Shown: positions 1 to 64,000 of the stretch, piece after piece
How positions within the stretch are numbered: the first letter of the stretch is position 1
Layout of the letters: each line of letters opens with the position of its first letter
Assembly: GCA_002709955.1 (NCBI GenBank)
Contig: PAQY01000002.1
Span: 480,448-544,447 of the forward strand
Reading direction: 5' to 3'
DNA from: Rhodospirillaceae bacterium
GTDB taxonomy: Bacteria > Pseudomonadota > Alphaproteobacteria > UBA8366 > Aestuariispiraceae
DNA length: 64,000 nucleotides
Made by a program: the position numbers and the translations under genes
Notes under the pieces: model-generated
Seen by the model: the letters and a program-made list of their open reading frames with translations, nothing else
What the model was told of the DNA's origin: nothing
Databases searched by the model: none

Positions 1-1
1 C

Positions 2-241
2 AAGGCCCGCAAAGAAGTCTCCATGGCCAAGATTCAGGTGGCCGATACGCTGCATACGGCGGTGGATACTGCCATCCAGTTGAATGGCGCGCGGGGATAT
101 TCCAAGGACACGGTGCTGGAATGGATATATCGCTATGCCCGTCAGGCCCGCTTGGTTGATGGTGCATCGGAAGTTCACAAAATGGTGCTGAACCGTTTCC
201 TGACGGCAGAGGGCGATGATTTCTGGCGGTGGGGCGTTTGA
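2..241 (+). CDS. acyl-CoA dehydrogenase, C-terminal fragment (gene enters from the left edge)
   Basis: Only the last 79 codons are in the window; the frame is open from base 2 and stops with TGA at 239-241. The visible part matches the C-terminal helical domain of the acyl-CoA dehydrogenase family: the segment QLNGARGYSKD followed by RYARQARLVDGASEVHK is the usual end, where the catalytic-domain helices contact FAD and CoA. Such enzymes oxidise acyl-CoA thioesters to enoyl-CoA and pass electrons to ETF. It overlaps or abuts the phosphotransferase gene downstream, a pairing common in alphaproteobacteria. Substrate cannot be judged from this fragment. Confidence 0.88.
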   Translation, partial: KARKEVSMAKIQVADTLHTAVDTAIQLNGARGYSKDTVLEWIYRYARQARLVDGASEVHKMVLNRFLTAEGDDFWRWGV

Positions 242-243
242 TC

Positions 244-1284
244 ATGCAGGGATTGTCCGCACAGGATAAGGAACGCCTGTGTCAGTGTTTGGCGGACGTA
301 TTTTCCGCCCGGTCAGTATCAATAGACGCAATGTCAATTCTGTCTGGTGGCGCGATCCAGGAAAACTGGGCACTGGACCTGACCATTACCGGGGGCCAGC
401 GGGACGGGCATTTGTCGACTGTTTTGCGCACCGACAGCCCCACAGGGGTCGCAGTCAGCCTGTCACGGGCGCAGGAATTTTCGTTGCTTCAGGCGGCATG
501 GGATGCGGGGGTTACTGTTCCCGAACCCTTGCTGTGCGTCACGGATATGGCTGTGATTGGCAAGGAATTCTGCCTGATGCGCCGGGTGGGCGGAACCGCC
601 TTGGGACAGCGCATTACCCGCGATATGACCGTTGGCGGCGACCGGGAGGCCTTGACGGAACGTCTGGGGCGAGAGATGGCGCGTATTCATTCTATCACGC
701 CAGACACCCACCAGTTTGCCTTCCTGGATGCACCGCCTGATGATCCGGCGGCGGCGGAATTAGCGTCCATGTGCCGGTTTCTGGATGAAATGGACCGGCC
801 GCGCCCTGTTCTGGATTGGACAATCCGGTGGCTACAGCGCAATCGACCCGAACCACAGGGCACTGTTCTGGCCCATCATGATTTCCGGACCGGAAACTAT
901 ATGGTGGACGAGTCCGGGCTGACCGCCATTCTGGACTGGGAATTCGCAGGCTGGTCGGATCGGTGCGAGGATATCGGCTGGTTCCATGCCATGTGCTGGC
1001 GGTTTTCAGGACGCGATAAACCGGCTGGCGGCATTGGCAGCCGGGAGGCCTTTGCGCGGGGATACGAGGCCGTCTCTGGCCTGAAGATCGACCAAACGCG
1101 CGTCTATTATTGGGAAGTGTATGCGCATTTGCGTTGGGCCGTGATCGCCTTGCAGCAGGGGGACCGGTATTTGGTCGGGGGGGAACGAACGCTGGACCTG
1201 GGGCTGACCGGACGGCGACCCGCTGAAATGGAATTGGAAATGTTGCGCATGACTGCACCGCACAGCCTGGGAGAGGCCGTATGA
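244..1284 (+). CDS. phosphotransferase (APH/choline kinase fold) family protein
   Basis: 346 residues with the aminoglycoside-phosphotransferase/choline-kinase fold. The catalytic loop AHHDFRTGN lies near residue 210 (His-x-Asp with downstream Asn) and the metal-binding Asp of LDWEFAG near 231. ATG at 244 is preferred because GGTGGGG (228-234) sits about nine bases upstream; a GTG at 229 would add five residues. The gene follows an acyl-CoA dehydrogenase gene and its end overlaps the next gene by 4 bp. That context matches ACAD10/11-like systems, in which a kinase acts on a hydroxyacyl substrate before the dehydrogenase. The role in acyl-CoA metabolism is inference; antibiotic resistance is unlikely. 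Confidence 0.85.
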   Translation: MQGLSAQDKERLCQCLADVFSARSVSIDAMSILSGGAIQENWALDLTITGGQRDGHLSTVLRTDSPTGVAVSLSRAQEFSLLQAAWDAGVTVPEPLLCVTDMAVIGKEFCLMRRVGGTALGQRITRDMTVGGDREALTERLGREMARIHSITPDTHQFAFLDAPPDDPAAAELASMCRFLDEMDRPRPVLDWTIRWLQRNRPEPQGTVLAHHDFRTGNYMVDESGLTAILDWEFAGWSDRCEDIGWFHAMCWRFSGRDKPAGGIGSREAFARGYEAVSGLKIDQTRVYYWEVYAHLRWAVIALQQGDRYLVGGERTLDLGLTGRRPAEMELEMLRMTAPHSLGEAV

Positions 1285-1637
1285 CGCCCGATAAACCAGA
1301 ATCGCAGGATTTATTGAAAGCCGCCCAGGATGTGATGAAATCTGTCCTGATCCCGGCGCTGCCGGAGGAACACCGCCTGGATGCGCTGATGGTCCTGTCC
1401 ATTATGGCAGGGGCACAGCGGGATCTGGCAGATCGTGGCGGCTTGGCAGAACGACAGGCCTTGCGCTTGCAAAAGATACTGCCGGATGGCGGCACTGTTC
1501 GGGATCTGTGCGCGGCGATACGCAAGGGTGACTTCGACCAGGGGGAGGCGGCGCAGGTCTTGCACGCTGTTCTGTTGGAAGATGTTCAGGATCGGCTGGA
1601 CCTGGTAAATCCGAAATACTTGAAGGCTGCGGGTTAG
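1281..1637 (+). CDS. DUF6285-like protein, acyl-CoA dehydrogenase/phosphotransferase neighbour
   Basis: 118-residue soluble, mostly helical protein with no signal peptide or membrane segment. Its ATG overlaps the end of the phosphotransferase gene (ATGA), so the two are probably translationally coupled. The pattern LLKAAQDVMKSVLIPALP followed by a short helix-rich C-terminus resembles the small DUF6285 family, usually found beside an acyl-CoA dehydrogenase and an APH-fold protein. No catalytic motif is evident. It may be an accessory or complex-forming subunit of the same pathway; that is inference from gene order only. Confidence 0.72.
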   Translation: MTPDKPESQDLLKAAQDVMKSVLIPALPEEHRLDALMVLSIMAGAQRDLADRGGLAERQALRLQKILPDGGTVRDLCAAIRKGDFDQGEAAQVLHAVLLEDVQDRLDLVNPKYLKAAG

Positions 1638-1649
1638 GAAGGCCGCTGG

Positions 1650-2153
1650 TTAGATAAAAGCATCTTCCATCTCAACCCGACGCTCTGGTCCTTTGTATTT
1701 CGGGTCGATGCGGCGACGTCGATCTGGTCCGAAATATGTCGGTGACCTGACAAATTTCTTAGGATTCTTGATGGTCGCGTCCACACGCTGTTTGATGGAC
1801 TGCATCGTCAAAGGTTTCACCAGAAACTCAGAAACACCGGCATCGCGGGCTTCATAAACAATCGGCAGCGACGTTTTATCGCTCATGATAATGATCGGCA
1901 GATACCGGTTTGGGCTTTCTTCTGACAATCGAATATATTTGGTCAATTCGATGCCACTCATGGGCTCCATATTCCAGTCGACGATCAGCAGATCAATTGA
2001 TTGAACGGACAGTTCATCCAGAACGTGATGAGAATGGGTCACGGTCGTAATTTTAGAAATACCGAATTCTCCCAGAATGAACCGTGTCATGCTGAGGATC
2101 GAACTGCTGCCATCGGCAATCAGCACGGAAAGAGTGTCGTAGCTATTCGGCAT
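1650..2153 (-). CDS. single-domain response regulator (CheY-like) with basic C-terminal tail
   Basis: 167 residues. A REC domain covers about residues 8-125: the phosphoacceptor Asp59 is in LLIVDWNM, the switch Ser91 in IIIMSDK and the conserved Lys113 in FLVKPL. The acidic pair near the N-terminus is reduced to a single Asp (VLIADGSS), so Mg2+ binding may differ from canonical CheY. The last 45 residues are rich in Arg/Lys/Asp, with two similar motifs (GPDRRRR and GPERRV), and carry no output domain. It therefore probably signals by protein contact. No histidine kinase is adjacent. It converges with the DUF6285-like gene, 12 bp apart. Confidence 0.85.
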   Translation of the reverse strand: MPNSYDTLSVLIADGSSSILSMTRFILGEFGISKITTVTHSHHVLDELSVQSIDLLIVDWNMEPMSGIELTKYIRLSEESPNRYLPIIIMSDKTSLPIVYEARDAGVSEFLVKPLTMQSIKQRVDATIKNPKKFVRSPTYFGPDRRRRIDPKYKGPERRVEMEDAFI

Positions 2154-2588
2154 ATCTGCCAGCGCCTTTTAAATTCAGTTTTCGTATTATTCAGATAAAC
2201 AGGGACGAAATTGACCGCAGCCGCCTAAGATGTTTGAGAATACAATCGTGCCCGGAAAGATCGCATTTGTCATCCGATAGCTTCCCCTGTTTCAGAAATA
2301 ATGTTTAGGAATATGCGTTGGAAGGGTCGGTGGACCCTGTGTGATCTGTTATCCTGCGATGCACCCTATCCCCTACGAACCATCTAATGACCCTCTATTG
2401 ACCACCTAATGACCACCTAATGACCCTGGGGCTTGTTTTTCCGGGTGGAATGCCTCATACCCTTCGCCACGCAGTCGGGTGAACCTCGCGATAGAGGGGG
2501 GGTGCTGCAAAAAAGTTTTATAGATCAGGTTTCGCGGCAATGTGCCGTTTCACTTAAAATTCGAAAATAAGGCCTGGATGGCGCATAG
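2154..2588. other. intergenic region between the response regulator and infA
   Basis: 435 bp with divergent genes on both sides, so it should hold promoters in both directions. The only clear structure is the 11-bp tandem array at 2381-2424, listed separately. Otherwise I see no convincing ORF, RNA gene or strong hairpin. The part next to infA is AT-rich and would suit a promoter. Confidence 0.6.
2381..2424. repeat. four 11-bp tandem repeats, consensus CACCTAATGAC
   Basis: Contiguous units are CATCTAATGAC (2381), CCTCTATTGAC (2392), CACCTAATGAC (2403) and CACCTAATGAC (2414); the last two are identical. A weaker fifth unit (7 of 11 matches) may precede at 2370. The period is close to one helical turn, so equivalent faces of each unit align on one side of the DNA, as in a regulator array. 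It may equally be a slippage-prone microsatellite. Confidence 0.8.
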
Positions 2589-2807
2589 ATGTCAAAAGAA
2601 GAACTGATTGAATTTCAAGGAACTGTTGTTGAAAAGCTGCCCAATGCAACATTTCGGGTAGAGCTGGAAAACGGGCATGAAATTATTGCCCATACGGCTG
2701 GCAAAATGCGTAAGTTTCGCATTCGGGTTATGGTCGGCGACAAGGTCGATGTTGAAATGACCCCCTATGACCTGACCAAGGGGCGGATTACCTTCCGTCA
2801 TAAATAA
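2589..2807 (+). CDS. infA: translation initiation factor IF-1
   Basis: 72 residues, the standard length. It is a single OB-fold (S1-like) domain, recognised by [20 protein letters not shown] at the start and the [12 protein letters not shown] ending. IF-1 binds the ribosomal A site and aids IF-2 and IF-3 during initiation in the cytoplasm. It lies alone here, with a long upstream region of 435 bp containing an 11-bp tandem array. Identification is secure. Confidence 0.98.
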
Positions 2808-2947
2808 GTCCCGAAAACTGGTACAGAATTCGGCACGATCCATTTTATTGAATGGGTCATGAAAACCGACGCCAACACCAAAATTTTACTTTAAATCATG
2901 GCTTTTCTTACTATCTGAACGGGGTCGATAGAAGGAAAGGCAAGTAT

Positions 2948-3610
2948 ATGAAATATTTACTTAAATCACTGGTTGTATTGCTGGTGATTATCGTTGGAAA
3001 TACGACTGCATTCGCACAAGATCAGGCTGCCATTGGTAAGGTCACGCGCCTACAGGGCAGTGCCACCGAAATGCGTGGGACAACGGTTCAGGCATTACAG
3101 GCTGGGTCATTAATTCATTCAGGTGCGATGGTTGAAACCGCACCGGACTCCCGTCTGGAAATCGTATTCGTTGATGCATCGCAATTAACCATGGGCGCAG
3201 ATGCGCGCATGCGTATGGATGAACTGGTCTATTCCGCATCAAATCCGGATGGGGAAGGCCTTCAGGCATTTGAAGTCTTTGCGGGCACATTTCGCTTCCT
3301 AAGCGGGGCGGTCGGACGCAATGATCCCGCGTCGGTTCGCATCAGCACACCGGTCGCGACAATTGGCATTCGGGGCACGGATTTGTTTGGGGGACCCTTG
3401 GAAGCCGGTATGCCACCAGGACAATTGCATTACGGGTTTATGATTATTTCCGGTGCCATTGATATTCAGGGGCGGCAAGGCACAGTCACTTTGGATGAAC
3501 CCAATGAGGGGACATTCCTTCCCATGTCGGGGGAGGCTGCGCCGACGGAACCATCCATATGGACCCAGGAAGCTATTGATGAGGCCTATGCCTCCATCGC
3601 CTTCCAATAA
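2948..3610 (+). CDS. exported FecR-domain protein
   Basis: 220 residues. The first 24 or so form a signal peptide (a Lys, a long Leu/Val/Ile core, then AFAQ), giving a periplasmic protein. The body matches the FecR domain: GKVTRLQGSATEMRG at the start, then the segment SRLEIVFVDASQLTMG, and PVATIGIRGTDLF near residue 140. Most such domains lie in FecI/FecR systems, but no ECF sigma factor or TonB receptor is adjacent. A structural or sensory envelope role is therefore as likely. The ATG at 2948 is chosen because AGGAAAGG lies just upstream and the signal peptide starts there. Confidence 0.82.
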   Translation: MKYLLKSLVVLLVIIVGNTTAFAQDQAAIGKVTRLQGSATEMRGTTVQALQAGSLIHSGAMVETAPDSRLEIVFVDASQLTMGADARMRMDELVYSASNPDGEGLQAFEVFAGTFRFLSGAVGRNDPASVRISTPVATIGIRGTDLFGGPLEAGMPPGQLHYGFMIISGAIDIQGRQGTVTLDEPNEGTFLPMSGEAAPTEPSIWTQEAIDEAYASIAFQ

Positions 3611-3619
3611 GGTCTGATT

Positions 3620-3657
3620 GGTAAGAGCGTCATGCACTGATACATGATGCTCTTACC
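3620..3657. terminator. long stem-loop between fecR-like and gntR genes, probable bidirectional terminator
   Basis: A 15-bp stem (GGTAAGAGCGTCATG with CATGATGCTCTTACC, one G-T pair) closes an 8-base loop. It lies 10 bp after the fecR-like stop and 15 bp before the end of the convergent gntR gene. There is no clean T tract on either side, so termination efficiency is uncertain. Confidence 0.55.
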
Positions 3658-3672
3658 ACTTCTATCCCCACA

Positions 3673-4314
3673 CTATGATATCAGTTTGATCGAGGCTTCG
3701 ATCAAATGTGTCCGCAACAGTTTCACAGCGCGGCGCGCATCCTTTTGCTCTATACACCGATACAGCGCATCATGCTGTTCCAACCAATGCGACTCGTTGG
3801 TTGCCAGGGTGGAATACTGTGCCCAATAGGCCTGAACACTGGCCCGCAATGTATCGATAATCTCAACTTGTTTGGTTCGTCCTGACAGGCGGTAGATCGT
3901 TCTGTGAAATTCATTATCTGCGGTCAGCCAATCGCCCCCATCGGCTTGCAACCGACACATTTTCAGGGCACGTCGGACAGCGGGAAGGTCATTTGGTGTC
4001 ATGACCTTTATCGCCCGCTCCAGGGCATCGCATTCCAGTATCAGGCGCAGGTCATAAATTTCTGAGATCTGTTCCGGCGTCAGTTTTGTGACAATGGCCC
4101 CACGGTTCGCTTCGATGCTGACCAACCCTTCCGAATTGAGCTTGAACAGGGCGTCGCGCACCGGAACGCGACTGACGGAAAACCTTTTTGCCAGGTCTTC
4201 CTGATGCAATCGGGTGCCAGGCAGGATCGTGCCAGCCTGAATATCTGCCTTCAGGGTTTCTGCAATAGCATCCGCTAAGGAGAGGGATTTTCTGAGCATT
4301 GACAGTGACTTCAT
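3673..4314 (-). CDS. GntR-family transcriptional regulator (FadR/FCD subfamily)
   Basis: 213 residues. An N-terminal winged helix-turn-helix (about 10-75) contains LPGTRLHQEDLAKRFSVSRV and DALFKLNSEGLV. A C-terminal helical FCD ligand-binding domain has the expected metal-binding Asp/His positions in NEFHRTIY and EQHDALY. ATG at 4314 is chosen because an upstream start would place coding sequence over the perfect palindrome at 4327-4338. The regulator is divergent from an OsmC-family gene and probably controls it and itself through that palindrome. The effector is unknown; a small carboxylic acid is usual for the family. Confidence 0.88.
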   Translation of the reverse strand: MKSLSMLRKSLSLADAIAETLKADIQAGTILPGTRLHQEDLAKRFSVSRVPVRDALFKLNSEGLVSIEANRGAIVTKLTPEQISEIYDLRLILECDALERAIKVMTPNDLPAVRRALKMCRLQADGGDWLTADNEFHRTIYRLSGRTKQVEIIDTLRASVQAYWAQYSTLATNESHWLEQHDALYRCIEQKDARRAVKLLRTHLIEASIKLIS

Positions 4315-4326
4315 CTCATATGTATA

Positions 4327-4338
4327 AATGTATACATT
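4327..4338. promoter_or_regulatory. perfect 12-bp palindrome AATGTATACATT, candidate GntR operator
   Basis: Lies 12 bp upstream of the gntR start and 84 bp upstream of the osmC-like start. FadR-subfamily regulators often bind short palindromes with a central GTATAC-like core, which this site has. An overlapping half-site ATGTATA (4319-4325) lies on the gntR side. The assignment is by position and symmetry. Confidence 0.6.
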
Positions 4339-4421
4339 GTAGATTATACGATTCTCTAGCTTCCACAAGGCAGAATACAGGCCGCATAAGTGCAGAAGAC
4401 TCCATTATTCAAAGGATCATC

Positions 4422-4895
4422 ATGACCGGGAAAACGCATCACTATGAAGTCACGGTGGAATGGATTGGCAACCAGGGGCAGGGGACCGCAGATTACGTTT
4501 CTTATGGCCGTGACCATGAAATTACAGCATCAGGGAAGCCCCCCATACCGGGATCAGCCGATCCTGCCTTTCGGGGGAGCGCCACACGCTGGAATCCGGA
4601 AGACCTGTTGGTCGCGTCCCTCTCTGCCTGTCACAAACTTTGGTACCTGCATCTTTGCGCCACCGCAGGCGTTGTCGTGATGGCCTATGACGACACGGCC
4701 ATCGGCACGATGGTGGAAGATTCAGACAAAGGGGGCTATTTCACAGAAGTCACTTTACGCCCCAAGATCACGATCACGGCGCAGTCTGATTTGGAGATCG
4801 CCCAGTCCCTGCATCATCAGGCGCACCACAAGTGCTTCATCGCCAATTCCGTCACTTTTCCGGTTCTGTGTTTGCCGGAAATCGTGCAGGCCTGA
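4422..4895 (+). CDS. OsmC-family peroxidase-like protein
   Basis: 157 residues with the OsmC/Ohr fold. The first redox Cys is in SLSACHKLWYLH (around residue 75) and the second in AHHKCFIANS near the C-terminus. This places it with OsmC-like thiol peroxidases that reduce organic hydroperoxides. The N-terminal half has the usual beta-strand pattern (HYEVTVEWIGN). The ATG at 4422 follows AAAGGA at 4411-4416. Its promoter region is shared with the divergent GntR regulator. The substrate and reductant cannot be told from sequence. Confidence 0.88.
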   Translation: MTGKTHHYEVTVEWIGNQGQGTADYVSYGRDHEITASGKPPIPGSADPAFRGSATRWNPEDLLVASLSACHKLWYLHLCATAGVVVMAYDDTAIGTMVEDSDKGGYFTEVTLRPKITITAQSDLEIAQSLHHQAHHKCFIANSVTFPVLCLPEIVQA

Positions 4896-4910
4896 CATTC
4901 TGCATTCCGA

Positions 4911-5888
4911 TTATTGGCGCAGAAAGAATTGAACCGGCAGAACCAGTTCCATTTGTTGCATCGGCATATCGTCGGGGATTCTGGGCAGTGGCTGCGCGCG
5001 TTCGATCATGGCCATCACTTCCTTGTCCAGCACACGATAGCCTGAGCTTTCACGCAGTCGGTGCTCCAGCACTTGACCGTTCCGATCGATGACAAAATAC
5101 AGCAGCGCGGTTCCTTCCTGGCCCCGTTTTTGGGCGGATCTGGGATATTCCTTGTGACGGGCCAACCAGGCTTGCAGTGTTGCGATGTAATCCGCTGTGC
5201 TGCCAGGAATACCACCAGCGGTCTGGGCATCCGCACTGCCTGCCTCGCGGCTGTTTTCATTGCCCGCCTTGCCCTGATTGCCGGAAACGGCCGCCGGGGC
5301 CGCCGCCGTTTGTGACTCTTGCAGCGGGCTTGGCTTCGCTGTCTGTACCGGTGGCGCTTCGACCGGTTTTGGCGTTTCCAGTTGTTCTGTGACCGGCTTT
5401 TGAGCAACCGGCTTTTCCGGTGGCTTGGGCCGTTCAGGTTCCGGAGGCTTTTCTGGCATGACCGGCAGGTCTTCTGATAGGATCTCGATCACCTCTTCGG
5501 GTTCCGGCGGGGTGACAAGTTCTTCAACCTCAACGACCTCAACAGCCTCGGCGATTTCAATCACCTCTTGCGGCGGAGGGGGTGGTTCTATCGTCTGCGC
5601 ATCGGGTGGGGGGTCCTGCGGGGGGACCGATTCTGCAGGGGCCTCAACCATTTCGGCCTCGGATACATCCGTTTGGACCGGCACAGCGCTGCCCGGCGCC
5701 CCGCCGATTGGCCCCAGGGATACTTCGATGCCGCCTGTCCCGGCGCTAACGGCCCCGGGGGGCGGGTCGTTCTGCCACAAGACTGCCCCCGCAACCCCGG
5801 CATGCAGAACCACCGCAAGACACAGGCCCAGGGACCATTGATGCGGCTTGATCCAATAGGTTGGCGCGGAGTCTAACTGTACGCTCAT
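4911..5888 (-). CDS. tonB: TonB-family energy transducer
   Basis: 325 residues. A short cytoplasmic N-terminus is followed by one membrane segment (about 19-40, WSLGLCLAVVLHAGVAGAVL). A long Pro/Glu-rich periplasmic spacer follows (about 60-215, with PPPPPQE and many KPPE/EKP units). The C-terminal TonB domain is about 235-325, with YPRSAQKRGQEGTALLYFV. It couples the proton motive force from ExbBD to outer-membrane receptors. Its start overlaps the stop of the upstream exbD by 4 bp. No receptor gene is nearby, so the imported substrate is unknown. Confidence 0.93.
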   Translation of the reverse strand: MSVQLDSAPTYWIKPHQWSLGLCLAVVLHAGVAGAVLWQNDPPPGAVSAGTGGIEVSLGPIGGAPGSAVPVQTDVSEAEMVEAPAESVPPQDPPPDAQTIEPPPPPQEVIEIAEAVEVVEVEELVTPPEPEEVIEILSEDLPVMPEKPPEPERPKPPEKPVAQKPVTEQLETPKPVEAPPVQTAKPSPLQESQTAAAPAAVSGNQGKAGNENSREAGSADAQTAGGIPGSTADYIATLQAWLARHKEYPRSAQKRGQEGTALLYFVIDRNGQVLEHRLRESSGYRVLDKEVMAMIERAQPLPRIPDDMPMQQMELVLPVQFFLRQ

Positions 5889-6304
5889 TGAACCACTTCC
5901 GTTTCAGGGGCAGGAACCGTCAACAGCTTCAGACGAGAGACACCGATTTTGTGGAGCTTTTCCATCACACTGATAACATCCGTGGCATTGATGCCGCCAT
6001 CGGCCCGCAACCGAACTAGAATTTCCGGGTTTTCCGCAAGGCGCGGCGTCAGCGTCGCGATCAGTTCTGACGGGGACACAACAACGCCATCCAAGGCGAT
6101 CTGACCGTTTGATCCCATCAGAATCTGGACATCCGTTTCCCCAGGAGAGGCCTGGCTGGCGGAGTGCGCCGGATCAATCTTGAAGGGATCGCTGGCGCTC
6201 AGGCTGCCAGCCAACATGAAAAAGATCAGCAGCAGAAACACAACATTGATCAAAGGCAGGATGCGGTCATCCTCATTCTTTGGGCGGGGCGGGGTAAAAT
6301 GCAT
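5885..6304 (-). CDS. exbD: ExbD/TolR biopolymer transport protein (second copy in operon)
   Basis: 139 residues. There is one N-terminal membrane helix (ILPLINVVFLLLIFFMLAGS), where many ExbD proteins have Asp in the LIDVVF motif; here it reads LINVVF, so the usual proton-carrying Asp is replaced by Asn. The rest is a periplasmic domain with the ExbD fold (LRADGGINATDVISVMEKL). It lies between the first exbD and tonB, with only 3 bp to the former. The missing Asp suggests that this copy is structural, or works only in a heteromer with the other ExbD, which retains the Asp. Confidence 0.9.
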   Translation of the reverse strand: MHFTPPRPKNEDDRILPLINVVFLLLIFFMLAGSLSASDPFKIDPAHSASQASPGETDVQILMGSNGQIALDGVVVSPSELIATLTPRLAENPEILVRLRADGGINATDVISVMEKLHKIGVSRLKLLTVPAPETEVVQ

Positions 6305-6307
6305 GAC

Positions 6308-6727
6308 TTATTGCCCCTGGTTCTGGATCAGGGACATATCCACCACATTGCTGGCCGCAAGGCGGTCCAACAGATCAATGGCCTGTTGATATGAAACGCC
6401 GGGCGCGGCCTTTACGATGACTTTCTGCTCCGGGTTTTTCGCGACACGCGCGGAAATTCTCTCACTCAACACCGCCATAGAGATACGTTCCCCAGAAAGG
6501 CGAATGCCATCTGGCCGCAATTCAACCATCAGCGCCCCTTCTGCGGAGGACCGACCGCGCGCGTCACTGGGAGTATTCAGATCAATCGCACGCCAATCCA
6601 GAAAGGAAGAGGCCAGCATGAAAAACACCAACAGAATGAAGACGACATCAATCAACGGCGTCAGGCTGATCATGGGGCGTTTACGCTGACCCTGTGTCGC
6701 AAAGGATGTCGGGGTGCCGGACATCAT
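6308..6727 (-). CDS. exbD: ExbD/TolR biopolymer transport protein (first copy in operon)
   Basis: 139 residues. The N-terminal basic segment is followed by a membrane helix with the canonical ISLTPLIDVVFILLVFFMLA, including the essential Asp of LIDVVF. A periplasmic ExbD domain follows (IVKAAPGVSYQQAIDLLDRL). It forms the proton channel with ExbB in the inner membrane and energises TonB. It is 5 bp downstream of exbB and 3 bp upstream of the second exbD, so a single transcript is likely. Confidence 0.93.
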   Translation of the reverse strand: MMSGTPTSFATQGQRKRPMISLTPLIDVVFILLVFFMLASSFLDWRAIDLNTPSDARGRSSAEGALMVELRPDGIRLSGERISMAVLSERISARVAKNPEQKVIVKAAPGVSYQQAIDLLDRLAASNVVDMSLIQNQGQ

Positions 6728-6732
6728 GGACC

Positions 6733-7575
6733 CTATTCTCCTGCCAATGCGGGTACTGTATGAAATCTGGGCTGTTGGCGGGATGAATTGGCCGCAGACG
6801 CCGGTACGGCCTCATCCTTGGACAGATCCTGTGTAAATAGCTGGGTGACATAGTTGTCCATATTATGCGCCAGTCGATCCACCCGCCGTTCCAGCCAATT
6901 CAAGATGACAACAACAGGCATGGCCACGGCCAGACCGACCGCAGTGGTCAGCAGGGCAACCCAGATACCACCGGACAGGATCGCCGGATTGACCTGATTT
7001 CCTGCTGATTCTAATTGTTGGAAGGCGGTGATCATGCCCAGAACCGTACCGAACAGACCCAACAGAGGGGCCAGGGAGGCGATCACTTCAAGCGGACGGA
7101 ACCAGGCCCGCATATTCTGTAGAGCATCACCGCCATAGCGCATGACTTCTTCGCGGATCATGGAGTCTGGCAGGCCCCGATGATGCCCCCTGAGACCACG
7201 GGCAATTGCCTGCGCCACCGGGTTTCGGGATTTTCCGGCAACGGAGATTGCCTCTTCAACGCGACCCGCGCGCCACAATCCCAGAGCGGCCTTTGCGGGC
7301 TTCAGGTCATTCAAGCGCGCATTTCTGAACTGCAACAGTTTCACCAGGATGATCGCCAGCGATATCACCGACATCACAACCAGGATCATGACAACGGGAC
7401 CACCCGCCTGCAGAAAATCGTACGCCCGGTCCAAAATGCTCAGATCCACCGCGCCCTCTGGCACGGATCCATCCGGCGCAACTGTTCCATCGATCCCGAC
7501 GGCATCCGCACCCGTCGCCTGAAGCGGGTCCTGGGTTTCCGGAGCAGGGGCGGGGGCTTGTGTTTCAGTTTCCAT
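6733..7575 (-). CDS. exbB: MotA/TolQ/ExbB proton channel protein
   Basis: 280 residues, longer than E. coli ExbB (244) because of a 45-residue acidic, Pro/Ala-rich N-terminal extension. Membrane segments are about 58-80 (VVMILVVMSVISLAIILVKL), 165-188 (LEVIASLAPLLGLFGTVLGM) and 205-230. The TolQ/ExbB signature LAPLLGLFGTVLGMITAFQ is present. It is first in the operon exbB-exbD-exbD-tonB and supplies the stator that couples proton flow to TonB. The extension has no charged targeting motif or obvious signal peptide. Confidence 0.93.
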   Translation of the reverse strand: METETQAPAPAPETQDPLQATGADAVGIDGTVAPDGSVPEGAVDLSILDRAYDFLQAGGPVVMILVVMSVISLAIILVKLLQFRNARLNDLKPAKAALGLWRAGRVEEAISVAGKSRNPVAQAIARGLRGHHRGLPDSMIREEVMRYGGDALQNMRAWFRPLEVIASLAPLLGLFGTVLGMITAFQQLESAGNQVNPAILSGGIWVALLTTAVGLAVAMPVVVILNWLERRVDRLAHNMDNYVTQLFTQDLSKDEAVPASAANSSRQQPRFHTVPALAGE

Positions 7576-7916
7576 TGCGAATGATCCTCAGTTGCAGATT
7601 TCGCTGCACCATATTGTGACTGAGAGGCATTATCAAGGTTGGTTGTTATGATGGATATTTTTTGTCGTAGGATCAAAATCCATAATGATTGAACTATCGA
7701 GCCTGTGATATCGACCCGCGCCGTTTTGTTCCATTAATCGTGTCGCCTGTCCTGTCCGGGTGGCAATGGTAATGGCAAATCATTTAGGAAATTCGTGCAT
7801 TTTCAGCATAAGACCTCTGACATTTAATCCGGCGGTGCATGCATTGTGATTGTCTGCAAGGGGGCCACTTATGGAACGACGCCTATGGGGCCTTCTGAAA
7901 ATTTTGGAGATGTAAA
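7576..7916. other. intergenic region between exbB and the Old Yellow Enzyme gene
   Basis: 341 bp separating divergent genes, so it must hold both promoters. I see no ORF above 30 codons with a ribosome-binding site, no tRNA and no strong dyad. A partial Fur-like pattern near the exbB start is too weak to call. Confidence 0.55.
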
Positions 7917-9029
7917 ATGGACCACAGCCTTCCCTTGAGCACGGATATCCTGTTCCGCCCATTGACCTTGAATGGCTTGGAGCTGAAGAACCGGATCGTG
8001 ATGGCCCCGATGACGCGCAAGTTGAGCCCGAATGGGGTTCCTGGCGCGGCTGTGGCGGACTATTACCGTCGTCGCGCCGAAGGGGGCGTGGGGCTGATCA
8101 TAACGGAAGGCACCACAATCAATCGCCAGGCGGCGTCTAACGAGTCCGGCATTCCTAACTTCCATGACCCGGAAAGTCTGGAGGGATGGCGCAGAGTGGT
8201 TTCTGCCGTTCACGCTGAGGGCGGTCGGATTGCACCGCAATTGTGGCATCAGGGATTGGCGCGCCAGGCGGGCACGGGCCCGTATCCAGACGCTCACACA
8301 GAAGGGCCGTCTGCGACTGTGCCCGGCAGCAAGGCGATGACTGAGGTGGATATTGCCGACACAATCGATGCCTTTGCCACGGCAGCGGGCGCGGCCAAGG
8401 AGATTGGCTTTGATGCGGTGGAACTGCATGGCGCGCATGGCTATCTGATCGATGAATTCCTGTGGTCTGGCACGAATAAACGCACCGATGCCTATGGCGG
8501 CGATGCCGTCGCCCGCACGCGCTTTGCCACAGAAGTTATTGCCGCAGTGCGTTCGGCCTTGGGTCCGAATTTCCCCCTGATCTTCCGTTTCTCCCAATGG
8601 AAGGGTCAGGATTATGACGCCAGACTGGCCGAAACACCAAAGGAGCTTGAATCGCTCCTGACCCCCTTGGCCGATGCGGGCGTTGATGTGTTCCACGCCT
8701 CAACCCGTCGTTTCTGGCAATCTGAATTTGAAGGATCGGACCTGAACCTGGCCGGTTGGACCCGCAAGCTTACCGGCGTACCAACCATCAGTGTTGGCTC
8801 CGTCAGCCTGGGCGGGGAAGATTTCTTTGGCCAGATCCGGGGAAATTCCACCGGTGCCCCCATTGCCAGTCTGGACGACCTTGTCCAGCGGATGAGCGAC
8901 GACGAATTCGACCTGATCGCCGTCGGCCGCGCCCTGATCAGCAACCCCGACTGGGCCAATCTGGTCCAGACCGGCAACGCAGACCAACTGCGCCCCTTCG
9001 AAAAAGCAATGCTGGCGACATTGGACTGA
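7917..9029 (+). CDS. NADH:flavin oxidoreductase, Old Yellow Enzyme family
   Basis: 370 residues forming one FMN-binding TIM barrel. The N-terminus LFRPLTLNGLELKNRIVMAP is the usual first strand and loop, and ELHGAHGYLIDEFL near residue 175 holds the substrate-binding His and the barrel strand. The C-terminal phosphate-binding part includes DEFDLIAVGRALISNPDW. Such enzymes reduce activated C=C bonds of enones or nitro-compounds with NAD(P)H. The gene stands alone between the divergent exbB operon and tRNA-Ser, so the natural substrate is unknown. Confidence 0.92.
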   Translation: MDHSLPLSTDILFRPLTLNGLELKNRIVMAPMTRKLSPNGVPGAAVADYYRRRAEGGVGLIITEGTTINRQAASNESGIPNFHDPESLEGWRRVVSAVHAEGGRIAPQLWHQGLARQAGTGPYPDAHTEGPSATVPGSKAMTEVDIADTIDAFATAAGAAKEIGFDAVELHGAHGYLIDEFLWSGTNKRTDAYGGDAVARTRFATEVIAAVRSALGPNFPLIFRFSQWKGQDYDARLAETPKELESLLTPLADAGVDVFHASTRRFWQSEFEGSDLNLAGWTRKLTGVPTISVGSVSLGGEDFFGQIRGNSTGAPIASLDDLVQRMSDDEFDLIAVGRALISNPDWANLVQTGNADQLRPFEKAMLATLD

Positions 9030-9183
9030 TGTTGGGGGAGGGAATATGAGTATCGATACCGAACCATGTCTTGGGGTATCATCATGATTGGGAAAGATTA
9101 GAGAATGGAGGAGGGTGAGAGACGAAGTCTGAAGCCGAAGCCAAGCGAGTTGGGTTGGTGGGCGGCGACCCGCAAAAAAAATA

Positions 9184-9273
9184 TGGCGGACAGGGTGGGA
9201 TTCGAACCCACGGTACGGTTTCCCGCACGCTAGTTTTCAAGACTAGAGCCTTCAACCGCTCGGCCACCTGTCC
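9184..9273 (-). tRNA. tRNA-Ser (anticodon UGA)
   Basis: Read on the minus strand, a 7-bp acceptor stem GGACAGG/CCTGTCC closes the molecule, with discriminator G and an encoded CCA. The anticodon arm contains CTTGAAAA with anticodon TGA, reading UCA and other UCN codons. The T arm has GGTTCGAATCC. The long variable arm (about 20 nt) confirms a class II Ser tRNA. A run of eight A residues (9174-9181) lies just past the 3' end and gives a U tract on the transcript, so it probably aids termination. Confidence 0.96.
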
Positions 9274-9372
9274 GCTGTTCTGAGGGGTGAGCTGCCCATC
9301 AGGTGGCGGTGATTAGCATTATCGGGAGTGATCTATCAAGCCTGGATCACAGAAATTGTCACATTCTGTGCG

Positions 9373-10962
9373 CTACTGTGTCTGAATGGGCAGTTTCAGG
9401 TCTTCCAGGCTTTCGACGGGATCGCCAAAATAGGGGCCGCTGCACAATGCGCCGTCTATTTTTGACAACATCCGGGCAGCGGCGGATTCCAGGACGCCAT
9501 CAAAAACGATGGAGATATCATGTTCGGCACAGCGATTGACCATGCCTGCCAGCATGCCAAGGCCCCGCTTTAACTGGTCCAGATTGGTCACGAAGCTGGG
9601 ATCCAGCATGATATAGTCGGCGGGCAGGGATTTCAGTTTCTCTGCTGTCACCGCGCCGACATCCTTGCCATACAGGGCGATGGAAAATCCAGCCCGGCGC
9701 AGGATATTGAGCGCCTGAACCTTTTCCCAGGGAATCTGATCCAAACCTGACAAGCGCAGGACAACGCGGCGTTGCGGGGCCCGGCTTCGGAAATCCAACA
9801 GCATGCCGATCACATTGATATCCAGCAGCGAATGAATGGCGACATTCACCGCGACACTGATGGAATCAACATCCGGATGGGTCAGAATGTACCGGCACTG
9901 GGCAATATCGACCTGGGTCCGCAGGTCCACGTCATCATTGGTCAGCTTCAGAATCTCCGCAGCCCCCAAACCATCATCATCCAGATTGGCCCGGAATTCC
10001 GCGATCAGATGATGCACGGTCCAATTCGCGATATTACAGACCGGCACGAAAGCACAGGTCAAAACATCATCGGCCAGACACCGGTTCAGCAGCGTCATGC
10101 GGGTTTCCCGCAAATCCAGATAGGACGCCTGACTGTCCGCCAGGGTATCAAAGATGACGGAATCGATTCCTGTATCGGCAAATTGATCGACGGCATGTTC
10201 CAAGGCCGTGCGTATTGCATCCGTTTCCATCGTCTCTGCGTCCAAAGCCACCGTTGAGGTGCCAATAGCAAGAGCCATGCCTTCCGGATCGATGTCTTTG
10301 ACATAGGATTCGATTTCGGTGCGCAGACTGGATAAATCCGCATCGCGATTGTGGACCAGTCCATATTTTCCGCGATCCACGCGCCCCAGAGAATCGCCGC
10401 CCAGGCTTTCGGCCTTCAACCGGGATTCGATGCGATCGGTAAAACGGCGCATCCCTTCCGCATCCATGCCGGACAGGGATCCCAGGCGTCCCACATCACC
10501 GATATCGACAAATGTCATGTCGATGTCAGTCTCTTCCTGGGCGGCGCTGTTGATTGCCCGTTGCACCGCGCCAACAAAGCCGGTGCGCGAATTCTTGGAT
10601 TGGGGGCCATATTCCATGCGGGGGTCCTGCACGAAATTCAGCCGATAGAGGTCGTTAAAATTCTGGGGCTTTCCCGTTACTTCAAAGCCACTGACAGAGC
10701 CGGTTCGACCATCGCGCATGAAAAAAATGCTGGGCGGCATAAATTCCCGCAACGCCGCATGGACCAAAATCTCACTGACCGCGAATTGCGATTCCTCGGC
10801 GGCGTATTCAACAATGGAATGGCCTTCCAGGTCTTCCAGACTAGAGCCCAACCACCGATCTGCATTTCCCCGGGCCATCGATATGCGCCCGCTTTCATCG
10901 ATATAGGCCTGGAATGTTCGCCGTTCCGCATCGCTGTCGGTATGGTCTTCTTGGCCGCTCAT
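9373..10962 (-). CDS. degenerate PAS-GGDEF-EAL protein, probable c-di-GMP-related regulator without catalysis
   Basis: 529 residues, no signal peptide or membrane helix. An N-terminal PAS-like segment lies at about 15-120 (QAYIDESGRISMARGNADRW). A middle GGDEF-like segment at about 160-265 has GRVDRGKYGLV in place of GGDEF. The EAL-like C-terminal domain runs about 285-525. Several catalytic EAL positions are lost: no EAL tripeptide, DDFGTG reads YGKDVG, the Lys of the IKID strand is Met in DYIMLD, and the Glu of AEGVE reads FDGVLE. The Asn of VAVNVA and the terminal GPYFG remain. ATG at 10962 is chosen over a TTG at 11031. It may bind c-di-GMP or a partner protein. Confidence 0.78.
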   Translation of the reverse strand: MSGQEDHTDSDAERRTFQAYIDESGRISMARGNADRWLGSSLEDLEGHSIVEYAAEESQFAVSEILVHAALREFMPPSIFFMRDGRTGSVSGFEVTGKPQNFNDLYRLNFVQDPRMEYGPQSKNSRTGFVGAVQRAINSAAQEETDIDMTFVDIGDVGRLGSLSGMDAEGMRRFTDRIESRLKAESLGGDSLGRVDRGKYGLVHNRDADLSSLRTEIESYVKDIDPEGMALAIGTSTVALDAETMETDAIRTALEHAVDQFADTGIDSVIFDTLADSQASYLDLRETRMTLLNRCLADDVLTCAFVPVCNIANWTVHHLIAEFRANLDDDGLGAAEILKLTNDDVDLRTQVDIAQCRYILTHPDVDSISVAVNVAIHSLLDINVIGMLLDFRSRAPQRRVVLRLSGLDQIPWEKVQALNILRRAGFSIALYGKDVGAVTAEKLKSLPADYIMLDPSFVTNLDQLKRGLGMLAGMVNRCAEHDISIVFDGVLESAAARMLSKIDGALCSGPYFGDPVESLEDLKLPIQTQ

Positions 10963-11192
10963 CTGCGGGTGCTGTTCCTGTCGCTGTGATCGTGTTTGGA
11001 CACTGTGAGTTATACCAGCCTGCGGGGGCAATCAATTATCAATTGGCGATTCGTCGCATTTGGTAACCCCACAAAGCCGCATCAGTTCAGAAGATTCAAT
11101 AGTAACATGGCCTTGCGAGCGGGTCTTGCAGTTCCAATCTGCTATGCCGTATGCGTAACAGTCCCTAGAAATTATAGGCAGAAAAGCCAATC

Positions 11193-12431
11193 ATGAAAAA
11201 ATTTATCTCCATCGGATCGATTTCCCTGTTCCTGGGCCTGGGCGCTGTTGCCCCTGGCTTCGCTCAGGACACCGCGTCTTCGCAAAATGACACCGTCCCG
11301 GCAGAAACGGTCCCTTTCTCAGTCTGGCTGGAAGGGGTGAAGGCTGAAGGGCTGGCGCGCGGGCTTAAGCAATCGACCCTGGATGCGGCCCTGAATGGGA
11401 TTGCGCCGATTGAGCGCGTGCTGGAACTGGATAAACGTCAGCCGGAATTTACCCGGACATTCTGGGGATATCTGGATTCATTTATCACAGAAGACCGTAT
11501 TAAACGCGGCAAGAAGCTGTTGGTGACGCATGCAGATCTGCTGCAGCGTGTCGCCCGGCAATATGGTGTCCAGCCGCGGTTTCTGGTTTCCTTCTGGGGG
11601 ATGGAGACCAATTTCGGGGATTATACCGGCGGTTTCCCTGTGATCAGTTCTGTCGCGACCCTGGCCCATGATGACCGTCGGGCCGAATTTTTCCGGGCCG
11701 AGCTGTTTCATGCGCTGACCATCCTGGATCAGGGGCATATCGGTGTGAAGGATATGAACGGGTCCTGGGCAGGGGCCATGGGTCAGGTACAGTTCATGCC
11801 ATCAACCTTTACCGGCTATGCGGTCGATGGCAATGGTGACGGGCACAAGGATATCTGGACCAATCTGCCTGATATCTTTTCATCTGCTGCCAATTATCTG
11901 TCCGAAATCGGTTGGGATGACACGGAAACCTGGGGTCGGGAAGTCCGGTTGCCGGAGGGTTTTGATCTTGATCTGGTTGATCTGAAAGCACCGAAGCCGA
12001 TTTCCGAATGGCAGGCATTGGGCGTGCGGCGTGCCGATGGACGGGATCTGCCACAGGCGGATGTTGACGGAGCGATCGTGCTGCCGGCCGGGGTGAAGGG
12101 ACCTGCCTTCCTGGTCTATGGGAATTTCAATGCGATCATGACCTGGAATCGCTCTATCTATTACGCGCTGGCGGTTGGGTATTTGTCGGATCGGCTGGAC
12201 GGGAAGGGGCCGCTTGTGGCGCAGAAGCCTGCGGATGATGCGCCCCTATATCGCACGGACGTGCTGGACTTGCAGTATCTACTGACGGCAGCAGGGTTTG
12301 ATACCGGTAAGCCGGACGGCATGGTCGGGCCAATGACCCGCGCTGCGGTCAAGGCCTATCAAAAGGCCAATGGCCTGCCGCCAGACGGATATCCTACGCA
12401 GGATTTATTGTCGGACCTGCGGAAGCGATAG
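11193..12431 (+). CDS. mltB: lytic murein transglycosylase, MltB family
   Basis: 412 residues with a signal peptide (about 1-25, ending GFAQD). The SLT-2/MltB catalytic domain covers about 45-330; the catalytic Glu is in SFWGMETNFGDYTG (near residue 137), and GSWAGAMGQVQFMPST follows. A C-terminal peptidoglycan-binding domain (about 345-410) contains DGMVGPMTRAAVKAYQKANG. It cleaves the MurNAc-GlcNAc bond to give 1,6-anhydro products in the periplasm. Unlike E. coli MltB, it has no lipobox Cys, so it is soluble. It precedes rlpA by 14 bp. Confidence 0.93.
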   Translation: MKKFISIGSISLFLGLGAVAPGFAQDTASSQNDTVPAETVPFSVWLEGVKAEGLARGLKQSTLDAALNGIAPIERVLELDKRQPEFTRTFWGYLDSFITEDRIKRGKKLLVTHADLLQRVARQYGVQPRFLVSFWGMETNFGDYTGGFPVISSVATLAHDDRRAEFFRAELFHALTILDQGHIGVKDMNGSWAGAMGQVQFMPSTFTGYAVDGNGDGHKDIWTNLPDIFSSAANYLSEIGWDDTETWGREVRLPEGFDLDLVDLKAPKPISEWQALGVRRADGRDLPQADVDGAIVLPAGVKGPAFLVYGNFNAIMTWNRSIYYALAVGYLSDRLDGKGPLVAQKPADDAPLYRTDVLDLQYLLTAAGFDTGKPDGMVGPMTRAAVKAYQKANGLPPDGYPTQDLLSDLRKR

Positions 12432-12445
12432 GGGGAGACGAAAGC

Positions 12446-13516
12446 ATGTCGGATCATGGGGGCACCAGGATGTCACGGCTGTTAGGGGTAGGGCGCTTTG
12501 CGGGGCGCATTTCAGTGCTTGCCATCCTTCTGATTGGGCTTGGCGGATGTGCTGAAATGCAATTCCTGTCTGAGGCGTCAAAGCAGGTGAATGGAACTGT
12601 CACGCGCCCGCCCAGCGATCCTAATATGCCGGATCTGGGCAGTCGCTATAAGATTGGCAATCCCTATCAGGTTGGGGGGATCTGGTATTATCCCAAGGAA
12701 GATTTCACCTATACGGAGGAAGGGATCGCCTCCTGGTATGGGCCCGGATTTGATGGCAAGCCCACGGCCAACGGGGCCACCTTTTATGAAAACAGGGTGT
12801 CTGCCGCACACCGTACCCTGCCAATTCCTTCTATGGTGCGGGTGACGAACCTGGAAAACGGGCGCTCGATCAAGGTGATTGTGAATGATCGGGGGCCTTT
12901 TGCACACAGCCGTATTATTGATATGTCCCGCCGCGCCGCCCAACTGCTGGGGTTTGAGCGCAAGGGGACAACCCTGGTCCGTGTTGAAATGCTGGAGCAG
13001 GAAAGCCGTCAATTGGTGGCGATGCTGAATGGCGGCGGTGCCGTGGCAAACAACACCATGACCCCGATTGTGTCCAGTGGACCGGAATCTCCTACCCCGG
13101 CCGCAGCCCCAACCGCCCAGGTCAGTGGTGAGGATTTGGCCCCACCGCCAGGCGTTGCCGTATCAGAACCCAGTCAGGTTGCCAGTGCACCCCAGGCCCC
13201 CGCCGACCCGGGGGAACGTCCTGCAATTGTTGAACAATCCCTAGACAGCGGTACAGTGGAACAGATGCCGGTAGAGCCCAATCCGCATGTCTTTATTCAG
13301 GCCGGAGCCTTTGGTCAGTATGACAATGCCAATCGGGCGCGCTCCATGCTGGGCTATCTGGGGCCGGTCATTGTGGAAGAGATCACGCGGTCGGAAACGC
13401 CGTTGTTCCGGGTGCGGATCGGCCCCTTGGCAGATGATGACAGGCTGGAATCCTTGTTGGTTGCTGTTATTCAGGCAGGTTATACGGATGCGGCAATTGT
13501 CGTGCCGAAGAAATAG
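12446..13516 (+). CDS. rlpA: RlpA-type septal ring lytic transglycosylase lipoprotein
   Basis: 356 residues. A lipoprotein signal ends in LIGLGGC with the lipidated Cys at 35. The double-psi beta-barrel RlpA domain covers about 88-185: GIASWYGPGFDGKPTANGA and VNDRGPFAHSRIIDMS hold the conserved active residues. A Pro/Ala-rich linker leads to a C-terminal SPOR domain (about 280-352, FIQAGAFGQYDNANRA), which binds denuded septal glycan. It acts at the division septum. GGGGGAG just before the ATG at 12446 supports this start. It lies in a cell-wall cluster with mltB and the following carboxypeptidase gene. Confidence 0.93.
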   Translation: MSDHGGTRMSRLLGVGRFAGRISVLAILLIGLGGCAEMQFLSEASKQVNGTVTRPPSDPNMPDLGSRYKIGNPYQVGGIWYYPKEDFTYTEEGIASWYGPGFDGKPTANGATFYENRVSAAHRTLPIPSMVRVTNLENGRSIKVIVNDRGPFAHSRIIDMSRRAAQLLGFERKGTTLVRVEMLEQESRQLVAMLNGGGAVANNTMTPIVSSGPESPTPAAAPTAQVSGEDLAPPPGVAVSEPSQVASAPQAPADPGERPAIVEQSLDSGTVEQMPVEPNPHVFIQAGAFGQYDNANRARSMLGYLGPVIVEEITRSETPLFRVRIGPLADDDRLESLLVAVIQAGYTDAAIVVPKK

Positions 13517-13661
13517 ACGTTATTTTGTCTGGATCGTGCCTGGATTTTGCCTTTGTGCTTGGGCACACTAGGGGCATCGCCCATTTTAGGGGCCCGTAAA
13601 AGATCACGGGCAGCCCATGCCGATGTCAACAGCTTGCCGATTGTTAACCTTTGGAGGAATA

Positions 13662-14837
13662 ATGTTCTCGCGCCTCGCCAAAATATCATTCGCCGCGCTT
13701 TTTCTGTCTGTCGGGTTTCTGATTGGCATGTCGGTGCAGCCAAGCGCTGCACAAAGCAATGTCTATGAGCTTGATACCAAAGCCAAACAGATGATTTTGG
13801 TCGACTTCAAGACGGGCACAGTGCTGTCGGGCAAAAATGAAGACGAGGAAATGTATCCCTCCTCCATGACCAAGCTGATGACTGCCTATCTGGCCTTTGA
13901 ACAGCTGAAGAATGGGACCTTGTCTCTGGACGATACATTTTCTGTCAGCAAGAAGGCCTGGGAAACGGGCGGGTCCAAGATGTTCGTACGGGTCGATACA
14001 AGGGTGCGGGTCGAAGATCTGTTGCGGGGAATCATTGTTCAGTCCGGCAATGATGCAACGATTGTCATGGCGGAAGGTCTGTCGGGCAGTGAAGAAGCCT
14101 TTGCCCGCAAGATGACAGACAAGGCCCGCGAATTGGGCATGACGCATACGAATTTTAAAAATGCCAGTGGCCTGCCGGATCCAGAGCATTATACGACGGC
14201 GCGCGACCTGGCGACCCTGGCGGCCGCCTTGATCCGGAACTTCCCGGAATATTACCATTTCTATTCCGAGACGGAATTCACCTTTTCGGACATTACCCAA
14301 CAGAACCGAAACCCACTTCTGTATCGTGATGTCGGGGTGGATGGCTTGAAGACCGGCCATACGGAGGCTGCGGGCTATGGCCTGACGGCTTCTGCGGTGC
14401 GCAACGGACAGCGGTTGATTGTTGTCGTCAATGGATTGGAGTCCACCCGCGAACGGGCTCAGGAGCCAGAGCGTATTCTGGATTGGGGATTCCGTGAATT
14501 CGGCACATTCCCGTTATTCGCCGCCGGGGAAACTGTTGCTGATGCGACCGTCTGGCTGGGGACGGAAGCCCGCGTGCCCTTGATCGTGCAGGAGCCTGTG
14601 TCAATCGTGATGCGCCGTGCCGTGCGGGATCAGTTGCAGGTCACGCTGAAAACCCAGGAACCGATTGCCGCCCCGATTGAACCCGGCAGTGTGCAGGGCG
14701 AACTGGTGGTATCTGCACCCGGCCTGGACACGATCACCGTGCCTGTCGTCGCAGGGGAACCCGTTGAGCGTCTGGGATCGTTCGGACGGCTGCAATCGGC
14801 CGTTCAATATCTTGTGTTTGGTGAGTCCGGTCAGTGA
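13662..14837 (+). CDS. dacA: D-alanyl-D-alanine carboxypeptidase (PBP5/6 family)
   Basis: 391 residues with a signal peptide (about 1-31, SAAQ). The penicillin-binding motifs are complete: Ser68-x-x-Lys71 in PSSMTKLM, SGND near 128, and LKTGHTE near 231. A C-terminal PBP5-like beta domain follows (about 285-375). The terminal helix is short, so membrane attachment is weak or absent. It trims the terminal D-Ala of pentapeptide stems. The ATG at 13662 follows GGAGGA exactly; an upstream in-frame start would add 15 residues and spoil the signal peptide. Its 3' end overlaps tmk by 4 bp. Confidence 0.93.
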   Translation: MFSRLAKISFAALFLSVGFLIGMSVQPSAAQSNVYELDTKAKQMILVDFKTGTVLSGKNEDEEMYPSSMTKLMTAYLAFEQLKNGTLSLDDTFSVSKKAWETGGSKMFVRVDTRVRVEDLLRGIIVQSGNDATIVMAEGLSGSEEAFARKMTDKARELGMTHTNFKNASGLPDPEHYTTARDLATLAAALIRNFPEYYHFYSETEFTFSDITQQNRNPLLYRDVGVDGLKTGHTEAAGYGLTASAVRNGQRLIVVVNGLESTRERAQEPERILDWGFREFGTFPLFAAGETVADATVWLGTEARVPLIVQEPVSIVMRRAVRDQLQVTLKTQEPIAAPIEPGSVQGELVVSAPGLDTITVPVVAGEPVERLGSFGRLQSAVQYLVFGESGQ

Positions 14838-15493
14838 TAAATACGCCTGAGCCCTTACGTGGAAAATTCATTTCCCTGGAAGGCGGCGAGGGTGCGGGCA
14901 AGTCCACGCAATGTGAATTGCTGGTAAGCCATCTGCGCAAACGTGGATTGGAAGTCATCCAAACGCGAGAGCCCGGCGGAACCCCTGGGGCACAGGCGAT
15001 CCGCGAACTGGTCGTTTCTGGGGCTGGGGATCGATGGAATCCAATCAGTGAAGCATTATTGATGTATGCCGCCCGCCGGGATCATGTGACGCGATTGATT
15101 GAGCCTGCTTTGGCCTCTGGGGCATGGGTGGTTTGTGATCGCTTCACGGATTCGACCATGGCTTATCAGGGGTATACCAAGTCTTTGGGCCGTGATTGGG
15201 TGGAAACACTGGATGCGCTTGTTTTGGATGCGTTTCGGCCCGACCTGACCCTGCTGTTGGATATTGATGCCAATACCGGCCTGATGCGCGCGGGCAGTCG
15301 CGGCGGGCCGGATCGGTTTGAGAAGCTGGGCCTGGATTTTCATGTGGCACTGCGGGAGGCCTTTTTGGATATCGCACGCCTGGAACCAGATCGCATCGCG
15401 GTAATTCAAGCGGACCAGACCGTTGATGCCATTGCCCGGGATATTGAAATCGCGGTGTCTCATCGGTTGTTGTCCCAGGATCAGGCGTTATGA
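14834..15493 (+). CDS. tmk: thymidylate kinase
   Basis: 219 residues. The P-loop is LEGGEGAGKST near the N-terminus, the DRF motif is in VVCDRFTDSTMAYQG, and the LID region follows RAGSRGGPDRFEK. It converts dTMP to dTDP with ATP. The start codon GTG or ATG: the ATG of this frame begins at 14834 inside the dacA stop (ATGA overlap), and the gene overlaps holB by 4 bp, giving tight coupling in a DNA-synthesis operon. Length matches the bacterial family. Confidence 0.96.
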   Translation: MINTPEPLRGKFISLEGGEGAGKSTQCELLVSHLRKRGLEVIQTREPGGTPGAQAIRELVVSGAGDRWNPISEALLMYAARRDHVTRLIEPALASGAWVVCDRFTDSTMAYQGYTKSLGRDWVETLDALVLDAFRPDLTLLLDIDANTGLMRAGSRGGPDRFEKLGLDFHVALREAFLDIARLEPDRIAVIQADQTVDAIARDIEIAVSHRLLSQDQAL

Positions 15494-16587
15494 AAAAGCC
15501 GGTCGATGAGGATGAAATCGACCCCTATGCGCCGCGCCGAAATCCGGACCTGTTTGGGCATACAGACGCGGAAACCACGGTTGCGTCGGCTTGGGAGTCG
15601 GGGCGATTTCCCCATGCCTGGCTGGTTTGTGGGCCACAGGGGATCGGTAAGGCAACCCTGGCCTATCGCATGACTCGCTGGGTCCTGGCGGGCGGTGTTT
15701 CGGATCAGGGGGGCGGCATGTTTGGCGATGCGCCGCGCAGCCTGTATCTGCCGCCGGAAGCCGGTACCTTTCGCCGGGTCATTTCTGGGGGACACCCGGA
15801 CTTTCGCGCCCTGTCCCGGCCAGAGGGTAAGGCCAGCATCCCCGTCGACGATGTGCGCACAATTCTGAATTTCATCCATCAGACCCCGGCGGAGAGCGCC
15901 TGGAAAGCAATCGTCGTTGATAGTGCCGACGAATTAAATACGTCGGGTGCCAATGCGATCCTGAAGGTGCTAGAGGAACCGCCACCCCATACGATGTTTG
16001 TGCTGGTCAGCCATGCGCCAGGCCGGTTGTTGCCAACCATCCGGTCGCGGTGCCGTAAGCTGGTGCTGTCGCCATTAAGCGACGACATTATGATGAAATT
16101 GCTGGCCCAGCACGCACCGGAGGTTTCTGAGACCGATGCGCGTCTTTTGGTGCAATTGGGGGAGGGCAGCATTGGCACCGCCCTGGATTATGCCCAGGCG
16201 GGCGGCATTGACCTGTACCGCGCAGCGATGGTTCTGTTGTCCAATCCGGCGCAACCGGATGCCAAACAATTATATGGTCTGGCCGATATGTTGTCGGTCA
16301 AATCGGCGGAGCAGAGCTATAATGCCTTCCGCACAATGCTGGATTGGTGGATGAAGCGCGCGATCCGCGCCCAGGTCACGGGGGAGCGTCCGCCGGTCGT
16401 GCTGAAGGAAGAAGAAAGGGCCCTGGATCGCTGGGATGCGTTGGGCGGCCTTGAAACCTCGATGCAGCTATGGGAAAAGCTTACCGGCCTGCTTGCCCAA
16501 TCGGACAATCCGGCCAATCTGGATAAACGTCAGTTGATCGTATCCGCGTTCCTGGAAGTCCAGAAGGCGGCGGCTCAGCGGCACTGA
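15490..16587 (+). CDS. holB: DNA polymerase III subunit delta prime
   Basis: 365 residues, longer than E. coli HolB (334) but usual for alphaproteobacteria. The AAA+ fold starts with the P-loop-like [12 protein letters not shown] region (seen as [16 protein letters not shown]). The sensor and arginine-finger region follows with [16 protein letters not shown] and [17 protein letters not shown]. It is part of the clamp loader. It lies directly after tmk with a 4-bp overlap and is followed by metG, an order shared by many bacteria. Confidence 0.95.
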
Positions 16588-16615
16588 TACTTTGGTGAGC
16601 CCGAACTGGATCAAT

Positions 16616-18178
16616 ATGACGCCCGACCCTAAGAAGACATTCTATATCACGACCGCGATTTCCTATGTGAATGGACCGCCCCATCTGGGCCATGCCTATG
16701 AGGCAATTTCCTGTGATGTGATCGCCCGGTTCAAGCGATTGGATGGCTATGACGTGATGTTCCTGACCGGCACGGACGAGCATGGTCAGAAGGTGGAAAA
16801 AACCGCCAAGGCCAAGGGGATCGATCCCATGGCCTTCAGCGACGGCATTTCCGCCCAGTTTCAGGCGATGGCGACAGAGCTGAATATCTCCAATGACGAC
16901 TTTATCCGCACGACCGAGCCCCGCCATTTCGCCAGCGTTCAGGAAATATGGAAACGCATCGCTGATAAGGGCGATATCTATCTGGATAAATATGCCGGTT
17001 GGTATTCTGTCCGGGACGAAGCCTATTTTGGCGAAGACGAGCTGACCAAGGGCGAGGGTGACAATAAAGGCAAATTCTTCGCCCCGTCCGGTGCCGAGGT
17101 GGAATGGGTGGAGGAAGAGTCCTATTTCTTCCGCCTGTCAGCCTATGGCGACAAGCTGCTGGCGCATTACGAAGCGAACCCGGATTTTATCCTGCCGCAT
17201 TATCGCCGCAACGAAGTGGTGAATTTCGTGAAACAGGGGCTGACAGATCTGTCCGTTTCGCGCACCAGTTTTAATTGGGGCATTCCGGTGCCGGGCGATG
17301 ACAAGCATATCATGTATGTCTGGCTGGATGCGCTTACCAATTATATCACCGCGACCGGTTTCCCGGATGAAACCACTGAAACCTATAAGAAATTCTGGCC
17401 CGCCGATATTCATGTCATCGGCAAGGATATCATGCGGTTCCACACGATCTATTGGCCCGCCTTCCTGATGTCCGCAGACCTGCCTCTGCCCAAGCGGGTG
17501 TTCGGTCATGGCTTTTTGAATATCGAAGGCCAGAAGATGTCCAAATCCTTGGGCAATGTCATCACGCCCCAGGCCATTGTCGGTGAATTCGGGCTGGATC
17601 AGGTGCGCTATTTCCTGATGCGCGAAGTGCCCTATGGCAATGATGGGTCGTTTTCCAAGGAAAGCATGGTCAACCGTATCAATTCCGATCTGGCAAATGA
17701 TCTGGGCAATCTGGGACAGCGGGTTCTGTCCATGATCGCCAAGAATTGCGATGGCAAAGTCCCAACACCCGGCCCGTTCACGCCGGAAGATGAGGTCCTG
17801 ATGGCTGCGGCCAGCCAGGCCCTGGTCGACATGCGCATCCAGATGGATGCCCAGGCCATCCATAAGATGCTGGAGGCAATTTGGAAGGTTGTGGGCGATG
17901 CCAACCGCTATGTGGATGCCCAGGCCCCCTGGACCCTGAAAAAGACCGATTTCGCCCGCATGGAAACGGTGCTGTATGTGCTGGCCGATGTTATCCGTGT
18001 GCTGGGCATTTATGTGCAATGTGTCGTGCCGGCTTCTGCTCAGATCTTGCTGGGGCAGTTGGCTGTCCCCATGGATCAGCGCAGTTTCGCTGATACCGAG
18101 ACACGTCTGGTACCGGGAACTGCTTTGCCAACCCCATCGCCCGTATTCCCACGCTATGTAGAAGCAGAGGAGGCGTAA
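16616..18178 (+). CDS. metG: methionyl-tRNA synthetase
   Basis: 520 residues. The class I signatures are visible: HLGH in [12 protein letters not shown] near residue 20 and KMSKS in [11 protein letters not shown] near 304. The anticodon-binding helical domain follows (about 370-510). There is no C-terminal EMAP-like tRNA-binding domain, so this is the short form, expected to act without the dimerisation module. An ATG at 16616 is preferred to a TTG at 16592, which has no better ribosome-binding site. It is in the operon with holB and the TatD-type gene. Confidence 0.96.
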
Positions 18179-18183
18179 GCCCG

Positions 18184-18978
18184 ATGCTGGTCGATAGCCA
18201 TTGCCACCTAGATTACCTGCAACGCGACGGGCGCGACCTGAATGAGGTTGTGGCTGCCGCGCAACGGGCCGGGGTTGGAACCTTGGTGACGATCTGCACA
18301 AAGGTTCGTGAATTCAAGATTATACGTGATATCGCTGATGCACATGATGAAGTGTGGTGCACGGTTGGCATTCACCCCCATGAGGCGGAAAAAGAGCCGG
18401 AGGTCACGACCGAACAACTGGTAGATTTTGCCCAGCACCCAAAAGTCGTCGGGATTGGGGAGACGGGGCTGGATTACTTTTATGAGCACAGCCCCCGGGA
18501 TATCCAGAAGCGCAGCTTTCGTGCCCATATCGCAGCCTCCCGTGAGACGGGTCTGCCCCTGATCGTCCATACCCGCGATGCCGATGAAGACACGATTGAA
18601 ATTCTGGAAGATGAAATGGCCAAGGGCGCATTCCCCGGCGTCATCCATTGTTTCAGCAGCAGCAAATGGCTGGCGGAACGCTCTGTCGCTATGGGATTTG
18701 CGATTTCCATTTCCGGCATTCTGACCTTCAAATCTGCAGAAGATATCCGTAATTCTGTTGCTGCGGTGCCGCTGGAAAACCTGCTGGTGGAAACAGACTC
18801 GCCCTATCTGGCCCCGGTGCCAAAGCGCGGGAAACAGAATGAGCCGGCCTATGTCGTGCACACGGCGGAAAAACTGGCGGATCTGATGGGGGTTACGGGG
18901 GAAGAACTGGCAACCCGCACCACGGATAATTTCTTTCGCTATTTCAGCAAGACCAGACGTCCCGGAGCAACCGCATGA
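18184..18978 (+). CDS. tatD: TatD-family metal-dependent hydrolase
   Basis: 264 residues with the amidohydrolase-like TIM barrel of the TatD family. Metal ligands are visible in VDSHCHLDYL (residues 3-9), GIGETGLDYF and PLIVHTRDADEDT, with the final Asp in VETDSPYLAPVP. Members are reported as 3'-5' DNases or as tRNA/RNA quality-control hydrolases. The gene sits just after metG, as in many bacteria where it is named ycfH-like, and overlaps the next gene by 4 bp. The exact substrate is not clear from sequence. Confidence 0.93.
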   Translation: MLVDSHCHLDYLQRDGRDLNEVVAAAQRAGVGTLVTICTKVREFKIIRDIADAHDEVWCTVGIHPHEAEKEPEVTTEQLVDFAQHPKVVGIGETGLDYFYEHSPRDIQKRSFRAHIAASRETGLPLIVHTRDADEDTIEILEDEMAKGAFPGVIHCFSSSKWLAERSVAMGFAISISGILTFKSAEDIRNSVAAVPLENLLVETDSPYLAPVPKRGKQNEPAYVVHTAEKLADLMGVTGEELATRTTDNFFRYFSKTRRPGATA

Positions 18979-19727
18979 AGGCGCGGATTCTGGGTTGTGG
19001 CTCTTCAGGTGGGGTTCCGCGTCTGGGAACCGGTTGGGGGGCCTGTGACCCGAAAGAACCGCGCAATCGCCGGAGCCGCTGTTCCCTGCTGATCACAGAC
19101 GGGGATCGGCGCATCCTGATCGACACCGCGCCGGACATGCGGGAACAATTGCTGCTGGCTGATGTGCATTCCCTGGATGCCGTGTTCTATACCCATCTGC
19201 ATGCGGACCAGGCGCATGGCATAGATGATCTGCGCGGCCTGTCTTTGTTAAGCCGCAGACGGGTCCCGGTCTATGCGGTGCCAGAGGTGATGGATCTACT
19301 GAAAGATCGATTTGATTACTGTTTCAAGCAGGTGAAGGATTATCCGCCCATCCTGGATTCTCATGTCCTGGAGGGGCCGGTGGATGTCGCCGGGTTTCCG
19401 GTCACGCCGTTCCAGGTCCGCCATGGATCGATTGATGCCACGGGCTATCGCGTTGGCGATATTGGATATATCCCGGATGTGTCGGACATTCACGATGATG
19501 GGATGGCGATTCTGCACGGCGTGTCGGTGTTGATTGTGGACGCCCTGCGCTATCGTCCCCATCCCAGTCATACGCATGTGGACAAGACCCTGGCCTGGAT
19601 AAGGCGGATACAGCCAAAGCAGGCTATTTTGACCAATATGCATGTCGATCTGGACTATCGTACCCTGGTGCGGACATTACCTTCCGGGGTCATTCCGGCC
19701 TATGACGGGCTGGAGGTCCAGGCTTAA
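18975..19727 (+). CDS. MBL-fold metallo-hydrolase, PhnP-like
   Basis: 250 residues of the metallo-beta-lactamase fold. The opening LGCGSSGGVPRLG matches the PhnP/ElaC-like branch; the metal motif is FYTHLHADQAHGIDDLR, followed by later ligands in VLIVDALRYRPHPSHTHV. PhnP acts on cyclic phosphodiesters in phosphonate breakdown. Here the gene sits outside any phn cluster, in the conserved metG-tatD neighbourhood, so a general phosphodiesterase role is likelier. The ATG overlaps the end of tatD (ATGA). Confidence 0.9.
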   Translation: MKARILGCGSSGGVPRLGTGWGACDPKEPRNRRSRCSLLITDGDRRILIDTAPDMREQLLLADVHSLDAVFYTHLHADQAHGIDDLRGLSLLSRRRVPVYAVPEVMDLLKDRFDYCFKQVKDYPPILDSHVLEGPVDVAGFPVTPFQVRHGSIDATGYRVGDIGYIPDVSDIHDDGMAILHGVSVLIVDALRYRPHPSHTHVDKTLAWIRRIQPKQAILTNMHVDLDYRTLVRTLPSGVIPAYDGLEVQA

Positions 19728-19754
19728 AAAACCACTCAGCATGGGAGAATGAAA

Positions 19755-20627
19755 ATGGCGAAAGTTGCATTCATCGGTTTGGGCGTTATGGGCTATCCAA
19801 TGGCTGGTCACTTGAAAACCAAGGGTGGCCATGACGTCACCGTCTATAATCGCACTTTCGCTAAGGCCGCCAAATGGGTGGAAGAATTTGGTGGTACTGC
19901 CAAGAACACTCCCCGCGAAGCCGCCGAAGGCGCGGATATCGTTTTTTGCTGTGTTGGCAATGACGATGATTTGCGCGGCGTTATCCTGGGCGAAGATGGC
20001 GCATTCTCCGGAATGGGGGCTGGCAGTATTCTGGTCGACCACACCACGGCCTCAGCCGATGTCGCGCGGGAACTTTATGCCATCGGCAAAGAACAGCAGA
20101 TCGGCTTCATCGACGCACCCGTTTCCGGCGGCCAGGCCGGTGCCGAAAATGGTGTTCTGACCGTCATGTGTGGCGGGGATGAGGACGTCTTTGCCAAGGC
20201 AGAAGGCGCGATCAACAGTTTCGCGCGGTCCTGTTTGCTGATGGGTGAGTCCGGGGCTGGGCAGTTGACCAAGATGGTCAATCAGATCTGCATCGGTGGA
20301 TTGCTGCAGGGCCTGTCTGAGGCGATGAATTTCGGATCAAAGGCCGGTCTGGACATGGAAAAGGTGATCAACGTCATTTCCAAAGGCGCAGCCGGGTCCT
20401 GGCAGATGGAAAATCGCGGCAAGACCATGGTTGACGGTAAGTTCGATTTCGGGTTTGCCGTGGACTGGATGCGCAAAGATCTGGGGATTTGTTTGGCAGA
20501 GGCCAAGAATAATGGCGCCCGCCTGCCGGTCACCGCTCTGGTCGATCAGTTTTATGCCCAGGTTCAGGGACGCGGCGGCAATCGTTGGGATACGTCCAGC
20601 CTGATTCATCTTTTGGCGAATGACTGA
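19755..20627 (+). CDS. NAD(P)-dependent beta-hydroxyacid dehydrogenase (HIBADH family)
   Basis: 290 residues. The Rossmann motif is GLGVMGYPMAGHL at the N-terminus, the substrate motif is DAPVSGGQAGAENG near 122, and the catalytic Lys is in GAGQLTKMVNQ near 170. The helical C-terminal domain follows. Members reduce or oxidise beta-hydroxyacids such as 3-hydroxyisobutyrate, tartronate semialdehyde or succinic semialdehyde. The ATG at 19755 is chosen because GGGAG at 19743-19747 gives a 7-base spacing; an ATG at 19749 lies too close. The gene stands alone between the metG operon and the cyclase gene, so the substrate is uncertain. Confidence 0.92.
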   Translation: MAKVAFIGLGVMGYPMAGHLKTKGGHDVTVYNRTFAKAAKWVEEFGGTAKNTPREAAEGADIVFCCVGNDDDLRGVILGEDGAFSGMGAGSILVDHTTASADVARELYAIGKEQQIGFIDAPVSGGQAGAENGVLTVMCGGDEDVFAKAEGAINSFARSCLLMGESGAGQLTKMVNQICIGGLLQGLSEAMNFGSKAGLDMEKVINVISKGAAGSWQMENRGKTMVDGKFDFGFAVDWMRKDLGICLAEAKNNGARLPVTALVDQFYAQVQGRGGNRWDTSSLIHLLAND

Positions 20628-20655
20628 TCCGTAAATAGGGATTAAAGTCCCTGCC

Positions 20656-21855
20656 ATGACAGATTGGTTACAAAAAACGAGCGACTGGCTGGTCACCGAA
20701 AGCCTGAAGGGCACACGGGCCGACCGCCTGATGAAACGTCTGTGCGAACAGATGGTGGAGGGTGGTATTCCGCTGATGCGTGGCGCCATCGTCTGCGGGC
20801 AATTGCACCCCTTGTTCCGGGCCTTCGCGGTTACCTGGAATCGGGAAGAGGGACTGGTTCGGGATCGTTTCAGCTATGATTCCGCTGGTAATAATGAAGC
20901 CTGGTTGATGAGCCCCCTGAAGGCTGTAACCTCCATTTCGCGGCCTGAAATACGGGCGCGCCTGTATTTGGGGGAGGGCGTGAACGAATTTCCCGTCCTC
21001 AAGGAATTCAAGGATCGGGGTTATACCGATTACCTGTGTATCCGAAGCAGCTTTTCCCTTCCTGAAGAAACCGCCTTGGCCAAGATGGATGGCTGTATCG
21101 CGACATTTACCGCCGATGCGCCGGGGGGCTTCACGGATGAGCATATCGCGGCAATCAAGCGATTGTTTCCGCGTTTTGCGATGGCACTGAAAACCTATGT
21201 CCGGGAAACCACGGCACAGAATTTGGCCTCGACCTATCTGGGCAGCCATGCGGGCGACCGGGTCCTGAATGGTCATATGCAGCGGGGTGATTGCGAGCTC
21301 ATACGCGCGGCTGTCTGGTTTTCAGACATGCGGGGGTCAACGGCAACGGCTGATTGGATGAAGCCAGAACTGTTTATGGAGCGATTGAATCGATATTTCG
21401 AATGCACGGCCGGGTCTGTGATGGACCATGGTGGGGAGGTGCTGCGCTTTATCGGTGATGCGGTTCTGGCGATCTTCCCAATCAATGGGCCTGGCGGCGC
21501 AGAACGGGCCGGCCGTATGGCCGTGGCCGCCGCTAGAGATGCTGTTCGCCGCATGGACAGGGCGAATGAAAATCCACCGGAAAATGATACGGACCCGATC
21601 CGCTTTGGCCTGGGCCTGCATGTCGGTGAAGTTCTGTATGGCAATATTGGCGTGGCGGAGCGGCTGGAATTTTCAGTTATTGGCGCAACAGCCAATGAAT
21701 CTGCCCGGTTGCAGGACCTGACCAAGACCCTGGATCGCCAGATCGTCGCCTCAGACGCTTTCACGGCCCTTGTCTCCGCAGACTGGGAAGCCATGGGCAG
21801 CCACCGCCTGCGCGGCGTCAGCGAACCCCAACCAGTCTATGCCCTGACACTTTAG
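20656..21855 (+). CDS. class III adenylate/guanylate cyclase domain protein
   Basis: 399 residues, no membrane helix. The N-terminal 200 residues form an unassigned sensor-like region, and a class III nucleotide cyclase domain follows (about 215-398). The first metal Asp is in VWFSDMRGSTA, the second in RFIGDAVLAIFP, and FSVIGATANESARLQD covers the transition-state Asn/Arg region. It probably makes cAMP. It is a soluble type like those of many alphaproteobacteria, with several copies per genome. No regulatory partner is adjacent. Its stop is followed by a repeat-rich gap. Confidence 0.88.
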   Translation: MTDWLQKTSDWLVTESLKGTRADRLMKRLCEQMVEGGIPLMRGAIVCGQLHPLFRAFAVTWNREEGLVRDRFSYDSAGNNEAWLMSPLKAVTSISRPEIRARLYLGEGVNEFPVLKEFKDRGYTDYLCIRSSFSLPEETALAKMDGCIATFTADAPGGFTDEHIAAIKRLFPRFAMALKTYVRETTAQNLASTYLGSHAGDRVLNGHMQRGDCELIRAAVWFSDMRGSTATADWMKPELFMERLNRYFECTAGSVMDHGGEVLRFIGDAVLAIFPINGPGGAERAGRMAVAAARDAVRRMDRANENPPENDTDPIRFGLGLHVGEVLYGNIGVAERLEFSVIGATANESARLQDLTKTLDRQIVASDAFTALVSADWEAMGSHRLRGVSEPQPVYALTL

Positions 21856-22231
21856 ATATATCGGGTCGACATCCCGGACACCAGTGCGCACAAGCGGCTG
21901 TGACGGGAAGAGTAAACGCAGAGGGGCGCAGAGTAGGCGCGAAGGACGCAGAGGGGATGGTGTGCTATGGGGAACCACGTCTGACCTTCCGCCCTATTCT
22001 CATCCTGAGGGGCGCTGTAAGTTCGGTGCTTACAGCAGGTCACCCTTCGAGACGTTGCACTCCTGAGGGTGAGAGTGGTGTTTCAAAAATTCGTCATCCC
22101 GGACTTGATCCGGGATCCAGGGCAGCAGGCGCATTTGGTGCTTGTGACCTGCCTGCGCGGGTATGATGGGGATGTCATCATGGTAACATGGGGTGGATTG
22201 GCCGGGAGGGGCACCTTTTGCCAACCAGGCC
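21856..22231. other. repeat-bearing intergenic region between convergent cyclase and PPOX genes
   Basis: 376 bp without a credible gene. It contains one copy of the composite repeat described at 21913-22185. The short open frames here fall inside the repeat and lack a ribosome-binding site and coding bias. Confidence 0.7.
21913..22185 (+). repeat. composite intergenic repeat, copy 1 (modules A-B-C, deleted left arm of B)
   Basis: Module A (about 21913-21994) contains GGCGCGAAGGACGCAGAGG. Module B (about 21995-22077) is bounded by TCATCCTGAGG and ACCCTTCGAGACG...CTCCTGAGGGTGA; the 5' arm is shortened by about 30 bp relative to copies 2 and 3. Module C (about 22091-22185) opens with CGTCATCCCGGACTTGATCC, contains the dyad CCCGGA/TCCGGG, and closes near GCGCGGGTATGATG. 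The same modules occur in the same order and orientation downstream of eno. Confidence 0.85.
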
Positions 22232-22855
22232 TTAGTATATTTCCTGTTTCATGCGGTCGGGGTAGTCGCTGTCATAGGCCTTGCCGTCGAATGTGCCCTT
22301 GCTGAGTGTGCTGAGGATCTGACCGGCAGAGGGCAGGGCCTTGCGGTCCAGGCGGGTTTCGGGGTCCCACAGCTGAGATCGGGCCAGGGCTTTCTGGCAT
22401 TGGAAATAGACGCGATCCACCTGTACCTGGACCACGCTGCGGGGCGGCTTGCCCTGCATGATGAAACGATCCAGCAGTTCCGGGGCGACGCTGATTGTCG
22501 CGCGGCCATTGATGCGCAGGGTCTCCCCAATGCCGGGGATCAGGAACAGCAGTGAAACCCGTGGATCGCGCACAATGTTGCGCAGGGAATCGATGCGGTT
22601 ATTCCCGCGACGGTCCGGGATCAGGACGGTACGGTTATCCGCGATGTGAACGAATCCGGCAGGGTCGCCTCGGGGGGAGCTGTCCAGGCCTTCCGGGCCG
22701 ACGGTGGATAGCACGACGAAGGGGGAGGCTTCGATAAAGGCGCGATAGTGATCGGATATATAGTCGATTTCTTTGATCAGGGAGGTTTCTTTGGGAACCC
22801 CATACAGTGCTTCCAGATCCTCAACTGTGCTGAGTGTGTGATCGGATGCCGTCAT
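22232..22855 (-). CDS. pyridoxamine 5'-phosphate oxidase-family flavoprotein
   Basis: 207 residues forming the split-barrel FMN-binding fold. Typical segments are FVVLSTVGPEGLDSSPRGD (about 48-66), VLIPDRRGNNRIDSL and VSLLFLIPGIGETLRINGRA. It resembles the general PPOX family with a GxGETLRINGRA motif more than true PdxH, which would carry PLP-binding residues. Substrates of this group are mostly unknown; F420- or FMN-dependent reduction is common. A longer open frame upstream is only antisense overlap with trpE; the ATG at 22855 follows AGGAG. It lies 23 bp after trpE on the same strand. Confidence 0.85.
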   Translation of the reverse strand: MTASDHTLSTVEDLEALYGVPKETSLIKEIDYISDHYRAFIEASPFVVLSTVGPEGLDSSPRGDPAGFVHIADNRTVLIPDRRGNNRIDSLRNIVRDPRVSLLFLIPGIGETLRINGRATISVAPELLDRFIMQGKPPRSVVQVQVDRVYFQCQKALARSQLWDPETRLDRKALPSAGQILSTLSKGTFDGKAYDSDYPDRMKQEIY

Positions 22856-22878
22856 CTGTTTCTCCTGACCTATAAGTG

Positions 22879-24387
22879 TTAGTTGCGTCCAGAGGCGAAG
22901 CGCACGGCCTCCTGCGTGGCGCGGACGAGGGCCTTGGCCTTGTTCACGCATTCCTGATGTTCTGAGGCCGGGTCGCTGTCGGCAACGATTCCAGCCCCGG
23001 CCTGGACGATCATCTTGCCGTCCTTGACCACGGCGGTTCGCAGCACGATGCAGGTATCCATGGACCCGTCGGCCCCGAAATAGCCGATGCAACCGGCATA
23101 GATGCCCCGGCGATCCGGTTCCAGTTCCTCAATGATCTGCATGGCGCGCACCTTGGGCGCACCTGATACTGTGCCAGCGGGAAACCCCGCCATCAGCGCG
23201 GTCAGGGCGTCCACGCCGTCTTTTATCTGGCCTTCCACGTTCGAGACGATGTGCATGACATGGCTGTAGCGTTCGACAATGAATTTGTCTGTGACATCAA
23301 TGGTGCCGATCTTGCTGACCCGTCCAACATCATTGCGGCCCAGATCCAGCAGCATCAGATGTTCAGCGCATTCCTTGGGGTCGCCCAGCAGGTCCTGTTC
23401 CATTCGTTGATCTTCTGCGCGGTCCGCGCCGCGGGGGCGTGTTCCTGCGATGGGGCGGATCGTGACCTTGCCATCGCGCAGACGGACCAGAATTTCAGGG
23501 CTGGACCCGACAATCGCAAACCGTCGAAAGGCCATGAAAAACAGGAAGGGGGATGGATTTGTGCGCCGCAGCGCGCGATACAGCGAAAAGGGCGGCAGGT
23601 CGAAGGGCATTTCAAACCGTTGCGACAGCACGACCTGAAAAATATCGCCGGCCAGGATATATTCCTTCGCCTTGGCGACCATGGCCTGATAGGCCTGTGG
23701 CGTCATATTCGCGACGGGCTCAATCCCTGCATCCTGAGCAGATCGCCCAGCCGTGGCATAGGGCAGGGGGCGCTCCAGGCTGTCGCGCATTTCCGACAGG
23801 CGTTCCAGCGCTTTCTCATAGGCCGCGGTGGCCCCAATTTCCGGGTCCGGGCGCACCGGCGTCACAAAGGTGACGATATCTTCGATGCTGTCGAAGACCG
23901 CAACCAGCGTTGGGCGGATGAAAATGCCGTCTGGGACCTGCAGCACGTCGTTGTTTTCATCCGGGAAAGGTTCCACCAAACGCACACAATCATAGCCCAT
24001 ATAGCCGACCAGACCGGCCGCCATTGGAGGCAGCGAGTCGGGCATGTCCATCTCGCATTCCTTATGCAGGGCACGCAGCGAGTCGAGGGTGGGAAGGGAA
24101 TGGGCCTCAAACGCATCGGGATCAATCAGGGCACGGCGATTGACCTGGGCCTTATCACCGAAGCAACGCCAGATCAGGTCCGGCTTCATCCCGACAAAGG
24201 AATACCGCCCCCGAATGGCCCCCCCTTCGACAGATTCGAAAAGGAACGCATCCGCGCGCCCATCGGCCAGCTTCATATAGGCGGAAACAGGCGTCTCTAA
24301 ATCCGCGACCAGTCTGGTATAGACGACCTGGGGTTTCCCGGCTTCATAGAGCCGCTTGAAGCTCTCTATATCGGGAAAGCATTCCAT
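22879..24387 (-). CDS. trpE: anthranilate synthase component I
   Basis: 502 residues. The N-terminal regulatory part has FLFESVEGGAIRGRYSF, the FES-containing tryptophan-binding loop. The chorismate-binding catalytic domain (about 240-490) has PIAGTRPRGADRAEDQRME, LLDLGRNDVGRVSKIG and FPAGTVSGAPKVRAM. It makes anthranilate from chorismate and ammonia or glutamine supplied by TrpG. It starts 2 bp after ppiD, but no trpG, trpD or trpC follows: a PPOX gene and then repeats occupy that place. Feedback control by tryptophan is expected from the retained loop. Confidence 0.96.
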   Translation of the reverse strand: MECFPDIESFKRLYEAGKPQVVYTRLVADLETPVSAYMKLADGRADAFLFESVEGGAIRGRYSFVGMKPDLIWRCFGDKAQVNRRALIDPDAFEAHSLPTLDSLRALHKECEMDMPDSLPPMAAGLVGYMGYDCVRLVEPFPDENNDVLQVPDGIFIRPTLVAVFDSIEDIVTFVTPVRPDPEIGATAAYEKALERLSEMRDSLERPLPYATAGRSAQDAGIEPVANMTPQAYQAMVAKAKEYILAGDIFQVVLSQRFEMPFDLPPFSLYRALRRTNPSPFLFFMAFRRFAIVGSSPEILVRLRDGKVTIRPIAGTRPRGADRAEDQRMEQDLLGDPKECAEHLMLLDLGRNDVGRVSKIGTIDVTDKFIVERYSHVMHIVSNVEGQIKDGVDALTALMAGFPAGTVSGAPKVRAMQIIEELEPDRRGIYAGCIGYFGADGSMDTCIVLRTAVVKDGKMIVQAGAGIVADSDPASEHQECVNKAKALVRATQEAVRFASGRN

Positions 24388-24389
24388 GA

Positions 24390-26282
24390 TCAGCGATACA
24401 CTCTGTCGATGACTTCGGGGTAGGTTGTTGTTTCAATTTCCTTCTGCAGGGCAACCCCCAACTGTTCGACCAGATCATTGGACATGCCGACCGCCAGTGC
24501 ATCGGCGATGTTCTTGCGGAAATCTTCCTCAACCGCCGCGTCGGCGGGGGTGATCTTGGTCAGGCGCGCGATCACGAAGGCATCATCCTGAACACCATAG
24601 GCCGCCTTGCCAGAGTCCAGCCCGAACAATTCACTGGCCAGGGCATCTGGGATACGCGCGCCGCCTGCAGCCTGCCCATTGCGAGCAAAGTTCTCGATAG
24701 TGTTCACCTCGGCATTATTGCTGGATGCGATCATCGCAATATCCCCGGCTTCACCCAATTGCGCGGCCAAGGTCTGGGCACGCAGCTCTGCGGCCTGATA
24801 GCGGGCGTCTTTCATCCACGCGGCCATAACCTCGTCCCGTACAGAGGCAAAATCCGGGATCGCCGCCGGGGTGATGTTATCCACGCGCAGCATGAACATG
24901 GCGTTGGATTCCGTGGTTTCCAGGAAGCCGACATCGCCAGCGTTCAGATCTTCGGCAAATGCCTTTTGCAGGAAGGTCAGGCCCGCAGGAAGGTTGGCAA
25001 GGGGGGTGCCATCCGGCCCACGCCCCTGGGCATCAACCGCATCGATTTTCTGGGCATCAATGCCGATAGACGCCCCGGCTTCTTCCAGCGTCATCCCCTG
25101 TGCAAAAGCATCTTCCAGTCTTTTGCCGTAATCGAATACTTCATTATAGGCGCGGTCCAGGGCAAGGTCGCGGGTGATTTGATCACGCACTTCATCCAAT
25201 GTGGGTTCGCTGCCTTCCTGAATGGTGGTGACGATGGCGACAGACCAACCGAAAGCCCCTTCAAAGGCACTGGTAACGCCGGGTGCATCCAGGGAGAAAG
25301 CGGCTTCAGCAAGGGCTTCATTGGGAATACCCTGGCGGCTGAATTCACCCAATTCAATCAGTTGCAGACCCATTTCCGTAATCTTGGCATTCAATTCTTC
25401 TGCTGGGACGGCGGCTAATGTTTCTGATGCCGCTTTCGCGTCTTCTTCAGAATTAAACAAGATCTGGCCGATGTCGCGTTGTTCCGGCTGACCCAACTCG
25501 CCAAGGCGGGCTTCATAGGATGCCTGAATATCGGCTTCCGCAATTTCCATCTTCTCGGCAATGGCTTCCGGGGAGATCAGAACATAGGTCATGCCGCGCA
25601 ATTCCGGGCGGCGGAAATCTTCCTTCCGTTCGTCATAGAAAGCTTGCAGGGCGGCATCATCCGGTTCGGATGGCGCCTCTACAGAGGCGATGGGAAGGGT
25701 AATGTATTCAGCGGATCGACGTTCCCCAAAGAAATGATAGATGCGATCCACCAGGGCTTCGGGTGCCGTGCTGCCAGCGGTAACTGCGCCCAGCAATTGT
25801 GACCGGGCGATTTCATGGCGGACCAGTTCAACCATCCCCGGCTCTGTCAGGCCATTCTGTTGCAGCGCGGTTTCAAAGCGCAGGCGGTCGAATGTGCCGT
25901 CACTGCCCTGAAAGGTCGTGCGGGTCTGGATTTCGGTGCGCACCATATCGTCGCTGGCGGTCAGATCTTTGCGGTCGGCCTCTGCCTCATAAAGCGTGCG
26001 CAATGTCATGTTTTGCAGAACATTGTTGGCAAGGTTCAACTGGCGGGCGACATCGCTGTCGATTGAATCGAGGCGCTGAGTCTGAAGGAAGCGCTGATAG
26101 GCGATATAGAATTCCTGGAAACTGATGTCGCGGTCGCCAACTTTTGCCACCGTATCCCCATTGGCGCTGTTGCCCAGTCCTTCATAGGACGATACGCCCC
26201 AACCCAGAAAGCTAAGGACCAGGAGGCCCAGAATAGCCTTGGCAATCCAAGAGCCGGTGGATGCGCGCATCTTTTGTAACAT
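24390..26282 (-). CDS. ppiD: periplasmic peptidyl-prolyl isomerase, PpiD/SurA-N type
   Basis: 630 residues. A single N-terminal membrane anchor (about 9-31, SWIAKAILGLLVLSFLGWGV) is followed by a SurA N-like domain, a parvulin-type central region (about 240-370) and a long C-terminal SurA/PpiD-like helical part. It is a periplasmic chaperone bound to the inner membrane that helps outer-membrane proteins fold. ATG at 26282 is chosen because the membrane anchor begins just after it; a longer start at 26408 has no ribosome-binding site. The neighbours tpiA (divergent) and trpE (downstream) are usual in alphaproteobacteria. Confidence 0.92.
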   Translation of the reverse strand: MLQKMRASTGSWIAKAILGLLVLSFLGWGVSSYEGLGNSANGDTVAKVGDRDISFQEFYIAYQRFLQTQRLDSIDSDVARQLNLANNVLQNMTLRTLYEAEADRKDLTASDDMVRTEIQTRTTFQGSDGTFDRLRFETALQQNGLTEPGMVELVRHEIARSQLLGAVTAGSTAPEALVDRIYHFFGERRSAEYITLPIASVEAPSEPDDAALQAFYDERKEDFRRPELRGMTYVLISPEAIAEKMEIAEADIQASYEARLGELGQPEQRDIGQILFNSEEDAKAASETLAAVPAEELNAKITEMGLQLIELGEFSRQGIPNEALAEAAFSLDAPGVTSAFEGAFGWSVAIVTTIQEGSEPTLDEVRDQITRDLALDRAYNEVFDYGKRLEDAFAQGMTLEEAGASIGIDAQKIDAVDAQGRGPDGTPLANLPAGLTFLQKAFAEDLNAGDVGFLETTESNAMFMLRVDNITPAAIPDFASVRDEVMAAWMKDARYQAAELRAQTLAAQLGEAGDIAMIASSNNAEVNTIENFARNGQAAGGARIPDALASELFGLDSGKAAYGVQDDAFVIARLTKITPADAAVEEDFRKNIADALAVGMSNDLVEQLGVALQKEIETTTYPEVIDRVYR

Positions 26283-26540
26283 GATTTCACTCGTCGCAAT
26301 GGTTTCAGGAAAGCGGTTCTGCCCTGGGACATGTCCCAAATTGAATTCGCCCGGATCATAAGGGGGCGTTTCGACCCCCGCAATCGCAAATGCCAGCCCA
26401 TCTGCCAAGGGAATTCGCAGTATTTTCCAATTCTGGCACCCTTTTCTATCGTTTGGTTCTACAGATTGGCGTTCTTAGATGGGCGTGGTAAACCCGTGGC
26501 GCAAGATATTCCCATAACCAGCCAAGGATCCTTTAGACCC

Positions 26541-27293
26541 ATGAGCAGACGCCCCCTGATTGCCGGAAACTGGAAAATGAACGGATTGTTAAGCGATGGG
26601 ACTGCCCTGGCGCAGGCTGTGGCGCAGGGTGGAGGGGATGCGCCCTGTGACATTCTGATCTGCCCCCCGGTAACATTGTTGGGGGCTGTTAAATCGGTTC
26701 TGTCTGGTTCTGCCATCCATCTGGGCGCACAGGATTGTCATTGGCAGGAGAAGGGGGCTCACACGGGCGATATCTCCGCCCAAATGCTGGTCGATGTTGG
26801 ATGCAGTCATGTCATTCTGGGCCATTCTGAACGCCGGGCCGATCATGGAGAAACCGATTCCCAGGTAGCGCAGAAAGCCAGCGCGGCCCATCAGGCTGGT
26901 TTGATCGCGGTGATCTGTGTTGGCGAAACGGAGGCACAGCGGGATGCGGGTGATACGATGTCGGTGATCTCCGCCCAACTGGATGGATCTGTTCCCCGGT
27001 CCGCAACGTCTGAGAACACGGTCATCGCCTATGAACCGGTTTGGGCCATCGGGACGGGTCGCACCCCAACGGCACAGGAAGCCAATCAGGTGCACGCCCA
27101 TATTCGTGCCCATCTGCGCGGTCATTTGGGCGCTGAAGGAATAGCGGCCCTGCGCATTCTGTATGGTGGATCCATGAAGCCCGGCAATGCGGCAGACCTG
27201 TTGGCGCAGCCCGATATTGATGGTGGATTAATCGGGGGGGCGGCCCTGAAAGCCGAGGATTTCTTGAGCATCGTTGCTGCGGCAAAGGCATGA
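26541..27293 (+). CDS. tpiA: triosephosphate isomerase
   Basis: 250 residues. Catalytic residues are visible: Lys in AGNWKMNG near 12, His in VILGHSERR near 94, and Glu in YEPVWAIGTGRTP near 163. The phosphate-binding loop is LYGGSMKPGNA. It interconverts DHAP and glyceraldehyde 3-phosphate. The ATG at 26541 is preferred because an upstream in-frame extension has no family similarity. It is divergent from ppiD and 122 bp upstream of secG. Confidence 0.97.
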   Translation: MSRRPLIAGNWKMNGLLSDGTALAQAVAQGGGDAPCDILICPPVTLLGAVKSVLSGSAIHLGAQDCHWQEKGAHTGDISAQMLVDVGCSHVILGHSERRADHGETDSQVAQKASAAHQAGLIAVICVGETEAQRDAGDTMSVISAQLDGSVPRSATSENTVIAYEPVWAIGTGRTPTAQEANQVHAHIRAHLRGHLGAEGIAALRILYGGSMKPGNAADLLAQPDIDGGLIGGAALKAEDFLSIVAAAKA

Positions 27294-27415
27294 TCGCAAG
27301 GAAAACCACTTTCGGGCTTTAAATTCAGGCACTGACGCGTTACATACCCCACAATTCAAAGGCATCTGTAGATCGGGTGTCGAAACCAAGTTTCTTGAGT
27401 GAGGCCTAGACCGCG

Positions 27416-27745
27416 ATGGAAAATATCATTCTGATCGTTCACCTGTTGATTGCCATTGCATTGATTGGCGTCATTTTGCTGCAACGCTCTGAAGGCGGCG
27501 CGTTGGGCATGGGCGGTGGTTCCGGCGGTGGTGGCGGTGGCATGTTCTCTGCCCGTGGGGCGGCAAATGCCCTGACCCGGACAACGGCCATTCTGGCGGC
27601 CTGCTTTATTGCAACCAGCCTGACGCTGGCAATTCTTGCAGGCGGTCATAAGAATACCGAATCGATTTTCGATTCGGCCCCTGCTGAAACCACAGCACCG
27701 GCCCCGGTCGATGATGGAACGCCTGTCGTCCCCACATCGGAGTGA
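27416..27745 (+). CDS. secG: preprotein translocase subunit SecG
   Basis: 109 residues. Two membrane helices lie at about 2-22 (IILIVHLLIAIALIGVILL) and 55-75, joined by a Gly-rich loop (LGMGGGSGGGGGGMFSARG). It adds to SecYE at the inner membrane to speed protein export. A short acidic and Pro/Thr tail follows. Its position between tpiA and pyrG is conserved in alphaproteobacteria. A terminator-like hairpin follows at 27771-27800. Confidence 0.95.
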   Translation: MENIILIVHLLIAIALIGVILLQRSEGGALGMGGGSGGGGGGMFSARGAANALTRTTAILAACFIATSLTLAILAGGHKNTESIFDSAPAETTAPAPVDDGTPVVPTSE

Positions 27746-27770
27746 TCGGCGAAAATACAATGATATCAAG

Positions 27771-27800
27771 GAAGGCGGCGCAATTGCCGCCTTCTTCTTT
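27771..27800 (+). terminator. intrinsic terminator after secG
   Basis: A 9-bp perfect stem GAAGGCGGC/GCCGCCTTC with loop GCAATT is followed by TTCTTT. It lies 25 bp past the secG stop and about 70 bp before pyrG, so pyrG probably has its own promoter. Confidence 0.75.
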
Positions 27801-27861
27801 GGGTCGGATTTCGCATCCGTGCGGATCAGGCTTGTCAGACGAAAGCCAAAGGATACAGTGA

Positions 27862-29508
<1,647 letters not shown>

Positions 29509-29539
29509 TCGCAGCCCCGTCTTATCAAGGATCGTTCAG

Positions 29540-30379
29540 ATGCAGCAGCATACCGTCACGCTTGGCCAGATCGAAATTGCCAATCACAAGCCGTTCGTGC
29601 TGATCGCCGGGCCCTGTCAGATGGAAAGCCGCGATCATGCCCTGGATATGAGCGGCCGCTTGAAAGAAATCTGCGACGGGCTGGGCATCTCCCTGATCTA
29701 TAAGACCAGCTATGACAAGGCGAACCGCACCTCCCTGAAGGGTCAGCGCGGCATGGGCCTGGATAAAGCGCTGGCGGTGTTTCAGGAAGTCAAAGACACC
29801 TATAAAATTCCCGTGCTGACCGATGTGCATGAGCGGGATCATTGTGCGGTCGTGGCCGATGTTGTCGATGTCCTGCAAATCCCAGCCTTCCTGTGTCGCC
29901 AGACCGACCTGCTGATCGCGGCGGCGCAAACAGGGCGGGTGGTGAATGTGAAAAAGGGTCAGTTCCTGGCCCCCTGGGATATGAAAAATGTCGTCGCCAA
30001 ACTGGTCGACAGCGGCAATTCCAATGTTCTGGTAACCGAACGCGGCGCAAGTTTTGGCTATAACACGCTGGTCACCGATTTCCGCAGCCTGCCGACAATG
30101 GCGCAACAGACCGGTATGCCCGTTGTCTTCGATGCCACCCATTCGGTGCAACAGCCAGGCGGGCAGGGCACGTCCAGCGGCGGCCAGCGCGAATTTGTGC
30201 CGGTCCTGGCCCGTGCGGCGGTGGCCGTGGGCGTGGCGGCCCTGTTCATGGAAACCCATCAGGACCCGGATAATGCACCGTCCGATGGTCCGAATATGGT
30301 CCCCATCGACCAGATGGCGGATCTGCTGCTGACCCTTCAGAATTACGATCGGATTACCAAAGCCACTTTGTCGGCGTAA
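29540..30379 (+). CDS. kdsA: 2-dehydro-3-deoxyphosphooctonate aldolase (KDO-8-P synthase)
   Basis: 279 residues. The family signatures are [18 protein letters not shown] near the start, [15 protein letters not shown], and [12 protein letters not shown]. It condenses PEP with arabinose-5-phosphate to KDO-8-P for lipopolysaccharide, so the cell makes a KDO-containing outer membrane. The Asn of YDKANR marks the metal-independent type, since metal-dependent forms have Cys in that place. The ATG at 29540 is 31 bp after pyrG; a longer upstream frame is antisense noise. Confidence 0.96.
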
Positions 30380-30383
30380 TCCA

Positions 30384-31142
30384 ATGGGGGATGTTTCGCT
30401 GGAAACTCTTATCCCTATTCTGGCGATATACCTGCTGGCTGGATTTTCCAAAGGGATTGTTGGGCTTGGCCTGCCAACCATCGGGATCGCTTTGGCAACG
30501 ATATTTGTCGGACTGGACACGGCCTTGGCCTATGCCACGCTGCCGGTGGTCCTGACCAATCTGTATCAGGCGCTGGTGGGGGGGCATTTCACGATAGTTT
30601 GGCGTCGCACATGGCCCATGATGCTGATCGCAGCCCTCTTCACCGCTATGGCGACAGGATTGTTTACCCTGGTCGATCAGAATGTTCTGACGATCTTCCT
30701 GGGTACCATTCTGATTGTGTATTCAGCCCTGACCCTGAAGACGATCACGCTGTCGCCGCCGGGGCGTCATGATGTCTGGATTTCACCGATCATAGGCGCG
30801 GTGACCGGGATTGTGACCGGGATAACCGGATCGTCCGTTGTGCCGGGCGTATTATACCTGCAATCCCTGAACCTGCCTCGGGATGCCTTTGTTCAGTCGC
30901 TGGGTATCCTGTTCACGGTCACCTATATTGGTTTGATCGTTGGTTTGGATCATCATGATATCCTGACCGGTCAGGTTCTTGGCGTATCTGCTATTGCCAT
31001 CATACCCGCCCTTATCGGAATGACGCTTGGAATGCGAATTCGGCGGCGTATCCCGGAAGATCAGTTTCGCACGGTCTTCCTGTTGGTCATTCTGCTGCTT
31101 GGCGTCTATCTGTTCCTTCGGTCCTTATGGCGCTTTCTGTGA
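30384..31142 (+). CDS. TauE/SafE-family (TSUP) membrane permease
   Basis: 252 residues with about seven to eight membrane helices and glycine-rich repeats. The two halves open with LAIYLLAGFSKGIVGLGLPT and IGAVTGIVTGITGSSVVPG, the internal repeat of the TSUP family. Members export or import sulfite, sulfoacetate, organosulfonates or other small anions, and the substrate cannot be told here. It starts 4 bp after kdsA but is not a usual member of that cluster, so it appears to be a lineage-specific insertion before eno. Confidence 0.85.
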   Translation: MGDVSLETLIPILAIYLLAGFSKGIVGLGLPTIGIALATIFVGLDTALAYATLPVVLTNLYQALVGGHFTIVWRRTWPMMLIAALFTAMATGLFTLVDQNVLTIFLGTILIVYSALTLKTITLSPPGRHDVWISPIIGAVTGIVTGITGSSVVPGVLYLQSLNLPRDAFVQSLGILFTVTYIGLIVGLDHHDILTGQVLGVSAIAIIPALIGMTLGMRIRRRIPEDQFRTVFLLVILLLGVYLFLRSLWRFL

Positions 31143-31198
31143 TCACAGCCCGGCGATTGCCCCAGATAAGTTTGGGCGCTATAAGTCGCGCGACTTAA

Positions 31199-32497
<1,299 letters not shown>

Positions 32498-32534
32498 TCT
32501 GTAAATATACCGTCTGCGGCCCCTTTTTTCAGGA

Positions 32535-32836
32535 TAACCGCAAAGGGCGCAGAGAAGGCGCGAAGGACGCGGAGGGGATGGTGCGTTATGGCGTTCCGCG
32601 TCTTACCTTCCGCGCCATTCTCATCCTGAGGAGGCGCGACAGCGCCGTCTCGAAGGATGCGCGGTAAGTCTGATGCTTACAGTGGGCTCGCCCTTCGAGA
32701 CGCTGCGCTCCTCAGAGTGAGGGAGTATTTATCCTGAAATACCGTCATCCCGGACGTGATCCGGGGTCCAGGGTGGCAGGCGCGATTGATGCTTCTGGCT
32801 CTGGGTACCCGCCTGCGCGGGTGTGACGAGATGGTA
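32535..32836 (+). repeat. composite intergenic repeat, copy 2 (complete A-B-C)
   Basis: Module A (about 32535-32615) has AGAAGGCGCGAAGGACGCGG. Module B (about 32616-32725) is an imperfect inverted repeat: CTCATCCTGAGGAGGCGCG and GTCTCGAAGGATG on the left match CCCTTCGAGACG and GCGCTCCTCAGAGTGAGG on the right in reverse complement. Module C (about 32741-32836) runs from CGTCATCCCGGACGTGATCC to GCGCGGGTGTGACGA, whose ends are also roughly inverted. This is the most complete copy. Confidence 0.88.
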
Positions 32837-32841
32837 AAGAT

Positions 32842-33093
32842 TAACCGCAAAGAGCGCAGAGAAGGCGCGAAGGACGCGGAGGGGATGCTGCGTTATGGCG
32901 TTCCACGTCTGCCCTTCCGCGCCATTCTCATCCTGAGGAGGTGCGACAGCGCCGTCTCGAAGGATGCGCTGTAAGTCCGGTGGTTACAGACAGATCACCC
33001 TTCGAGACGCTGCGCTCCTCAGGGTGAGGGTGTAAATGTCTAATACATCGTCATCCCGGACGTGATCCGGGGTCCAGGGTGGCAGGTGCGATT
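32842..33093 (+). repeat. composite intergenic repeat, copy 3 (tandem, module C truncated)
   Basis: Begins 307 bp after the start of copy 2 in the same orientation. Modules A (about 32842-32922) and B (about 32923-33031) are almost identical to copy 2, and module C starts at about 33048 but loses similarity after GGTCCAGGGTGGCAGG. The 307-bp period shows tandem duplication of the whole composite unit, not separate insertions. Confidence 0.87.
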
Positions 33094-33422
33094 GTACAGG
33101 CGCGCGTTATCTTCCGTCTTAGACTCGCTTTGGTGAGAAGCAGTCGCTGTTTCGGGATGCAGTTTGGGGAGGGGAAGGGGGATACATATGGGGTATCGAC
33201 AGGCACCGCCATGTCAGCAATTTTGACCTTTAAGGCGCGGCATTTGCTTCTAGCGCCTGATTTCCCGCCATATACCATATCATGACTCACCTACCACTGC
33301 TTGAGTTCAGGGGTCCTCTGATAGGCAATATATGCCACCAGAATGGGCAAAAAGTTCCTACTAAGTTATTGAAAATATTGCCCATTGACGCGGACTCGGT
33401 TCCGTGATTCAAGGGGTGTGCT

Positions 33423-33743
33423 ATGACTCTATTCGATGAACTTCATAGGCGCTTTCGCCATATCGCGTTCCCGGCTTTGGGGGCGTGCGTTCTCGTTTAC
33501 TTTGCCTATCATACAATCCAGGGGGATCGCGGTCTGTTGTCCCTGATGCGCATATCCAATGAGGTGGAGCGTGCGCAGCATGCCTTGAATGATCTGCGGG
33601 AGCAGCGCTTGACCCTGGAACATCGTGTCGGGCTGTTGGATCGACGCAGTCTGGATCTGGATATGCTGGAAGAACGGATGCGCCTGGACCTGCAAAAGAT
33701 CCATGAGGATGAGGTCGTCATCTTCCTAACGCCCAACAGCTAG
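33423..33743 (+). CDS. ftsB: cell division protein FtsB / septum formation initiator family
   Basis: 106 residues. A short N-terminus precedes one membrane helix (about 14-32, AFPALGACVLVYFAYHTIQG) and then a coiled coil (about 40-80, LMRISNEVERAQHALNDLREQR). The FtsB/DivIC pattern is clear. It joins FtsL and FtsQ at the septum. Its place between eno and pdhA is conserved in alphaproteobacteria. ATG at 33423 follows AAGGGGTG. Confidence 0.92.
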   Translation: MTLFDELHRRFRHIAFPALGACVLVYFAYHTIQGDRGLLSLMRISNEVERAQHALNDLREQRLTLEHRVGLLDRRSLDLDMLEERMRLDLQKIHEDEVVIFLTPNS

Positions 33744-34109
33744 CCAGATCGCGCCCAAGCAGTTGTCTTGCATATTTGGTGGATGGGGCGAAGCTGTTAA
33801 ATTCATGACAAATTATTGACCGGGTTTACGTGTGCGTCATGCTGCACTGCGTCAAAAAAAGTGTGTTTCAATCAATTCAACTTAAATTCAGTTAAGTATC
33901 ACTTTATTGTGGTAAATCAATAATTTGCTTAGGCTATTGATTTGCCCCCTAAAACCAAGTACCGATTCCAGTGGATGTTTCGGGCAGGCTATAAATCCTA
34001 TGGGCCGCGCCCCTGAAACAAGAAATTTGGTCGGGCTTTCCGTATTCATCGCGTGGATGGCCCGCCGTAAATTGGATCTCTGTAAGAGACCTGAACGAGG
34101 GGACAACCG
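33744..34109. other. intergenic region upstream of pdhA
   Basis: 366 bp, AT-rich in its middle (about 33790-33935), with no open frame carrying a ribosome-binding site, no tRNA and no strong hairpin. It probably contains the promoter of the pyruvate dehydrogenase operon. I see no recognisable operator. Confidence 0.55.
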
Positions 34110-35150
34110 ATGGCGAAAAAGGCAACCGCGAAACGCGCGGCTGGCAAAGCGGCTTCTAAGTCTGCGCCTGCCAAGACGGCGAAAGTCAGCAAAAGCGACT
34201 TGATGGATTATTATAAGAACATGCTGTTGATCCGCCGCTTTGAGGAAAAGGCGGGGCAGTTATATGGCATGGGTCTGATCGGTGGGTTTTGTCACCTCTA
34301 TATCGGGCAGGAAGCCGTTGTGACCGGCATGCAGGCCGCCACTAAAGAGGGCGATGCGGTCATCACCTCGTACCGGGATCATGGTCACATGCTGGCCTGT
34401 GGCATGGATCCCAAGGGGGTCATGGCGGAACTGACCGGGCGCGAAGGCGGCTATTCCAAGGGCAAGGGCGGTTCCATGCACATGTTCTCCAAGGAAAAGC
34501 ATTTCTATGGTGGGCATGGCATCGTTGGTGCGCAAATCCCGCTTGGGACCGGCATTGCCTTTGCCATGAAATACAATGAGACGGATAATGTCTGCATGGC
34601 CTATACCGGCGATGGCGCGATGAATCAGGGGCAGGTTTATGAGGCCTTTAACATGGCCGCCCTGTGGAAATTGCCGGTAATCTATGTCATTGAAAACAAT
34701 AAATATGGTATGGGAACCTCTGTGGAGCGGATTTCCGCATCCGGGGCCAATCTGCATGATCGCGGTAAGGCTTACGGCATACCGGGTGATGAAGTGGATG
34801 GCATGGATGTGGTCGCTGTGCATGAAGCGGCTGAAAAAGCCGTGGCGCACTGCCGCGCTGGAAAAGGCCCCTATATCCTGGAAATGAAGACCTATCGTTA
34901 TCGCGGCCATTCCATGTCGGATCCGGCGAAGTATCGCTCTAAGGAAGAGGTCAATAAGGTGCGGTCGACCTCCGACCCGATCGATCGGGTGAAGGCGACA
35001 TTGATCGATGATGGTCACGCCAGCGAGGAAGATCTGAAAGAAATCGACAAGCAGGTGAAGGCCGTCGTGTCGGATGCCGCAGATTTCGCACAGTCCAGCC
35101 CAGAGCCGGATGTGAAAGAATTGTGGACCGATGTGCTTTTGGAAGCCTGA
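34110..35150 (+). CDS. pdhA: pyruvate dehydrogenase E1 component, alpha subunit
   Basis: 346 residues. A basic Ala/Lys-rich N-terminal tail (about 1-28) precedes the catalytic domain. The thiamine diphosphate motif is TGDGAMNQGQVYEAFNMAAL near 170, and the phosphorylation-loop region YRYRGHSMSDPAKYRSKEEV follows. With PdhB it decarboxylates pyruvate and reductively acetylates lipoyl groups on PdhC. It is the first gene of pdhA-pdhB-pdhC-lpd with 34 bp to pdhB. The start follows GAGGGG. Confidence 0.97.
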   Translation: MAKKATAKRAAGKAASKSAPAKTAKVSKSDLMDYYKNMLLIRRFEEKAGQLYGMGLIGGFCHLYIGQEAVVTGMQAATKEGDAVITSYRDHGHMLACGMDPKGVMAELTGREGGYSKGKGGSMHMFSKEKHFYGGHGIVGAQIPLGTGIAFAMKYNETDNVCMAYTGDGAMNQGQVYEAFNMAALWKLPVIYVIENNKYGMGTSVERISASGANLHDRGKAYGIPGDEVDGMDVVAVHEAAEKAVAHCRAGKGPYILEMKTYRYRGHSMSDPAKYRSKEEVNKVRSTSDPIDRVKATLIDDGHASEEDLKEIDKQVKAVVSDAADFAQSSPEPDVKELWTDVLLEA

Positions 35151-35184
35151 ACGGGCACCGCTGACAGATAAGGATATTAAATAA

Positions 35185-36567
35185 ATGGCTATTCAACTGC
35201 TGATGCCGGCGCTGTCGCCCACAATGACTGAGGGCACCCTGGCAAAATGGATTGTGAAAGAAGGCGATACGGTTGCTGCCGGTGATGTGATGGCAGAGAT
35301 CGAAACCGACAAGGCGACAATGGAGTTCGAGGCGACCGACGAGGGCGTGATCGGCAAAATCCTGGTTCCGGAAGGCACCGAAGGGGTTGCCGTCAATACG
35401 CCCATCGCCGTGCTGTTGGAAGAGGGCGAAGATGCCAGCGCTGCGGAGGATGCCGCGACGGAAGCTCAGTCTGCCCCGGCAGAAGAGAAATCGCAGTCCA
35501 GCAAGGAAGACGCCCCGGCTGAGAAGGCACCCGCAACACCCAAGGCGGCTGAGGCCCCTGCGCCGGAGCCGGAATGGGATGGCGCGATGAAATCGCAAAC
35601 CGTGCGGGAGGCACTGCGCGATGCCATGGCCGAAGAAATGCGTCGCGACGGCCGGGTGTTCCTGATGGGGGAAGAAGTCGCCCAGTATCAGGGGGCCTAT
35701 AAGATTTCTCAGGGTCTGCTGGATGAATTTGGCGACAAGCGCGTGATCGATACGCCCATTACCGAACACGGCTTTGCCGGTCTTGGCGTCGGCGCGGCCT
35801 TTACAGGGTTGCGGCCGATTGTCGAATTCATGACCTTTAACTTTGCCATGCAGGCGATGGATCAGATCATCAATTCCGCGGCGAAGACCTTGTATATGTC
35901 GGGTGGTCAGATGGGGGCCCCCATCGTGTTCCGGGGCCCGAACGGGGCTGCGGCGCGGGTTGGTGCCCAGCATTCCCAATGCTATGCCAGCTGGTATGCG
36001 CATTGTCCGGGCCTGAAGGTTGTATCGCCCTACAGCGCGGCGGATGCGAAAGGGTTGCTGAAATCTGCGATCCGCGATCCGAATCCGGTGATCTTCTTGG
36101 AAAACGAGATCATGTACGGCAAGACCTTTGACGTTCCTGATACCGATGATTGGACGGTGCCAATCGGAAAGGCAAAGATTGTACGCTCTGGCACCGATGT
36201 CACGATTGCAGCGTTCTCCATCATGGTGGGCAAAGCCTTGGAAGCCGCCGACGCCCTGGCAGAGGCTGGGATCAGTGCAGAGGTTATTGACCTGCGCACC
36301 ATTCGCCCCCTGGACACCGCGACAGTTATCGAGTCCGTGAAAAAGACGAACAGATTGGTATCTGTTGAAGAGGGTTGGCCTTTTGCCGGGATTGGGTCGG
36401 AACTTGGCATGATGCTGATGGAACAGGCCTTTGATTATCTGGACGCCCCGGTGGCGCGGGTTGCGGGCGCGGATGTCCCGATGCCCTATGCCGCCAATCT
36501 TGAGGCCCTGGCGCTGCCACAGGCTGATCACATCGTCCAGGCGGCCCGTGCCGTTTGTTACCGCTAA
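35185..36567 (+). CDS. pdhB: pyruvate dehydrogenase E1 component, beta subunit with N-terminal lipoyl domain
   Basis: 460 residues. An N-terminal lipoyl domain (1-78) carries the lipoylated Lys43 in [10 protein letters not shown], followed by an Ala/Pro/Glu-rich linker (about 80-130) and the E1-beta body (about 137-460, [20 protein letters not shown]). Fusion of lipoyl domain and E1-beta is typical of alphaproteobacteria. Its lipoyl-coding DNA is closely similar to that of pdhC. Together with pdhA it forms the heterotetrameric decarboxylase. Confidence 0.97.
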
Positions 36568-36588
36568 GGGCAGGAAGGGGATACGACA

Positions 36589-37947
36589 ATGGCAATCAAG
36601 ATCCTAATGCCGGCGCTGTCGCCGACCATGACAGAAGGCACATTGGCAAAATGGCTTTTGAAAGAGGGCGATAGCGTTGCGTCCGGTGATGTGATGGCGG
36701 AAATCGAAACCGATAAGGCAACGATGGAGTTTGAAGCCGTCGATGAAGGCATTATCGCCAAGATTCTGATTGAAGGCGGTACCGAGGGCGTCGCGGTCAA
36801 TGAACCCATCGCGATTCTGGCCGAAGAAGGCGAAGACATTGAAACCGCAATCGCGTCTGTAGGCGATTCCAAGTCGGAAGCCGCGGCTGCGAAAGGATCC
36901 GAACCGGCAAAGATGGAAAAGGCGGCTGAAAAGCCTGCATCGAAACCGGAACCCGCAGCAGAGAAACCGACCGAGAAGCCAGCTGCGTCCTCTGGGGATC
37001 GTATATTTGCCTCCCCCCTGGCGCGGCGCATGGCGGAAAATGAAGGGCTGGACCTGGCGAAACTGTCTGGGTCAGGCCCCCATGGCCGCATTGTGAAGCG
37101 CGATATTGAAGACGCCTTGTCCTCTGGTGCTGGGAAAGCGACCGCTGCATCCGACACGGCACCGGTAGATGCGCCCAAAGCAGCAGCCCCGGCAGCGGCG
37201 AAAGCAGCGGCCCCGGCGGAAGCGGTGCCCTCAGCGGATGATCCGATCTTCAAGATGCTGCCGGAGGCAGAGGCTGTCCCGCATTCCAATATGCGCAAGA
37301 CTATTGCCAAGCGCCTGACAGAATCGGCCCGTGATATTCCGCATTTCACCCTGCAGGTGGATGTCGAAATCGACAAGCTTTTGGCGATGCGCAAGCAATT
37401 GAACGAGCGGGACGGGGCGGATTACAAGATTTCCGTCAATGATTTCGTCATCAAGGCGACGGCGCTGGCCCTGACCCGTGTGCCAGATTGCAATGTCGCC
37501 TATACCGACAGTGCGATCCTGAAATTCAAAAAGGTCGATATGGCAATGGCGGTCGCCATTGATGGCGGCCTGATCACGCCCATTATCAAGGATTGCGCCT
37601 CCAAAGGTCTGGCAACGATTTCCAAGGAAGCCAAAGCCCTGGCCGCCAAGGCCCGCGACGGGAAACTGTCCCCCGAAGAATATCAGGGGGGCACGTTCAC
37701 CATTTCCAATCTGGGCATGTTCGGGGTGAAGACCTTTACCTCCATCATCAATCCGCCCCAGGGTGGCATTCTGTCCGTCGGGGCAGGGGAGCAACGCCCT
37801 GTCGTGAAGGATGGTGCGCTGGGCATGGCCACTGTGATGTCGTTGAGCCTGGCCGTTGACCATCGCTGTATTGATGGGGCGAGCGGTGCGGCCCTGGTGA
37901 AAGAACTTAAAGCGCTGATCGAAGACCCGATCGCCCTGATGCTGTGA
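36589..37947 (+). CDS. pdhC: dihydrolipoamide acetyltransferase (E2)
   Basis: 452 residues. A lipoyl domain (1-77, Lys43 in [10 protein letters not shown]), a flexible Ala/Pro-rich linker, a peripheral-subunit-binding domain (about 138-175, [20 protein letters not shown]) and a second linker lead to the catalytic core (about 222-452). The active-site His is in [10 protein letters not shown] near 424. It transfers acetyl from lipoyl to CoA and builds the complex core. It lies 21 bp after pdhB and 13 bp before lpd. Confidence 0.97.
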
Positions 37948-37960
37948 ACGGAGACCCCTG

Positions 37961-39373
37961 ATGACCGATACCAATTTTGATGTAGTGATTGTTGGGGGTG
38001 GTCCGGGTGGCTATGTCGCGGCGATCCGTGCGGCACAGCTGGGCATGAAGGTTGCAGTGGTCGAGGCCAACCATCTGGGTGGGATCTGTCTGAATTGGGG
38101 CTGTATCCCGACCAAGGCACTGCTGCGCTCTGCGGAAATCTATCACTACATGAAAAAGGCCAAGGATTATGGCTTAAGCTGTGACAATCCAGGCTTTGAC
38201 CTGGATGCCGTGGTCAAGCGCAGCCGGGGTGTTTCCAAACAGTTGAATCAGGGTGTCGGCCATCTGTTGAAAAAGAACAAGGTCACCGTGATCGATGGCT
38301 GGGGCAAACTGGCAGGCGGATCCAAGGGGGCCCGCAAAGTCGCGGTCACGAAGGATGGCAAGGCCGTGACGGAACTGACAGGAAAGCATGTCATCCTGGC
38401 AACCGGTGCCCGTGCCCGGGAACTGCCGGGGCTGGAGGCGGACCATAAGCTGGTCTGGACCTATAAGGATGCGCTTGTGCCTGATACCATGCCCAAGAAG
38501 CTGCTGGTCATTGGATCTGGCGCAATCGGGATCGAATTTGCCAGCTTCTTTAACACATTGGGCGCGGAAACCACGGTTGTTGAGGTGATGGACCGGGTGC
38601 TTCCGGTGGAAGATGCGGAAATTTCCGCCTTTGCGAAGAAAGCCTTTGAAAAGCAGGGGATGAAAATCCTGGCGGGCGCATCGGTCAAAGAATTGAAGCG
38701 CGGCAAGGATACGGTGACCTGTGTTGTTGAACAGAAGGGCAAGACCCAGGAAATCACTGTCGATCGTGTGATCTCTGCGGTTGGTATCGTTGGCAATGTC
38801 GAGGATATCGGTCTGGAAGGCACCAAGATCAAAGTCGATAAAACCCATATTCAAACCAATGAATGGTCTGAAACCGATGAACCGGGCGTCTATGCCATCG
38901 GGGATCTGACAGGCCCGCCCTGGCTGGCCCATAAGGCGGAGCATGAAGGCGTGATCTGCATTGAAAAGATCGCGGGACTGAAGGGGGTGCATCCCCTGGC
39001 GGTGGACCGGATTCCCGGCTGCACCTATTGCCATCCCCAGGTGGCCTCAATCGGGCTTACCGAAGAAAAGGCCAAGTCCGCCGGGCATGATGTCAAAGTC
39101 GGACGGTTCAGCTTTATTGGCAATGGCAAGGCGATCGCACTGGGAGAGCCTGAAGGCCTGATCAAAACTGTGCTTGATGCGAAGACCGGGGAGTTGCTGG
39201 GGGCCCATATGATTGGGGCTGAAGTGACGGAATTGATCCAGGGATATTCCATTGCGAAAACCCTGGAAACGACGGAAGAAGACCTTATGCATACGGTCTT
39301 CCCGCATCCGACATTAAGCGAGATGATGCATGAGTCGGTGCTGGACGCCTATGGAAAGGTAATTCATATGTAG
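37961..39373 (+). CDS. lpdA: dihydrolipoyl dehydrogenase (E3)
   Basis: 470 residues. The FAD motif GGGPGGYVAAIRAAQLG is at the N-terminus, the redox disulfide Cys43/Cys48 in GGICLNWGCIPTK, and the NAD motif GSGAIGIEFASFF near 185. The C-terminal interface domain carries HPTLSE with the catalytic His. It reoxidises dihydrolipoyl groups. As the last gene of the pdh operon it is probably dedicated to pyruvate dehydrogenase. Confidence 0.97.
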   Translation: MTDTNFDVVIVGGGPGGYVAAIRAAQLGMKVAVVEANHLGGICLNWGCIPTKALLRSAEIYHYMKKAKDYGLSCDNPGFDLDAVVKRSRGVSKQLNQGVGHLLKKNKVTVIDGWGKLAGGSKGARKVAVTKDGKAVTELTGKHVILATGARARELPGLEADHKLVWTYKDALVPDTMPKKLLVIGSGAIGIEFASFFNTLGAETTVVEVMDRVLPVEDAEISAFAKKAFEKQGMKILAGASVKELKRGKDTVTCVVEQKGKTQEITVDRVISAVGIVGNVEDIGLEGTKIKVDKTHIQTNEWSETDEPGVYAIGDLTGPPWLAHKAEHEGVICIEKIAGLKGVHPLAVDRIPGCTYCHPQVASIGLTEEKAKSAGHDVKVGRFSFIGNGKAIALGEPEGLIKTVLDAKTGELLGAHMIGAEVTELIQGYSIAKTLETTEEDLMHTVFPHPTLSEMMHESVLDAYGKVIHM

Positions 39374-39535
39374 GGTAAGCTGTTGTTTTTTATGCGGAAA
39401 CATAAATTTTAAGTATTCCGCACAAATTCACAGCATAATTAATTAAAAATTATATAAAATTTTAGGCGTTTTGTCTTCTCTGTTGCGCGGTTCTGTGGCA
39501 CGTGTACACTCAGTTCAACAAGGGTAGTCGAAGCA

Positions 39536-39787
39536 ATGGATATTGTTGAGAGAGGGGCCAGCACGATGAAAGCCACCGAGCATCCGCATATCGCGGAAGT
39601 TCGTCGAGAACTGGTGTATGAAAACAATCGTTGGCGTCATCTTATGATCGTTGTGACGGACCTTTCGCTTGACCCCAGTGACCCCGGACACGATGCAAAA
39701 ACGTTAAATGAAATCATCCAATTGGTCGCCAATGCCGCAATTGAAAACAACAGCGGCTATCACGGTATTGTGGTTCGCAACCCTTAA
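39536..39787 (+). CDS. small protein of unknown function between lpd and lipA
   Basis: 83 residues, soluble, without signal peptide or membrane segment. Predicted beta-alpha pattern: ELVYENNRWRHLMIVVTDLS looks like two strands and AKTLNEIIQLVANAAIENN like a helix. I do not recognise a family. The first ATG (39536) and a second at 39566 are both possible; the second has AGAGAGG upstream at about 39547-39553. It lies alone after an AT-rich gap. The conserved-looking amphipathic pattern supports a real gene, but the function is unknown. Confidence 0.6.
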   Translation: MDIVERGASTMKATEHPHIAEVRRELVYENNRWRHLMIVVTDLSLDPSDPGHDAKTLNEIIQLVANAAIENNSGYHGIVVRNP

Positions 39788-39941
39788 TCCGTCGCCAATG
39801 CCGGACTGTACCGATTAAATCTAAATTTATACCCTAAATATCATCTGTTTTTCCTACTTTATTGCGGCACAGGCTTGACCCAACCGGTGTGACTCCTCAG
39901 TTTGTGAGGCATCATGATCCGCTGAGAAAGGCGTGTTTCGC

Positions 39942-40916
39942 ATGAGTGAGCCAATAGAAAAATCAGCCGCAGCCCTGCGCCATCCGGAAAAGCGCAATCG
40001 CCCGGACAATCCCATTCAGCGCAAGCCGGACTGGATTCGGGTTAAAGCGCCGGTCAGCAAGGAATATCAGGCAACCCGTAAGATCGTTGAAGACCACAAG
40101 CTGGTTACGGTCTGTCAGGAAGCCTCTTGCCCGAATATTGGCGAATGCTGGGCCAAAAAACATGCGACCTTCATGATCATGGGGGAAATCTGCACCCGTG
40201 CCTGTGCGTTTTGTAATGTCAGCACGGGGCGCCCAAACAGTCTGGATGTGTTTGAACCCTATCGGGTGGCCGATGCGGTGGAAAAGCTGGGCCTGGAACA
40301 TGTGGTCATCACATCGGTAGATCGCGATGACCTTGCAGATGGGGGTGCGGAACATTTCGCGCAGACCATTCTTGCCATTCGCGAACGGACCCCCGGCACG
40401 ACAATTGAAATCCTGACGCCGGACTTCAAGGGCAAGAAGGGGGCCCTGGAAGTTGTCGTGGCGGCGCGCCCCGATGTCTTTAATCACAATCTTGAAACCG
40501 TGCCCCGGCTGTACCCGACAATCCGCCCCGGCGCGCGGTATTTCACATCGTTGCAACTGCTTTCGGAAGTGAAACAGATCGATCCATCGATCTTCACAAA
40601 ATCCGGCCTGATGGTGGGGTTGGGCGAAACGAAAATTGAAGTCCAGCAGGTCATGGATGATTATCGGGCAGCCGATGTCGATTTCCTGACGATTGGTCAA
40701 TATCTGCAACCGACATTGAAGCACGCGGCCCTGGACCGGTTTGTGACGCCTGATGAATTTGCGGCCTATGCCACGATGGCGCGGGCGAAAGGGTTTCTGA
40801 TGGTCTCATCCTCTCCTTTAACGCGATCCAGCTATCATGCAGGCGATGATTTCCAGCGTCTGCGGGCGGCACGGGAGGCAAAACTGGCGGCGGGGGCTCC
40901 TCATGCCGCTGAATAG
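39942..40916 (+). CDS. lipA: lipoyl synthase
   Basis: 324 residues. Two iron-sulfur motifs are complete: the auxiliary cluster [13 protein letters not shown] and the radical-SAM motif [10 protein letters not shown]. The C-terminal RSSYHA serine motif is present in [11 protein letters not shown]. It inserts two sulfur atoms into octanoyl chains, so it supplies lipoate to PdhB and PdhC encoded just upstream. The ATG at 39942 fits GAGAAAG at 39924-39930; a GTG at 39933 lies too close. It is followed 62 bp later by the COQ10-like gene. Confidence 0.97.
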
Positions 40917-40978
40917 CGCGCGCCGCGTGCTTTGGCCAAATTTGATCCTAATCCAATATTCAGAGCGCCCTTAATTCT

Positions 40979-41425
40979 ATGCCAAGACATGCTGAGAAAC
41001 GCAGCCTGCCGTATCGTGCCGAGGATATGTATTCCCTGGTCGCAGATGTCGGGCGCTATCCCGAATTTCTGCCCTGGTGTCGCGCTGCCCGCATACGCAG
41101 TCAGACGGAGACATTATTGATTGCCGATCTGGTGATTGGCTTCAAGGGGGTGACCGAACGGTTTACCAGCCGCGTCACGCTGGATCGTGAGGCGATGTTG
41201 ATCAAGACCGCCTATGAAGACGGTCCTTTCAAGTATCTGGATAACAGTTGGAAGTTTATAGATAATCCCGATTCGGTCGGCTGTACTGTTGAGTTTCATG
41301 TTGATTTCGAGTTTCGGTCTAAACTGTTGCAGGCAATGATAGGGCTGGTTTTCACCGAAGCCGTTCGTCGCATGGTTTCAGCCTTCGAATCGAGGGCAAA
41401 GGATTTGTGCGGCCCACAATCGTAG
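40979..41425 (+). CDS. SRPBCC protein, COQ10/RatA type (ubiquinone-binding)
   Basis: 148 residues forming one START/SRPBCC domain. The N-terminus YRAEDMYSLVADVGRYPEF is the family signature, and the C-terminal helix with FTEAVRRMVSAFESRA is typical. Eukaryotic COQ10 homologues bind ubiquinone and support respiration; the RatA toxin name for the E. coli homologue is less fitting here. Its place directly after lipA is conserved in alphaproteobacteria. No membrane anchor is visible. Confidence 0.88.
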   Translation: MPRHAEKRSLPYRAEDMYSLVADVGRYPEFLPWCRAARIRSQTETLLIADLVIGFKGVTERFTSRVTLDREAMLIKTAYEDGPFKYLDNSWKFIDNPDSVGCTVEFHVDFEFRSKLLQAMIGLVFTEAVRRMVSAFESRAKDLCGPQS

Positions 41426-41600
41426 TTTCTACTGGGGGCGTTAGTCCATCGCCAGGCACAAGAAACTGCAATTGCAGTCAGTCACGATTTCTGTTCATGA
41501 TGGCCCGGATAGACCAACAGCGAAACTTGCGCCCAGAATTCTAGTGCCATGCGATATCTTGTGGCCTTTCGCCGAGTCATGTAACTCATACACATTAAAT

Positions 41601-41615
41601 TAGGGATTATCCCTA
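41601..41615. promoter_or_regulatory. palindrome TAGGGATTATCCCTA upstream of the XRE regulator
   Basis: Perfect 7-bp arms with a 1-base centre, 28 bp upstream of the likely start of the XRE regulator gene. Its place and symmetry suggest an autoregulatory operator overlapping or next to the promoter. Binding is inferred only. Confidence 0.6.
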
Positions 41616-41643
41616 GTTTCGACGCAGTGTGGGAGGGATGCCG

Positions 41644-42384
41644 GTGATCACAACGGCGCAGATCCGGGCCGGTCGGTCACTGTTGAACATCAAACAGAGC
41701 GAACTTGCCAAGGCGGCGGGGGTGTCTCTGGCGACCCTGAATAATATTGAGCGCGGTATCGGTGATCCAAGGGCAAGCACGTTGGAAGCCCTGGAACGCG
41801 CCCTGTTTCAGGCAGGCGTTGAGACCGAAACCGATGGCAGCACAGAAACGGTGCGCCTGCATCGCCTGGCCCGTCCCAGCGCTTACGAGACCTATCACGC
41901 CAGTCAGCGGATTTTGGAAAGCCTGTCGCGCGATAGCCTGCTGAAGGTCCAGCATATCCTGTTCTTTACGCGCCGCGATCATGCGCTGCGGGATGCGGAA
42001 GATGCCGTCAAACTGTGCCTGTTGTTGGAAGGGCGTGTGCGCACCGTGTTGTTTGATCAGGTCAGCTTCACCTTTTCAAACGGGGGGCGGGCGGCGGAGA
42101 CGTCGGGCATTCTTCTGGCAGCCTTTGCGCTGCATGGGGATAAGCTGTCGATGTTGGATCGACCAATAGAGGATACGACCCTGGCCCCCTTAGCGGATGC
42201 GGTTGAGCGATTAAAACAGACGCCGTGGCAGCCCTTGTCCCACCCAAAGATGCTGATCGATACATTTGATGATTGGGATGAGAAGCTGGAACGCTATGGC
42301 AGTCGCACCGGCCATCCTCTGGGCGATCTGGTGCGTCTGGTTGGGCCGGGGCAGGTGGTGCCCGCCCTTAACAAGCCTGTCTGA
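41644..42384 (+). CDS. XRE-family transcriptional regulator with unassigned C-terminal domain
   Basis: 246 residues. An N-terminal helix-turn-helix (about 1-60) shows ITTAQIRAGRSLLNIKQSE and AKAAGVSLATLNNIERG. The rest (about 75-246), with SQRILESLSRDSLLKVQHI and a helical C-terminus, matches no domain I know. The GTG at 41644 is preferred: family members commonly start ITxAQ, and GGGAGGG at 41631-41637 then has a 6-base spacing, while an ATG at 41638 touches it. A perfect palindrome lies upstream. It stands between the COQ10-like gene and the convergent cinA-like gene. Confidence 0.8.
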   Translation: MITTAQIRAGRSLLNIKQSELAKAAGVSLATLNNIERGIGDPRASTLEALERALFQAGVETETDGSTETVRLHRLARPSAYETYHASQRILESLSRDSLLKVQHILFFTRRDHALRDAEDAVKLCLLLEGRVRTVLFDQVSFTFSNGGRAAETSGILLAAFALHGDKLSMLDRPIEDTTLAPLADAVERLKQTPWQPLSHPKMLIDTFDDWDEKLERYGSRTGHPLGDLVRLVGPGQVVPALNKPV

Positions 42385-42859
42385 CTGCCAGTGCAAGGGC
42401 CGCAATAACCGTTGCGCGCCGAACCGCAGCGCGATCGCCTGGGAAATGATGTTCCTCTATGATCGTCTGTTTATCCCGAATGGCACATCCGATAAAGACA
42501 AGGCCTGCTGGTTTACGTTCCGACGCACCGGGTCCGGCAACACCTGTGACCGCAATAACAATCTGTGCCTGACAGCGGGAAAGGGCCCCTTCCGCCATCT
42601 GTTGCGCAACAGGTTTGGAAACCGCGCCAGGCCCACCCGGACCCAACAGAGCCGCATCGACGCCCAGCATCTCCACTTTGGCACTGTTGGTATAGGTGAT
42701 AAACCCGCGATCCACGACGTCAGAAGACCCCGGAACAGCGGTCAAGGCCGCGCCAATCAACCCGCCTGTACAGGATTCCGCCGTGGCGATCATAAGGGAT
42801 GACGCCCGAAGGCGGGCTAATGTTTCCTCTGCGATATCATACAGTTCCGAATCTATCAT
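42368..42859 (-). CDS. pncC: CinA-family nicotinamide-nucleotide amidohydrolase (PncC type)
   Basis: 163 residues, the single-domain C-terminal half of CinA. The motif IATAESCTGGLIGAALTAVPG is the family active region, with the Ser and Cys of ESCTGG, and the GTITGIAGPxG-like segment reads VTGVAGPGASE. It deamidates NMN to NaMN. The N-terminal MoaB-like domain of full CinA is absent. It overlaps pgpA by 4 bp on the minus strand. The last 17 bp also overlap the convergent XRE gene. Confidence 0.92.
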   Translation of the reverse strand: MIDSELYDIAEETLARLRASSLMIATAESCTGGLIGAALTAVPGSSDVVDRGFITYTNSAKVEMLGVDAALLGPGGPGAVSKPVAQQMAEGALSRCQAQIVIAVTGVAGPGASERKPAGLVFIGCAIRDKQTIIEEHHFPGDRAAVRRATVIAALALAVRQAC

Positions 42860-43323
42860 AAAGTATCGATCCAGGTTATGAGAAATCCTAGGGCAATTAA
42901 GCAGGCCACGGCATACAGGCTGGCGATCACATCGTCTATCATGACCCCAAATCCGCCAGAAACCTGACGATCTGCCCAGCTGATGGGCCAGGGTTTCAGA
43001 ATATCGAAGAACCGGAATAACAGAAACCCGGTCAGGACATGCTGCCAGGTGAAGGGAACGAAGGCCAGCGTGATCCAGACGGCGACAACCTCATCGACAA
43101 CAATTTCAGAGGCATCGTGGGATCCCTTCACCTTGTCATATTCATTTGCGGCCCAAACCCCAATGGGAAACAGGATCGCGGCGGCGGGCAGCAGATACCA
43201 GCTTTCCCCAAAATGAACGATGGCCCAGGCGAAGGGGATAGCAGCCAGGCTGCCCCAGGTGCCGGGGGCGGGCTTTAACAAGCCACTGCCAAACCAGGTT
43301 GCGATCAGAAGGGCCGGGCTCAT
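42856..43323 (-). CDS. pgpA: phosphatidylglycerophosphatase A
   Basis: 155 residues with about four membrane helices. The start [20 protein letters not shown] is the PgpA signature, followed by [18 protein letters not shown] with the conserved acidic residues, and [20 protein letters not shown] near the C-terminus. It removes phosphate from phosphatidylglycerophosphate to make phosphatidylglycerol in the inner membrane. It overlaps both its neighbours by 4 bp (cinA-like gene and ispDF), so the three are translationally coupled. Confidence 0.94.
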
Positions 43324-44525
43324 AAACCATCCTCGCTGGGCATGACAGAGACGGTTGCGACGGCTTGACAGGCAATGCCTTCCCCACGTCCGGTAAAGCC
43401 CAGCTTTTCTGTCGTCGTGGCCTTCACAGAGACGCGGTCCAGGGACAGGTTCAGGATATCGGCAATTCGTTCCCGCATGGCCTGTCGATGGGGACCAATT
43501 CGGGGTGCTTCACAGATCAGGGTCGCATCGATATGCAGAATGCGCCCGCCGGATTGGGCGACCAGCAGGGCGGCATGGCGCAGGAACTGATCGGAGGCTG
43601 CGCCCCGCCATTGCGGATCGCTGGGGGGGAAGTGATCGCCAATGTCCCCCTGCGCAATCGCGCCAAGAAGGGCGTCGGTGATCGCATGCAGGCCGACATC
43701 GGCGTCGCTGTGCCCCTTCAATTGCTGCGAATGGGGGATTTTGACACCGCACAGCCAGACACCATCACCGGGTTCAAACCGATGCACATCGAAGCCCATG
43801 CCAGTCCTGGTTTCCTGCAATGACGCCATAGTCTGTTCGGCCTCCTGAAAGTCACGCTCTGTCGTCAGCTTGATATTGGCCGCATCGCCCTCTACCAACT
43901 GCACTGTCCCGCCGGACAGTTCAACCAATGCCGCATCATCGGTCGCTTCCGGTCCATTCTGTGCGGCGCGGTGCAGGTCTAAGATGGCGTCCAGGTGAAA
44001 TCCCTGGGGTGTTTGTGCGCGATACAATCCCTGTCTTGATACCGTTGCCTGTATCGTCTGACCGTTCTGTGACTGTTTCAGCGTATCGATCACGGGCAGG
44101 GCGGGAATTGCAGCCCCCGTTTGTTGCGTTGCCATCAGCACCCGATCAATTAGGGCATTGTTGATAAAGGGTCGAGCAGCATCGTGAACAAGCACCAACT
44201 CACCTTCAGAAACCACATTAGCTAATGCCTGCAATCCCCTAAAAACACTTTCTTGCCTGGTCTTTCCACCTTGCTGAAGCAAGATATCAGAAAGGCCCTG
44301 TACGGACGGGGCGCACAATGCCTCCTGTCCGTCGCCAATCACGACAACGATTTTACCCAGGCCAGGATGGGCGCGAAATTGATCAATCGTTCTGCGCAAA
44401 ACCGGTATGCCCGCCAGGGGTCTGTATTGTTTCGGAATGGCCCCGCCGACGCGCATGCCCTGACCCGCAGCGACGATCACAGCATGAAATGTGCATCCTG
44501 TTCTGGGCGCTGTTTCAAAGGGCAT
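43320..44525 (-). CDS. ispDF: bifunctional IspD/IspF isoprenoid enzyme
   Basis: 401 residues. IspD (about 1-235) starts [20 protein letters not shown] and makes 4-diphosphocytidyl-2-C-methyl-D-erythritol; IspF (about 242-401) has [18 protein letters not shown] and [20 protein letters not shown] with metal-binding Asp/His residues and makes the cyclic diphosphate. The fusion is characteristic of alphaproteobacteria. It is first of the ispDF-pgpA-cinA operon, divergent from the CcsA-like gene with about 98 bp between. Confidence 0.96.
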
Positions 44526-44623
44526 AAGCGGGTTTCCTATTCACTTTCCGGCATGTCTGGTGCGACACAGATGGCTTAGAATTGTCGTTTCAGGCTGGCG
44601 CGACGGGTGCTATATACCCCACC

Positions 44624-45418
44624 ATGATAATAGAGTCGCCCGTCTTTCAAATCATCGCATTGTGTTGCTTGGGTCCAGCGATTTGGGCTTCGATCCGGAA
44701 TTGGCCGCGCAACGCTGTCTATTGGGCCGTAATCGCGCTTGCTGTGCTTGGCCCGGTCCTATGGTGCTTTGGTGTCTTGCAGGCAGGGTGGCGAACGGAT
44801 TTTTCCTTCACAATCTGGGTTTCGGTCGCTACGACACTGACCTTGCTGACAATGCTGGCCCTGCGGCTGGAGGCGGCACGTCGCCTGATCGTTCTGGCGC
44901 TGCCGTATCTTGCCTTCCTGATTGGTTTTGCGATTCTCTCAAATCGGGGGGATCATAATCTTGCCCAGCCGCCTGATATCTGGGTGATCGTTCATATCAT
45001 TGTTGCGGTGATGACCTATGCGCTGTTGACCCTGGCGGCGGTTGCGGCCCTGGCGGTGTTCATTAAGGAACGCGCCCTGAAGGCCAAGCGCAGCGGCGCT
45101 GTTGCGTCAGTGTTGCCGTCGGTTGCGGAAGGCGAAAGCCTGCAAGATCGCCTTATGGCAACCTGTGAGGGTGTGTTGGGCCTGGGTCTGGTCACGGGCA
45201 TCGCCATTCATGTGGAACATGGACAGCGCTTGCTGGAACCGGATCATAAGACCGTCCTGACATTCGCTGCCTTTGTTGTGATTGGCGTGCTGTTGATCCT
45301 GCAACGCTATAGCGGATTGCGGGGGCGGCGTGCGTCCCAATTTGTCATGATGGCGTATCTGCTGGTGACTTTGGCCTATCCGGGCGTGAAGTTCGTATCG
45401 GATGTCTTGTCCGGATAA
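44624..45418 (+). CDS. CcsA/YpjD-like cytochrome c assembly family membrane protein
   Basis: 264 residues with about eight membrane helices spread along the whole length. A conserved His in VIVHIIVAVMTYALLTLAAV and another in IAIHVEHGQRL fit the CcsA/YpjD family, as does the ending FVMMAYLLVTLAYPGVKF. Members are linked to cytochrome c maturation or, in the YpjD branch, to haem or metal handling. ATG at 44624 is preferred because 14 upstream residues from 44582 look unrelated. The neighbours do not include other ccm genes, so the role is uncertain. Confidence 0.82.
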   Translation: MIIESPVFQIIALCCLGPAIWASIRNWPRNAVYWAVIALAVLGPVLWCFGVLQAGWRTDFSFTIWVSVATTLTLLTMLALRLEAARRLIVLALPYLAFLIGFAILSNRGDHNLAQPPDIWVIVHIIVAVMTYALLTLAAVAALAVFIKERALKAKRSGAVASVLPSVAEGESLQDRLMATCEGVLGLGLVTGIAIHVEHGQRLLEPDHKTVLTFAAFVVIGVLLILQRYSGLRGRRASQFVMMAYLLVTLAYPGVKFVSDVLSG

Positions 45419-45495
45419 ATCGACGCATAGCCTAAGGTTTTGCGTAAAAGGTCTGGTAAGACCAATGATTCCACGGTAGAACCCAAAATCCGCAA

Positions 45496-46542
45496 TTGCC
45501 TAAAGAATGGGCGTTCATTGTGACTGCACAGAAAATCAGCAGTACGCTTTCGGGCCTGTCTGTCGGCCCCCACCGTATCGAGACGCCGGTTTATCTGGCG
45601 CCCATGTCGGGTGTGACAGATCTTCCTTTCCGGACCGTGGCCCAGGAATTGGGTGCGCAAGCCGTTGTTTCTGAAATGATTGCCAGTGGTGAAGCCATTC
45701 GGGAAACGCGCGGCACCCTAAAGCGGGCGCGCGCCGGCACTGGGGCTGGCCCGCATATTGTCCAGTTGGCCGGCCATGATCCGGCAATCATGGCGGAGGC
45801 TGCGCGACTGTGTACGGATTTAGGCGCGGATATCATTGATTTGAATTTTGGATGCCCCGCGAAAAAGGTGACACGCAAGCTGTGCGGATCGGCCCTGATG
45901 CGCGACCTGGATCAGGCCCTGGCGATAGTTGAGGCTGTGGTGGCTGCTGTTGACGCGCCGGTCACGATAAAGATGCGGACCGGCTGAGATCAGGATTGCC
46001 GCAATGCGCCCGACTTCGCCAGGCGGGCTGAAAATGCGGGCGTCCGGCTGGTCACGGTTCATGGGCGCACCCGCGAACAGAAATATACCGGCAGCGCCGA
46101 CTGGTCTTTTATCCGGACGGTGAAGGCTGCGGTCACCATTCCGGTAATCGCCAATGGGGATATAAAGAGCTTTTCCGATATCGACGACTGTCTGGCGGCG
46201 TCTGGCGCAGATGGGGTCATGATCGGGCGTGGCGCACAGGGCCGCCCCTGGTTTCCGGGACACGCCATCGCCTATCTGCGCGACGGTGTTGTCATGGCGG
46301 AGCCACCGCCATCCCAGCGGCGCGACATTCTGTTGCGGCATCTGGATGGTATTTTAAGCCATCACGGAACCAATATCGGATTGCGCATCGCCCGCAAGCA
46401 TATCGCCTGGTCAATTGCGGGATTGGACGGGGCTGCCGCCTTTCGGTCCCAGGCCATGGCGGCAGAAGATTACAGGGCCGTCCAGGCGATCATCCGGGCC
46501 GCCTTTGAAATACAGCAAGAGTATCTGGGGGAGGCCGCATAG
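45496..46542 (+). pseudogene. dusB: dusB (tRNA-dihydrouridine synthase) interrupted by an in-frame TGA
   Basis: The reading frame continues from 45496 to 46542 (348 codons) but has a TGA at 45985-45987, codon 164 from this start. The place normally reads KMRTGWDD in the family; here it is KMRTG-stop-DQ, so TGG has become TGA with no shift or length change. The first part holds PMSGVTDLPF and the catalytic Cys in NFGCPAKKVTRK (codon 120); the second holds [16 protein letters not shown] and [17 protein letters not shown] at 45520 may be the true start. The end overlaps ntrB. It may be a recent loss, a sequencing error or readthrough. Confidence 0.88.
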
Positions 46543-47687
46543 TGCTGAATGCCATAAAGAATACTTTTGGGGGTGGCCCGTCGCGCCCTGGCGCTGACAG
46601 TGTTATCGACTCCATTCCAGATCCGATCATTGTTGTCGATGAACATAACGATGTCGTCTTTTTGAACGCAGCCGGTCAGAATTTCCTGCAAGGGTCGGAA
46701 ACAATGCTGGTTGGCGTCAATCTGCAGGATCTGATCCCCCATGACAGCCCGATCCTGGCTGTCGTGGATCGTGCCCGGCGGGTTGGCAGTTCCATGACCG
46801 TGCATGGTGTCCGGCTGTCCACGCCGCGCCTTGGGGCCCATACCGTGACCGTAGATGCGGCCCCCTTGGCAGATCGCCGGGATTGTATCGTCATCACAGT
46901 CAAGGAACATTCCATCGCGGGCAAAATTGACCATGCCATGACGCAACGGGGGGCGGCCCGCTCTGTCACCGCATTGGCAGCAATGCTGGCGCATGAGGTC
47001 AAGAATCCGCTGTCTGGCATTCGCGGTGCGGCGCAATTGCTGGAAAGCATGGTTCCCGCCGAAGACCGCCAGCTGACCGTTCTGATCACCGAAGAAACCG
47101 ACCGGATCGTGAAATTGCTGGATCGGATGGAGATTTTTTCCGACCGTCCACATTTAATCCGCGAACCGGTCAACATCCATCAGGTGCTGGACCGTGTGCT
47201 GGAAATTGCCCGCAATGGATTTGGTAAGGGAATGCGGCTGATATCCAACTATGATCCCTCACTGCCACCCATATTGGGCGACAGGGATCAACTGGTGCAG
47301 ATTTTCCTTAATCTGGTGAAAAATGCAGCGGAAGCCGCGGCGGATGGGGCACCGGGCGATCCAGAAATAATCGTATCGACCGCCTATCGCCATGGCGTTC
47401 GGCTGGCCGTTCCTGGCCTGGATGCGCCGATGCATCTGCCCCTGGTCGTGTCCGTCCGGGATAATGGTGGCGGCATAACCGATGATTTGCGCCCGCATCT
47501 GTTTGATCCCTTTATTACAACGAAATCCGGTGGCTCTGGCCTGGGATTGGCGCTGGTGGCGAAACTGGTTTCAGAACATGGCGGTGTCATTGATTTTGAA
47601 AGCCGCCCAAGACGCACAATTTTTTCGGTGATGCTGCCTGTCCTGCGCGCTGAAAAGAAACTGCCGAAATCCGGAAGGAAGGGGTAA
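46542..47687 (+). CDS. ntrB: nitrogen regulation sensor histidine kinase NtrB
   Basis: 381 residues, cytoplasmic. A PAS domain (about 20-120, [18 protein letters not shown]) is followed by the dimerisation domain with the phospho-His in [16 protein letters not shown] near 153 and the ATPase domain (about 250-370, [22 protein letters not shown]). It phosphorylates NtrC under nitrogen limitation and responds to PII. The GTG start at 46542 overlaps the dusB stop and follows GGGGGAG. It lies 5 bp before ntrC. Confidence 0.96.
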
Positions 47688-47692
47688 TCGCG

Positions 47693-49150
47693 ATGGCCGG
47701 CGAAACAATCCTTGTAGCGGATGATGATCGGGCTATCCGCACTGTTGTGACCCATGCCTTGACGCGCCAGGGCTATGAAGTCCGCGCCACAGGCAATGCC
47801 GCGACCTTATGGCGCTGGGTATCGGAAGGAGAGGGCAATCTGGTCGTAACCGATGTGGTGATGCCAGACGGCAATGGCCTGGACCTGATCCCGCAGATCC
47901 GCAAGATTCGTCCCGATCTGCGCGTTATTGCGATGAGCGCACGCAATACCCTGTTGACCGCCGTGAAGGCGACAGAGCGCGGGGCCTTTGAATATCTGCC
48001 AAAGCCGTTTGATTTGACGGTTCTGGTCGATACCGTCGGGCGCGCCCTGAAATCTCAGGTCAGCGATCCAGGCGATATTGCCCCCAACGATTCAGAAGAA
48101 GAGCCGATGCCCCTGATCGGACGGTCGGCGGCGATGCAGGATGTGTATCGCGTGATTGCGCGCCTGACAGGAACGGACCTGTCCGTGCTGATTAGTGGCG
48201 AATCTGGCACCGGTAAAGAGCTGGTTGCCCGCGCCTTGCATGATTTTTCCCGCCGCAAGAATGGTCCATTCGTGGCGGTCAATATGGCAGCCATTCCCCG
48301 CGACTTGATCGAAAGTGAATTGTTCGGGCATGAGCGCGGCGCCTTTACGGGCGCAACGCAGCGGAAATCCGGGCGGTTTGAACTGGCCGAAGGCGGGACC
48401 CTGTTTCTGGACGAAATCGGCGATATGCCGCTGGAAGCCCAAACGCGGCTGCTGCGAGTGCTGCAAGAGAGTGAATATACCATGGTCGGCGGGCGCAATC
48501 CGATCAAGACGGATGTTCGGATCGTCACCGCAACGCACCGGGATTTGCGTCAACTGGTCTCGCAAGGCCTGTTCCGGGAAGATTTGTATTATCGCCTGAA
48601 TGTTGTGCCCATTCGATTGCCGCCATTGAGAGAGCGTCGGGAAGACGTGCCAGACCTGGTGCGGCATTTTCTGATCAGCGCCGCGGAATCGGGGCTGCCC
48701 CTGAAGACCCTGACAGAAGCATCGATGGAGCGTCTGATGCGCCACCGCTGGCCGGGTAATGTGCGCGAGTTGGAGAATCTGGTGCGCCGCCTGGGGGCCT
48801 TATACGCACAGGATCGTATCGATCAGGAAATTATTGAGGCGGAATTGGGCGAAGCCCCCAGTTTCACAGGTCCACAAGAGGCGCAAGACCCTGGCTCAGA
48901 AAGTCTGTCGGATGCCGTCCATCGCCATCTGACAGTTTATTTTGAGACACATGGCGATCAATTGCCAGCGGCTGGGCTGCACGCCCGAATCTTGCGCGAG
49001 ATTGAGCGGCCCCTGATCGAAATCAGTTTGAATGCGACCCGTGGCAACCAGGTCAGAACCGCAGAATTGTTGGGCCTGAACCGAAACACGCTGCGCAAGA
49101 AGATCCGGGATCTGGATATCTCTGTCGTTCGCGGTGGCAAAGACGCATGA
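47693..49150 (+). CDS. ntrC: nitrogen regulation response regulator NtrC
   Basis: 485 residues. REC domain (phosphoacceptor near 54 in [10 protein letters not shown]), sigma-54 AAA+ domain with Walker A GESGTGKE near 170 and an intact GAFTGA loop near 217 in [12 protein letters not shown], and a FIS-type DNA-binding end ([20 protein letters not shown]). It activates nitrogen-assimilation promoters with RpoN. Its neighbour ntrB encodes its kinase; a gap of 70 bp leads to ntrY. Confidence 0.97.
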
Positions 49151-49220
49151 CATCATCGCCGCACAAGGCGCAGACTCCGCTTGCAGACAGGCCGCCTAAT
49201 TGTGCTAAACCTGCTTGGCG

Positions 49221-51581
49221 ATGACCATGCCGGAATCTGAAGAGTCTCACCCAAAGAAAACAGCCTCGGGCTCCTGGACGGAGCAGTTGAAGGCTATGAT
49301 GCATCGCTTGTCTTCGTCCAAGCGGGTGACGCGCCTGTTTGGTGTCACCCTGATGTCCGCAGCGGTGCTTGCCGGTTTTGGGACCTATGCCGCCTTTACC
49401 GGGGCGACCCCTTTAGGCGCTGATCCCAGTACCCTGGTGGTGATGATCTATATCGATCTGATCATCATGCTGTTGCTGGGTTTTGTCGTGGCCAGGCGCA
49501 TTGTCGCCCTGTGGTCTGATCGACGCCGGGGATCGGCTGGGTCGCGTCTGCATGTGCGGCTGGTCGCCCTGTTTGCCGCCTTGTCGGTGACGCCCGCCAT
49601 TATCGTTTCCACCTTTTCCCTGATGTTTTTTGATCTGGGGATCGAAACATGGTTCAGCGAGCGGGTCCGCACCGCCGTTACTGAAAGCCGGGCCGTTGCC
49701 GAATCCTATCTGATTGAGCATCGCAACAATATACGAACAGATGCCCTGCGTATGGCGCGCGATCTGAACCGGGACGCCCGGCAATTACAGTTGAATAAGT
49801 CTGTTTTGGACAGGACGCTGGAAATCCAATTGCGGGTTCGGGATCTGACCGAAGCGATTATCTTTCAAGGGACGTCCAGGGAGGTTTTGGCGCGGGCAGG
49901 ACTGACCCTGTTGCTGGAATATGAACCAATCGCAACACAAGACCTTCAGGCTGCCGCCAATGGCGATATTGTTGTGATCACCGGCGGGGCGGATGATCGG
50001 GTTCGCGCCCTGCTGAAACTGGATGCATTCACTGACAGTTATCTGTTTATCGGCCGTTTGGTGGATCCACAGGTAATTTCCCGCATCGAACAGGTGCGTG
50101 GCGCGGCGGCGCAGTTTGAGCAACTGGAATCCCAGCGCAGTGATATCCAGCTTTCCTTTGCCTTGGCCTTTCTGGTGGTGGCCCTGCTGTTGCTGTTATC
50201 GGCAATCTGGATCGGCCTGACATTGGCGACACAGCTTTCGGCCCCGATCAGTGCCTTGATTGGTGCCACCGAAAAGGTGCGGGCAGGGGATCTGGATGCC
50301 CGTGTCGCGGAATCTGAAGGGGATGATGAACTGGCACTGCTCAGCCGTGCCTTCAACCGCATGACGTCGCAGTTATATTCCCAACGGGAAGAATTGATGG
50401 AAGCCAATCGCCAGATCGATGGTCGGCGACGGTTTTCTGAGGCTGTTCTGGCCGGTGTCAGCGCCGGTGTGATCGGGTTGGACCGTCAGGGGCGGATTGA
50501 TCTGCCCAATCGCCGCGCAACCGAATTGTTGGGGATGGAGCCGGAAAGCCTGATCGGGGAGCGGCTGACCGATATTCTGCCCGAATTGCACGCGGCCCTG
50601 GACTCTGCGCGCCTGGCCAGCGTTGGGCGCCCGGTAGAGGCACAGATCAAGCTGAATACTCATGGCGAAACCCGAACCCTGTTCGTGCGGATCGTTGTGG
50701 AGCGGGAAGCGGGCCAATTGCAGGGCTATGTCGCGACATTTCATGATGTCTCCCCGCTTGTTTCCGCCCAGCGAAAAGCCGCCTGGGCCGATGTCGCACG
50801 CCGCATTGCCCACGAAATCAAGAATCCGCTGACCCCCATCCAACTGTCTGCTGAACGGTTGAAGCGGAAATACCTGAAAGAGATAACGACCGATCCCGCG
50901 ATTTTTGAAGGCTGTATCGACACCATCGTGCGTCAAGTGGATGATATCGGGCGCATGGTGGATGAATTTTCTTCCTTCGCGCGGATGCCTGCCCCTTCGA
51001 TGCGCAATCAGGATATTGTCGATATCTGTCGCCAAAGCTTGTTCCTGCAACGCAGTGCGAATTCTGATGTTGAGTATAGTTTCGACGGCCCCAGCACGCC
51101 GCTTATTCTGCGCTGTGATGGTCGGCAATTAAGCCAGGTTCTGACGAATCTGCTGCAAAATGCCCATGACGCGATTGAGGGGCGCTTTGAAGCGGCGAAA
51201 GCACGCAGCGAAGACGAATCGACGCAAGATAAGGGACGCATATCCCTTTCCATCCAGGCCGAGGACGGGCATGTTCGCATCGCGATACAGGATAATGGGA
51301 AGGGGCTGCCGACAGAACAACGTGAGCGCCTGACTGAACCTTATGTCACAACCCGCAAAAAGGGGACAGGTTTGGGGCTGGCAATCGTTAAGAAGATTAT
51401 GGAAGATCATGGTGGAAGCTTAATCCTGGACGATGCTCCGGAACAGGGGGCCTTGATCACGATGATCCTTCCATTAATAAAAGACCTGGAGCAGAAAGAG
51501 CCTTCCGATACCTCCTCTGAACCGTCAGAGTCTGATACTTCGTCTACCCATTCCCAAACCAGTCCTCAAAAGGGTCTGTAA
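49221..51581 (+). CDS. ntrY: nitrogen regulation sensor histidine kinase NtrY
   Basis: 786 residues. Three or four N-terminal membrane helices (about 35-110) enclose a periplasmic or extracytoplasmic segment up to a later helix near 310-335. A HAMP domain follows (about 335-390), then PAS (about 405-510), the phospho-His in RRIAHEIKNPLTPIQ near 530, and the ATPase domain (NLLQNAHDAIEG, DNGKGLP, GTGLGLAIVKK). It partners NtrX. ATG at 49221 has a weak ribosome-binding site, and an in-frame TTG (49215) and ATG (49227) are alternatives. Only 3 bp separate it from ntrX. Confidence 0.95.
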   Translation: MTMPESEESHPKKTASGSWTEQLKAMMHRLSSSKRVTRLFGVTLMSAAVLAGFGTYAAFTGATPLGADPSTLVVMIYIDLIIMLLLGFVVARRIVALWSDRRRGSAGSRLHVRLVALFAALSVTPAIIVSTFSLMFFDLGIETWFSERVRTAVTESRAVAESYLIEHRNNIRTDALRMARDLNRDARQLQLNKSVLDRTLEIQLRVRDLTEAIIFQGTSREVLARAGLTLLLEYEPIATQDLQAAANGDIVVITGGADDRVRALLKLDAFTDSYLFIGRLVDPQVISRIEQVRGAAAQFEQLESQRSDIQLSFALAFLVVALLLLLSAIWIGLTLATQLSAPISALIGATEKVRAGDLDARVAESEGDDELALLSRAFNRMTSQLYSQREELMEANRQIDGRRRFSEAVLAGVSAGVIGLDRQGRIDLPNRRATELLGMEPESLIGERLTDILPELHAALDSARLASVGRPVEAQIKLNTHGETRTLFVRIVVEREAGQLQGYVATFHDVSPLVSAQRKAAWADVARRIAHEIKNPLTPIQLSAERLKRKYLKEITTDPAIFEGCIDTIVRQVDDIGRMVDEFSSFARMPAPSMRNQDIVDICRQSLFLQRSANSDVEYSFDGPSTPLILRCDGRQLSQVLTNLLQNAHDAIEGRFEAAKARSEDESTQDKGRISLSIQAEDGHVRIAIQDNGKGLPTEQRERLTEPYVTTRKKGTGLGLAIVKKIMEDHGGSLILDDAPEQGALITMILPLIKDLEQKEPSDTSSEPSESDTSSTHSQTSPQKGL

Positions 51582-51584
51582 CTG

Positions 51585-52991
51585 ATGGCTTATGATATTC
51601 TGATTGTCGATGATGAGACCGATATCCGGACCCAGATATCTGGGATTCTGGAAGATGAAGGCTATCAAACCCGCAGCGCGTCGAATTCGGCAGAGGCCTT
51701 GGCGGCGGTTGCCAACCGTCAGCCATCGCTGATGATCCTGGATGTCTGGTTGGCCAATTCGGAATATGACGGCATTCAAATACTGGAAATCGTGCATCGC
51801 GACCACCCCGGCCTGCCTGTGGTGATGATCAGCGGTCATGGCACCTTTGATATGGCTGTGTCGGCCACCAAGAAGGGCGCGTATGATTTCATCTCAAAGC
51901 CGTTCAAAACGGATGTGTTGCTGCTGACCATCGAACGGGCTTTGGCGGAATCGCGCCTGAAACATGAAAATGAGTCGCTGCGCAAACTTTCTCCTTACGC
52001 GATGCTGGATGATCTTGTCGGGAAATCTGGTGCGATTGCAGAAGTTCGGCGCGCTGTTGAAAAGGTGGCCCAGACCGACAGTCGCGTGCTGATTTCCGGC
52101 CCGCCGGGCAGCGGTAAGGGGGCTATTGCCCGTATGCTGCACAGCCGATCCCTGCGTAAGAATGGCCGCTTCGTTGTGTTGACCTGTGCCACGCTCAGCG
52201 AAGACACCCTGGAACAAGCGCTGTTTGGGACAGAGGCGACGAAATCGCAACCCCGGCGCATTGGCGTGCTGGAAGAAGCCCATGGCGGGACGCTGTTGCT
52301 GGATGAAGTCGCCGATATGGATATGGCGACCCAGTTGAAGATGGTCCGGGTTCTGCACAATAGACGGTTTCAGCGCATCGGCGGCGATACAGTGGTTGAG
52401 GTGAATTCCCGCGTTCTGGCCACCACGACCCGCGACTTACAAGCCCTGATCGCGGAGGGTAAGTTTCGGGAAGATTTGTTCTATCGTCTGAATGTGGTTC
52501 CGATTCATGCGCCCCCGTTGAGTGACCGACGGGAGGATATTCCGCTGCTGGCCGTGCATCTTATGGAACGATCAGCCGCAGCGAAAAGCAGGTCGCCCCG
52601 CATTTTGGGCGCGGATGCACTGACGGCCCTACAGGGGCATGATTGGCCCGGCAATGTCTGGGAATTATCCAATGTTATGGAGCGTTTATTGCTGATGGCG
52701 CCTGGTGGATCGCAGGATCATATCCATGCAGAAGCGGTTGGACAGGCGATAGGGGCCGCTGCGGGGGCCGCCTCCCGCTGGGACCATGCACCAGAGGTGA
52801 TGAGCCTACCTTTGCGCGAAGCACGCGAAGCGTTTGAGCGGGAATATCTGGTCTTTCATCTGGCCCGGTTTGGCGGCAATATTTCACGCACGGCAGAATT
52901 TGTCGGCATGGACCGCGCCGCATTGCACCGGAAACTGAAGGGGCTGGGCGTTGCTGGTGCCAATCGCGGTCGGTTGGATGACAAGGAATAA
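51585..52991 (+). CDS. ntrX: nitrogen/redox regulation response regulator NtrX
   Basis: 468 residues. REC domain with phosphoacceptor near 52 (MILDVWLAN), AAA+ domain with Walker A GPPGSGKGAI near 171 and a C-terminal FIS-like helix-turn-helix (NISRTAEFVGMDRAALHRKL). The GAFTGA sigma-54-contact loop is missing; the corresponding place reads FGTEATKSQPRRIG, as in other alphaproteobacterial NtrX. It is therefore likely to act without activating sigma-54. It works with NtrY in nitrogen, redox and envelope regulation. Confidence 0.95.
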   Translation: MAYDILIVDDETDIRTQISGILEDEGYQTRSASNSAEALAAVANRQPSLMILDVWLANSEYDGIQILEIVHRDHPGLPVVMISGHGTFDMAVSATKKGAYDFISKPFKTDVLLLTIERALAESRLKHENESLRKLSPYAMLDDLVGKSGAIAEVRRAVEKVAQTDSRVLISGPPGSGKGAIARMLHSRSLRKNGRFVVLTCATLSEDTLEQALFGTEATKSQPRRIGVLEEAHGGTLLLDEVADMDMATQLKMVRVLHNRRFQRIGGDTVVEVNSRVLATTTRDLQALIAEGKFREDLFYRLNVVPIHAPPLSDRREDIPLLAVHLMERSAAAKSRSPRILGADALTALQGHDWPGNVWELSNVMERLLLMAPGGSQDHIHAEAVGQAIGAAAGAASRWDHAPEVMSLPLREAREAFEREYLVFHLARFGGNISRTAEFVGMDRAALHRKLKGLGVAGANRGRLDDKE

Positions 52992-53045
52992 GTCGCCTTT
53001 CACGGACCCCAACTAGGGCCGGAAACTGCGCTAAGGAGCCTGAAA

Positions 53046-54422
53046 ATGAAGGTTGTCATTTGTGGTGCCGGCCAAGTCGGTTTCCATATTGCAAGATATC
53101 TGTCCGGGGAAGACAACGATGTCACCGTTGTAGACCAATCCCCTGAATTGATTGGCAAGATCAACGATCAACTGGATGTTCAGGCCTTTGTCGGCCATGC
53201 TTCGCATCCTGATGTCCTGGAACGGGCAGGGGCGCGGGACGCCAATATGCTGATCGCCGTCACCTTCACTGACGAGGTGAATATGATCGCCTGTCAGGTG
53301 GCCCATACCCTGTTTAATGTGCCAACCAAGATCGCGCGGATCCGGCAACAGAGCTATCTGAACCCGATGTGGTCCAATCTGTTCGCCAGGGATCAATTGC
53401 CGATTGATGTTATCATTTCGCCTGAAATTGAGGTCGCGCGTGCGATTGCCCGGCGCATTCGGGCCCCCGGCGCGTTCGACATGATCCGCATGGGGGATGA
53501 CAAGGTGCGCGTGATCGGCGTGCGATGTGATGACAAATGCCCGGTCATCCACACGCCATTGCGTCAGTTGACCTCCTTGTTCCCAGATCTGAACATCACG
53601 GTCTTGGCGATTTTTCGGAATGAGACCATGCATATCCCATCAGCCGACGATCAAATGCTGCCGGGGGATGATGTCTATTTCATCGCTGAAACCGACCATG
53701 TTCCCCGCGCCATGTCCGTCTTTGGTCATGAGGAGAAGGAAGCCCGGCGCATTCTGATCGTGGGGGGCGGGAATATCGGCACCACCCTGGCCGAAGAATT
53801 GGAATCCAGTTCCGACGGATATTCCGCCAAGATCGTTGAAATGGACAAGAACCGCGCCCGTCAGGTGGCGGAAGTCCTGCCGACAACCGTTGTTATTCAG
53901 GGTGATGCGCTGGATCATGAGATCCTGGAAGAGGCTGGCATTCGCAATGCAGAAGCAGTCGTTGCCGTCACCGATGACGATGAAACCAATATTCTGTGTT
54001 CCCTGCTGTGCAAGCGATTTGGTGTTGATCGCGCCATTACCCTGGTGAACAAGAATTCCTATGGTCCATTGATCACGACATTGGGGATTGATGTTGTCGT
54101 CAGTCCGCGTGAAATTACGGCGTCCACTATTTTGCAGCATGTCCGACGGGGCCGCATTCGTCAGGTGCACAGCCTGCGCGACGGGTTTGCTGAATTGATT
54201 GAGGCCGAAGCGATGGAAACATCCAGCCTGGTTGGGGAGGCACTGCGGGATGCCAAACTGCCAAACGGTGTCATCATCGGGGCGATCATCCGGGGGGATG
54301 AGGTGATCATTCCACGGCCTGATACGGTGGTTCGAACGAAGGACCGGGTGGTGCTGTTGGCCGCTGCTTCAGCCGTTAAGAAAATGGAAAAGATGTTCGC
54401 TGTAAGACTAGAATATTTTTAA
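53046..54422 (+). CDS. trkA: Trk potassium transporter regulatory subunit TrkA
   Basis: 458 residues with two Rossmann (RCK) halves. The nucleotide motifs are CGAGQVGFHIARYL and VGGGNIGTTLAEEL near 240, each followed by a TrkA-C domain. It binds NAD(H) or ATP on the cytoplasmic face of TrkG/TrkH potassium channels. AAGGAG before the ATG is a good ribosome-binding site. The position after ntrX is typical of the class. No trkH is present in this window. Confidence 0.96.
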   Translation: MKVVICGAGQVGFHIARYLSGEDNDVTVVDQSPELIGKINDQLDVQAFVGHASHPDVLERAGARDANMLIAVTFTDEVNMIACQVAHTLFNVPTKIARIRQQSYLNPMWSNLFARDQLPIDVIISPEIEVARAIARRIRAPGAFDMIRMGDDKVRVIGVRCDDKCPVIHTPLRQLTSLFPDLNITVLAIFRNETMHIPSADDQMLPGDDVYFIAETDHVPRAMSVFGHEEKEARRILIVGGGNIGTTLAEELESSSDGYSAKIVEMDKNRARQVAEVLPTTVVIQGDALDHEILEEAGIRNAEAVVAVTDDDETNILCSLLCKRFGVDRAITLVNKNSYGPLITTLGIDVVVSPREITASTILQHVRRGRIRQVHSLRDGFAELIEAEAMETSSLVGEALRDAKLPNGVIIGAIIRGDEVIIPRPDTVVRTKDRVVLLAAASAVKKMEKMFAVRLEYF

Positions 54423-54436
54423 TAGAAAGCCTGTTC

Positions 54437-55126
54437 GTGACTCCTTCTGATTTGCCACCGCCAAAGGCCATTCTGTATGACTGGGATAACACTTTGGTGG
54501 ATACCTGGCCGGTTATTCACGGCGCGATGAATGGGCTGTTCCGCAAAATGGGGATGCCGGAATGGACTCTGGCTGAAACCCGAAACAGGGTGCGCCATTC
54601 GATGCGGGATGCCTTTCCCATCATGTTCGGGGATCGGTGGGAAGAGGCCCGCGATATCTTTTATGCGGAATTTGAAGCCATCCATATGCAGGCGCTTGTT
54701 GCGGCCCCTGGCGCGGCGTCACTGTTGCACGCCGTCCAGGCAAGGGGCATTCCCCAGGCGGTGATTTCCAACAAACAGGGGCGGTACCTGCGCAAAGAAG
54801 CGGCGCATCTGGGCTGGGATGTGTATTTTCATGCTCTGGTCGGGGCAGGGGATGCGGCACGGGACAAACCGTCCTCGGAACCGGTTGCCATGGCGTTACA
54901 GGGATTGCGCGATGCCAGCGGCGATTTACAGCCCGGACCGGACGTTTACTTCATTGGCGATTCTGGTGTGGATATGCAAATCGCCCATGCCACAGGCATG
55001 ACCCCGATCCTTATTCATGCCGATCCGGACCTGGATGGGGAATATGCGGATTGCCGGCCTGCGCGAATATTTGGCCATTTGGACGCACTGCACGCTTTTT
55101 TGGCGACGGATCGTTCCTATATCTGA
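54437..55126 (+). CDS. HAD-superfamily phosphatase/phosphoglycolate phosphatase-like
   Basis: 229 residues. Motif I is LYDWDNTLVDTWP near 15, motif II the Ser of AVISNKQGRYL, motif III the conserved Lys in RDKPSSEP, and motif IV VYFIGDSGVDMQ with Asp residues. It resembles the Gph-like branch of HAD hydrolases. The start is GTG at 54437 after a weak ribosome-binding site, only 14 bp after trkA, so they are likely cotranscribed. The substrate is not predictable. Confidence 0.88.
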   Translation: MTPSDLPPPKAILYDWDNTLVDTWPVIHGAMNGLFRKMGMPEWTLAETRNRVRHSMRDAFPIMFGDRWEEARDIFYAEFEAIHMQALVAAPGAASLLHAVQARGIPQAVISNKQGRYLRKEAAHLGWDVYFHALVGAGDAARDKPSSEPVAMALQGLRDASGDLQPGPDVYFIGDSGVDMQIAHATGMTPILIHADPDLDGEYADCRPARIFGHLDALHAFLATDRSYI

Positions 55127-55181
55127 TAGGGTGCGTTAAATCTGGTGGGGACCAAGATCCTGCCAAACAAATACGACAACT

Positions 55182-55210
55182 CTTAAACCCAGGCTTTTTC
55201 AGGGTTTAAG
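55182..55210. terminator. hairpin between the HAD gene and hfq
   Basis: A 9-bp perfect stem CTTAAACCC/GGGTTTAAG encloses an 11-base loop, followed by a weak T-rich stretch (GTATTTT). It lies 55 bp after the HAD gene stop and about 90 bp before the hfq start, so it could be a terminator or a leader structure. Confidence 0.45.
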
Positions 55211-55301
55211 GGCGTATTTTCGTGGAAGGTCCTCATTGATAGAATAGTTTGACTGCGCGTTTGTGCTAATAACAACAAAGTTGCAAGGAAAGGGGGCATT
55301 T

Positions 55302-55559
55302 ATGTCGTCCGACAAGAACCAGAACCTCCAGGATACGTTTTTAAATCATCTCCGGAAGAACAAAGCTCCGGTCACGGTGTTCCTCGTCAATGGCGTAAAG
55401 CTGCAGGGCATCGTCACATGGTTTGATAACTTCTGCGTGCTTTTGCGTCGCGATGCGCATTCACAGCTGGTGTATAAGCATGCGATATCAACCGTCATGC
55501 CGGCGACGCCGGTGCAATTATTCGAGCCATCCGAAACGGATGGTGTCGAGGAAAGCTAA
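55302..55559 (+). CDS. hfq: RNA chaperone Hfq
   Basis: 85 residues. The Sm1 motif region is [20 protein letters not shown] and the Sm2 motif is VYKHAISTV with the conserved YKHA; the short C-terminus suits alphaproteobacteria. It forms a hexamer that binds sRNA and A-rich sequences. ATG at 55302 follows AAAGGGGG. It is 6 bp upstream of hflX, the usual partner. Identification is secure. Confidence 0.98.
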
Positions 55560-55565
55560 GCGGAT

Positions 55566-56924
55566 TTGACTGAAAAGCTTCAAGATTCTGGCGAGTGGGG
55601 CTGGTCCGAGACCGGCGCCCGCCGCGCCGCTGTGCTGTATCCCGAAATACCGGGCGTGACATTGAAACGCCGGAACCCAGACGCACGTCTGGAAGAAGCG
55701 ATCGGCCTAGCCCGGGCGATTGAACTGGACGTTGTTCATGCGGAACATGTGCGCCTGAACAAGCCGGTTCCGGCCACATTGCTGGGTGGTGGCCTGGTTG
55801 AGCGTTTACATGGCATGTGTGCCGCGCTTGAGGTTGAATTGCTGATCGTGGATGCCTCGCTGAGCCCGGTTCAACAGCGCAACCTGGAACGCGCCTTGGA
55901 AACAAAGGTCATTGATCGTACCGGTCTGATCCTTGAAATCTTTGGCGCACGGGCGCGAACCCATGAGGGGCGCTTACAGGTTGAACTGGCGGCATTGACC
56001 TTCCAGCGGTCCCGACTGGTCCGCAGTTGGACACACTTGGAACGACAGCGCGGTGGTCTGGGCTTCATCGGGGGGCCTGGGGAAAGCCAGATTGAGTTGG
56101 ACCGTCGTTTGATTGACGAGCGGATTGTCCGCCTGAAGAAAGAATTGGAACAGGTGGCGCGAACCCGTGGCCTGCACCGTAAGGCGCGGGAAAAGGTGCC
56201 GTATCCGGTTGTTTCACTGGTCGGCTATACCAATGCCGGGAAGTCCACCCTGTTCAACCGGTTGACCGATTCCGCTGTTATGGCGAAGGATATGCTGTTT
56301 GCGACCCTGGATCCGACCATGCGCAAGGTGGTCCTGCCATCGGGCCGCACGGCGATCCTGTCGGACACGGTCGGGTTTATCTCTGACCTGCCAACGGATC
56401 TGATCGCGGCTTTCCGGGCGACATTGGAAGAAGTGCGCTCTGCCCAGGTGCTGGTGCATGTCCGTGATATCGCCGCCCTGGATACCGATGTTGAAAAGGC
56501 CGATGTTGAGAAAGTTCTGGGCTCCTTGGATATCGCACCCGATACGGTGATCATGGAGGCCTGGAACAAGGTCGATACAATGCCAGCCGACATCCGCGCT
56601 GCGACGGAACAGAGGGCCGCGCTGATCCGATCCGGGGAAGAGGAGGTCGATGCCTTCGCCATCTCTGCCATGGAAGGCACGGGATTCGATCCGCTGCTGA
56701 TCGCCATTGATGAGGCTTTGGCGCGGTTCCGGGTTGAAGCGAATGTTGAGATATCCGCTGGTGACGGCGCTGCTATGGCCTGGCTGCACGAAAATGGGGA
56801 TGTGCTGGACGATCTGACAGATCGGGAAGCTGGAGACGGAACCTCGGTCCTTTTGACCGTTGCCCTGGATCCGACCGATTGGAAGCGGTTTGAACAGCGT
56901 TTTGGCTATAAAGCCCTGTCATAA
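55566..56924 (+). CDS. hflX: GTPase HflX
   Basis: 452 residues. The N-terminal ribosome-binding domain (about 20-190) has the coiled segment GGLGFIGGPGESQIELDRRL; the GTPase domain has P-loop GYTNAGKSTLFNRL near 220, G3 DTVGFISDLP and G4 NKVD. It splits or rescues stalled ribosomes. The start is TTG at 55566, only 6 bp after hfq, so translation is probably coupled. Its C-terminal domain of 60 residues is usual. Confidence 0.96.
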   Translation: MTEKLQDSGEWGWSETGARRAAVLYPEIPGVTLKRRNPDARLEEAIGLARAIELDVVHAEHVRLNKPVPATLLGGGLVERLHGMCAALEVELLIVDASLSPVQQRNLERALETKVIDRTGLILEIFGARARTHEGRLQVELAALTFQRSRLVRSWTHLERQRGGLGFIGGPGESQIELDRRLIDERIVRLKKELEQVARTRGLHRKAREKVPYPVVSLVGYTNAGKSTLFNRLTDSAVMAKDMLFATLDPTMRKVVLPSGRTAILSDTVGFISDLPTDLIAAFRATLEEVRSAQVLVHVRDIAALDTDVEKADVEKVLGSLDIAPDTVIMEAWNKVDTMPADIRAATEQRAALIRSGEEEVDAFAISAMEGTGFDPLLIAIDEALARFRVEANVEISAGDGAAMAWLHENGDVLDDLTDREAGDGTSVLLTVALDPTDWKRFEQRFGYKALS

Positions 56925-56966
56925 AACTTTCTTTGGCGGTTTCCGGCTTATTTCAGCTCCTCTCCA

Positions 56967-56994
56967 TTGACAATTCCATAACAATTCGTATATG
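56967..56994 (+). promoter_or_regulatory. sigma70-like promoter of groESL
   Basis: TTGACA (56967-56972), a 16-base spacer and TATATG (56989-56994) lie directly before the CIRCE element. The -10 box ends 2 bp before the CIRCE arm, so a repressor bound there would block initiation. Confidence 0.7.
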
Positions 56995-56995
56995 C

Positions 56996-57024
56996 GCTAG
57001 CACTCACTAAGGGAGAGTGCTAGC
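56996..57024. promoter_or_regulatory. CIRCE element (HrcA operator) upstream of groES
   Basis: Inverted repeat GCTAGCACTC (56996-57005), N9, GAGTGCTAGC (57015-57024). The core TAGCACTC-N9-GAGTGCTA matches the CIRCE consensus, bound by HrcA. It is 88 bp before the groES start, so heat-shock control by HrcA is expected. Confidence 0.95.
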
Positions 57025-57112
57025 AGCGCTTTCTCAGGACAGATTGGGGGCGATGGTTCACATCAGGTGGGCCCGCCTAGACCACGACGAAGTTTTTGAA
57101 GGGGAAATGACC

Positions 57113-57400
57113 ATGAAATTCCGGCCTCTGCACGATCGCGTACTTGTTAAACGCGTTGAGAGCGAGACCAAGACCGCAACGGGCATCATTATTCCTGACA
57201 CGGCACAAGAAAAGCCGATGCAGGGTAAAGTGATCGCCGCGGGCTCTGGCACGATCAAAGAAGACGGCAGCGTTCGTAAGCTGGACGTCAAAAAGGGCGA
57301 CACCGTCCTGTTTGGCAAATGGTCCGGCACCGAAGTCAAAATTGACGGCGACGATCTGCTGATCATGAAAGAATCTGACATCATGGGCATCATTGAATAA
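57113..57400 (+). CDS. groS: co-chaperonin GroES
   Basis: 95 residues, standard length. The start [18 protein letters not shown] and the mobile-loop segment [15 protein letters not shown] are diagnostic. It forms the heptameric lid for GroEL. ATG at 57113 is chosen because GAAGGGG at 57098-57104 gives an 8-base spacing; an ATG at 57107 is too close. It is under CIRCE control and followed by a terminator-like hairpin before groEL. Confidence 0.97.
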
Positions 57401-57414
57401 CAGCGCGATGACAG

Positions 57415-57441
57415 GGCGGGGAAAGGATCCTCGCCTTTTTT
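57415..57441 (+). terminator. terminator-like hairpin between groES and groEL
   Basis: A 7-bp stem GGCGGGG/CCTCGCC (one G-T pair) with loop AAAGGAT is followed by six T residues. It lies 14 bp after the groES stop and 51 bp before groEL. It resembles an intrinsic terminator within the operon and may adjust the groES:groEL ratio. Confidence 0.65.
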
Positions 57442-57453
57442 ATTGCCTGCTGA

Positions 57454-59139
<1,686 letters not shown>

Positions 59140-59180
59140 GCATCACGCCAACCAGCCTACGCCTAAGAAACTAAAGATTG

Positions 59181-59210
59181 AGGCCGTCGGATCCGTCCGG
59201 CGGCCTTTTT
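59181..59210 (+). terminator. intrinsic terminator after groEL
   Basis: An 11-bp stem AGGCCGTCGGA/TCCGGCGGCCT (one G-T pair) with the stable TCCG (UNCG-type) tetraloop is followed by TTTT. It lies 41 bp after groEL. An almost identical stem recurs at 59555-59584. Confidence 0.85.
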
Positions 59211-59302
59211 CTGTTTAAAATTTGCGTGGTTGTATCATTGTCATTAGTTCTAAAGTTTTTTCTATTTTTAATTATATTAATACAATTTATATTATTTTTG
59301 CG

Positions 59303-59330
59303 TGCACTTGCGAATGGTAACCTAAGTGCA
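59303..59330. promoter_or_regulatory. dyad and putative -10 upstream of the 51-residue gene
   Basis: TGCACTT (59303-59309) and AAGTGCA (59324-59330) form a 7-bp inverted repeat with a 14-base spacer. TATAAT follows at 59336-59341, about 39 bp before the ATG of the small gene. The region around it (59215-59350) is very AT-rich. Likely promoter/operator for the small gene. Confidence 0.45.
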
Positions 59331-59379
59331 TGATATATAATGATAATGTTGCTATATAGCGAAGTGGAAAGGAACTAGA

Positions 59380-59535
59380 ATGTCGAAACCAAGCGCTCCT
59401 TACTATCACAAGAAAAGTAGTGATACCTATCATTGGGAAACGGGCTGTTCTAAGAATCACCATCCTGATCCGGGTTGGGAGAAAACAAACAGCAAGCCAA
59501 ACAAAGAACAATGCAATGAATGCCAGGCAAAGTGA
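59380..59535 (+). CDS. unannotated 51-residue Cys/His-rich protein
   Basis: 51 residues, basic and hydrophilic, with no signal peptide or membrane segment. His and Cys are clustered: YYHKK at the start, YHWETGCSKNHHPD around 17-30 and CNEC at 45-48, so a small zinc-binding (treble-clef or ribbon-like) fold is plausible. The ribosome-binding site GGAAAGGA (59366-59373) is excellent, 6 bases before ATG. It has its own promoter-like region and terminator, so it looks like a real single-gene unit. I recall similar short YHKKSSDTYHW/CNEC proteins in other bacteria but cannot assign a function. Confidence 0.8.
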   Translation: MSKPSAPYYHKKSSDTYHWETGCSKNHHPDPGWEKTNSKPNKEQCNECQAK

Positions 59536-59554
59536 ACCTATGACCATTTGCAAC

Positions 59555-59584
59555 AGGCCGTCGGAGAAATCCGGCGGCCTTTTT
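59555..59584 (+). terminator. intrinsic terminator after the 51-residue gene
   Basis: Stem AGGCCGTCGGA/TCCGGCGGCCT identical to the one after groEL, with loop GAAA (GNRA-type) in place of TCCG, followed by TTTTCTG. It lies 19 bp after the small gene. Confidence 0.85.
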
Positions 59585-59671
59585 CTGTAGCAGGCGTCTG
59601 GATTGGGTCTTTAATCCTCAGGCTCTTCCAATTAGGTTGGCTTCATAACAGTTACAAATGAGGCCCTCTTT

Positions 59672-60688
59672 ATGTCCCGCACATTGATGCTTGATCAGGT
59701 TCATGCGCTCAGTAAGGCAGCACTGATCGGGGCAGGGACATTGGAAGAGTCGGCGTCGATTGTTGCAGACAGCATCGTCGATGCCGAGGCCGAGGGGATA
59801 CGCGCCGTCGAATTGGCCTATCTGCCTTACTATTGTCAGCATGTCCACGTCGGGAAAGTCTCAGGCCATGCGGTTCCGAAGGTGAAGCAGACCGGCAAGG
59901 CCGCCCTGATGGCCGATGCGCGCAACGGATTCTGTCATCCCGCCTATGTGGAGGGGGAGAAGAAATTCTACACCCTTGCCCGAAATTGCGGCATTGCCGG
60001 GTTTGGTATTCAGCATTCCTATGCCTCTGGCGTGATCGGTTGGTTCGTGGATCGCATTGCCAAGGCCGGACTGATTGGATTCTGCTTCACCAATGCCTCG
60101 GCCTCCATGGCGCCGGCCGGGGGAAATCGTCCGCTGTTTGGCACCAATCCGATTGCCTTTGGCGTGCCGCGCGACGGCAAGCCGCCGCTGGTCATCGATC
60201 AATCCTCAACCGCAACAGCCCGCGTCAACATCGCTGCCAAGCGGGACGCGGGGGAGCCGATACCGGAAGGGTGGGGCCTGGACGCCAGGGGGCAGCCTTG
60301 CACAGATCCAAAGACCGTCTTGGAAGAAGGCTCCATCGCGCCATCAGGGGGCTATAAAGGGGGCGCATTGGCCTTATTGGTGGAAATCATGGCCGCTGGA
60401 TTGACAGGGGCGAATTGGTCCTTTGAGGCATCGGATTTGGGCAATGATGTCGGTGGCCCGCCGGATATCGGACAATTCTTTATGGCGATTGATCCGACCG
60501 CTTTTGGTGGCGCGAATTTTTCCACCCGGATCGAAACTCTGTTTCAGGCGATGCTGGATCAGGACGGGGTGCGCCTGCCAGGGGACCGACGCCACGCGCA
60601 TCGCCTGAAGGCGGCACGGGAAGGGGTCGTGGTTCCAGATAATCTGTTTCAAACATTGCGCGATTATGCCCGCGGAGAGGCCGCGTGA
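59672..60688 (+). CDS. Ldh-family (malate/L-lactate dehydrogenase type) oxidoreductase
   Basis: 338 residues of the Ldh2/MDH2 family, which has an unusual NAD(P)-binding fold unlike the classical Rossmann type. Family segments are SADAEAEGIRAVEL-like AEAEGIRAVELAYLP, HSYASGVIGWFVDRIAKAGL, FGTNPIAFGVPRDGKPPLVID and YKGGALALLVEIMAAGLTGA. Members reduce 2-oxoacids, delta1-piperideine-2-carboxylate or ureidoglycolate, so the substrate is open. Its stop overlaps the IMPase-family gene by 4 bp, indicating a two-gene operon. Confidence 0.88.
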   Translation: MSRTLMLDQVHALSKAALIGAGTLEESASIVADSIVDAEAEGIRAVELAYLPYYCQHVHVGKVSGHAVPKVKQTGKAALMADARNGFCHPAYVEGEKKFYTLARNCGIAGFGIQHSYASGVIGWFVDRIAKAGLIGFCFTNASASMAPAGGNRPLFGTNPIAFGVPRDGKPPLVIDQSSTATARVNIAAKRDAGEPIPEGWGLDARGQPCTDPKTVLEEGSIAPSGGYKGGALALLVEIMAAGLTGANWSFEASDLGNDVGGPPDIGQFFMAIDPTAFGGANFSTRIETLFQAMLDQDGVRLPGDRRHAHRLKAAREGVVVPDNLFQTLRDYARGEAA

Positions 60689-61503
60689 CAGCGGCGGCGC
60701 GGGTTGATCCGGATAAGGTTCAATCAATCCTGCGGGATGTTGCGGAAAGAATTGTCCTGCCGCGCTTTGATGGGTTGGCGAAGCACGAAATCATCGAAAA
60801 GGCCCCCGGTGATCTGGTCACCGTCGCGGATATTGAGGCGGAACATGTCCTGACAGAGGCTTTGTCATCCCTGTTGCCGGGATCCCGAGTTGTTGGGGAG
60901 GAGGCCTATTCCAAATCCAATGACATTCTGGATCGGTTTGAGACGCAAGGCCCTGTCTGGCTGATTGACCCGATTGATGGGACAAAGAACTTCACCAAGG
61001 CGAGTGAAACCTTCTGCATGATGGTGGCCCTGGTGGAGAATAACCGCCCGGTTATGGGCTGGATTCATGACCCCATTCCCAATCGCACCGCCTTTGCTGC
61101 AGAGGGTGAGGGGGCCTGGCTGGACGGAACACGGTTGATAATACCAGACCCGCCAGCAGATTCAGCCAAAGTCGGTCTGATCAACACATGGTATTTTGAA
61201 GAACCCAAGCGCAGCGCGTTGCGCAATGCGGCGCGGGCGCGGTTTGGTGAATTGGTATCCTTATCCTGTGCTGGTCATGATTTCTTGGCCCAGACACTGG
61301 GGTCGCGCCATTTCAGCTTCTACCGACGGTTATGGCCCTGGGATCATGCGCCAGGAACCTTGTTGATCCGAGAGGCAGGCGGCCATGTCGCGCGCATTGA
61401 CGATGCCCCCTATCAGGCTGGCGAACGGGTCCACGGCTTGTTAAGTGCACCAAACAAAGAGGTTTGGACGTCCATTCGCGATTACCTGTTGCTGGATTTT
61501 TAA
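60685..61503 (+). CDS. inositol monophosphatase-family phosphatase
   Basis: 272 residues. The metal motif WLIDPIDGTKNF is near 95 and the second motif WPWDHAPGTLLIREAGG near 216. The N-terminal Glu of VGEEAYS is also in place. The family hydrolyses inositol phosphates, histidinol phosphate or 3'-phosphoadenosine phosphates; a specific substrate is not evident. It is translationally coupled to the Ldh-family gene. Its stop shares bases with the convergent TPR gene stop. Confidence 0.9.
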   Translation: MTAAARVDPDKVQSILRDVAERIVLPRFDGLAKHEIIEKAPGDLVTVADIEAEHVLTEALSSLLPGSRVVGEEAYSKSNDILDRFETQGPVWLIDPIDGTKNFTKASETFCMMVALVENNRPVMGWIHDPIPNRTAFAAEGEGAWLDGTRLIIPDPPADSAKVGLINTWYFEEPKRSALRNAARARFGELVSLSCAGHDFLAQTLGSRHFSFYRRLWPWDHAPGTLLIREAGGHVARIDDAPYQAGERVHGLLSAPNKEVWTSIRDYLLLDF

Positions 61504-62783
61504 TCCACCAGAAGAACCAATGCCTCTTCAGAGAAGGCCTGAATGGCGGCCTCAATCTTTTCATCGATTTGCCCATCGATTGGGCCCTGATAGTATCCGC
61601 GCTTCTGGAGGTATTCCTGATACATCTGAACGCGATCGGCACCGCCTAATTCCATGGACAGGCGATAGAATTTCATCGCCTGACCCTGATCGCCCAACAG
61701 GGTATGCACCGCTGCTGCCGTATCGGCATTGTCGGCATTTTCATCCAGGTTCAGTGATTTTTCGACATAGTCCAATGCTGCCTTCGGGTCCCGAAAGGAT
61801 TTGTCTTCCGCTGCGACCAGCAACCATGCGATGGAATTGTAATAGTCTGATATCGGCTGGATCTGGACCGCAACATTCAGGTTCTCATAAGCCTGCTGAT
61901 AGTCTTTGCGATCCATATAGATCATGCCGCGACGATGCCAGGCGACAGCGCGGGTTGGATCGAGGTTGATCGCCTGGGTATAATCTGCCAGCGCGGCATC
62001 GATATTATCGGTCCGCTGATTGGCCATTCCCCGGAACATATAGGCATCTGGGGTGGCTTCACCATGATCAATGGCGAAACTGAAATCTGTGATCGCCTCT
62101 GTCGGATTACCCCCGAAAAGATAGGCCAGACCGCGCCGCGTATACAGACGATGACGGTTTGGTTCGATCTCTATGGCTTTGGTATAGGCGGCTTGCGCGG
62201 TATCGAACTGTTTCAGCTCAACGTTCAAATTACCCAGTGTCACCAATGTGTTAATATCTAGCGGGTCAATCTTTTGCGCTTGATCCAGGTCGCGCAGGGC
62301 AGCGTCGAAATTGCCCATCTGGGCATGGCTGGATGCGCGCCCGGCATAAAGCGCCGCCACCTTTGGCGCGATTTGTAGGGCCAGGTCATAGTCCTGTATT
62401 GCCTTCTGATGTTCGCCCATATCATCAAAGGTGCGGGCGCGCCCATCCAGAAAGCCAATATTATTGGGTGCCAGATCAAGCGCGTCGGTAAAGTCTCTAA
62501 GCGCCGCAGTATAATCAAAGAGGTCCAGAAGGGCCGCCGCACGATAGGCCAGGGCCGTTGCGCGCCCCTCAGTGGACAGGATTTCACTGTCCAGCAATGT
62601 TGTGCATATATCGCGTCGTTGACTGGGCGTGTTGCCAGCCCCCAGACAGCCTTGCAGCAATTCCGTCATTCTTTGCGGCGTGTCGCCGCCCAGACTGTCG
62701 TTTTGCATCTGCGCACTGCCGATGCTGGGCACCAGGCAGGTCAGCATCACAGAGAAGGCAAGGGATCGAATGCGTAGCGTCAT
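61500..62783 (-). CDS. exported tetratricopeptide-repeat protein
   Basis: 427 residues with a signal peptide (about 1-24, GSAQM). Seven or more TPR units occupy about 65-340, with helices such as AQAAYTKAIEIEPNRHRLYT and ALADYTQAINLDPTRAVAWH. The C-terminus (about 385-427, QEYLQKRGYYQGPIDGQIDE) looks like a degenerate peptidoglycan-binding unit. It is probably periplasmic and scaffolding. The TTAA at 61500-61503 serves as stop on both strands. Confidence 0.85.
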   Translation of the reverse strand: MTLRIRSLAFSVMLTCLVPSIGSAQMQNDSLGGDTPQRMTELLQGCLGAGNTPSQRRDICTTLLDSEILSTEGRATALAYRAAALLDLFDYTAALRDFTDALDLAPNNIGFLDGRARTFDDMGEHQKAIQDYDLALQIAPKVAALYAGRASSHAQMGNFDAALRDLDQAQKIDPLDINTLVTLGNLNVELKQFDTAQAAYTKAIEIEPNRHRLYTRRGLAYLFGGNPTEAITDFSFAIDHGEATPDAYMFRGMANQRTDNIDAALADYTQAINLDPTRAVAWHRRGMIYMDRKDYQQAYENLNVAVQIQPISDYYNSIAWLLVAAEDKSFRDPKAALDYVEKSLNLDENADNADTAAAVHTLLGDQGQAMKFYRLSMELGGADRVQMYQEYLQKRGYYQGPIDGQIDEKIEAAIQAFSEEALVLLVD

Positions 62784-62887
62784 AAACTAAACCTTTTGGA
62801 TCGTCTGTTACCATAACGTAACGCAGTATGGCGCTGTTTCAATCTGTCATCCTTCCATTCCGGCCTGGATATTGCGAGAGTGTGGGC

Positions 62888-63412
62888 ATGAAGACAGTAT
62901 TCTTGACCGCCCTGATCCTCGTATTGTCTGGCATGTCTGCTGCGGCACAGACAGTGCCGGACCATCCGTTTGCCAATGCCACAGGCGCAGGGCCTGAAAT
63001 GATATCGGAGCAGGGACAGGATAATCTGCCCTATCCCCCTGCAAAACCTGAATTTCTATTGCGCATGTCTAAAAAGGAATGCCAGACGGTCATGCGCCGC
63101 GCCGTAGTGCCCAGTGCGGATTATGTTCCGGGGCTGGATATACGGGGCAATGCCGTTGCTGGGGCAAACCTGCCGGGGACCTTAACGGCACAGGATATCC
63201 TGCCGGAAGAGATCGCCTTCGAATTGGCGCTGAATCCTATGGTTTTTGCGGGAAATCCGGCTTTGCAAAGCCTGTTTGCAAATTCCTCAACCAGTCTGGG
63301 GACAGTTCGATATAATCTTGCATCCGGCAAGTTGACCCTAAATGACAAAGCCCTGACAACCGATACTGAGGCGGAAATCATCGCCCTGTGCCAGCGGGCC
63401 GTTCAGCGATAA
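62888..63412 (+). CDS. exported protein of unknown function upstream of proS
   Basis: 174 residues with a signal peptide (about 1-21, SAAAQT). The mature part contains [20 protein letters not shown], a Gly/Pro-rich motif I have seen only in uncharacterised alphaproteobacterial proteins, and two Cys (KECQTV and ALCQRA). No catalytic motif is evident. ATG at 62888 is preferred because the signal peptide begins there. It is divergent from the TPR gene and 88 bp before proS. Confidence 0.72.
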
Positions 63413-63500
63413 CGCATTCACCGACTGCGGCTTTACCTTCATGGCGCTAGGCCTTAGATTGCGCGCACTTAACAACCTTAGCCTTAAGGGTAGAATTCTG

Positions 63501-64000
63501 ATGCGCTTATCCCCTGCCGTCCGCTTGAGTGAGTATTTCATGCCCACCCTGCGGGAAACCCCCAGCGAGGCGGAAATCGTCTCCCACCGTCTGATGTTGC
63601 GTGCGGGCATGATCCGGCAGGAATCAGCCGGTATCTATTCCTGGCTGCCGACAGGGTATCGGGTGCTGCGCAAGATTGAACAGATTGTCCGTGATGAAAT
63701 GGACCGTATTGGCTGTCATGAAGTCCTGATGCCGACGATCCAATCCGCAGACCTTTGGCGCAAATCCGGTCGGTATGAGGATTACGGCAAGGAAATGCTG
63801 CGCATCACCGACCGGCACGAGCGGGAAATGCTGTATGGCCCCACGAATGAGGAAATGATCACCGATATCGTGGCGGAACATATCAAGAGCTATAAAGACC
63901 TGCCCCGAATGATGTATCACATTCAGTGGAAATTCCGCGATGAGGTCCGCCCGCGCTTTGGCGTGATGCGCGGTCGGGAATTCTTGATGAAGGATGCCTA
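63501..64000 (+). CDS. proS: prolyl-tRNA synthetase, N-terminal part (runs off the right edge)
   Basis: The first 166 codons are present and the frame is open to the window end. Class II motif 1 lies at about 33-65 ([19 protein letters not shown]), and motif 2 near 150-160 ([17 protein letters not shown]). The opening [16 protein letters not shown] is the usual start of bacterial ProS. It charges tRNA-Pro. The ATG at 63501 has a weak ribosome-binding site (TAAGGG about 12 bases upstream). Confidence 0.95.

Follow-up and report, generated by a model that had tools for sequence, protein, structure and literature searches.

Introduction

What does a single in-frame stop codon in an otherwise well-preserved gene mean: a true mutation by which an enzyme is lost, an error in the assembled sequence, or a codon that the cell still reads as an amino acid? 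This question is raised by dusB of a Rhodospirillaceae bacterium. The gene lies in a stretch of 64,000 nucleotides, which was analysed as a whole and is called the window below, on contig C1, which is 564,678 bases long, in an assembly of 4.23 Mb and 24 contigs that is 99.62% complete. An earlier note on this DNA had claimed that a TGA stands in dusB in place of a conserved tryptophan codon and that any loss of the gene would be very recent. DusB is reported from nearly all bacteria (PMC3674756), which suggests that losing it has some cost. As to the cause of the stop, a nonsense mutation private to this genome is most likely, followed by a consensus error in the assembly and, in third place, by a leaky allele that still yields some enzyme.

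The interrupted dusB gene

The TGA is a real feature of the assembly. It is the sole internal stop of the frame 45496-46542, is flanked by KMRTG and DQDCRNAP in the translation, and lies outside any homopolymer. With the TGA read as a residue, the frame reaches 349.3 bits in the NCBIfam model for DusB, TIGR00737, for which the cut-off is 293.3, whereas the pieces 5′ and 3′ of it score 152.3 and 174.3 bits separately, each below the cut-off, and cover profile positions 2-141 and 143-316. Since the two pieces meet at positions 141/143, exactly one residue has been replaced and there is no frameshift; the proposal of a single substitution in a gene with two well-preserved halves thus holds. The piece 5′ of the stop contains the cysteine motif NxGCPAKKV in the form NFGCPAKKV, aligned with that of E. 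coli DusB (6ei9), and its cysteine is presumably the catalytic one. According to one report, a Cys100Ala mutant of DusB is devoid of dihydrouridine (D) synthesis (PMC12700106). The gene is therefore like DusB/NifR3 (TIGR00737, 6ei9) in its full-length similarity across the stop and in its cysteine motif, and unlike it in the internal TGA, with which the encoded product is a half-barrel.

Where does translation of this frame start? The reading frame given in the earlier note stands, but its TTG start at 45496 is less likely than the GTG at 45520. The TTG is not common to relatives, since a stop occupies query residue 5 in three of their loci (L008, L009 and L022), and the GTG aligns with the methionine of two related genomes, G002 and G004. 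From this probable start, translation would stop at codon 156 and leave a 155-residue half-barrel, which would keep the cysteine motif and lack the second half of the flavin-binding barrel as well as the helical domain, and so should be inactive. Restart of translation 3′ of the TGA was rejected, because the earliest in-frame ATG, GTG or TTG is at 46120, too far downstream to save the barrel. The features of the locus are collected in Table 1.

Table 1. Positions of dusB and the neighbouring genes in the window
Feature	Position	Strand	Basis or remark
Upstream membrane protein, weakly CcsB-like	44582..45418	+	33.1 bits, below the cut-off of 187.6
dusB (nifR3), tRNA-dihydrouridine synthase B, interrupted	45520..46542	+	Profile and relatives; GTG start inferred
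Predicted truncated product, 155 residues	45520..45984	+	First half of TIM barrel with the cysteine motif NFGCPAKKV
In-frame TGA	45985..45987	+	Codon 156 of 340 from 45520; Trp codon in 95 of 97 other loci
Open frame 3′ of the TGA	45988..46542	+	Encodes second barrel half and helical domain
ntrB-like sensor kinase, intact	46542..47687	+	Best model NtrB PRK11073, 201.3 bits, below the cut-off of 240
ntrC, intact	47693..49150	+	TIGR01818, 682.2 bits (cut-off 558.6)

Distribution of the stop among relatives

Is the stop found in related genomes? The codon at this site was read by tblastn in 98 dusB loci, which include same-species duplicates (L005/L010/L019/L020, L006/L021 and L009/L022): it encodes tryptophan in 95, valine in one (L065) and phenylalanine in one (L083), and is a stop in one, the present genome. 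This comparison, for which the earlier note had called, confirms the conserved tryptophan codon and shows the TGA to be private (1 of 98 loci). Absence of this in-frame stop from the orthologues, as in a pseudogene made by nonsense mutation, is thus what is found, and sharing of the stop by two or more species, as in conserved readthrough, is not seen in any of the 97 other loci. The 98 loci leave out five further long dusB matches of the order (G037-G039, G041 and G042), three of which are flagged with stops (one TAA in G038, one TAA in G041, a TAG and a TAA in G042). The dusB-ntr region of the relative G001 is found on two contigs, C77 and C79 (L005 and L010), probably by assembly redundancy (contamination 7%).

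Two candidates for a stop shared with relatives were rejected: a TGA flagged in G002 and G004 occupies query residue 5, upstream of the likely start, and a TAG in G003 (L006/L021, JARGPE010000217.1) is internal but lies elsewhere, at query residue 248. The latter is the one other internal dusB stop among the 98 loci, all remaining stops being at query residues 5 to 20, 5′ of the likely starts. G003 is a related species known from a metagenome assembly with a coverage of about 4; its ntrB and ntrC are stop-free, unlike its dusB.

A profile survey of the whole class found a DusB match at E ≤ 1e-70 in at least 213 of 289 genomes, and at least 205 of them were above the cut-off. The matches listed, among which the present gene does not figure, reach E = 1.6e-108 and broken copies would score lower, so that the survey gives no rate of interruption. 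Three of the matches listed have a stop, in each case TAA; with open frames of 314-321 amino acids and profile ends at 316-318, these are most likely terminal stops. A limited literature search, which is no proof of absence in print, found no dusB pseudogene made by a premature stop.

Mutation or consensus error

We consider it probable that the TGA arose very recently, by a nonsense mutation private to this genome, in a dusB that is normal in all other respects; the base would then be real in the organism and DusB activity would be lost. The chief competitor, which we hold to be unlikely though far from negligible, is a single-base error in the consensus of the assembly, with the gene intact in the organism. 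Such an error would fit a stop that is unique at its codon among the 98 loci and a gene in which the rest is free of any decay, and the low-coverage record of G003 illustrates how internal stops may arise as false calls. Against it, the site lies on a long contig of a near-complete assembly and, as noted, outside a homopolymer, and the change from TGG to TGA belongs to the G-to-A transitions, which are frequent among real mutations.

It also speaks against an error that no second broken gene was found among the conserved open reading frames (ORFs) that the window has in common with G001. Counterparts in the window were found for 51 of 77 ORFs of G001, and six were flagged as interrupted, one of them being dusB. 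Two of the others are antisense to window ORFs (18018-18845 to the intact 18184-18978, and 52729-54210 to 53046-54422), two look like spurious frames (22081-22830, with 67% identity and four stops, and 32923-33270, with 73.5% identity and four stops), and one is cut by the end of the window. With the comparison turned round, a G001 match was obtained for 51 of the 61 ORFs of the window, and 10 were flagged in the resulting table. The first 9 kb of the window have no counterpart in the G001 stretches compared; in the part common to both, there is no clear internal stop besides that of dusB and hence no general decay. Two minor observations on the comparison with G001 may be added. Short stretches of window 32536-33093 match several places of the G001 region by blastn, which suggests repeated sequence, and a 356-residue ORF at 12446-13516 has a best G001 match over residues 1-213 with a stop, so that it is possibly broken or diverged in G001.

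Genetic code and readthrough

Could the TGA be read as an amino acid? In this genome TGA is a real stop within a standard code. Both class I release factors are encoded, and TGA terminates 17 of 37 conserved ORFs of the window. The RF2 gene keeps its programmed +1 frameshift motif, CTTTGAC after an AGGAGG stretch, where TGA is used as a stop. No internal stop occurs in the 97 ABC_tran or the 33 Response_reg matches of the genome, and none of the 44 tRNAs named by ARAGORN has a stop-reading anticodon; in particular, there is no UCA tRNA. The tRNA-Trp has the anticodon CCA with a 5-bp anticodon stem (ACGGT/ACCGT) and an intact D stem (GCTC/GAGC). An unusual tRNA-Val(AAC) was seen near the end of a 28.9-kb contig (L155).

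A change of the code by which UGA means tryptophan, or insertion of selenocysteine, could in principle explain a TGA at a tryptophan codon, and we regard either as very improbable. The former is rejected by the presence of RF2, the use of TGA as a stop, the stop-free gene families, and the lack of a tRNA-Trp(UCA) among the 44 tRNAs. As to the latter, SelA and tRNA-Sec were both looked for in the genome and neither was found. The best SelA match scores 14.7 bits, below the cut-off of 22.8. The tRNA-Sec model gives 15 matches, of which two score at or above the cut-off and prove to be a tRNA-Leu and a tRNA-Ser; 12 matches below it are ordinary tRNA sites, and one (C4:7385-7469, 28.0 bits, cut-off 47) is no tRNA according to ARAGORN. 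The residue in relatives is, moreover, tryptophan and not cysteine. Among the genes tested, there is thus no dedicated recoding system, and the stop in dusB does not point to an altered genetic code and changes no general view. A tRNA suppressor of the TGA was likewise not found among the 44 tRNAs of the assembled genome. tRNA-Ile(GAT) and tRNA-Ala(TGC) are missing among these, which indicates that part of the genome, probably the rRNA operon, is unassembled, and a suppressor could in principle be encoded there.

The earlier note had suggested that D formation might depend on readthrough. This is weakened by the lack of a suppressor tRNA, a selenocysteine route or a code change, while basal misreading of UGA by the ordinary tRNA-Trp is still conceivable. 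In such a leaky allele, tRNA-Trp (CCA) would misread the UGA at a low level and insert tryptophan, giving a little full-length DusB. Tryptophan, the conserved residue, is just what near-cognate misreading would insert, there is no decay 3′ of the stop, and for E. coli a UGA readthrough of 12% is reported, for Pseudomonas one of 0.04-0.08% (PMC9481147). Readthrough-prone forms of tRNA-Trp have a 4-bp anticodon stem or a G24A change (PMC13092985). The dusB case is like that system in having UGA at a tryptophan position and unlike it in the tRNA, since the 5-bp stem and the D stem found here are neither the 4-bp-stem form nor a G24A-type change. Furthermore, no specialised readthrough context is evident at this UGA. 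Many bacterial in-frame stops have been argued to be under purifying selection and thus not to mark pseudogenes, and to be short-lived (PMC7918605). The dusB stop resembles these young stops in being single, in lying in an otherwise conserved gene and in being apparently short-lived. The focus of that work is on stops common to at least two species, whereas this one is in no other species examined, so that its conservation argument for function does not apply here. On balance, a leaky allele is improbable as the explanation.

Age of the stop

How old can the stop be? Compared with G001, the nearest relative, both halves of dusB show a dS of about 0.36. The dN/dS ratio is 0.032 for the 5′ half and 0.125 for the 3′ half, while ntrB has 0.032 and ntrC 0.004. 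Faster change of the 3′ half is also seen against G003 (0.070 to 0.042) and against G002, for which dS is saturated and dN amounts to 0.278 in this half and to 0.134 in the 5′ one, and the changes are not concentrated on the present branch. When amino-acid changes other than the stop were polarised by the majority of six outgroups, seven fell on this branch, 12 on that of G001 and three were unclear; these counts give no clear sign of relaxed selection in dusB on this branch. A young mutation would account for this, and so would a sequence error or some remaining function of the gene.

If f is the fraction of the branch that was free of constraint, about 136 f neutral changes are expected in dusB, and the seven seen give f ≤ about 0.10 at 95%, a rough bound for which the branch was taken as half of dS; the 3′ half alone gives f ≤ 0.16. 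It follows that either the stop arose very recently, or the organism does not have it, or some function is left and the cell tolerates it; the claim that any loss would be very recent is upheld within this bound.

The operon and the probable loss of DusB

The gene precedes ntrB and ntrC, an arrangement described for Sinorhizobium as the dusB-ntrBC operon (PMC10746234), and in relatives the membrane protein gene upstream forms the left edge of the dusB slot. ntrB, which had been described as overlapping and intact, is indeed both: its GTG start shares a single base with the stop codon that ends dusB (TAGTG). Just 5′ of this start is a ribosome-binding-like GGGGGAGG, and own translation of ntrB is thus probably possible. 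This GGGGGAGG and the sister family described below argue that ntrBC may be expressed without translation of dusB, and both regulators, being intact, are probably still expressed. A promoter scan gave no promoter-like sites, and four terminator-like sites against 2.3 expected.

Loss of dusB in this genome is plausible, since a sister family of the same order, f3, has no dusB in exactly this operon slot and has kept ntrB-ntrC. None of its seven genomes (completeness 65-96%) has a match above the DusB cut-off, and NtrC is over the cut-off in five of the seven. In all five loci compared (L184-L188, from G025, G026, G029, G031 and G027, respectively), ispDF and a ccsA-like gene are followed by ntrB-ntrC with no dusB match, about 160-230 bases separating the ccsA-like and ntrB matches. 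pgpA is in place, and so is cinA in four, the fifth stretch stopping at a contig end. The gene order of this family shows a natural loss of dusB from the same slot with the regulators kept. One may go further and suppose that the need for dusB has weakened in the genus and that the gene has been lost repeatedly (the TGA here, the TAG of G003, its absence from f3), the present allele being caught in the middle of loss with a trace of enzyme made by UGA misreading; we consider this a long shot. If the nonsense mutation is real, it would be a natural case in which an operon that includes the nitrogen regulators NtrBC has lost a widespread tRNA-modifying enzyme, standing beside a sister family in which the loss is complete, and would allow one to ask which conditions make DusB dispensable.

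What would such a loss mean for the tRNAs? A search of the genome with the Dus Pfam model gave dusB, dusA and one weak match, and thus no further DusB. The weak match (C1:248609-248869; 20.1 bits, 25 with its neighbours, cut-off 20.4) was rejected as a spare Dus because it is a HisA-like piece. The dusA gene, on contig C6, is intact, with a DusA score of 491.5 bits (cut-off 269). In E. coli, DusB modifies U17 and DusA U20/20a, while the DusB of Mycoplasma modifies three sites (PMC9176250). As DusA is kept, D at 20/20a should persist, and there should be little or no D at the site served by DusB, which in E. coli is position 17. The DusB of Vibrio cholerae also has a role as an NADPH oxidase in oxidative stress (PMC12700106). 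In an approximate reading of position 17, a T lies directly 5′ of the D-loop GG in 31 of 43 distinct tRNAs of this genome, so that many tRNAs could be affected by the loss of DusB.
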